Below are positions 1 through 33,174 of a stretch of DNA of 33,174 nt, in pieces. This DNA is from Gammaproteobacteria bacterium (GTDB lineage: Bacteria; Pseudomonadota; Gammaproteobacteria; GCA-001735895). The stretch's first letter is position 1. Every line of letters begins with the position of its first letter. Location: assembly GCA_024225395.1 (NCBI GenBank), contig JAAEMR010000074.1, positions 1-33,174 on the forward strand, in the 5' to 3' direction. The translations under genes and the position numbers were made by a program. Below the pieces are notes generated by a model. It did no database searches. It was not told where the DNA came from and saw only the letters and a list, made by a program, of their open reading frames with translations.

Positions 1-1
1 A

Positions 2-253
2 ACCCCTGTAATACTCATCTGTCAGTCAGGCAGTCGTGTACCTCGTGCAGCCAAAGCATTACATGCAGCGGGATTTAAAACAGTTTATTCACAGTATCAG
101 GGGTTTGAGGGTATCAAGGCAAAGACGGGCATTAACAAAGGTCAGCGTGTTGTAAATGGCTGGAAAAATGCAGGGCTTCCCTGGAGTTATAAGTTAAACA
201 AAGAAGCCATGTATTTTAACTTCGACTCGACTCAAACGCAGGTTACCGATTGA
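2..253 (+). CDS. Rhodanese-like sulfurtransferase domain protein (partial, 3' end)
   Basis: An open frame enters from the left edge and stops at TGA 251-253; its start lies outside the window. The first residues contain the rhodanese active-site loop C-x-x-G-x-R (CQSGSR, Cys at codon 7), followed by the usual helix (RAAKALHAAGF) and a strand-loop (VYSQYQGFEGI). After the domain comes a tail with NGWKNAGLPW, a pattern common near the end of single-domain rhodaneses. The active-site Cys is present, so the domain could carry a persulfide and transfer sulfur. The stop overlaps the TTG start of queG by four bases, which suggests translational coupling. The frame is too incomplete to tell a single-domain protein from a fusion. 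Confidence 0.8.
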   Translation, partial: TPVILICQSGSRVPRAAKALHAAGFKTVYSQYQGFEGIKAKTGINKGQRVVNGWKNAGLPWSYKLNKEAMYFNFDSTQTQVTD

Positions 254-1326
254 TAGCTTGTAAAGAGACAAAAAAATTACCGGCCGATATCTATCAGCAG
301 ATAAAAAAAATCGGTTTACAGTTAGGCTTTCAGGCAACTGGAATCACGACCACACAACTGGATCTGCAACATAACCACTATGCCAGGTGGATTCAAAACA
401 ACTTTCATGGCGACATGTCCTACATGGAGCGGAATGTTGATAAGAGATTAAATCCTGCTGAACTGGTTCCTGATACCCTGACGGTTATCTGCGCGCGGAT
501 GAACTATTTGACGGAGAATTCAGAGCATTGCATTGATTTACTGGACCATCCAACAGACGCTTATATTTCCCGTTATGCATTAGGGCGGGATTACCACAAA
601 CTGATTCGCAAACGGTTACAGAAGTTTGCCTTGCAATTAACCACCTTGCTCGGAGAATTCGGCTACCGGGTGTTTACCGACAGTGCTCCCGTACTAGAAA
701 AAGCATTGGCGGTAAAAGCTGGAATTGGATGGAGAGGAAAACACAGTAACCTGCTGGACCGGCAACACGGCTCCTGGTTTTTTCTGGGCGAAATTTTTAC
801 CGATTTACCGTTGCAGACCGATGAAGAAATTCCTGATCATTGCGGTGATTGCACGGCCTGTATCGACAAATGCCCTACACAGGCTATTGTCAGCCCCTAT
901 ATCGTTGATGCAAGACGGTGCATCTCCTATCTTACCATTGAACATCACTCAGCCATCCCGGTAGAATTTCGTAAAGCTATGGGCAACCGGATTTATGGCT
1001 GTGATGACTGTCAGTTATACTGTCCGTGGAATCGCTTTGAAAAATTCACATCAGAAATTGATTTCAACAGCCGGAACGGCCTCTCGGATATAGAGCTTCT
1101 AGATTGTTTTGAATGGACAGAAGCTCAATTTCTAAAACGATTTGAGGGCTCCCCGATTCGTCGTATTGGATTTCAAAAATGGCGAAGTAATATCGCTATT
1201 GCTCTTGGAAATGCAGCCCATAGCCCACATATTGTTACATCACTACAACTTGCTCTTTCGGGGGCATCTGAATTATTGACAGAACATATTAACTGGTCAA
1301 TTAAACAGCAACATCTATCTGCATGA
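250..1326 (+). CDS. queG: Epoxyqueuosine reductase QueG
   Basis: QueG reduces epoxyqueuosine to queuosine in tRNA, the last step of queuosine synthesis, using cobalamin and two [4Fe-4S] clusters. The frame gives 358 residues, near the family length. The N-terminal half matches the family (LGFQATGI; SRYALGRDYHKLIRKRL; DSAPVLEKALA; GIGWRGKHSNLL). A ferredoxin-like part begins at residue 198 with CGDCTAC-x3-CP, and a second cluster motif YGCDDCQLYCPWN follows. The C-terminal region is short and helical. The start is TTG at 250, inside the stop of the rhodanese gene (TTGA overlap). The next in-frame ATG lies about 55 residues in and would remove conserved sequence, so the TTG start is preferred. 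ygfZ follows after 7 nt. Confidence 0.95.
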   Translation: MIACKETKKLPADIYQQIKKIGLQLGFQATGITTTQLDLQHNHYARWIQNNFHGDMSYMERNVDKRLNPAELVPDTLTVICARMNYLTENSEHCIDLLDHPTDAYISRYALGRDYHKLIRKRLQKFALQLTTLLGEFGYRVFTDSAPVLEKALAVKAGIGWRGKHSNLLDRQHGSWFFLGEIFTDLPLQTDEEIPDHCGDCTACIDKCPTQAIVSPYIVDARRCISYLTIEHHSAIPVEFRKAMGNRIYGCDDCQLYCPWNRFEKFTSEIDFNSRNGLSDIELLDCFEWTEAQFLKRFEGSPIRRIGFQKWRSNIAIALGNAAHSPHIVTSLQLALSGASELLTEHINWSIKQQHLSA

Positions 1327-1333
1327 GATAACT

Positions 1334-2317
1334 ATGAAACCCTGGTTAGATTTTTTATCACAACAAACATCCCAACCCCTGCAAAATAACAATGCACTGT
1401 GCGCTTTGAGTGACACTGCTTTACTCTATGTGGGTGGAGATGATGCTACCGAGTTTCTACAAAATCAGCTGAGTAATGATATCCACCAAATCGATGAAAA
1501 AACTGCCCAGTTAAGTACTTTTTCCAATGCCAAAGGCCGCATGCTGGGCATTTTTCGGGTGATTAAAATTGACGGTGGTTACTTACTGGTACTGCCAAAA
1601 AATATTTTACCCGGTATTCAACAACAGCTACAAAAATTCATCATCATGTCGAAGGTAATTCTGGCTGACATTAGCGATTCATTTGCCCGTATTGCTATAG
1701 TGACTGACCAGCAGGAATTAATTACTGAAGACTATTATCCTGCTGAAATTAACCAGGTTTATCAATCCGATTCATTAATATCTGTTCAACTACCCGGCAG
1801 AAAAAATCAGTGTCGCTTTCTTATGCTGTCAAACAGTGCTGAAGAAGCCATCAATTTATGGACAGGGCTTTCTCAAAATCTACAAATAAATGATCAAAAT
1901 AGTTGGAGGCTACAGGATATTGAAGCGGGTATTCCAACTCTGTATCCCGCGACGGCAGGTGCTTTTGTGTTACAGATGGGTAACCTCCAGTTGACTGGCG
2001 GTGTCAGCTTTAAAAAAGGCTGCTTTCCCGGACAGGAAGTGGTTGCCCGGATGCAGTACCTGGGTAAATTAAAACGCAGAATGTTTCTGGCTGAGATTAA
2101 ATCTGCACAATGTCCAGAGCCGGGAGATGAATTACGTTATGAGGAAAGCGATAAACCGGATGGCAGTGGTAAAGTCGTCGATGCAGTACAAACTGATCCT
2201 GAAAATTGTATCTTGTTATTTATTGCCCAAATTGATAAAGCAGAACAAAATAAGCTGGTTTTAGTGAATCAGCCAGAAATAACAGTCAAACTTAAAGCAC
2301 TGCCTTATTCCATTTAA
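1334..2317 (+). CDS. ygfZ: Folate-binding protein YgfZ (tRNA modification / Fe-S factor)
   Basis: YgfZ is a GcvT-fold, folate-dependent protein that supports certain Fe-S enzymes, including the tRNA methylthiotransferase MiaB. The 327-residue product has the family signature K-G-C-F-P-G-Q-E around Cys230, followed by VVARMQYLGKLKRRM. The N-terminal half contains the typical segment GDDATEFLQNQLSNDI and the SNAKGRML strand. Length agrees with E. coli YgfZ. The ATG at 1334 is preceded by a weak purine stretch (GAGATA), and the gene sits 7 nt after queG, so the two are probably co-transcribed. The pairing is sensible because QueG is itself an Fe-S tRNA-modifying enzyme. Confidence 0.93.
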   Translation: MKPWLDFLSQQTSQPLQNNNALCALSDTALLYVGGDDATEFLQNQLSNDIHQIDEKTAQLSTFSNAKGRMLGIFRVIKIDGGYLLVLPKNILPGIQQQLQKFIIMSKVILADISDSFARIAIVTDQQELITEDYYPAEINQVYQSDSLISVQLPGRKNQCRFLMLSNSAEEAINLWTGLSQNLQINDQNSWRLQDIEAGIPTLYPATAGAFVLQMGNLQLTGGVSFKKGCFPGQEVVARMQYLGKLKRRMFLAEIKSAQCPEPGDELRYEESDKPDGSGKVVDAVQTDPENCILLFIAQIDKAEQNKLVLVNQPEITVKLKALPYSI

Positions 2318-2440
2318 AACTAAGTATTAACCTGCATTTAATTGTTTATAAAATTTTGATATAAACCTGTTTTTTAAGGGGTGATATCTCAAATGCCATC
2401 TATAATCTTTCCAAGAATAAAATAACCTGAGACATACACA

Positions 2441-3256
2441 ATGGATATTTCACAAGAGTCTATTTTAGATGACCTTGAAAATGAACGTTTACCTTTACCT
2501 ACTTTGCCGGAAGTGGCTATGAGGGTTCGAGAAACCGTCGATGATGAAAATGCTACCATTCGTGATATTTCCGACATAATTATCACCGATGCCGCTTTAT
2601 CAGCACGTATTATCCAGGTCGCCAACTCCGCCTTGTACCGTGGGCTAAACACAACGGAAACCGTGCACAATGCAGTGACTCGGATGGGCTTGAATACTGT
2701 CAAGAACCTGGCTACTTCACTGGTTATGAAACAGCTATTTCAAGCTACTAATCCTGTTATTGATAGATACCTGAGAAAAAGCTGGAAGTTAAGTACTGAT
2801 ATAGCCGCTTTAAGTGCTATGCTGGCTAAAAGTTATACCGGGCTGGATCCTGATAGCGCTCTTCTTGCCGGACTTACTCATTCAATTGGAATGTCACCTA
2901 TTCTGGTTAAGGCTGAAAGCGACCCTGCTCTACTCAATAACCCTGATAAGCTAGAAACTATCATTATAGGGATTTACCCCCAGGTGGGTGCAACCATTTT
3001 GAAAAATTGGGGCTTTTCTCAGAACCTGGTAACGGTTGCTGAGCAGCACCTGAACTTAACTAGAAATGAGAATGGTGAAGCTGACTTTACCGATATTGTT
3101 CAGGTTGCCTTAATGGAAACGGTTGCAGGAACAAGCCACCCATTAGGATATGTGGAGCTGGATCAGGCACCCGCTTACCAAAGGCTAGAGATGAATGAAA
3201 TCGAAGAGATTGACATCTCTGGAGGAGTTGAAGAAATTAAAGCCGCAATCACCTGA
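2441..3256 (+). CDS. Stand-alone HDOD-domain protein
   Basis: The 271-residue protein is almost entirely one HDOD domain. The opening LPTLPEVAMRVRETVDDENAT, then ISDIIITDAALSARIIQVANSALYRG and AVTRMGLNTVKNLATSLVM, are characteristic. HDOD is an HD-domain relative that lacks metal-dependent phosphohydrolase activity and usually acts as a regulatory or interaction module in signalling. I see no receiver, GGDEF or EAL domain, and no membrane segment. The gene has its own 120-nt upstream gap and ends 40 nt before a strong hairpin terminator, so it is probably monocistronic. The specific role cannot be deduced. Confidence 0.85.
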   Translation: MDISQESILDDLENERLPLPTLPEVAMRVRETVDDENATIRDISDIIITDAALSARIIQVANSALYRGLNTTETVHNAVTRMGLNTVKNLATSLVMKQLFQATNPVIDRYLRKSWKLSTDIAALSAMLAKSYTGLDPDSALLAGLTHSIGMSPILVKAESDPALLNNPDKLETIIIGIYPQVGATILKNWGFSQNLVTVAEQHLNLTRNENGEADFTDIVQVALMETVAGTSHPLGYVELDQAPAYQRLEMNEIEEIDISGGVEEIKAAIT

Positions 3257-3296
3257 TTGGTTTTTAACCTTGAACTATTATACTGTTCTGAATTTT

Positions 3297-3325
3297 AAAG
3301 CTGCTGCACTATGTGCAGCAGCTTT
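3297..3325. terminator. Bidirectional intrinsic terminator between HDOD gene and lysS
   Basis: A perfect inverted repeat with 13-bp arms (AAAGCTGCTGCAC / GTGCAGCAGCTTT) and a TAT loop. It lies 40 nt after the HDOD stop and 13 nt past the lysS stop on the other strand. The arms end in AAA/TTT, and on the minus strand the T-rich run continues (TTTAAAATT). The position between two convergent genes supports a shared terminator. Confidence 0.8.
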
Positions 3326-3338
3326 ACAGCTTAGGGGA

Positions 3339-4853
3339 TTATTCCGGACGCATGTGGGGAAAAAGCAATACATCACGAATACTCGGAGAATCGGTCAGAA
3401 ACATCACTAAACGATCTATCCCGATACCTTCACCTGCAGTAGGTGGTAAACCAAATTCAAGTGCACGAATATAATCATCATCAAAGTGCATAGCTTCATC
3501 GTCACCGGCTTCTTTTTCAGCCACCTGCTTATGAAAACGATCTGCCTGGTCTTCTGGGTCATTTAACTCCGAGAAAGCATTCGCCAGTTCACGACCGGCA
3601 AGGAAAAACTCAAACCGATCAGTCACAAAAGGGTTTGCATCATTTTTACGCGCCAGCGGCGAAACTTCGGTCGGGTATTCGGTAATAAACGTGGGCTGTA
3701 TTAACAGGTGTTCTACTGTTTCATCAAATATCTCTATCTGTATCTTTCCCAGCCCCCAACTATCATCCGGGGAAATACCCAGCTTCTCAGCAGCTGCTTT
3801 GGCACTGTCATAATCATCCAGTATTTCAGCTGTTAGATCAGGGTTAAAATGTAAAATTGATTCTTTCACTGTCATCCGGGTAAAGGTTTCACCCAGGTCA
3901 AATTCATCTCCCTGATAACTTAGTTTTGTATTACCCACAACAGTTAAAGCCAGGTTTCGAACCATATCCTCGGTTAAATCCATCAGCTCATGATAGTCAG
4001 CGTAGGCCTGGTAAAATTCTATTGTGGTGAATTCTGGGTTATGGCGAGTCGAAAGTCCTTCATTGCGGAAATTTCTATTGATCTCAAATACTTTTTCAAT
4101 ACCACCCACAACCAGGCGTTTTAAATATAACTCTGGAGCGATTCGTAAAAATAATTCCATATCCAGTGCATTATGATGCGTTTCAAAAGGTTTGGCTGCC
4201 GCGCCGCCCGGAATAACGTGCATCATCGGCGTTTCAACTTCCATATAACCTTTTTCTGTCAGGTAATTACGAATGAAATTAATGGTCTGGCTACGAATTT
4301 GAAAGACACGTCTGGAATCTGCATTCATTATCAAATCAAGGTAGCGTTGACGATATTTCTGCTCGGTATCTGTCAATCCATGGAATTTTTCAGGCAATGG
4401 TCGTAAGGATTTGGTCAACAGGTGTAACTTGGATACCTTTAGAGAAAGCTCTCCGGTTTTAGTTTTGAATAGCTTACCTTCTGCACCAAAAATATCACCG
4501 ATGTCACTGTGTTTGAAAGCCGCATATTCTTCTTCACCAATGGTGTCGCGGTGAACATAAATTTGAAACTGACCGGTCATGTCCTGTAGTTTGGCAAAAC
4601 TGGCCTTTCCCATGACACGTTTCAACATCATTCTTCCAGCAATACAAGCATTTACAGACTTTTCTTCAAGTGATTCCTTACTTTCATGATCGTGTGATTC
4701 AAGAAGATAAGAGGCCAGGCTATCACGTTTAAAATGATTAGGATAAGCCTGCCCTTTACTGCGTAGATCAGCCAGTTTTTCACGTCGTTGTGCTATCAGT
4801 TTATTTTCATCAACGATATCATTCTGTTGCTGAGAATCTTTATTATCTGTCAT
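3339..4853 (-). CDS. lysS: Lysyl-tRNA synthetase (class II)
   Basis: Charges tRNA-Lys with lysine. The 504-residue product matches the length of bacterial class II LysRS. An N-terminal OB-fold anticodon-binding region ([20 protein letters not shown]) is followed by the class II core: motif 1 region [25 protein letters not shown], motif 2 [20 protein letters not shown], and motif 3 near the C terminus ([11 protein letters not shown], ending FPHMRPE). The gene begins 2 nt after the prfB stop, the same prfB-lysS arrangement as in E. coli, and is presumably translated from the same message. A strong hairpin terminator lies just past its stop. Confidence 0.97.
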
Positions 4854-4855
4854 TC

Positions 4856-5954
4856 TTATAACCCGCTTTTTAAACTAGCTTCTATAAATTGATCTAGAGA
4901 ACCGTCTAATACTGCCTGAGTATTTCCGGTTTCTACATTAGTTCGTAAATCTTTTATTCTTGATTGATCTAAAACATAAGATCGAATCTGGCTTCCCCAG
5001 CCGATATCTGATTTAGTGTCTTCTACATTTTGTGCTGCTGCATTTTTCTGCTGTAACTCTAGCTCATAGAGTTTAGCTTTCAGCATTTTCATCGCAGTGG
5101 CTTTATTTTTGTGCTGAGACCGATCGTTCTGACACTGGACTACCGCATTAGTCGGTAAATGAGTGATACGCACGGCCGACTCGGTTTTATTTACATGCTG
5201 CCCGCCTGCTCCACTGGCACGATATACATCGATGCGTAAATCTGAGGGATCTATTTCAATATCGATATCATCATCCACTTCGGGTGAAATAAACGCGGCA
5301 GCAAAGGATGTATGGCGTCTATTACCCGAGTCAAAAGGTGATTTTCGAACCAGGCGATGCACACCCGTTTCAGTTCTTAACCAGCCATAGGCATATTCGC
5401 CTTCAAACTTAATGGTCGCACTCTTGATGCCCGCTACATCTCCGGCAGATGCTTCTATTAATTCAGTTTTAAAGCCTTTTTGTTCACCCCAACGCAGGTA
5501 CATGCGCAATAACATTTCTGCCCAGTCCTGCGCCTCAGTTCCGCCGGAACCCGACTGAATATCCATAAAAGCATTATTGGCATCCATTTCGCCGGAAAAC
5601 ATACGTTTGAACTCAAGATCTGAGATGGTTTTCTCAGACTCTTCCAGATCACCCTGAACAGCTTCTACGGTCGATTCATCCTGTTCCATCTCGGCAAGTT
5701 CGAGTAATTCTGCCGCATCATTGACAGCATTTACGGTGTTATCAAGGCCCTCTACGATGGATTCCAGGCGGGCTCTGTCTTTACCCAGTTGCTGAGCTCT
5801 TTCCGGGTCATTCCAGACATCCGGGCTTTCCAGCTCCAGTCGAATTTCTTCTAGCTGCTCTTTCTTGTTGTCATAGTCAAAGATACCCCCTTAACGCATC
5901 GATACGCGCTAATAAATCTTCAATTTTGAGGGTAATGGGGTTGGTTTCTAACAT
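4856..5954 (-). CDS. prfB: Peptide chain release factor 2, with programmed +1 frameshift
   Basis: RF2 terminates translation at UGA and UAA. The gene starts at ATG 5954-5952 ([10 protein letters not shown]...). It runs in one frame to CTT followed by an in-frame TGA at 5879-5877, then continues in the +1 frame with GAC (Asp) to the TAA at 4858-4856. Total length is 1099 nt, giving 365 residues, the same as E. coli RF2. The longer frame carries the stop-recognition SPF motif ([12 protein letters not shown]) and the catalytic GGQ ([10 protein letters not shown]). The residue four before GG is Ala, the position that is Thr in E. coli K-12. Simple frame calling would begin the gene at an internal Met near 5689 and lose about 88 residues. 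lysS follows after 2 nt. Confidence 0.96.
5876..5891 (-). promoter_or_regulatory. RF2 autoregulatory frameshift site
   Basis: On the minus strand the sequence reads AGGGGGTATCTTTGAC. It comprises an internal Shine-Dalgarno-like AGGGGG, a 3-nt spacer TAT, the slippery CTT codon and the in-frame UGA with C after it, which is the classical bacterial prfB element. When RF2 is scarce the ribosome pauses at UGA, slips +1 on CTT and makes full-length RF2. The C after UGA makes a poor stop context and favours the shift. The site is seen directly; the mechanism is established for this family. Confidence 0.95.
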
Positions 5955-6018
5955 TTCTCAACACAGTTTCAAAAGGTGCTGAATTTTACCTGAAGTAAAA
6001 CGTTTTGTATCGTGTTTA

Positions 6019-6345
6019 TTAATCATCCAAAGCTACGAACTCAATAACATCATAAAGCTCATTCGCCCTGTCATAGAGTTCAAATTCATGTTTAATTTTA
6101 TTCTGTTTGAGCGAGTCAGATAATAACCGAGCTTCATTCGTCAACGTATCTCGTTCCTGTGCATCAGCTACCACGATATACTCATGTCCAAAACCTGAAC
6201 GAACAGTCAGATTTGCAGGACTCTTAAGAAGGATTTCATCGTCATCGGTTGCACACTGAAAACCTGCCGTTTGCAGTAATTGCTCAATTTCCATCAGCGT
6301 TTTATCCGTACTGACTGTACCAGCCAGCATGAAAAAATTAGCCAT
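6019..6345 (-). CDS. Small conserved-looking protein of unknown function
   Basis: An acidic protein of 108 residues if started at ATG 6345 (MANFFMLAG). An upstream in-frame TTG at 6354 would add three residues but lies deeper in the preceding gene. The start overlaps the last codons of the AstE-like gene by 8 nt, so translation is probably coupled and the gene is the last member of the gabD-GCS2-AstE run. No signal peptide, membrane segment or familiar motif is visible. The sequence alternates predicted strands and helices (LMEIEQLLQTAGF; EYIVVADAQ; EARLLSDSLKQN), consistent with a small alpha/beta fold. I do not recognise the family. Confidence 0.7.
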   Translation of the reverse strand: MANFFMLAGTVSTDKTLMEIEQLLQTAGFQCATDDDEILLKSPANLTVRSGFGHEYIVVADAQERDTLTNEARLLSDSLKQNKIKHEFELYDRANELYDVIEFVALDD

Positions 6346-7375
6346 GATAATCAACCATCAGGTAACACAAACAGTCCTGGCGAATGATAGCCCGATCCAT
6401 TGTGATCATTGCTGGTATCAATATTTTATTCAAATAGACTTTCCCATTTTCAACTCTCATAATTTCACTGGTTACGTCCTCACCTTCCTGGTTTGTAATC
6501 AGCAGAGGTTTGTTAATACGGGTAAATGCGAAAATATCAGTGGTTTTGATTTCAGTGAAATTTTTCATTTCAAAGCCCGATTCAAATGTCAGGTCTGCCT
6601 GGGCTGACAGGTTAAAATCAAAGCTGACATCATCAGGAATATTCAGGGTAACCAGAGACTGAACCAGCTGCAAGTCATGCGCTGCGATGGGTCTTTGCGG
6701 AAAATGATCCATATGTAACAAAGCATCCAGCAATTCTGTCGCATGGAGAATACCTGTTTCTTCACCGGGTTTACCACATTCCAGTATGGCTGCCGGACAT
6801 ATTTCATTAAACGCGGTGGTTGATACACCTTTGGGTCTTTTAAACACCATGGCTATATGATTAAACATAGATGCCAGATGCTGGTTATCCTGAGTTACAC
6901 TGGTTATTCCAGCGTAATGAGGGTTTGCTCCGGTATTATTATGGATATCAATAGCCGCAAATAAGCGATCTCGTGATGCAACCTCAACAACTTCACTCAT
7001 TAATCTTGTTTCAGCGTTGGGTGTCATTTCGGTACCGGGCCAACATCGATTGAAATCTGTTTGCCCGGGTATCACTCGAAGGTTTGCTTCAGCCGCTTCA
7101 ACGTTACCGATAAAAATATAAATAGATCGTGGCAGGTGATCCTGGTATTTCGCCAGTAACGCCTGCACGGCTTTAAGCCCTGAATATTCATTGCCGTGTA
7201 ATAAAATGGATACGAATAAGGCAGGAGATTTATGGCCACCTAAATGAATCAGCGTGGGCTGCGGAAATAGATCGCGAATATTGCTGATTTCAAGATCGAA
7301 AAAGCCTTCAGGCAGTTCAGAAATTATCGTTAATTGTTCGTTCATTATTTCTTTTATGTCTAAGGTTTCGGCCAT
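6338..7375 (-). CDS. Succinylglutamate desuccinylase/aspartoacylase-family zinc hydrolase
   Basis: A 345-residue M14-type metallohydrolase of the AstE/AspA family, which cleaves N-acyl amino acids or related amides. The zinc motif H-x-x-E is at residues 60-63 (LLHGNEYSG). An arginine substrate-binding segment follows (RVIPGQTDFNRCWPG), and the third zinc ligand lies in AAIDIHNNTG. The remaining C-terminal region resembles the family's beta domain. Its start overlaps the end of the GCS2-like gene by 16 nt and its end overlaps the next small gene, so the three are translationally linked. No other arginine succinyltransferase-pathway gene (astA, B, C) is nearby. A role in arginine breakdown is therefore not supported and the substrate is unknown. 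Confidence 0.82.
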   Translation of the reverse strand: MAETLDIKEIMNEQLTIISELPEGFFDLEISNIRDLFPQPTLIHLGGHKSPALFVSILLHGNEYSGLKAVQALLAKYQDHLPRSIYIFIGNVEAAEANLRVIPGQTDFNRCWPGTEMTPNAETRLMSEVVEVASRDRLFAAIDIHNNTGANPHYAGITSVTQDNQHLASMFNHIAMVFKRPKGVSTTAFNEICPAAILECGKPGEETGILHATELLDALLHMDHFPQRPIAAHDLQLVQSLVTLNIPDDVSFDFNLSAQADLTFESGFEMKNFTEIKTTDIFAFTRINKPLLITNQEGEDVTSEIMRVENGKVYLNKILIPAMITMDRAIIRQDCLCYLMVDYHG

Positions 7376-8778
7376 TGATGAACCGGTATATTTTGCCTGG
7401 CATGTACTAAATAGTCTTTTACTAAAGCTTTTTCATCCTGATACTTGTCCCAGTGCAAAGATATCCACTGCGCACCTGTTTGCCCGCTTTTCACCCGTTC
7501 CTCAATAATGCTCAACCATTTTTCAGGAGATTCTATGTTCAATTGTTGTAACCCTGCATAAGCGACGGGGAAAATGTGTTTTAACAGCAAGTCATGCATG
7601 TTACCCATTTTCCCGTTACACCAGTTTACATTGGCTGATAAACCGTCACGTGCTACCTGGTAAAAATCCTGTTCAAGACCCTCAAAAGGCATTTGGGTTA
7701 ATTCGTCAGGCTTCAGCTTCAAGCCTTCAGTCAAACCCACATGAAAAACAATATTGGCCATGGTATCGATCAATGTAGGACCAGAAGGAATTACTCGAAG
7801 CTCCAGCCGTAAATGGTACTGCCCATTAACACCCAGGCCCAAAATTGGGCGAACCCAGCGCCAGATCGTGCCATTATGCAGGTTAAAATGATGTAGCTCT
7901 TCAACCTCTGAATCAATGACCTCGGGCAAGATGGGGCTGTAATAATCATTATCTTCAAATAATTCCTGCCAGGAATTTATATAACCTTTGGAAAAATGAA
8001 CCCTGGGAATAATAGAATCACGAACTTCCTGATCACTTCTGGTATCCACCGCCTGTTTAAAAATGGCAATACGAGATTCCTGCCAGCATTTTTTCTGTAG
8101 CACCAGGGGTGAGTTAGCCGACACTGCCACCGCTGCCATGCTGGACCACAAAGCTGCATGGTAACTATCAACGGCTTCATCAGCTGGAAACTGATAATGA
8201 ACCTGTAAAGATGTACTCAGGGCTTCCAGCATAACATCCAGCTTTTCAATTTTAAGGGTATCTTCTCCTTTAATTTCGAGATGAATGGGACGTTGACGCA
8301 TTTCCATTAAACGTTCATCCAGCAAACGATAACGATACATATCTGACATGTAAGTATTATGATCCAGATGTTCTAATTTCAAACTGGGTAATACGCCGAA
8401 CAACCCCGGTTCACATTCTGACCCGGAAGTTGCCTGCTCTATCATCTGAAATAAATTATTCAGATCCTGTTGTATATCACTGAAAACAGATTCAGTGAGC
8501 ACAAAAGCATTTCCATTAATCTCCAGATTAAAGGTGGCTAATTCAAAGGTGAATAAGTCGTTATGGGCTTTTTCCAGTACTTTATTGTTGCAGGAAGATG
8601 GAGCACCTGTTTTATCGACCAGGCAAATTTCAAGCTCATAGCCTAACTTTCTTGTTTCATTGTCAAACCTGTTCTCTGCGAATAACTGTCGCATAAAATC
8701 CATTTCCTGTTCCAGCTTCTGCTGAAACAGTTTGAAATCTTTTTCTTCAAAATGGTCTTTACCGATTTCTCCACCCAT
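7360..8778 (-). CDS. GCS2-type glutamate-cysteine ligase family protein
   Basis: A 472-residue protein resembling the GCS2/carboxylate-amine ligase branch of glutamate-cysteine ligases, ATP-dependent enzymes that join an amine to the gamma-carboxyl of glutamate. Family features include the early acidic strand KLGYELEICLVDKTG, the ELATFNLEINGN segment, LHYQFPADEAVDSYHAALW-like substrate-pocket sequence, and an arginine-rich strand near residue 340 (LRLELRVIPSGPTLIDT). Start ATG 8778 has a good ribosome site (GGAG, 7 nt upstream). It follows gabD by 29 nt and overlaps the downstream AstE-like gene by 16 nt. The real acceptor amine is uncertain; glutathione synthesis is only one possibility and no gshB is present here. 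Confidence 0.75.
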   Translation of the reverse strand: MGGEIGKDHFEEKDFKLFQQKLEQEMDFMRQLFAENRFDNETRKLGYELEICLVDKTGAPSSCNNKVLEKAHNDLFTFELATFNLEINGNAFVLTESVFSDIQQDLNNLFQMIEQATSGSECEPGLFGVLPSLKLEHLDHNTYMSDMYRYRLLDERLMEMRQRPIHLEIKGEDTLKIEKLDVMLEALSTSLQVHYQFPADEAVDSYHAALWSSMAAVAVSANSPLVLQKKCWQESRIAIFKQAVDTRSDQEVRDSIIPRVHFSKGYINSWQELFEDNDYYSPILPEVIDSEVEELHHFNLHNGTIWRWVRPILGLGVNGQYHLRLELRVIPSGPTLIDTMANIVFHVGLTEGLKLKPDELTQMPFEGLEQDFYQVARDGLSANVNWCNGKMGNMHDLLLKHIFPVAYAGLQQLNIESPEKWLSIIEERVKSGQTGAQWISLHWDKYQDEKALVKDYLVHARQNIPVHQWPKP

Positions 8779-8807
8779 ACTTATTCTCCTGTTGCAGGTT
8801 TACTTTT

Positions 8808-10265
8808 TTATTTACCCATCCCCATGCACAAATATTTCATTTCAAGAAATTCATCGATTCCATATCTGGAACCTTCGCGACCCAGACCGGATTCTTTCAC
8901 TCCACCAAAGGGTGCAACCTCTGTTGAAATTATGCCTTCATTGATACCTACAATACCAGTTTCAAGCCCTTCTGCTATGCGCCAGATCCGTCCAATATCA
9001 CGAGCATAAAAATATGCAGCCAGACCAAACTCGGTATCATTTGCCAGATCAAGTGCCTGCTGTTCCGTAGTGAATTTAAAGATGGGTGCCACGGGCCCGA
9101 AAGTTTCTTCAACAGCAACCAACATCCTGTTATCGACATTGATTAAAACCGTAGGCTGAAAAAAGGTACCACCCTTCTGATGTCGTTTTCCTCCGGTTGC
9201 AATACCGGCCCCTTTAGAAACGGCATCATTGATATGCTGTTCAACCTTTTGAATCGCTGCTTCATTTATCAAGGGTCCCTGAGTCACATCCTGTTCAGTC
9301 GATTCCCCAACATTGAGTTGTTCGACTGCCATTGCCAGTTTCTGCGAAAATTCATCATATACAGAATCCTGGACAATTAACCGATTGGCACACACACAGG
9401 TTTGACCACTGTTACGATATTTGGAAGCCATCGCACCTTCAACAGCCGCATCAATATCAGCATCATCAAAAACAATAAAAGGGGCATTGCCACCCAGTTC
9501 CAGTGATATTTTTTTGACCGTATCGGCACACTGTTTCATCAGTAGTTTTCCAACCGCTGTTGATCCGGTGAAAGACACTTTTCGTACATCCGGATTTGAA
9601 GTCATTTCAGCGCCTACTTCAGCAGCTTTATCTGTTGTGATGACATTCAAAATGCCGGCAGGAAAACCGGCTCGGTCAGCGAGTTCAGCCAATGCTAAAG
9701 CCGATAAGGGTGTTTCAGCCGCGGGTTTTATGATGATAGGGCAGCCTGCTGCTAAAGCCGGAGCTGCTTTGCGAGTAATCATTGCAGTTGGAAAATTCCA
9801 GGGAGTAATTGTGCACACAACTCCCACGGGTTGTTTGATCACCAGCAAACGCCGGTCGGCCAGGGTGTTGGGGATAATGTCGCCGTAAACCCGCTTGGCT
9901 TCCTCGGCAAACCATTCGATGAAACTGGCTCCATAAGCGATTTCGCCCATTGCTTCGGCAAGAGGTTTCCCCTGCTCCCAACTAAGAATTTTTGCCAGGT
10001 CGGTTTGATTCTGCATTATTAAATCAAACCACTTTCGTAGAAGTGCCGACCTGTCTTTTGCCAGTAATTCACGCCAGGCAGGCCAGGCTTCACTGGCATC
10101 CTGAATAACTTGCTGAATATCCGCTTTTCCCATATCGGGAACAGATGTGATTAACTCTCCATTAGCGGGATTAGTAACATCAAATTGTTCACCTTCTTGT
10201 TGTGTTACCCATTTAGCATTCAGGTAAGCTTTATTCTTGAGTAATGAAGGATCGGTTAACTGCAT
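8808..10265 (-). CDS. gabD: NAD(P)-dependent succinate-semialdehyde dehydrogenase
   Basis: Oxidises succinic semialdehyde to succinate, the last step of the GABA shunt. The 485 residues match GabD length. Visible aldehyde dehydrogenase motifs are the nucleotide-binding TPWNFPTAMITRKAAPALAAG, the SFTGSTAVGK loop, the catalytic Glu in LELGGNAPFIVFDDAD, and the catalytic Cys290 in NSGQTCVCANR. The double-cysteine TCVCANR and the GRE-x-S-x-Y-G-I-DE-x-LE-x-K-Y end are typical of the succinate-semialdehyde subgroup. It is probably the first gene of a run with the GCS2-like ligase and AstE-like hydrolase. No gabT aminotransferase is adjacent, so the GABA route is inferred from the enzyme family only. 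Confidence 0.9.
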   Translation of the reverse strand: MQLTDPSLLKNKAYLNAKWVTQQEGEQFDVTNPANGELITSVPDMGKADIQQVIQDASEAWPAWRELLAKDRSALLRKWFDLIMQNQTDLAKILSWEQGKPLAEAMGEIAYGASFIEWFAEEAKRVYGDIIPNTLADRRLLVIKQPVGVVCTITPWNFPTAMITRKAAPALAAGCPIIIKPAAETPLSALALAELADRAGFPAGILNVITTDKAAEVGAEMTSNPDVRKVSFTGSTAVGKLLMKQCADTVKKISLELGGNAPFIVFDDADIDAAVEGAMASKYRNSGQTCVCANRLIVQDSVYDEFSQKLAMAVEQLNVGESTEQDVTQGPLINEAAIQKVEQHINDAVSKGAGIATGGKRHQKGGTFFQPTVLINVDNRMLVAVEETFGPVAPIFKFTTEQQALDLANDTEFGLAAYFYARDIGRIWRIAEGLETGIVGINEGIISTEVAPFGGVKESGLGREGSRYGIDEFLEMKYLCMGMGK

Positions 10266-10365
10266 AGTATACTCCAGTTATTTCAACTCTTTGTTAGTAT
10301 TCCACGTAATATCACATGCTGTTTAAACCTTGTAAACCCAAATATCAGGGTTGAATAGTTTGAGC

Positions 10366-12084
10366 TCAAAAAATATGACGTATCATCAACTGGGGGTTCT
10401 GCTCGCCCCTGAATTCATTCACATTCAACTCGTAATAAATGTGGAAAAACTGGTAGTTGGTTTTCAATTGCTGATCTGAAGCGAAAAATAGTATGGCATC
10501 AACAGGTTTATGGCTGTCTTTAGCCGTGACTACAAATTTTAAATGTTTGTTTGACAGGACTCGTTGATCTAAAACCTTAAATTGTCCGTCAAATGAAGGC
10601 GCTGGAAATCGTTGCCCCCAGGGACCGGCGTCGCGCAATAATTTAGCCAGTTCCAGTGTCATTTCCTGTCCTTTTATTTCACCATCACTGAGTACAATAT
10701 TTTTGAAATAAACCGGATCAACGTGCTGCATCAAAGTTTTCTCAAAGCACTCCGTAAATCCAGCTAAATCACTTTCTTTAATAGTCAGACCGGCAGCCAT
10801 TGCATGTCCACCAAAACGAATAATAAGATCAGGGTCTGTTTTATCGACCAGGTCGAGCATATCCCTTAAATGAATACCCGTGATCGAACGGCCTGAGCCT
10901 TTCAACAGGCCGTCACCCGCGGGGGCAAAACTAATGACTGGCCGATAGGTAATATCTTTAACCTTTGACGCAATAATACCCACCACACCTTCATGCCAGT
11001 CCGGCTGGAATAAAACGAAGCTGAACTGATTAATATTTTGCTCAACTTCAGGCAACATAGCCAATGCCTGATCCTGCATTTGAGCCTGAATTTCTCGCCG
11101 GTTCTGATTCATACTTTCTAATTCATTAGCCAGTTGAGTCGATGTCACCTCATCATCAATGAGCAGGGTTTGAACACCGATAGTCATATCATCCAGACGA
11201 CCGGCTGCATTTAACCTTGGAGCCAGTGAGAAGCCAATATCCTGACTACTCAAACTGTGCCTGGATCGACCGGAAACTTCTATCAGTTTACGAATGCCTG
11301 CAGAACAGGCTCCTGCCCTCAAGCGTTTCAAACCTTCATTGACCAGAATGCGGTTGTTGTAATCCAGAGCAACCAGATCGGCAACAGTACCTATGGCGAC
11401 AAGGTCCAGGCATTCAGCTAAATTGGGTTCAGCTCTATCGTCAAACCAGTTTATTTCTCGCAATAAACGACGACATTCCAGCATTAAATAAAAGGCAACA
11501 CCGACACCTGCCAGGTTTTTACCTGCGCTTTGTTCAAAGGCATTTGGATTAACAATCACCGTAGCATCAGGTAATTTATCTGCGGGCAAATGATGATCCG
11601 TTACAATTACGTTAATATCAGCCTGCATTAAAAGCGACACTCCTTTGAAACTGGAAATACCCGTATCAACCGTAATCACTAAATCAGGTTTTTTAGCGAT
11701 TATCTTGTCAGCAACACCCTCGGAAATACCGTAACCATCTTTAAAACGATCCGGCAGCAGGAAATCAATATGTTTATTTCCCAGCAAAATCAATGCCCTG
11801 ACACACAAAGCCGTACTGGTCGCACCATCAGCATCATAATCACCAAAGATCAGAATGTTTGATTCTTTCATCAAGTGGCCCACTAAAACCTGCGCAGCCT
11901 GTTCTAAATTGGTAATGAGATGTGGAGGAGATAACGCCTTTAACGAATAATCTATTTCGTCAAAAGATCGAATATCCCGTGCACTAAAAACACGTTGTAA
12001 TACTGGATGTAGATTGCAAGTTGCAGATAGGAGTTCCGGCTTGCATTCACGTTGCTGTAATTTAATAGTTGTTTTTTCTGGCAT
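10366..12084 (-). CDS. recJ: Single-stranded-DNA-specific exonuclease RecJ
   Basis: RecJ degrades single-stranded DNA 5' to 3' in recombination and mismatch repair. The 572-residue product has the DHH-family motifs: DYDADG at residues 82-87, DTG near 140, and DHH at 163-165 (VTDHHLPAD). They are followed by SxxDIGFSLAPRLNAAGRLDDM and the DHHA1 motif GGHAMAAGLTI. The C-terminal OB-like domain is present and length agrees with E. coli RecJ. Its stop coincides with a small palindrome (TTTGAGCTCAAA) about 100 nt before gabD, and no clear terminator is seen. It may be transcribed alone or read into gabD. Confidence 0.95.
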   Translation of the reverse strand: MPEKTTIKLQQRECKPELLSATCNLHPVLQRVFSARDIRSFDEIDYSLKALSPPHLITNLEQAAQVLVGHLMKESNILIFGDYDADGATSTALCVRALILLGNKHIDFLLPDRFKDGYGISEGVADKIIAKKPDLVITVDTGISSFKGVSLLMQADINVIVTDHHLPADKLPDATVIVNPNAFEQSAGKNLAGVGVAFYLMLECRRLLREINWFDDRAEPNLAECLDLVAIGTVADLVALDYNNRILVNEGLKRLRAGACSAGIRKLIEVSGRSRHSLSSQDIGFSLAPRLNAAGRLDDMTIGVQTLLIDDEVTSTQLANELESMNQNRREIQAQMQDQALAMLPEVEQNINQFSFVLFQPDWHEGVVGIIASKVKDITYRPVISFAPAGDGLLKGSGRSITGIHLRDMLDLVDKTDPDLIIRFGGHAMAAGLTIKESDLAGFTECFEKTLMQHVDPVYFKNIVLSDGEIKGQEMTLELAKLLRDAGPWGQRFPAPSFDGQFKVLDQRVLSNKHLKFVVTAKDSHKPVDAILFFASDQQLKTNYQFFHIYYELNVNEFRGEQNPQLMIRHIF

Positions 12085-12207
12085 GGATGGATTATCTAAC
12101 GTTGCTGTCTAAACAGAAAGATTTATTCATTACTTTAAGTTAAAATTTTACCCGGTTAATCAATCACGTTAATGTCTATCAGGTTTAAATAGCAGTACTA
12201 TAGTGAC

Positions 12208-13116
12208 ATGAACAGTGTTTGCTCTTTTAGTGCAGCAAAGCAGGGTATTATGCTTATTTTGTGGTTCATCATGTCTGGACCATTATCAGCATTCAGTGAA
12301 TATTGCGCTAACCGCCTGGAGCCAGGATATGTTGAAATAGCTTATGCCGAACAGCAAAACTCTCAAGTAGAAACAGCCACCGAGGTAGATATCTCTTCAG
12401 CTGAAGCTAATGTTGCATGGCTTGTTTCTGAGAAACCCGGTCACTCACTCTCTTTCGGTATTGAAACCTTATACTCCATTCTGGGCTTGAATTTGACTTC
12501 TCCCATGACCAATGGTCATCTGCATACCTGGGGTTTCCCCTTAACAGCAAGCTACAATAATAATGACGTTGAGGTTTTGTATAACTTAACACCCGCTATC
12601 TCAGTTTCATCCAATGCCCTGAAAAACCCGCAGCTGATTAATAAGGAAAGTTTACAGTTAAAAACTAAACTGGTTTATAAAAAAACGCTATCAGATAAAT
12701 ATTCCTGGGTATTCGGTTTTATGTCTGATTACAGGTTCGGTGACTACCGCCTGTACCCGCTGGCAGGTGTCTGCCTGCAACCATCACAAGACTGGTTATT
12801 GCAACTCACAGTGCCTGATTTCAGTATTCGTAAAACTCTCTCCAGTGCAGTAAACCTGATTTTTTACGCTTCTCCAGAGGGTAATAAGTGGCATGTGTTT
12901 AGTAAAGACTTACAAAATAATTCAGATCTTAGGTACCATACTATAATTACTGGCATCGCCATTGAGTGGTTTATTACTCCCAGCATAATGTTAGGTCTCG
13001 ATTTAGAACAGCACAACAGCAGTGATTTCAGCTTAGCACTTGAAGATGAAAGCTTGATTCAGTTTGATACGGAATCAAGGTTACAATTCAGGCTCAGAGG
13101 AAAGGTTTTGTTTTGA
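12208..13116 (+). CDS. Exported protein of unknown function, probably outer-membrane barrel
   Basis: A 302-residue protein with a signal peptide (a Lys then LILWFIMSGPLSAFS; cleavage likely near residue 28-30). The rest is made of alternating hydrophobic/polar strands (EIAYAEQQ, NVAWLVSEK, HTWGFPLTASY, DVEVLYNLTPAISVS, RLQFRLRGKVLF) and ends in Phe, as outer-membrane beta-barrels do. Two cysteines (CANRLEPG and VCLQP) might pair. The start at ATG 12208 is preferred over ATG 12250 because it supplies the positive N-region. The stop overlaps the TTG start of the Omp85-like gene (TTGA), so the two are probably made together. I do not recognise the family, and the barrel call is inferred from strand pattern only. 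Confidence 0.65.
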   Translation: MNSVCSFSAAKQGIMLILWFIMSGPLSAFSEYCANRLEPGYVEIAYAEQQNSQVETATEVDISSAEANVAWLVSEKPGHSLSFGIETLYSILGLNLTSPMTNGHLHTWGFPLTASYNNNDVEVLYNLTPAISVSSNALKNPQLINKESLQLKTKLVYKKTLSDKYSWVFGFMSDYRFGDYRLYPLAGVCLQPSQDWLLQLTVPDFSIRKTLSSAVNLIFYASPEGNKWHVFSKDLQNNSDLRYHTIITGIAIEWFITPSIMLGLDLEQHNSSDFSLALEDESLIQFDTESRLQFRLRGKVLF

Positions 13117-14855
13117 ACAACCGGCATAGAAATAAGTGCACCTTCAATGATCAGCTGAAAAGAGTGATTAGTCTATCAGTGCTGATTACAGCTCTTCATT
13201 TATTACTACCTCTCCCAGCAATTGCAGAAAACCTCAAATCAGCTAACGACTCTGAATGCCAGAAAATTGAATTACCGGTTAAAAATGAACTGGTTGATTT
13301 CGATTCCATGCGAAGTCATTACTCTCTTCAGCACTACCGTGGAATTATTATTGGAAAAATTAAAGTTATTAATTTGCCTGTGTTTAATTTGCATGATCCT
13401 GATGAAAACAATGTTTTTTACCGATTCATTAATAACATTCATTCACCCACAAAAGATGACGTGATTCACGATCAATTATTGTTCAAAGAAGGAGACGTTT
13501 TAAACCCCCGTTTGCTTACTGAGAGTGAGAGAATTTTACGCGAAAATAGTTTCCTGGTTGATGCCATTGTTTTGCCATATCAACGTTGTGAAAAATCGTT
13601 GGACTTAATAGTTGTTGTTCGTGATCTCTGGACTTTGCTGCCAAAATTATATTTGAGCCGTAAAGGTGGCGATAATGAATATGGTTTAACTCTTGAAGAT
13701 AAAAATATATTTGGCACAGGTAATGCCATTTTCTTTCAATTTATCAGTGATCCCGAGCGAGACTCTAAATCTATAGGATTTGCCAGCAAAAATCTGAATG
13801 ACTCACGTATAAACCTGAACCTGGCTTACAGCGACAATACGGATGGTATTAATAAAAAACTGGAACTAATACGACCATTTTATGCGCTTGATACTAAATG
13901 GTCATTTGGCATGAAGCTTAATGAAAACTCATTTAAAGAATCAATGGAAGCATTAAACAGGAGCATCACATCCTTTGATCATAATGCAAATAAATACCAG
14001 TTATTTGCAGGGTATTCCCGAGGTTTAATCAACGGGTTTACCCGGCGATATTCATTTGGATTCTCCAGAACAGAGGATATCTTTGAAACAGCTGACATAA
14101 CCTCATCTATTCCAGCTGACCGAGTCCTTGCATACCCCTGGGCAGGTTATTCGATAATCGAAGATGACTTTGCTATTTATAAAAATTTAAATTCTTTATA
14201 TCGCACTGAGGATGCACCTGTCGGTGTTAAATTTTCTAGCGCACTGGGAATTGCCGATAAATTATTCGGTTCTGAACTATCGCAATGGATTTTTTCACTC
14301 AGTCTGAGTGACACCCCAATAACTCTTGAAAATCACTTACTGAATACAAAGTACCAGATCAATGGATTCTGGGATCGAGATATGAATGACCTGGTTAACA
14401 CTGTGAACACTATTGATTTATCTTACTTCTGGTTAATAACGGAAAATCAACGTCTGTATGCCGGCCTGTCCTATGATCATGGAATAAACCTGTCCCTGGA
14501 TAATTTACTACCGCTGGGAGGTGACAAGGGTCTTCGAGGATACCCTTCTGAATATTTACTGGGTGAACATCGTTTCCTGTTAAACCTTGAACACAGATTT
14601 TTTTTAAATCAGCATTATTTCAATCTTTTTCGCATCGCGAGTGTTATATTTTTTGATATGGGTAAAACTGGGGCTGGCAATAACTCTATTTTAGAGGACA
14701 GCAAGTTGCTCACATCGGCGGGTGTGGGTATTCGAATCAATTCAAGCAAGACCAATATTAGCCGAATTATTCATATAGACCTGGCTTTCCCCTTGAATGA
14801 AAAAGATGAATTAAGTGATTACCAGTTTAGAATAACCGCTGACGCGACTTTTTAA
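13113..14855 (+). CDS. Omp85/BamA-superfamily outer-membrane protein (POTRA plus surface-antigen barrel)
   Basis: The 580-residue protein has a signal peptide ending near Ala38 (LLLPLPAIA/EN). A POTRA-like periplasmic part follows (about residues 70-170: GKIKVINLPVF..., FKEGDVLNPRLLTESERILRENSFLVDAIVLP, LDLIVVVRDLWTLLP). The remainder is a long barrel with LGGDKGLRGYP, the equivalent of the conserved VRGY/F loop motif, and a final strand ending in Phe. This resembles compact Omp85 proteins of the surface-antigen type, shorter than BamA (about 800 residues). The start is TTG at 13113 inside the previous stop. Function is unknown: such proteins insert or export proteins or lipids at the outer membrane. 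The tight clustering suggests it acts on or with the 12208 product. Confidence 0.8.
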   Translation: MNNRHRNKCTFNDQLKRVISLSVLITALHLLLPLPAIAENLKSANDSECQKIELPVKNELVDFDSMRSHYSLQHYRGIIIGKIKVINLPVFNLHDPDENNVFYRFINNIHSPTKDDVIHDQLLFKEGDVLNPRLLTESERILRENSFLVDAIVLPYQRCEKSLDLIVVVRDLWTLLPKLYLSRKGGDNEYGLTLEDKNIFGTGNAIFFQFISDPERDSKSIGFASKNLNDSRINLNLAYSDNTDGINKKLELIRPFYALDTKWSFGMKLNENSFKESMEALNRSITSFDHNANKYQLFAGYSRGLINGFTRRYSFGFSRTEDIFETADITSSIPADRVLAYPWAGYSIIEDDFAIYKNLNSLYRTEDAPVGVKFSSALGIADKLFGSELSQWIFSLSLSDTPITLENHLLNTKYQINGFWDRDMNDLVNTVNTIDLSYFWLITENQRLYAGLSYDHGINLSLDNLLPLGGDKGLRGYPSEYLLGEHRFLLNLEHRFFLNQHYFNLFRIASVIFFDMGKTGAGNNSILEDSKLLTSAGVGIRINSSKTNISRIIHIDLAFPLNEKDELSDYQFRITADATF

Positions 14856-14863
14856 TTCTCAAC

Positions 14864-15538
14864 ATGAATATTACTATCATACCTTTATTGACAGCGCTCA
14901 TACCCATAGTCGGTATCAATATTGCCTATATCATAGCGGCGAGTTTAGAACATGTGCCTGCATGTTTCATATACTTTGAAGGTTGTACAACCATAAGTTC
15001 TACGGGTAGATCCGCACCAGAAAGTTTATGGTTTCGTGCCACCATAATTCCCGGTGCTGTGTTGACAGTAATTTGCTGGCGACTGATAGGCGGTTGGCTT
15101 AAGTGCCTTGAAAAAGAAAATTATAAAGGCTCTACCCTCATCCAGACTCTGGGAATTCTGGCTGGTCTATTTTTAATATTCTATACCGTAGCACTGGGTT
15201 TTATCGGTTCTGAATATACGGCTATTAGACGTACTGGAGTGACACTGTTTTTCGGCTTTACCTTTTTAGCACAATTATTGCTGGCACAACGTTTATGGAA
15301 ATTTGCAAACAAAAATCCTGATTTATATCCAAAAAAAATAGCGCTACTCAAAATAGTTTTATGCTGGTTTTTATTGATAGCCGGGTTAATCAGTATTCCC
15401 GTATCAAACTATATTGGCACCGATGAGCCGCAAAATATTGTGGAGTGGATCTTCTCAATATTATTGTACAGTTATTTTCTTCTGGTTTACTGGGCATGGC
15501 GCGCCACGGGATATAGGGCAAATCTGGAAACCGGTTAG
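14864..15538 (+). CDS. Six-helix integral membrane protein, Frag1/DRAM/Sfk1-like
   Basis: The 224-residue product has six predicted membrane helices (roughly 5-27, 57-78, 93-113, 122-143, 160-182, 190-212). Between helices 1 and 2 is a loop with two Cys and a motif (EGCTTISSTGR...PES) that resembles the conserved luminal loop of the Frag1/DRAM/Sfk1 (Cwh43 N-terminal) family; that assignment is tentative. It begins 8 nt after the Omp85-like gene, so it probably belongs to the same message. In eukaryotes the family is linked to lipid remodelling, but I know of no firm bacterial role. The context suggests an envelope function. Confidence 0.68.
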   Translation: MNITIIPLLTALIPIVGINIAYIIAASLEHVPACFIYFEGCTTISSTGRSAPESLWFRATIIPGAVLTVICWRLIGGWLKCLEKENYKGSTLIQTLGILAGLFLIFYTVALGFIGSEYTAIRRTGVTLFFGFTFLAQLLLAQRLWKFANKNPDLYPKKIALLKIVLCWFLLIAGLISIPVSNYIGTDEPQNIVEWIFSILLYSYFLLVYWAWRATGYRANLETG

Positions 15539-15575
15539 TAATTCTCTAATTACTATACCCGGAAATCTTCCCCGT

Positions 15576-16565
15576 CTATGCCTGACTCAATAAATCAGGG
15601 AATAACGGTGCTTTTTTCCATAACCTCCATGCCATAGACGGTTTGTAATGGAAGTTAAAATCTCCACCGGTATGTACAGTGATATTGTGCTTTTTTGACT
15701 GTATAAGTGGCGCCAGGTAATTTTGCTCCGCCCATTCAACAAGCTGTTGAATATTTATGTCATTCTGACCCTTCAAATATTTTAAGATGGAGAGGTCAAC
15801 AATAATGGTATTAGTTTTAATCCTGGTGTTGCTAATTTCTTCCAGTCCAGCCGAACTCCCGCAGTATAGCTCCCCAATTTTTTGCATATGACTATCATTG
15901 CTAAACCACAGCGTGTTATCTAATTTTTCACCTTTATAGCTGTCCGCTCCCCAACACCATAGACTGTTAATTAACGGTTGCCCCTTAAGTTGTCGTTGCT
16001 GATTTATTTCATGTTGATACAGGAACATCTGCATTTCATTGAACAGTTTTAGCCATTGCAATTGCGTATTGGCCTCGTCCAGATAGTGAGTCACTTTTTT
16101 ACCCAGGGCTGACAGGTAATGAGGTGTTCCAGTGATAGCCTGAGAGTTAGATAATGTCATCATCCAGCTATTATCTGGCAATAATCTTATATCACAATCT
16201 TCTTTAAAAAACTCTTTTAAGTCATTGATTAATATAAGCAATGGTTGCTCATCTATTTCAACCGGAAAGACGATTGCATTATTAATGTCTGATTTAAGAT
16301 GAATGGGTTTGAACAGCAAATGCTGACTGTTTTTGTGTGGATGGAATGCATACGCATAAGGTAAAGCAGATTGCTGCAAACCTAAACGTTTAATTAAAAC
16401 ATCATCAAAATCGGTGTTAGCACTGTTTACCCGTTCTGCATAATGCAGTAGTTTATGCAGTGCCGGGGTCGATCTGGTCAGCGCTTCGACATCGAGTTCA
16501 TGAACTGGCAGATTCAATAAACCCGGCAATACAACGTCAATCGTAGATTTATTACTATCAAACAA
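15576..16565 (-). CDS. RpfE-like / phosphoglycerate-mutase-like protein (COG4255 type)
   Basis: A 329-residue protein with the hallmark N-S-L-W-x-W-G-x stretch (INSLWCWGAD), an opening VVLPGLLNLP, and the RQLKGQPLINSLW context. These features are seen in the family sometimes called regulatory protein RpfE in Xanthomonas and otherwise described as phosphoglycerate-mutase-like. Biochemical function is not established. In Xanthomonas rpfE lies near recJ; here recJ is 3.5 kb away, separated by the envelope cluster. The start is TTG at 16565, 5 nt after the pepN stop, with GAG about 8 nt upstream; no better start is visible without losing the conserved N terminus. It is probably co-transcribed with pepN. 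Confidence 0.72.
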   Translation of the reverse strand: MFDSNKSTIDVVLPGLLNLPVHELDVEALTRSTPALHKLLHYAERVNSANTDFDDVLIKRLGLQQSALPYAYAFHPHKNSQHLLFKPIHLKSDINNAIVFPVEIDEQPLLILINDLKEFFKEDCDIRLLPDNSWMMTLSNSQAITGTPHYLSALGKKVTHYLDEANTQLQWLKLFNEMQMFLYQHEINQQRQLKGQPLINSLWCWGADSYKGEKLDNTLWFSNDSHMQKIGELYCGSSAGLEEISNTRIKTNTIIVDLSILKYLKGQNDINIQQLVEWAEQNYLAPLIQSKKHNITVHTGGDFNFHYKPSMAWRLWKKAPLFPDLLSQA

Positions 16566-16570
16566 AAGTG

Positions 16571-19189
16571 TTACTCATCAATAAGGCAGGAAGCCAACTT
16601 TTCAGCAACATCATTTGATAAATTTTCTTTTGCCTGAATACGTAACACCTGCTGTTTCATTTTTTGACCCAGTTCAGGGGTTAGCTTCTTCCAGTTAAGG
16701 AAAGCACTCACCATACGTGAAGCAACCTGTGGATTGATACTGTCCAGCTGGATAACTTTGTCGGCAAAAAACTCAAACCCTTTGCCGGATTCATGATAAA
16801 AAGCATTTATATTCGACTGAATCGGACCAAGTAACGAACGCGCACGATTTGGATTTTTAAGATTAAAAGCAGGATGTTTTTCCAGTTCAAGTATTTCTTC
16901 CAGTGCATTGTCAGTCTGTGAAGCAGCCTGTAAACCAAACCACTTATCCACCACCAGTGCTGTATCAGACCATTGCTGATAAAAAGCATCAAACATTTTA
17001 GTTCTGGTTTCATTGCTGTAATGCATCACAGCCATCAGACCACCCATTTGATCGGTCATGTTATCCGCATTATTGAACTGGGACTGAGCCATCTCAAAAT
17101 ACTGTGGTTGTTGTAACATCGTCAAATAAAGCAGACAGGTATTTTTAAGACTTCGTTTGCCAATGGCCTCAGGTGTTAACTGGTAGGCATCAGAATCCTG
17201 GCAGGACTCATACAACACTTTTAGTTGCGATTCAACATGGGTAGCTACCTGTGTTTTGACAAACTCCCTGACCTGGTGAATTTTATGCACATCGACCGGA
17301 CTGCACATTTCAGCCAGGTATTTTTCTCCCGGCAGGCTCAACATTTCAGCCAGCAGAGGTTTGTCGATACGGGTATTTTCAAGTATACCTGCAAAAGCAT
17401 TAATCAAGCTCTCAAGTGCATCAGTTTTCTCAATGTTTTCTGCATTAATCATCTCCAGCATCACCTGGGTGGAAAATTGCTGCCCTGCTTCCCATTGATT
17501 AAATGAATCGGTTTCGCAGGTCATCAATTTAGCCAGCTCCTGCTGAGTTAAATCAGTATGAATATTTACCGGTGAGGAAAACTCTCTGAAACAGGAAATT
17601 AACGGTAACTCAGGAATTGATTCAAAATCAAAGGTTTGATCTTCATCCAGTATATTTAACACCAGCTCCACATCACCCGCTTCATTCATCGCTAAAGGTG
17701 TTCCCGATTGATCGAATAATGAAACCTTCATCGGAATATGGAACGGCAGGTTGGCTTCTCCCTGAGTATGACCTGTCTCCTGCTTTACCCATAGTTTGAG
17801 GGTTTGTTTGTCTTCATTATAAATTCGTGAAATGGATACTGACGGAGTTCCGGATTGTTCATACCAGCGCTGGAATTGAGTAAGGTCAACGCCCGTAGCA
17901 TCAGACATGGCCTGTCTAAAATCATCGGTCGTCACAGCCTGTCCATCAAATCGTTTGAAGTAAAGATCCATGCCCGCACGAAATCCATCTTTACCCAGTA
18001 AAGTATGATACATACGTATCACTTCAGCCCCTTTCTCATACACCGTTGATGTGTAAAAATTATTAATCTCCATGTAGGAACTTGGGCGTATAGGATGAGC
18101 CATCGGACCGGCATCTTCGGCAAACTGATGACTGCGCAAACCACGTACATCATTAATGCGTTGAATGGATCTAGACATCATGTCTGAACTAAATTCCTGG
18201 TCACGGAATACTGTCAGTCCTTCCTTCAGGCTCAGCTGAAACCAGTCACGACAGGTGACCCGGTTACCCGTCCAGTTATGAAAATATTCGTGTCCAATAA
18301 CACCTTCGATGCCCAGATAATTGTTATCCGTCGCCGTTTGCTGGTTAGCCAGCACGTACTGGGTGTTAAAAACATTAAGACCCTTATTTTCCATCGCGCC
18401 CATATTAAAATCATCCACCGCCACGATCATGTATAAATCCAGATCATACTCAAGACCAAACACATCTTCATCCCACTTCATGGCTTTCTGCAGTGAGGTT
18501 AAAGCGTGATCACATTTATCTTTATTATGGTGTTCGGTATATATTTCAAGATCCACATGGCGACCGGACAAAGTTGTAAATGCACCCGAAATACAGGCCA
18601 GATCACCCGCGACCAGTGCAAACAGATAACTTGGTTTGGGGAATGGGTCTTCCCATTTAACCCAGTGTCTTTCACCATCGTCACCCGCATCTGTTTTGTT
18701 ACCATTAGATAGCAATACCGGGAAAGATTTTTTATCCGCTCTGACCGTAGTTGTGAACACAGACATAACATCCGGGCGATCCAGGTAAAAAGTAATATGA
18801 CGGAACCCTTCTGCTTCACATTGACTGCAATAGTTGCCATTGCTCTGATACAGTCCTTCCAGGCTCGTATTGGCTGCCGGGTCAATCTCAACTGTTGCGC
18901 GAAATACAAATTCGTGGGGTACGTCAGGGATAGACAGTAGTTTTCCGTCATAACTAAAATCAGAGTCATCCAGAAAATCCTCGTCTATCTGTAAATCAAC
19001 AACTTTTAACCCCACTCCATCAAGTACCAGGGGAGCCTGCCCATCTTCTGTCTGGCGAGCAATAGTTAACCGACTTCGAACCGTCGTAACCCCCTCTTTC
19101 AAGGAGAAATCCAGGTCTGTTCGCTGAATAGTAAAATCGGGTTGTTTATATTGTTTCAGATATTTACGCTGAGACTGACCAATCTTCAT
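16571..19189 (-). CDS. pepN: Aminopeptidase N (M1 family)
   Basis: A cytoplasmic zinc aminopeptidase that removes N-terminal residues from peptides. The 872-residue length equals that of proteobacterial PepN (about 870). The substrate-binding GAMEN motif (FNMGAMENKGLNVFN) is followed by the zinc site H-E-Y-F-H at residues 300-304 and the third ligand Glu323 (LSLKEGL). The C-terminal helical domain includes the family segments ANAMTDQ-like DNMTDQMGGLMAVMH and NPNRARSLLGPIQSN-NAFYHE. The ATG at 19189 has AAGG about 12 nt upstream. The gene is followed 5 nt later by the RpfE-like gene. Confidence 0.97.
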   Translation of the reverse strand: MKIGQSQRKYLKQYKQPDFTIQRTDLDFSLKEGVTTVRSRLTIARQTEDGQAPLVLDGVGLKVVDLQIDEDFLDDSDFSYDGKLLSIPDVPHEFVFRATVEIDPAANTSLEGLYQSNGNYCSQCEAEGFRHITFYLDRPDVMSVFTTTVRADKKSFPVLLSNGNKTDAGDDGERHWVKWEDPFPKPSYLFALVAGDLACISGAFTTLSGRHVDLEIYTEHHNKDKCDHALTSLQKAMKWDEDVFGLEYDLDLYMIVAVDDFNMGAMENKGLNVFNTQYVLANQQTATDNNYLGIEGVIGHEYFHNWTGNRVTCRDWFQLSLKEGLTVFRDQEFSSDMMSRSIQRINDVRGLRSHQFAEDAGPMAHPIRPSSYMEINNFYTSTVYEKGAEVIRMYHTLLGKDGFRAGMDLYFKRFDGQAVTTDDFRQAMSDATGVDLTQFQRWYEQSGTPSVSISRIYNEDKQTLKLWVKQETGHTQGEANLPFHIPMKVSLFDQSGTPLAMNEAGDVELVLNILDEDQTFDFESIPELPLISCFREFSSPVNIHTDLTQQELAKLMTCETDSFNQWEAGQQFSTQVMLEMINAENIEKTDALESLINAFAGILENTRIDKPLLAEMLSLPGEKYLAEMCSPVDVHKIHQVREFVKTQVATHVESQLKVLYESCQDSDAYQLTPEAIGKRSLKNTCLLYLTMLQQPQYFEMAQSQFNNADNMTDQMGGLMAVMHYSNETRTKMFDAFYQQWSDTALVVDKWFGLQAASQTDNALEEILELEKHPAFNLKNPNRARSLLGPIQSNINAFYHESGKGFEFFADKVIQLDSINPQVASRMVSAFLNWKKLTPELGQKMKQQVLRIQAKENLSNDVAEKLASCLIDE

Positions 19190-19383
19190 ATTGATGCTTT
19201 ACCTTAGGCTTTAAAAGTTGTTTTTATAATTTAAGTGTTTATTAAAATACACTCCAAGTTTATCCAAGTTGATGCTTTTTAACTAAATTTCAAGGTCTGC
19301 TGTTATAAGCAATAACTCTATTATGCATCTGGTTTCTACTCATTATGATTAAGAATATTGAAGCTGGAAAAATCTGTTGAATT

Positions 19384-19400
19384 GCAAAAGTCTGCAAAAG
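19384..19400 (+). promoter_or_regulatory. Two-copy direct repeat GCAAAAG with 10-bp period
   Basis: GCAAAAG at 19384-19390 is repeated exactly at 19394-19400, giving GCAAA-N5-GCAAA. This is the same half-site and spacing as the array between the spy-like gene and cpxR, and it has the geometry of the known CpxR box (GTAAA-N5-GTAAA). It lies 141 nt upstream of the candidate promoter for the gene at 19594 and 195 nt from pepN. Binding by CpxR is an inference. Confidence 0.4.
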
Positions 19401-19423
19401 CTCTTGATTCGTCTAGCTATATA

Positions 19424-19463
19424 AAAAAATACTCATCACCAATAAGGTGACCACGTATTTTTT
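19424..19463. other. Intergenic hairpin with A/T-run arms
   Basis: Outer arms AAAAAATAC and GTATTTTTT are perfectly complementary over 9 bp. Inside them a second pair, CACC/GGTG, encloses AATAA. The structure could be an intrinsic terminator for a transcript on either strand, or just a structured spacer. No gene ends immediately before it. Confidence 0.35.
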
Positions 19464-19524
19464 CAATACGCCAGGCAAACCAGTAACTTGCACATCATTA
19501 TCGCACTTAACTGACTTTTCCAGG

Positions 19525-19554
19525 TTGAAATCATGATTATTAAGTGCTTATATA
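19525..19554 (+). promoter_or_regulatory. Candidate sigma70 promoter for the 19594 gene
   Basis: TTGAAA (-35, five of six consensus bases) and TATATA (-10, four of six) are separated by 18 bp. The expected transcription start is near 19561, giving a leader of roughly 30 nt to the ATG at 19594. Seen by eye only. Confidence 0.45.
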
Positions 19555-19593
19555 AACCTGTAGTTTTCAAAAATAAGACTCAGGTAAATAATA

Positions 19594-20337
19594 ATGGTTG
19601 CGTCAAAAACACCGGTTAAAAAAACTCCTGTAAAAAAATCAGTGGCTGTTAAGAAATCTGTACCCAAAAAAATCACCTTGAAAAAAGACCTTGATGAAGA
19701 GTTCCCGCAAAAAAAAATAACCCTTAAAAAATCACTCAACACAGAACCGGGGATCAAGCCCTCTTCAAAAACCACTGCAAAAAATTCTCCCAAAACGACT
19801 AAAACCGTTAAACCGCCTACTATCGATAAAGACAAACAGCATAAGCCTGATGAGCAAATAAGCCTGATGATTGAGCAATTCAGCCAGACTATTAGCGCTA
19901 TCGCTGAACAAAGTGATAAACGGGAGCAACGCAGCCTTGAAATGCTCAGGGTTCTCACCGATTCATTACAAAAAAATCAGCCTGGAACCGCTCCAAACAA
20001 CCACTCAAATGAAATTGTCCGGCGTAATCGTATAATCGGACTATCGGCTGCGACTATTGGCACCGTTGCCATTCTGGCCATACTGTATGTCGTCAATATG
20101 CTGGGAACAGCCATGACCGACATATCCACTGATATTCATAAAATCCAGTTATCTGTCGGAGACATTTCAACTCGAATGGACAGCATGACTCTGGATATCA
20201 ATTCAATGTCAGGCAACATGCAACAATTGAATCGAAATATCACCACCATGAGTAAAGACCTGAGCATTTTAAGTTATACGCTGGCCCCCTCTTTACAGGG
20301 TATGCGCGGTGGAGCTCCCTGGGCGCCTTTACCTTAG
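19594..20337 (+). CDS. Lysine-rich single-pass membrane protein of unknown function
   Basis: A 247-residue protein in three parts. Residues 1-80 are very basic and low-complexity, with repeats of K-T-P-V-K-K and K-K-I-T-L-K-K units. Residues 85-135 form a likely coiled coil (EQFSQTISAIAEQSDKREQRSLEMLRVL). One membrane helix lies at about 147-170 (IIGLSAATIGTVAILAILYVV), and the C-terminal part is methionine-rich with heptad spacing (RMDSMTLDINSMSGNMQQLN), ending in a Gly/Pro-rich tail. The basic side implies an inside N terminus and a periplasmic C-terminal coil. The N terminus could bind nucleic acid or acidic partners; this is speculation. The ATG has AGG 9 nt upstream. It stands alone, flanked by structured intergenic DNA. 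Family not recognised. Confidence 0.75.
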   Translation: MVASKTPVKKTPVKKSVAVKKSVPKKITLKKDLDEEFPQKKITLKKSLNTEPGIKPSSKTTAKNSPKTTKTVKPPTIDKDKQHKPDEQISLMIEQFSQTISAIAEQSDKREQRSLEMLRVLTDSLQKNQPGTAPNNHSNEIVRRNRIIGLSAATIGTVAILAILYVVNMLGTAMTDISTDIHKIQLSVGDISTRMDSMTLDINSMSGNMQQLNRNITTMSKDLSILSYTLAPSLQGMRGGAPWAPLP

Positions 20338-20401
20338 TCATTAATTAAATCAAAAGAATACCTGGTTACCCCTGAGAGTCAGCTATTTGATTTAAAAATA
20401 A

Positions 20402-20645
20402 CTCACCACGAAGGACGCAGAGTTATTAATAATTAGGAGAGTATTTTGATTTCTATAAATATTTTCCAAATTATAAAAGCTTTAACGAATTGAAGATGCA
20501 TTGAGAAAACAGGTTGAGCTTAAAACACCTTAACCCCTTGTGATCTGATCCTCTGCGACCTCGGCGGTTAAAAGGTTTTAATGACTGATTTATCCGCTTA
20601 ACTTCTTAGACTGTCTTTATTTTTCTTCATGCTCTTCGTGGTGAG
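20402..20645. repeat. Intergenic element bounded by 12-bp inverted repeats
   Basis: The 317-nt gap at 20338-20654 contains CTCACCACGAAG at 20402-20413 and its exact inverse complement CTTCGTGGTGAG at 20634-20645. Inside is a second nested pair, CGCAGAG (20416-20422) and CTCTGCG (20551-20557), the latter followed by ACCTCGGCGGTTAA. I see no open frame. Motifs of the type ACCACGAAGGAC / CTCTGCG-CCTC-GCGGTTAA recur as dispersed intergenic repeats in many environmental bacteria. I therefore read this as one copy of such a family, perhaps a non-autonomous mobile element or a structured-RNA repeat. No target-site duplication was identified. The short flanks outside the element hold nothing obvious. 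Confidence 0.55.
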
Positions 20646-20654
20646 AAATACGAA

Positions 20655-22172
20655 TTAGTATTTCACCTGCCATTCTGGTGATCCAATCCGCCGGTCGAAC
20701 ACAAAAGGCATATCATTAAACCCGGTATATCTAATCTGCACAGGCGGGTAATAAGGCGCTTCATGATGCAGTTTATTTAGTTGTACATGGATGAGATTGT
20801 CGACACTCTCACTGTTGCGATAGGACCATTTATGACCGTTAGCATGCAAAAACATTAATGGTCTGGAAAATAACATAGCGCTCTCGTTTAATGAATCCAG
20901 TAGTCGCCCGTCAAATACACCGGCCTTAGCATGTGCCAGAATTATCGCCGCTTTAGCATTGCTCGATAATAAACTCTGACGAATCCAGTCCCCGTTATCC
21001 GCGATTCTTTTATTCCACTCCATTTCATCATGCACCCTGCCTTCTGGCAGGTTTATACCGATATACAGCACATCTCCCGGCTGGAAACTAAAATTTTCCT
21101 GGCGTTGTGCTTGAGTGATAACCGGAAAAGGTAATTCGAAACGCTCATAAAACTTACCCAGATGACGTTTCCAGTAACCCAGACTTTGATCAGGGTTGAG
21201 GGTGTCATTCCAGTCATTATCGCCCAAAACCACAAAGACAGGCTTGCGATTATTAACACTCAGAGTCTTAGCCATGCTAGCGTATCTGGACTCGGGTACC
21301 ACATCAATGCCCTTGCCCAGATCACCCAGATGAGCGATAAAAGACGATTCACTGGAACGATTTTCAGTAAAAATATAGTGTTTTAATGCAATTTCATCTT
21401 CCACTTTATAGGGGCCGCAACCCATGGCGCTAAAATGTTCACCTGATAACTTCTGCGTGTAAACTTCGAGCAGTGACCTACCCTCCGCTGTTGCGGCTGT
21501 TCGCCACAGGCTGCCAGCCTGAAACAGCGAGAGTGCTTTTGCAATAACACGTTCTGCTTCCCGGGATCGTTGATCATCCAGTAACGTAGAGATGAGTAAA
21601 TCCCAGGAAGAAGCCAGGTAGGGAAACCGGTCTCGCCCCTCTCGTAAATGGCGCAGGTAACGATAGGTAGACCACTTACGCAGGTAATTACCCAGTTTTT
21701 CCCACGCATGATCGGGGGAGTTTTGCATATCAGTAGCCCGTTTCAACCAGCGGATACCCACCTTGATATTACCGTATTTCAACATCCACTGGCCAATTTT
21801 CTGTACTGCCCAGTCAGCATCGGGGTCTCTGGCAACTTCTATCTGGAAAACATACAGGGCTCCATAGTAGTTACCCAGTTTACGATAGGTTCGGGCTATT
21901 TTTTTGACCAGTCTTTTACGCTCTTTTAGCGGGTACTCACTGACTTCTGTTACAGAATCCTCCAGCATGTCCAGAGCCAGTAAAGAATTATCCAGCGATA
22001 ATTCATAATCACCTGTCTGATAAAAAGCGTTAGCCCGATGTTCGTAATCGAACCAGTTAACTGGAGGGGTTTTAATATCGGAGCTGGATAGCTTTAAGGT
22101 ATCAGCAGACAACACTGGCTGACAGAAAAAAAATAACGCAAATGGAACTATAATGTACCTGAATAATGCCAT
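20655..22172 (-). CDS. Exported TPR-repeat protein with calcineurin-like metallophosphoesterase domain
   Basis: A 505-residue protein. The start at ATG 22172 is chosen because AAGGAAGG sits 7 nt upstream and it opens a clean signal peptide (MALFRYIIVPFALFFFCQPVLSA). A longer frame from 22229 would bury that signal. Residues 35-240 are helical repeat sequence of TPR/Sel1 type (HRANAFYQTGDYELSLDNSLLAL; LGNYYGALYVFQIEVARDP). The C-terminal half has a degenerate metallophosphoesterase series: GDLGKG, then GDNDWND (the GNH[D/E] position), LAHAK, and HANGHKW (the G-H-x-H position). The first D-x-H motif is not obvious, so activity is uncertain. It likely acts in the periplasm. It is monocistronic and divergent from umuD. 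I recognise the domain types but not a named family. Confidence 0.68.
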   Translation of the reverse strand: MALFRYIIVPFALFFFCQPVLSADTLKLSSSDIKTPPVNWFDYEHRANAFYQTGDYELSLDNSLLALDMLEDSVTEVSEYPLKERKRLVKKIARTYRKLGNYYGALYVFQIEVARDPDADWAVQKIGQWMLKYGNIKVGIRWLKRATDMQNSPDHAWEKLGNYLRKWSTYRYLRHLREGRDRFPYLASSWDLLISTLLDDQRSREAERVIAKALSLFQAGSLWRTAATAEGRSLLEVYTQKLSGEHFSAMGCGPYKVEDEIALKHYIFTENRSSESSFIAHLGDLGKGIDVVPESRYASMAKTLSVNNRKPVFVVLGDNDWNDTLNPDQSLGYWKRHLGKFYERFELPFPVITQAQRQENFSFQPGDVLYIGINLPEGRVHDEMEWNKRIADNGDWIRQSLLSSNAKAAIILAHAKAGVFDGRLLDSLNESAMLFSRPLMFLHANGHKWSYRNSESVDNLIHVQLNKLHHEAPYYPPVQIRYTGFNDMPFVFDRRIGSPEWQVKY

Positions 22173-22284
22173 ACAACAGCCTTCCTTAACGACCTCACTA
22201 AGGGTTTTATCCATTGTAACAAGCATCACTCTTTATCGCTTCAATTAATCACTCCTTGATACGGCACTCAACAGGAAAATTTAC

Positions 22285-22314
22285 TTGAAGTTAGTTAATC
22301 GAATGTCTAAACTT
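22285..22314 (+). promoter_or_regulatory. Candidate umuD promoter with overlapping imperfect dyad
   Basis: TTGAAG (22285-22290) and TAAACT (22308-22313) are separated by 17 bp, with the predicted start near 22320 and the umuD ATG at 22346. The spacer is flanked by AAGTTAG (22288-22294) and CTAAACTT (22307-22314), an imperfect inverted repeat that could be an operator. The canonical gammaproteobacterial LexA box CTGT-N8-ACAG is not visible anywhere in 22173-22345. Confidence 0.35.
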
Positions 22315-22345
22315 AATGAGAACATTTTGAGAACTCACTATTGAC

Positions 22346-22780
22346 ATGTCACTTACCCGCATCACTCAGCCAGACACAGAACTGTCACATATTCAATTGC
22401 CCCTATTCGGTTGCCGGGTGCGAGCAGGCTTTCCCTCGCCTGCCGATGATTTTATTGATAAGTCACTGGATTTAAATGAGTTCCTGATAAAAAAACCGGC
22501 CGCCACTTTTTTTGCCTGGGCAGAAGGTGATTCACTGCGTGATATCGGTATCACCGAGGGTGACCTGTTAATTATTGACCGCTCAGTGGAACGCACCCAG
22601 GGTGCCATCGTCGTCGCGGCCATCGATGGTGAACTCACCTGTAAAATTCTCGATATCCGGCGCATGCAATTATTATCAGCCAATGAAAATTACCCACCCA
22701 TCAATGTTTCCGGTAAAGAAGACCTGCTAATCGAAGGTGTCGTCACTCACAGCATCAAAAAGCACTTACCGAAAAGATGA
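22346..22780 (+). CDS. umuD: UmuD-like translesion polymerase accessory protein (self-cleaving, S24 family)
   Basis: The 144-residue product matches UmuD. The self-cleavage site is Ala27-Gly28 followed by FPSPADD; E. coli UmuD cuts Cys-Gly, while LexA uses Ala-Gly. The catalytic serine is Ser63 in EGDSLRDIGI and the lysine is Lys100 in DGELTCKIL. The dyad is therefore complete, and RecA-stimulated cleavage to an active UmuD' form is expected. It overlaps umuC by ATGA, so both subunits of Pol V are translationally coupled. The usual SOS operator is not recognisable upstream, which leaves the mode of induction open. Confidence 0.93.
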   Translation: MSLTRITQPDTELSHIQLPLFGCRVRAGFPSPADDFIDKSLDLNEFLIKKPAATFFAWAEGDSLRDIGITEGDLLIIDRSVERTQGAIVVAAIDGELTCKILDIRRMQLLSANENYPPINVSGKEDLLIEGVVTHSIKKHLPKR

Positions 22781-24027
22781 TAGCACTGGTTGACTGCAAC
22801 TCCTGTTACGCCTCCTGCGAGCAGGTTTTCCGCCCCGATTTACGTGATAAACCCGTCATCGTATTAAGTAATAATGATGGTTGCATTATTGCGCGCAGCA
22901 AAGAGGCAAAGAAACTCGGGGTTCCAGATTTACAGCCGTTCTTCAAAATTGAACAACAATTAAAAAAGCACCGGGTGGTGGTGTTTTCAGCTAACTTTCG
23001 GCTATACGGTGATATCTCCAACCAGGTCATGACCACTCTGCGTGATTTTTCTCCACGGGTGGAGCAATACAGTATCGATGAAATGTTTCTGGACTTCAGC
23101 GGTATGGACCTGGACTTGAATGACTATGGTTCATTAATTAAAGAATCCCTGTGGCAAAACGTGCGTATGCCGGTGGGTGTGGGCATTGCACCCACCAAAA
23201 CCCTGTCGAAACTAGCCAACCATGCCGCCAAAAAAATCAAAAGTTCAGGGGTAGCCGTGCTGGATAGCCCGGTGAAATGGCAATGGTTACAAAAGCGTCT
23301 GCCAATCATCAAAATATGGGGTGTTGGAAAACGCCTCAGCAAACGTTTGAATGCACTTGGTATCCATTCAGTCTATCAACTGGCACAGGCTGATCCAGGC
23401 TTCATCCGCAAACAAACCAGCATCAATATCGAACGTACCATCCGCGAGCTTAATGGTGAAGCCTGTATCAGCCTGGATGAACAGCCGGCACCCAAAAAAG
23501 AAATCTTTGTCACCCGTTCTTTTGGCAAAAAAACGGGTAGCAAGGAAGAGTTACTGCGCCATATCAGTCGTTATGCCGCTGCGGCAGCAGAAAAATTACG
23601 CAGCCAGAACAGTTTTTGCAGCAGCCTGTATCTGTTTGCTTTCACCTCAGAGTTCAAACCCGGTTTTTACAGCAACAGTAAAGTGATCAAACTGCCCTAC
23701 CCGACCAGTAACAGCACGATCATAATCAATCATGCCAAACAGGGCATGTCACAGCTTTATCAAGCGGGCAGTCTGTTTGCAAAATGCGGTATCGGTTTAC
23801 TCGATATCCGGGATCGAAATTTTCATCAATATGACTTATTCACTCCAGGTCAGCAACCCGCTACCGATGAACTCATGTGCATGATTGATAACATCAATCG
23901 ACGCTATGGTCGGGACTCCATGACCTTCGGGGCAGAGGGGTTAACCGGTAAATGGACCATGCATCAAAACCGCTTATCCCCCTCTTACACATCATCCTGG
24001 CTGGACTTACCCAGAGTAAACTGCTGA
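22777..24027 (+). CDS. umuC: DNA polymerase V catalytic subunit UmuC
   Basis: A Y-family polymerase that copies past DNA lesions. The 416 residues match UmuC length (about 422). It begins MIALVDCNSCYASCEQVFRP, with the metal-binding Asp in the first strand. The palm motif is YSIDEMFLDFSG (residues near 105-115), and VGIGIAPTKTLSKLANHAAKK is present in its VGVGIAPTKTL form. A helix-hairpin-helix region (WGVGKRLSKRLNALGI) follows, and QYDLF near residue 350 matches the beta-clamp binding motif (QLNLF in E. coli). The gene overlaps umuD by 4 nt. No truncation or lost catalytic residue is seen, so the Pol V system looks functional. Confidence 0.95.
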   Translation: MIALVDCNSCYASCEQVFRPDLRDKPVIVLSNNDGCIIARSKEAKKLGVPDLQPFFKIEQQLKKHRVVVFSANFRLYGDISNQVMTTLRDFSPRVEQYSIDEMFLDFSGMDLDLNDYGSLIKESLWQNVRMPVGVGIAPTKTLSKLANHAAKKIKSSGVAVLDSPVKWQWLQKRLPIIKIWGVGKRLSKRLNALGIHSVYQLAQADPGFIRKQTSINIERTIRELNGEACISLDEQPAPKKEIFVTRSFGKKTGSKEELLRHISRYAAAAAEKLRSQNSFCSSLYLFAFTSEFKPGFYSNSKVIKLPYPTSNSTIIINHAKQGMSQLYQAGSLFAKCGIGLLDIRDRNFHQYDLFTPGQQPATDELMCMIDNINRRYGRDSMTFGAEGLTGKWTMHQNRLSPSYTSSWLDLPRVNC

Positions 24028-24036
24028 TGCCACTGT

Positions 24037-24060
24037 ATTGCTAAAAGAGTTATTAGCTCA
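24037..24060. terminator. Weak bidirectional hairpin between umuC and the spy-like gene
   Basis: ATTG-CTAA at 24037-24044 can pair with TTAG-(CT)-CAAT at 24053-24062 around AAGAGTTA, with a 2-nt bulge. It sits in the 47-nt gap between convergent genes, which is the main reason to list it. The stem is AT-rich and the T-tracts are poor. Confidence 0.25.
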
Positions 24061-24074
24061 ATGACACATTCAGA

Positions 24075-24557
24075 TTAACGGTCTGTTGGGCGCCATCTAT
24101 TTAAAGTCTGGCGTTGTTCTTCGGTAAGAATTGAATCCACTTTGCTTCTCATCTCATCACGATGAGCCTGCCTGGCAATTTGCTGACCATTTTTCCAATC
24201 CTGTTGAGTTTGCTGTAATACTTCCAGCTTTTGGTGTTGTTCAGGGGTCAGGTCATTCAATCGATAGATTCCACGCATGGAACCGCCTTTCATACCTGCC
24301 ATCTGACGTTGTCCACGCTTACCCTGCTTCCAGGATCCGCCTTTCATGCCTGCCATCTGACGTTGTCCACGCTTACCCTGCTTCCAGTGCATGGGAGGTT
24401 GACCGTACATGTTTCCCTGCATTTGATTATATTGTCCTCTTTGCATGCCAGGGCCACGTTGGTCACAATTACCATAACCATTAAAGGCGTAAACACTTCC
24501 TGTAGCGACAACCAGTAAGGCAGTTCCAAAAAGGGTATATTTTGATTTTTTGTTCAT
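24075..24557 (-). CDS. Spy/CpxP-like periplasmic stress protein with internal repeat
   Basis: A 160-residue protein with a signal peptide (MNKKSKYTLFGTALLVVATGSVYA/F). The mature N-terminal half is rich in Gly, Gln, Met and Arg and carries two tandem copies of an 18-residue unit beginning WKQGKRGQRQM. The C-terminal half has the Spy/CpxP features LTPEQHQKLEVL and LTEEQRQTLNRW (LTxxQ motifs) separated by a charged helix. ATG 24557 is chosen over ATG 24563 because GGAG then lies 7 nt away instead of 1-2 nt. CpxP-type proteins act as periplasmic chaperones and restrain CpxA. Being divergent from cpxRA, as cpxP is in E. coli, supports that role. The Met/Gln-rich part could also bind metal, which is speculative. 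Confidence 0.82.
   Translation of the reverse strand: MNKKSKYTLFGTALLVVATGSVYAFNGYGNCDQRGPGMQRGQYNQMQGNMYGQPPMHWKQGKRGQRQMAGMKGGSWKQGKRGQRQMAGMKGGSMRGIYRLNDLTPEQHQKLEVLQQTQQDWKNGQQIARQAHRDEMRSKVDSILTEEQRQTLNRWRPTDR
24279..24386 (-). repeat. 54-bp in-frame tandem duplication inside the spy-like gene
   Basis: The copies at 24279-24332 and 24333-24386 differ at only two positions by eye (24282 versus 24336, 24294 versus 24348), and both changes are silent or conservative in the 18-residue unit. The near identity implies a recent duplication or ongoing copy-number variation. The length is a multiple of three, so the frame is kept. Confidence 0.9.
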
Positions 24558-24623
24558 GATCATTCTCCAGTTTTTGTATTAGTTACTGTTTATTTCAGTG
24601 ACCAAACTATAACGCCATGCTAT

Positions 24624-24678
24624 GTAAAGCAGGGTCAACTCAGGCAAAGCTTTGCAAAGAAGTGCAAAGAAGTGCTTT
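24624..24678. promoter_or_regulatory. Phased operator array between the spy-like gene and cpxR (CpxR-type)
   Basis: Five half-sites start exactly every 10 bp: GTAAA at 24624, GTCAA at 24634, and GCAAA at 24644, 24654 and 24664. The next position, 24674, is GCTTT. The known CpxR box is GTAAA-N5-GTAAA, so the first pair fits with one mismatch and the others are a GCAAA variant with the same geometry. Two inverse CTTTGC copies (24650-24655, 24684-24689) add dyad character. On the minus strand a TATAGT -10 (24610-24605) lies just beyond the array with no good -35, as in activator-dependent promoters. A weak rightward promoter for cpxR may be TTTGCA (24685) with CAGAAT (24708). The array would therefore serve both the spy-like gene and cpxRA autoregulation. 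Confidence 0.6.
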
Positions 24679-24735
24679 AAGTCCTTTGCAGCTTCAGTTT
24701 TTACGTCCAGAATAGAGTTACTGGAGATCAATTGA

Positions 24736-25419
24736 ATGCATATTTTACTGGTAGATGATGATGTAGCACTGTGTGAATTACTCAGTGAGTACCTGGAAAT
24801 GGAAGGTTTCCAGGTGTCTATGCTTCACGATGGAAACCAGGCTCTGCAACTGATTAACAGCGCTCAGCAATCATGGGATGCTATTTTACTGGATGTAATG
24901 TTACCCGGGTTGAATGGCTTTGATTTGTTGAAAGCCATACGCCTGCAGAGTTCCATCCCTGTTTTAATGTTAACTGCACGCGGTGAAGATACCGATACAG
25001 TGCTGGGTCTGGAACTGGGTGCCGATGAATATGTGGCCAAGCCGGTTAGCCCCAGAGTTCTAGTTGCCCGCCTCAGAGCATTGATACGTCGAGCCTCCAG
25101 TGAACAGAAAAGTAACGTCATCAAGATAGGTGACCTGAACCTTGATAAGCAGGCCCGGCTATTAACAGTAGCCGGTGAGACTATTGAGTTAACAGGCGCT
25201 GAATTCAACTTGCTTAACCAGTTAATTGACCATGCAGGGGAAGTGGTCAGTCGAGAACAACTTGCCAAAGAAGGACTGGGTCGAGCTTTGCAAGCCTATG
25301 ATCGACGTATCGAAACACACATGACACAAATTCGGCGCAAACTCGGACTACGGGCAGATGGGACTGAGCGCATCAAAACCGTACGCGGTGCCGGCTATCA
25401 ATACGTGATTTCCCGATGA
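24736..25419 (+). CDS. cpxR: CpxR-type response regulator (OmpR family)
   Basis: The 227-residue product has a receiver domain (ILLVDDDVALCELL, phosphoacceptor Asp53 in LLDVMLPG, LMLTARGEDTDTVLGLELGADEYVAKP) and an OmpR-type winged helix (IELTGAEFNLLNQLIDHAGEVVSREQLAKEGLG ending in TVRGAGYQYV). The LGLELGADEY-x-x-KP segment and the C-terminal RRIETHMTQIRRKLG are closer to CpxR than to OmpR or PhoB. It senses envelope stress through its partner kinase, whose start overlaps its stop by ATGA. GGAG lies 9 nt before the ATG. The upstream phased array is the probable autoregulatory site. Confidence 0.88.
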   Translation: MHILLVDDDVALCELLSEYLEMEGFQVSMLHDGNQALQLINSAQQSWDAILLDVMLPGLNGFDLLKAIRLQSSIPVLMLTARGEDTDTVLGLELGADEYVAKPVSPRVLVARLRALIRRASSEQKSNVIKIGDLNLDKQARLLTVAGETIELTGAEFNLLNQLIDHAGEVVSREQLAKEGLGRALQAYDRRIETHMTQIRRKLGLRADGTERIKTVRGAGYQYVISR

Positions 25420-26720
25420 GTTTATTCCTGCGTATTTTTCTGTCTTTCTGGTTAGCAGCTATTTTGCTCGCAGCCAGTTTTTTTCTGTTGGGAAAATTTT
25501 CCGGGGCTGAAGCCATTGAGCGCCACGAAGCCATACTAAAAGCACAGGCTGATATCGTAGCAACCCTGTGGCTCAACAATGGCAAACGCGCCACCATGCA
25601 CTGGTTAGCGGCATTACCATTACTCGAACGTCCTCAACTGGTCAATCAGCAGGGTAAAAGCAGAATGCGGGGGCCCAGAATGAAAAGAAACCTGCCATTA
25701 AAACCTGTACAGCCCGGCATACACCGTAATAAGAATGGACATGTCATGATCGTTGTCACATTGCCTGAAGTGACTCCGGCACTATTCCTGGTCAGACAGT
25801 TAGGCCCACAACAACTGCATCGCATGCCTATGATATATCTATTACCACTAGCGCTGATTATTATCAGCCTGGTTAGTTATTTTCTGGCATCGGTGCTGAC
25901 TAAACGCATTCGGCAATTAAGGTCTACAGTCCAGGTCATAGCCGATGGAGACCTTAGTGCTCGTGTGACCCTCAAAGGCACAGATGAAGTTAGCGCACTG
26001 GCCACCGACTTTAATCGTATGGCAGATCGCATCAACGAAATGCTAACGAGTCAGCGACAACTTGTCAGTGATGTATCACACGAATTACGCTCTCCACTTG
26101 CTCGCTTACGAATTGCACTGGAGCTGGCAGAAAGAGCCGATAACCCTGTCACTTCTCTTCAGCGAATCGAAAAAGAGGCTGATGAACTGGAAAGCCTGGT
26201 AACAGGGTTATTATCACTGGCTCGCATAGAATCCGGACAGTCACAACTGGAAAAGCAAACACTCTCTTTGTGCGAGCTATTGAAATTAATCGTAGAAGAT
26301 GCCAATTTTGAGGGCCAGGCCATGCAACGACAGGTTGAACTCATGCACTGTGACAGCATCACACTCTTCGCAGATCCGGTCATGCTACGTTCGGCCATTG
26401 AAAACGTGATAAGAAATGCACTGCATTACACACCACCAGATAGTCAGGTTCTAGTTAGCGTTTTGCAAACTCAAAACTCGGTAAACATTAGCGTTGATGA
26501 CCAGGGAGAAGGAGTACCACCACAGGCTTTAGTCAGGTTATTTGAACCTTTTGCACGGGTAGCAGAAGCACGCGACCGGCTCAGTGGTGGCTACGGACTC
26601 GGACTGGCCATTACCGGAAAAGTCATTCAAGCTCACAATGGAAAAGTAACCGCTGAAAATAGAAAAGAAGGCGGTTTAAGAGTTACGCTAAGTTTACCTC
26701 TCAATCCACCTGAGCTTTAA
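25416..26720 (+). CDS. cpxA: CpxA-type sensor histidine kinase
   Basis: A 434-residue membrane kinase, close to E. coli CpxA (457). TM1 lies at about residues 4-24. A short periplasmic sensor spans roughly 30-130 and contains Arg/Lys-rich stretches (SRMRGPRMKRNLPL). TM2 is near 140-163, followed by a HAMP linker (KRIRQLRSTVQVIADGDLSARV), the phospho-accepting His222 in VSDVSHELRSPLARL, and an ATPase domain with NVIRNALHYTPP (N box), DDQGEGVPP (G1) and GGYGLGLAI (G2). The FARVAEARDRLSGG sequence before G2 is CpxA-like. The sensor is shorter than the E. coli one, so its ligand or its interaction with the Spy-like protein may differ. Convergent with tas. Confidence 0.87.
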   Translation: MSLFLRIFLSFWLAAILLAASFFLLGKFSGAEAIERHEAILKAQADIVATLWLNNGKRATMHWLAALPLLERPQLVNQQGKSRMRGPRMKRNLPLKPVQPGIHRNKNGHVMIVVTLPEVTPALFLVRQLGPQQLHRMPMIYLLPLALIIISLVSYFLASVLTKRIRQLRSTVQVIADGDLSARVTLKGTDEVSALATDFNRMADRINEMLTSQRQLVSDVSHELRSPLARLRIALELAERADNPVTSLQRIEKEADELESLVTGLLSLARIESGQSQLEKQTLSLCELLKLIVEDANFEGQAMQRQVELMHCDSITLFADPVMLRSAIENVIRNALHYTPPDSQVLVSVLQTQNSVNISVDDQGEGVPPQALVRLFEPFARVAEARDRLSGGYGLGLAITGKVIQAHNGKVTAENRKEGGLRVTLSLPLNPPEL

Positions 26721-26742
26721 AATCTATATGTATGAAGTTAAG

Positions 26743-27783
26743 CTAGGGACTTGGGTTTGATATCTCATCATGAATAGCATTTATGCCCTCAAGCACTTCC
26801 TCAGTTAAAACCATATCAGCACTGTTAATATTACTTTCCAGTTGCTGCATCGTCGTTGCACCAATAATCGTGCTAGTCAAAAACTGTCGGCTATTGACAA
26901 AAGCTAAGGCCATTTGAGCCGGGACAAGCCCATGTTGATTTGCCAGAGCAACATACCTTTCAGTTGCAGTAGTCGCAGCTGGATTACTGTACCTTGCATA
27001 ATCGGGCCATAGCGATAGTCGCGAACCTTCAGGTAGCTGGTTATTCAGGTATTTACCGGACAAAACACCAAAACCCAGTGGTGAATATGACAGCAGGCCG
27101 CATTGTTCACGATAAGAGATTTCAGCCATACCCACTTCATAAGTACGATTCAATAAACTGTAAGGGTTTTGCACCGTCATCACTCTGGGCAGATTAAATT
27201 CTTTTGCCACCTGTAAAAATTTCATCAAGCCCCAGGGCGTTTCATTAGATAAACCAATGTAACGTATCTTGCCTGCAGCTACCTGTTCAGCCAGAGTTTC
27301 CAGGGTTTCTCTCATAGAAGTGAATTTATCATCTTCTACTTCATAACCCAGAGCACCGAAAAAGTTAGTCTTACGTTCAGGCCAGTGCAACTGGTAAAGA
27401 TCGATATAATCTGTTTGCAAGCGTTTCAAACTATTATCGAGCGCTTCACGGATATTTGTTTTATTAAACGTTGTCTTACCGTTTCTAATATGATCAATCC
27501 AGCCTTCACCCGGTCCGGCAATTTTGGAAGCCAGTATAATTTTATCTCGATTGCCGCGTGCTTTTAACCAGTGACCAATAATCGATTCGGTACTACCACA
27601 GGTTTCGGCGGTGGATGGTATCGAATAAAGTTCTGCCGTATCAAGGAAATTAACGCCCTGCTCCAGCGCATAGTCCATTTGTTCAAAGCCCTGTTGCTGA
27701 GTATTTTGTTCGCCCCAGGTCATGGTGCCCAGGCAAATAACACTTACATCAATATCGGTATTTCCAAGCTTTCTGTATTGCAT
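26743..27783 (-). CDS. tas: Tas-type aldo/keto reductase
   Basis: An NADPH-dependent aldo/keto reductase of 346 residues, the same length as E. coli Tas and similar along its whole length (GLGTMT-GEQN; NIREALDNSLKRLQTDYIDLYQLHWPERKTNFFG; QNPYSLLNRTYEVG; LGFGVLSGKYL; STIIGATTMQQLESNI). The catalytic tetrad is visible: Asp and Tyr in DTAELYSIP, Lys in LASKIAGP, His in LYQLHWPE. E. coli tas can suppress tyrosine auxotrophy under starvation, but its natural substrate is unclear. It is probably monocistronic with its own promoter just upstream. Confidence 0.9.
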   Translation of the reverse strand: MQYRKLGNTDIDVSVICLGTMTWGEQNTQQQGFEQMDYALEQGVNFLDTAELYSIPSTAETCGSTESIIGHWLKARGNRDKIILASKIAGPGEGWIDHIRNGKTTFNKTNIREALDNSLKRLQTDYIDLYQLHWPERKTNFFGALGYEVEDDKFTSMRETLETLAEQVAAGKIRYIGLSNETPWGLMKFLQVAKEFNLPRVMTVQNPYSLLNRTYEVGMAEISYREQCGLLSYSPLGFGVLSGKYLNNQLPEGSRLSLWPDYARYSNPAATTATERYVALANQHGLVPAQMALAFVNSRQFLTSTIIGATTMQQLESNINSADMVLTEEVLEGINAIHDEISNPSP

Positions 27784-27822
27784 GATATTTTTAAATCTCC
27801 ACGAGGCTGTCGAACCCAGATA

Positions 27823-27850
27823 ATTGTAGCGAGAGAAAACTCGCGAACAA
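27823..27850 (-). promoter_or_regulatory. Candidate tas promoter with inverted repeat in the spacer
   Basis: On the minus strand, TTGTTC (27850-27845) and TACAAT (27828-27823, five of six consensus bases) are 16 bp apart. The whole spacer is GCGAG-TTTTCT-CTCGC, an inverted repeat with 5-bp arms that could be a regulator site. The tas ATG at 27783 lies about 33 nt downstream of the expected start point. Confidence 0.35.
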
Positions 27851-27866
27851 TATACTATAACTGAAA

Positions 27867-28078
27867 CTACAGATTATTTAATACTTCAATAATATCTGCG
27901 GGTTCCATTCGCCGGGTATAACCTGCATCCACAAAAGCATGCACAATTTCACCACTTTATGGTCAACACGCTTTTATCAACGCTCAAATAATTTCATTAT
28001 CTGCACCGGGTTTACCGGAATAGACAGCTATCATTCAGACAGGTTAGTTTGATCAGGTAAAGCTGGAAAGCGAGCCAT
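27867..28078 (-). pseudogene. Remnant of a carboxymuconolactone decarboxylase/AhpD-like gene
   Basis: A start codon with an AGAGG ribosome site opens at 28078 and reads MARFPALPDQTNLSE before TGA. In another frame the DNA then reads AVYSGKPGADNEII, several stop codons, and GEIVHAFVDAGYTRR...IIEVLNNL ending at TAG 27867. The pieces look like parts of a carboxymuconolactone decarboxylase-family protein (the D/SGKP-x-x-D stretch and the E-x-x-AF-x-DAGYT-x-x-x-IIEV helix), whose intact form would be about 150-190 residues. The catalytic CxxC region is gone, so the gene is dead by internal deletion, a frameshift and stop codons. The family call rests on short matches. Confidence 0.55.
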
Positions 28079-28097
28079 AGAAACCTCTTAAAACATA

Positions 28098-28125
28098 ACA
28101 CCATGAATAGTAGTATTCATGGTGT
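28098..28125 (-). terminator. Hairpin terminator after the NifX-like gene
   Basis: A perfect inverted repeat: ACACCATGAATA, loop GTAG, TATTCATGGTGT (12-bp arms). It starts 17 nt past the stop of the NifX-like gene on the minus strand and is followed there by TATGTTTT. The stem is strong but the T-tract is interrupted. Confidence 0.6.
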
Positions 28126-28141
28126 CCAGTTTCCAGCAGAA

Positions 28142-28489
28142 CTAATGCTTATGTTCGTGTGGCTCAGCCGGTGGCAATGTTTCACCAGATGCATAAGTTT
28201 TTACTGCAACAACAGGAACAGTTTCACTGGTCGCCACTACGGTAATACCTCGCATCGACATCTTACGAATAAATCCATCACCACACCCTCCCGTGATTAA
28301 CACATCAAACGCATCTACCGGATGAGAACCACCCTTGAACTCATGCATTGACATCTCTTTAGGCAAGTCAAGACGGTCAGTTTCAACCCACTCTCCTTCA
28401 GCCGGACTGGTATACACCAGGAAACGTCGAGATTTCCCAGCATGACCGGTGATGGTTCTAAAATTTTGACTGGTTACAGCAATATTCAT
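28142..28489 (-). CDS. NifX/NifB-domain (dinitrogenase iron-molybdenum cofactor-type) protein
   Basis: A 115-residue protein with the fold signature of the NifX/NifB/NafY cofactor-binding family: IAVTSQNFRTITGHAGKSRRFLVY at the start, a VLITGGCGDGFIRKMSMRGI segment with a conserved GGCG, and a VVATSE-x-x-x-x-AVKTYASG end. A His-rich tail (HEHKH) follows and may bind metal. Small stand-alone members occur in many bacteria that do not fix nitrogen, and no nif gene is present here. AGGAG lies 6 nt before the ATG. It is the second gene after the 133-residue protein, 29 nt away, and is followed by a hairpin. Confidence 0.8.
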   Translation of the reverse strand: MNIAVTSQNFRTITGHAGKSRRFLVYTSPAEGEWVETDRLDLPKEMSMHEFKGGSHPVDAFDVLITGGCGDGFIRKMSMRGITVVATSETVPVVAVKTYASGETLPPAEPHEHKH

Positions 28490-28518
28490 TTTATACTCCT
28501 AACTGGATTTAATCTAAA

Positions 28519-28920
28519 TCAGGCCACTGCTTTTAAAACAACGCCTTTTACCCAGGATTCCATCGTGTCATTAGCCAAAGCCATAGGTGCTTCGCTAAAT
28601 GAAATCGTGAAACCCGTTTCAGTTTCCGCAATTCCAATTGAACGAGGACGCACTGCAAGCATTTCAGCTTTAGGTAATTTTGTACCAAAGCAGAACACAA
28701 CATTACGGGCATCGATAATGCCTTCTGCTATTTCACCACCCTCCAGGCCTTTGGTATGACTGTAATGATCAAATTCACCGATAAAGCGGGTTATCTTATG
28801 TCCATCAATCAACTTTTTAAAATGGTCTACGAGTTCCTGAGACGATTTAAATATCGTTTCAGTTTTATCAATTTCCAGTTTAAAGATAGGGAATTTTTCC
28901 TGCAGTAAAACTTGTTTCAT
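28519..28920 (-). CDS. Small conserved protein of unknown function (possibly DUF6858-like)
   Basis: A 133-residue soluble protein beginning MKQVLLQEKFPIFKLEI, with distinctive stretches FIGEFDHYSHTKGLEGGEI, DARNVVFCFGTKLPKAEMLAVRPRSIGIAE and EAPMALANDTMESWVK. I associate this pattern with a small proteobacterial family of unknown function, which I believe Pfam names DUF6858, but I could not check. GGAG lies 6 nt before the ATG. It lies between the TDT-transporter remnant and the NifX-like gene in one minus-strand run. The HYSHTK and Cys residues could be functional, but there is no evidence. No signal or membrane segment. Confidence 0.75.
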   Translation of the reverse strand: MKQVLLQEKFPIFKLEIDKTETIFKSSQELVDHFKKLIDGHKITRFIGEFDHYSHTKGLEGGEIAEGIIDARNVVFCFGTKLPKAEMLAVRPRSIGIAETETGFTISFSEAPMALANDTMESWVKGVVLKAVA

Positions 28921-28949
28921 TTGTTTCTCCGAAAATAATATTAATTATT

Positions 28950-29141
28950 TTAATCAGCGACACAGATTTTTCCTTTTTGTGCGGCTTTCAGTGTTTTGAT
29001 AAAAAGAAATACAACAACAGCACTCAATGAAAATAAAAGCCCCAAACCTATACAACCATAGAATCATTTTCCACTGATACTACCCATAATCATGGCAAGG
29101 AATGAAGTCGGCATATGTTCTAACCGGTTCGATGCTTGCAT
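28950..29141 (-). pseudogene. Internally deleted TDT/TehA (SLAC1-type) transporter gene
   Basis: From ATG 29141, with GGAG about 7 nt upstream, the frame reads MQASNRLEHMPTSFLAMIMG, like the N terminus of tellurite-resistance/C4-dicarboxylate (TDT) transporters. It hits TGA at 29066-29064 (codon 26). The same frame then continues with a hydrophobic helix (GLLFSLSAVVVFLFIKTLKAA) and ends QKGKICVAD at TAA 28950, like the family's C terminus. An intact gene would be about 1 kb, so some 800 bp are missing in the middle. It heads the run with the 133-residue protein and the NifX-like gene. Confidence 0.6.
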
Positions 29142-29197
29142 ATTTTTCTCCAAACTTAATGTATGGAGATAGTCTATTCAGACTGATGTAAACTGGC

Positions 29198-29213
29198 ATT
29201 GAAAATTTTCAAT
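29198..29213. promoter_or_regulatory. 16-bp perfect palindrome upstream of the Crp/Fnr regulator
   Basis: ATTGAAAATTTTCAAT is fully self-complementary and contains TTGA-N6-TCAA, the outline of Crp/Fnr-family operators (FNR: TTGAT-N4-ATCAA). It lies 27 nt before the GTG of the regulator gene and between it and the divergent transporter remnant. A second small inverted repeat, AGTCT-ATTC-AGACT, is at 29171-29184. The likely role is autoregulation and control of the minus-strand operon. Within the larger gap 28921-29239 I see nothing else besides the remnant gene. Confidence 0.5.
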
Positions 29214-29239
29214 CTGAAAAATAATTAATTAGGTTCTCT

Positions 29240-29941
29240 GTGAAGACGATTCAAATAGAAAATGCCTGGCGAGGTGCCAAGCGATGTAAAAATTGTGCCA
29301 TCCGTCATCTGGTATTATTTGCCGATCTTGATCAGGCAGATTTTGATCGTATTCATCACCCCATTGATGACATCGAGTTTGAACCCGGTAGCAGAATATA
29401 TAGACAAGGTGATGATATGCCATTTGTCTACACGGTTAGATCCGGCCTGGTAAAACTGGAACAGAGTCGCCCAAACGGCGATAAAAGAATTGTACGTCTG
29501 CTCAGTCAGGGAGACCTGGCGGGGCTGGAGAACCTGAGCGGTCAGGTGGCTGAACATGATGCGATCACCATGGATCATGTCAAGGTGTGTCGAATTCCCC
29601 GCTCGGTCATTAATTCATTACAGCGAGATACTCCCAATTTACACAATGCACTCATGCAGCGCTGGCAAAAAGCACTCAGCGGTGCAGATAACTGGATAAC
29701 CCGACTGTCCACTGGCAATGCCAAAGAACGAGTAGCCCGACTTTTATTATTACTGGATGAGAATTCAACCGACGACTGTTTCTTTCTGCCTACCCGGGAA
29801 GATATGGGAGCAATGCTGGGTATAACGACAGAAAGCGCCAGCAAAGCTACCGCTGAGTTCCGGCGGCAGCAATGGCTTAAACCCTTAAGTCAAAACAGGG
29901 CCTGGATTGATACCACCAAATTACATCGGCAATTTGATTAG
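29240..29941 (+). CDS. Crp/Fnr-family transcriptional regulator with partial FNR cysteine set
   Basis: A 233-residue regulator with a cyclic-nucleotide-type beta-roll sensor (about 25-140: SRIYRQGDDMPFVYTVRSGLVKLEQ) and a C-terminal helix-turn-helix (TREDMGAMLGITTESASKATAEF). The N terminus reads RCKNCAIRHLVLF, aligning with FNR's C20-x2-C23-x5-C29. Cys16 and Cys19 are present but the third position is Val25; Cys117 (KVCRIP) aligns with FNR C122. The recognition helix has E-x-x-SK where FNR has E-x-x-SR, so a TTGA-type site is plausible. The start is GTG with AGG 6 nt upstream. It is divergent from the TDT/DUF/NifX-like run, which it probably controls. Confidence 0.87.
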   Translation: MKTIQIENAWRGAKRCKNCAIRHLVLFADLDQADFDRIHHPIDDIEFEPGSRIYRQGDDMPFVYTVRSGLVKLEQSRPNGDKRIVRLLSQGDLAGLENLSGQVAEHDAITMDHVKVCRIPRSVINSLQRDTPNLHNALMQRWQKALSGADNWITRLSTGNAKERVARLLLLLDENSTDDCFFLPTREDMGAMLGITTESASKATAEFRRQQWLKPLSQNRAWIDTTKLHRQFD

Positions 29942-30014
29942 CGGTTTTATTTCGTGCTGATTATTTTTTATAAAAGAAACATAATAGATAAAAAATCACA
30001 GGCCAATAATAAAT

Positions 30015-30905
30015 ATGAACTGGGATGACATGAGACTATTTCTGGCGGTTGCCAGATCCTGCTCTATCAGTGGAGGAGCAAAACAGCTCGGCGTGCAACA
30101 CTCTACCGTTTCACGACGCATGAGACAGTTGGAAGAAAAACTGGGAGCACGTTTAATAGAAAGAAAGAAAACCGGTTATGAACTCACTGAAGCCGGGGAA
30201 AGCGTCAAGAAAGCCGCCATTCATATCGAAAATGAAGTGCTCGGTATCGATGGAGCCATATCTGGGCAAGACACCGAGCTGGTAGGCACATTACGTGTTA
30301 CAGCCATAAACAACATGGCGTCAACCATCCTGATGCCAATGTTTGCTGAATTTAGTAAATTACATTCTCGGGTAGATTTACACATCATCGTTTCCAATAC
30401 AGATGCCAGCCTGCCCCAGCGTGAAGCGGATATCGCCATACGCCTCACCAACTCACCGACCGACACGCTAATCGGTAAACGCATGCTAACCGTCGCATCA
30501 ACTATTTATGGCAGTCGGGATTACATCAGGCAATTGAAAAAAGCGGGAGGTGAGCCAAAATGGATTGGCGTCAATTGCTGCATTTTTCATAAAACCTGGA
30601 CTAAACAGCACTGCGGGAATCAAACTTTTGAATTTGTCAGTGACGATACATTGTTAACCCTGTCAGCTATTCGTCAGGGTCTGGGAGTTTCCTTTCTACC
30701 CTGCTTCATGGGAGATGCCGATCCATTACTGGAACGCTACTGTGATCCAGACCCGGAGCATGATTTAGGTTTGTGGATTCTGTTACACCCCGACCTTAAA
30801 CGAACGGCCAGAGTTCTGGAATTTCGAAAACACATGATTTACTCTATCAATAATAAAAAAGACCTGTTTGAAGGTTTGTGTCCTGACTGCCATGAGAATA
30901 AATGA
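30015..30905 (+). CDS. LysR-family transcriptional regulator
   Basis: A 296-residue LTTR. The winged helix-turn-helix occupies the first 60 residues (MNWDDMRLFLAVARSCSISGGAKQLGVQHSTVSRRMRQLEEKLGARLIERKK), followed by a linker helix and a periplasmic-binding-like effector domain (GTLRVTAINNMASTILMPMFAEF; LPQREADIAIRLT; IRQGLGVSFLPCFMGD). The NWDD start and IRLT pattern belong to the common subgroup that controls small-molecule or stress genes; the effector is unknown. The C-terminal end is Cys-rich (GLCPDCHENK), which is unusual. The HAD gene starts on the base after its stop. No divergent target gene is next to it, so the HAD gene may be in its regulon. Confidence 0.9.
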   Translation: MNWDDMRLFLAVARSCSISGGAKQLGVQHSTVSRRMRQLEEKLGARLIERKKTGYELTEAGESVKKAAIHIENEVLGIDGAISGQDTELVGTLRVTAINNMASTILMPMFAEFSKLHSRVDLHIIVSNTDASLPQREADIAIRLTNSPTDTLIGKRMLTVASTIYGSRDYIRQLKKAGGEPKWIGVNCCIFHKTWTKQHCGNQTFEFVSDDTLLTLSAIRQGLGVSFLPCFMGDADPLLERYCDPDPEHDLGLWILLHPDLKRTARVLEFRKHMIYSINNKKDLFEGLCPDCHENK

Positions 30906-31703
30906 ATGAAAACTATAAGTGATTTTCCTGTATCAGATTTACAATCTATTAAAGTTGTATTCACCGATATTGATGACACATTGACCACAGATGGCAGGCT
31001 AACGGCTGATGCCTATTCTGCCATGGAAGCATTAAGAGCCCATCAGATTAAAGTTGTTCCTATAACCGGCAGACCGGCTGGATGGTGTGATCAAATCGCA
31101 CGCATGTGGCCCGTTGATGGTGTAGTCGGTGAAAACGGTGCTTTCTATTTTTACTATGATGAGAGAGTCAAACGTATGATTCGTCACTATGTAGATTCAA
31201 ATAGTGTTCGTGAAGCAAATCGACTAAAACTAAAAACCTTAGGTGATAAAATTATCAGCACCGTTCAGGGTTGCGCGATTTCCGCTGACCAGCTGTATCG
31301 AGAAGCCGATCTCGCCATCGATTTTTGTGAAGATGTTCCTGCTTTGCCGGATAGTGATGTAAACAGAATAGTTGACTTGTTTGAACAGGCAGGAGCCAGT
31401 GCAAAAATAAGCTCAATTCATGTGAATGGATGGTTTGGCAGTTACGATAAATTATCCATGACTCGAATATTCGCTCAAGACTGTCTGGACATCAATCTGG
31501 ACAATAATAAAGCCGACTGTCTATTTGCAGGTGACTCTCCAAACGATGTACCCATGTTTGAATTCTTTCCTCACTCTGTTGGTGTAGCAAATATCAGCAA
31601 TTTCATCGATCGATTATCGACTAAACCAGCTTATATTACTCCGGGCAAAGGAGGTGCTGGTTTTGCTGAACTGGCATCATTGTTAATTGATGCCCGGAAA
31701 TAA
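30906..31703 (+). CDS. HAD-superfamily (IIB-type) phosphatase
   Basis: A 265-residue hydrolase. Motif I is FTDIDDTLTTDGRL, with nucleophile Asp21 and acid Asp23. Motif II is VPITGRPAGW, and motif IV is AGDSPNDVPMFEFF after a conserved Lys in the SSIHVNGWFGSYDKLSM segment. The cap inserted between motifs II and III is of the IIB type seen in sugar-phosphate and mannosyl-3-phosphoglycerate phosphatases. The NGWFGSYDK-like sequence resembles sucrose-phosphate/MPGP phosphatases, but the substrate cannot be assigned. The start ATG follows the LysR stop with no gap, so it is translated from the LysR message. Confidence 0.85.
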   Translation: MKTISDFPVSDLQSIKVVFTDIDDTLTTDGRLTADAYSAMEALRAHQIKVVPITGRPAGWCDQIARMWPVDGVVGENGAFYFYYDERVKRMIRHYVDSNSVREANRLKLKTLGDKIISTVQGCAISADQLYREADLAIDFCEDVPALPDSDVNRIVDLFEQAGASAKISSIHVNGWFGSYDKLSMTRIFAQDCLDINLDNNKADCLFAGDSPNDVPMFEFFPHSVGVANISNFIDRLSTKPAYITPGKGGAGFAELASLLIDARK

Positions 31704-31839
31704 CAAGCAACGCATTTGAAGTTAAACCTTCTTATAAACTGAATGTACCTAAACAGGCGAATTGACTCCCTTGAAAGCAATAAAAACCATCTAATTTTTG
31801 ATGAATTGATTGACCACCAGGATCATTATTCCGGTCATT

Positions 31840-31864
31840 ACTAGTCTGTAATCACATGACTAGT
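31840..31864. promoter_or_regulatory. Inverted repeat ACTAGTC-N11-GACTAGT
   Basis: Seven-base arms are exact complements, with centres about 1.7 helical turns apart, a geometry suited to a dimeric regulator. It lies about 140 nt after the HAD gene stop and 245 nt before the FNR-like box. No associated promoter was recognised. Confidence 0.3.
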
Positions 31865-32106
31865 TAGTGCCCGGGCCGTGTGAATACTCAAGACAAAACC
31901 AATCCCCAAATATATTTCCCACTACAGGCTTAAAAATTAACGCTAAGTAGCACAAGAAACCCACAATAATGCAAAAATACAGATATTTTTGAACCTAAAA
32001 AACCACTTTGGAAAACTGATAATAGTGTTCACACAGGTTATGCCAACGGTAGTCATTCATTTACCTGTCTATCAAGGCTATTAACCATGATATATACAGG
32101 GCTCAT

Positions 32107-32134
32107 TTGATCTAAATCATTGCACTTTTATAAT
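32107..32134 (+). promoter_or_regulatory. FNR/ANR-like box overlapping a sigma70 promoter
   Basis: TTGAT-CTAA-ATCAT (32107-32120) matches the FNR consensus TTGAT-N4-ATCAA at nine of ten defined bases. TATAAT, the perfect -10 hexamer, is at 32129-32134. A -35 candidate TTGATC (32107, 16-bp spacer) lies inside the box, which is then centred near -28. That position is more typical of repression by FNR than of class II activation at -41.5. The leader to the ATG at 32218 would be about 75 nt. Confidence 0.55.
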
Positions 32135-32217
32135 GAGGGCATTCAATGTATTTAATGATGAGTGCTTAATAACGTAGTTGAATTTATGTTTTTCTTGATA
32201 AAGATAAGGAGGTTGTA

Positions 32218-32985
32218 ATGATTAAAGCAACAAAATACATAATAATTCTACTCATTTCAGGACTATTCTTCATACCTTCAATTGTCAATGCTGAAACCCT
32301 GGTTGGGACTTCTGTTGAAAGTCGCGTAGCTCTGGCTTTTAAAGTCAATGACCAGGCCGCACAGGCTTTGTTACCTGATGGATGGAAACTACTAACATTA
32401 CCCAAGGGACCTTTCGCCGGGGCAAATATGCTGACTGTGTTTATAGACAAGCATCTATACAGCGATGCCGAAGGTAAACCGTTGAAGCCTCACGCAAGCA
32501 GAACGGTTGGTATAGTCAACTATGGTATTAAAAAAGGTGTAAAAGGTGCTCGATTGTTTCTTACCCTTGCCTATGAAACTCCTCCTGTTATTAACCCATA
32601 TAGCAATAGTTTTTCAGCGAGTATCACAAGAAATGCTTCAATGGATGGTTCAGAAAATAATGGTAAAAATTACACGGAGTCATGGAGCGTTAAACCAGCA
32701 TCAGGTGGAGAATTGACTCTCGAACTTTCCTACCAGTCCATAAAGCCCGGTTGGAAATCATCAAAAGCAATGCCTTTTTCAAATAAAAAGCCCGATTTTT
32801 ATCGAATTTATACATATGAGCAATTAGGCGAACTTGTTATGAGTAAAGCTATGGGGAAAAATCTGAATGGTAAAATTTCATTCAAATCAAATATTCCTGA
32901 ACTATCCAGAATGTTGGATGGCACCCAAAGCATTGTTGGCATTCTGGCAATTCCTATTTATAAAAGAGAAATATCACTGCCATAA
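32218..32985 (+). CDS. Secreted protein of unknown function
   Basis: A 255-residue protein with a clear signal peptide (MIKATKYIIILLISGLFFIPSIVNA/E) and no further membrane helix. The mature part begins with SRVALAFKVNDQAAQALLPDGWKL, then GPFAGANMLTVFIDKHLYSD and SRTVGIVNYGIKKG. The pattern of a short acid-decarboxylase-like beta sandwich (LLPDGW..., GANM-x-x-VFID) faintly resembles the acetoacetate decarboxylase-like/DUF2071-type fold; this is only an impression. It has a near-perfect ribosome site (AAGGAGG, 5 nt from the ATG), which suggests strong translation, and sits behind an FNR-like box. Likely periplasmic. No partner gene is adjacent, and a decayed transposase follows. Confidence 0.78.
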   Translation: MIKATKYIIILLISGLFFIPSIVNAETLVGTSVESRVALAFKVNDQAAQALLPDGWKLLTLPKGPFAGANMLTVFIDKHLYSDAEGKPLKPHASRTVGIVNYGIKKGVKGARLFLTLAYETPPVINPYSNSFSASITRNASMDGSENNGKNYTESWSVKPASGGELTLELSYQSIKPGWKSSKAMPFSNKKPDFYRIYTYEQLGELVMSKAMGKNLNGKISFKSNIPELSRMLDGTQSIVGILAIPIYKREISLP

Positions 32986-33010
32986 TTAATAAGTAGAATA
33001 ATTAATAAGT
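32982..33010 (+). repeat. 13-bp direct repeat downstream of the secreted protein gene
   Basis: ATAATTAATAAGT occurs at 32982-32994 and again at 32998-33010, separated by AGA. The first copy spans the stop codon of the secreted-protein gene. A small hairpin, GTACC-TTTTCA-GGTAC, follows at 33037-33052. The proximity to a transposase remnant makes insertion-related scarring possible, but low-complexity AT sequence is an equally good explanation. Confidence 0.5.
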
Positions 33011-33075
33011 CACCCATAAATTAGAAAGAAAACCTCGTACCTTTTCAGGTACTAAAGATGAGTTATTTTTGGTGA

Positions 33076-33174
33076 CTAAATAATCTGGGGTGTTTTACAG
33101 CGTAGAACGTCCATGTCCATCGTTGTTTTTATATCACGGAAATTGATTTCTATATCCCAACGCTGCAAGTATAA
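33076..33174 (-). pseudogene. C-terminal fragment of an IS4-type transposase (runs off the window)
   Basis: On the minus strand the frame entering from the right edge reads LYLQRWDIEINFRDIKTTMDMDVLRCKTPQII before TAG at 33078-33076. Y-x-x-RW-x-IE-x-x-F-R-x-IK is the Y-x2-R-x3-E-x6-K signature region of IS4-family DDE transposases, carrying the catalytic Glu, and M-x-x-LRCKTP is the usual continuation. Intact proteins go on for many more residues after KTP, so this copy is cut short by a premature stop. No terminal inverted repeat was identified within the window. Confidence 0.72.

Follow-up and report, generated by a model that had tools for sequence, protein, structure and literature searches.

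A conserved, probable CpxR-type operator array with GCAAA half-sites between an LTxxQ gene and cpxRA

Five half-site words, GTAAA, GTCAA, GCAAA, GCAAA and GCAAA, begin at positions 24624, 24634, 24644, 24654 and 24664 of the window (the whole stretch of 33,174 nucleotides that was analysed), in the gap between a gene for an LTxxQ protein and a divergent cpxRA operon. They most likely form a real, conserved CpxR-type operator array, and both the array and the control region shared by the two transcription units appear to be of a known kind. The explanation we favour, and consider probable, is that the array serves as the operator of the adjacent CpxR-like regulator, with half-sites 4 and 5 as its core, half-sites 1-3 as an extension towards the LTxxQ gene, autoregulation of cpxRA, and a specificity for GCAAA that is linked to Thr194 of the regulator.

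Genes flanking the array

The minus-strand gene at 24075-24563 encodes a 162-aa protein with the traits of the Spy/CpxP type, namely small size, two LTxxQ motifs (LTPEQ and LTEEQ) and predicted export, the last judged by eye from a hydrophobic N-terminus; its score against Pfam LTXXQ (19.2 bits, E = 0.0021) lies below the 24.3-bit gathering cut-off. Among the relatives' proteins, two LTxxQ motifs occur in L010, L011, L013, L015 and L019 and one in L014. On the plus strand, a 227-aa OmpR/PhoB-family response regulator (24736-25419), with a receiver and an OmpR-type winged-helix domain and 53% identity to Escherichia coli CpxR, forms an operon with a 434-aa CpxA-like sensor histidine kinase (25416-26720) that overlaps it. 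The best-scoring model for the regulator was NCBIfam PRK10955 (CpxR), at 223.1 bits and thus short of the cut-off of 341, and it is filed as CpxR-like; for the kinase it was PRK09470 (CpxA), at 279.4 against a cut-off of 486, with a match confined to residues 114-430. The LTxxQ gene also carries a 54-bp tandem duplication (24279-24387; 2.0 copies, 96%), which yields a repeated basic Met/Gly-rich segment absent from the protein of relative G001. Directly before this gene lie two adjacent plus-strand open reading frames of 144 and 416 aa (22346-24027), a UmuD/UmuC-type pair by eye, and a UmuC-like coding stretch is also found there in G001.

Sequence and conservation of the array

The sequence-only reading had reported five words at 10-bp steps, and the exact coordinates, shuffles and conservation all confirm them. 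They lie on the plus strand as half-site 1 (GTAAA, 24624-24628), half-site 2 (GTCAA, 24634-24638) and half-sites 3, 4 and 5 (GCAAA; 24644-24648, 24654-24658 and 24664-24668). For a five-unit 10-bp GYMAA pattern with at most three mismatches, the array was the sole match in the window, in three overlapping registers; whole-window shuffles averaged 0.01 matches, and none of 100 reached 3. A scan of all 4.45 Mb of the genome with the three-unit pattern gave four matches, three of them overlapping registers of the array and one at another place, and its reversed control gave three. Because the GYMAA definition is post hoc, having been derived from the array itself, such pattern counts are weak when taken alone, and conservation is the stronger test. 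Beyond the five units, the sixth 10-bp step (GCTTT at 24674) does not fall on a half-site, and GCCAT at 24614 would count at most as one more, degenerate unit. The further claim that all units share one face of the DNA stands as far as the 10-bp steps go but not as exact facing, as these steps drift by about 17 degrees each against the 10.5 bp of B-DNA, which makes the placement approximate. No Rfam family matched the window at its gathering score.

The divergent arrangement and the array were present in six relatives (G001, G004, G006, G007, G011 and G023, with the G007 region spread over two contigs), and alignment of the cpxR upstream regions bears out a conserved 10-bp register. G001, G004 and G006 keep it throughout; G007, G011 and G023 lack exactly one 10-bp unit, so that phase is preserved and four units stay in register. 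The last two units, TGCAAAGAARTGCAAAG (24653-24669), are nearly invariant and kept in all six relatives, whereas half-sites 1-3 are far less conserved: half-site 1 degenerates to TCAAA, CTAAA, ATCAA or ATAGA; half-site 2 is GTCAA in every relative except G004, where it is GTGAG; and half-site 3 is GTAAA in G001, ATAAA in G006 and the unit absent from G007, G011 and G023. Set against a CpxR box, the spacing is exact, half-site 1 is GTAAA, the conserved core is GCAAA-N5-GCAAA, and relatives carry GTAAA at the homologous position and spacing. This conservation supports the earlier proposal of a CpxR-type operator with a GCAAA variant half-site, probably common to the divergent LTxxQ gene and cpxRA. 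When the search was run on the order to which the window belongs, it yielded the same seven loci.

Phased half-sites upstream of cpxR across the class

In a first set of 76 cpxR upstream regions, made up of the relatives' loci from a contig search and a class-wide sample, half-site words stood 10 bp apart in 87 pairs (shuffles: 2.8), and additional peaks lay at 11, 20-22, 30-31, 41-42 and 52 bp, almost exclusively on the cpxR strand. The array at L102 reads GTCAA-GCAAA-GTAAA-GTAAA-GTAAA with steps of 10, 11, 10 and 10 bp; L025 (Geobacteraceae) has the canonical GTAAAGAAATGTAAAG at the equivalent place, aligning with GCAAAGAAGTGCAAAG of the window; and the E. coli cpxP-cpxR gap holds four phased units, GCAAA-GTCAG-GTAAA-GTAAA. 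Among the 144 arrays of an enlarged set, 55 had at least four units and 53 had only two detected units. The longest chains upstream of cpxR comprised seven (L151) and six (L147) half-sites; their steps are a mixture of 10 and 11 bp, and their outer units are weaker. In addition to the direct array, L025 and L028 (Geobacteraceae/Pelovirga) carry a second, inverted GTAAA-type box, TTTACATTTCTTTAC, closer to the regulator gene.

The cpxR loci of Gammaproteobacteria thus commonly carry phased half-sites in arrays of up to four to six. The usual description of a CpxR site is a two-half-site box; these data suggest that ordered arrays reaching five or six half-sites are a common state of the cpxR-LTxxQ gap, E. 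coli included. The sequence-only reading had taken more than two half-sites to be unusual and GCAAA to be specific to this lineage, and neither view is supported: E. coli has its four units, single GCAAA units occur there and elsewhere, and the GCAAA-GCAAA core marks a wider clade with Thr at regulator helix position 194. Its suggestion that chaperone and two-component system are coupled from one region describes what is already the E. coli cpxP/cpxRA arrangement; with arrays common across the class and four units in E. coli, neither the array nor the coupling is peculiar to this lineage. A literature search on multi-unit CpxR arrays or residue/half-site covariation returned nothing in the open-access set, which is not proof that they are undescribed.

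Half-site letters and regulator residue 194

The codon for Thr194 (25315-25317, plus strand) lies in the recognition helix DRRIETHMTQIRRK, and the residue aligns with Met199 of E. coli CpxR, Val197 of PhoB and a valine of RstA. In the first set, GCAAA-GCAAA cores were mostly found with a recognition helix reading ETH or DTH, and GTAAA-GTAAA cores with one reading D[MVL]H. Because the words of the first-pass half-site matrix had been pre-selected as GYMAR, the residue test was rerun with bases 2 and 3 flat on an enlarged set of 217 loci, of which 144 gave an array with those bases unscored. Among these arrays, bases 2-3 at Thr-type loci were CA in 43%, TC in 27%, CC in 9% and TA in 4%, compared with TA in 63%, CA in 16% and TC in 7% at Met/Val/Leu/Ile-type loci. 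No GTA half-site was present in 52 of 58 arrays with Thr194 versus 5 of 86 with Met, Val, Leu or Ile (Fisher p = 2e-26, a value that is not to be read as coming from independent loci, because the loci are related), and both members of the best pair were TA at 0 of 47 Thr-type loci versus 51 of 76 others. The half-site classes varied by test (TA in both members of the best pair, an array free of GTA, or C in more than half) and all pointed in the same direction; the unreduced set contains a few duplicates, such as L019 and L096. After reduction to 117 sequences below 85% identity, the best of 227 predictors of half-site type (mutual information minus null 0.519; next 0.293) was column 194, which had already been noticed before the ranking.

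We caution that shared ancestry strongly confounds the states of residue 194 and of the half-sites. Trees from which the recognition helix was left out show only three or four changes of residue 194, two of them on well-supported branches; pairs on these branches mostly changed in the same direction, with significance out of reach (sign test p = 0.5), and one more family sampled for independent switches yielded few new loci and was left out of the statistics. There are exceptions on both sides, in that the window and G001 have Thr194 yet retain GTAAA at one or two units, and GCAAA pairs occur with Met or Val in L110 and L299. Structural work places the equivalent residue at the DNA, as Val203 of RstA contacts T6, with Arg207 contacting G5 (PMC4117788), and Val197 of PhoB contacts a half-site base (PMC3264566); RstA T6 would be base 2 of a GTACA-like half-site by our own reading of the numbering, which is not stated in PMC4117788.

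We infer that Thr194 causes the base preference. A broader reading, to which we give even chances, is a recognition-code switch in the CpxR family, in which a change from Met, Val or Leu to Thr at the helix position facing base 2 turned a GTAAA operator into a GCAAA or GTCAA one, more than once and with the whole array rewritten in step. The GCAAA core paired with Thr194 is a new variant, for which a specificity switch is plausible. Through the covariation, the way in which a widespread response-regulator family reads DNA can be tested with one residue and one base; it is also a warning that GTAAA matrices from enterobacteria will miss CpxR sites in Thr-type lineages.

Alternative explanations

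The rival with most in its favour holds that the real CpxR box comprises half-sites 4 and 5 only, half-sites 1-3 being decayed repeats or half-site-like promoter sequence. The near-invariance of TGCAAAGAARTGCAAAG alone, the drift of half-sites 1 and 3, the unit missing from three relatives and the 53 arrays with just two detected units are as it would predict; however, those relatives lack precisely one unit of 10 bp, GTCAA keeps a fixed distance from the TATAGT element described below, and the strong class-wide enrichment of pair distances of 20-22, 30-31, 41-42 and 52 bp, which a two-unit site would not lead one to expect, argues against it, and we consider it unlikely.

Far less probable is that the words are repeats for another regulator, or phased A-rich words that curve the DNA instead of binding CpxR: curved DNA would likewise show AAA words at 10-bp phase, but these words are directional and strand-specific, keep G at position 1, and differ at bases 2 and 3 according to the recognition helix of the adjacent CpxR. 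Hardly credible, finally, is a functionless tandem repeat arisen by chance or slippage. Tandem Repeats Finder does report TGCAAAGAAG x 2.3 at 24653-24675, and slippage may account for the gain and loss of 10-bp units, but not for conservation, and the core is conserved in other families whose flanks have otherwise diverged.

Predicted promoters and proposed regulation

Both promoter assignments were read from the gap sequence. The predicted -10 of the LTxxQ gene, TATAGT (24606-24611, minus strand), lies within the conserved AACTATAA, 12 bp from half-site 1 and at a constant distance from half-site 2 in those relatives' sequences that were read; inspection of the gap sequence revealed no recognizable -35 ahead of it. 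By analogy with PhoB-type promoters, the 12-bp distance and the lack of a recognizable -35 suggest direct activation here. For cpxR, a plausible promoter is TTTGCA-N17-CAGAAT, with a predicted -35 (TTTGCA, 24685-24690, plus strand) conserved in six of seven aligned rows, a predicted -10 (CAGAAT, 24708-24713, plus strand) within CAGAATA, which is invariant in all seven, and half-site 5 centred near -54. The predicted -35 contains an inverted GCAAA (TTTGC, 24685-24689), conserved in most relatives, which may represent a sixth half-site, in inverted orientation, through which CpxR could compete with polymerase.

Under the favoured operator reading, phosphorylated CpxR dimers would bind head-to-tail on the 10-bp direct repeats, possibly cooperatively, with half-sites 4 and 5 as the high-affinity core dimer site. 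Through half-sites 1-3 the array would reach in the direction of the LTxxQ gene; the last bound protomers would thereby occupy the place of the -35, 12 bp from the TATAGT element, and would activate this gene as at PhoB-type promoters. Autoregulation of cpxRA would rest on the same array, which ends about 54 bp before the putative cpxR start. The use of GCAAA for GTAAA would reflect altered regulator specificity, with Thr194 in place of the Met, Val or Leu that faces the second base of the half-site in relatives.

Searches of this genome with the core matrix and with three- and four-unit patterns found no convincing second CpxR target, and no second clear array emerged from the four-unit scan. 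With the core matrix, one intergenic site came within a single mismatch, TGCAAAGAAATGGAAAG (C153:20534-20550 of G000; L124 1501-1517), which precedes another OmpR-type regulator gene and may be a second target or chance; two-mismatch sites lay mostly inside open frames, in numbers modestly above the reversed control (169 versus 128). Another site, in the neighbourhood of a dsbA gene, was not counted because it is located past the 3' end of that gene.

Comparison with known systems

The closest parallel is E. coli cpxP-cpxRA, which likewise has a divergent LTxxQ gene and cpxRA with same-strand half-sites phased at 10-bp steps; the window differs in its five units, in a GCAAA-GCAAA rather than GTAAA-GTAAA core, and in Thr194 instead of Met199. 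Longer half-site arrays exist at other OmpR-family promoters. In E. coli, cpxP is under CpxR control, and the classical CpxR box is GTAAA-N5-6-GTAAA (PMC9600279), given as GTAAA-N4-8-GTAAA in another report (PMC5063474). Like that box, the window has 5-bp direct half-sites about 10 bp apart, but its two core half-sites have C for T as their second base, and the array extends from two units to five. The RstA box, the pho box and the PmrA and KdpE sites are also head-to-tail direct half-sites, each taken by one DNA-binding domain, and the papers on them describe two-half-site elements (PMC4117788, PMC3264566, PMC4660055), compared with five half-sites in the window. In Pseudomonas aeruginosa, according to PMC5063474, the LTXXQ gene cpxP adjoins cpxR and has a CpxR site on its promoter, and CpxR activates it; that site is of the GTAAA type, unlike the GCAAA core of the window.
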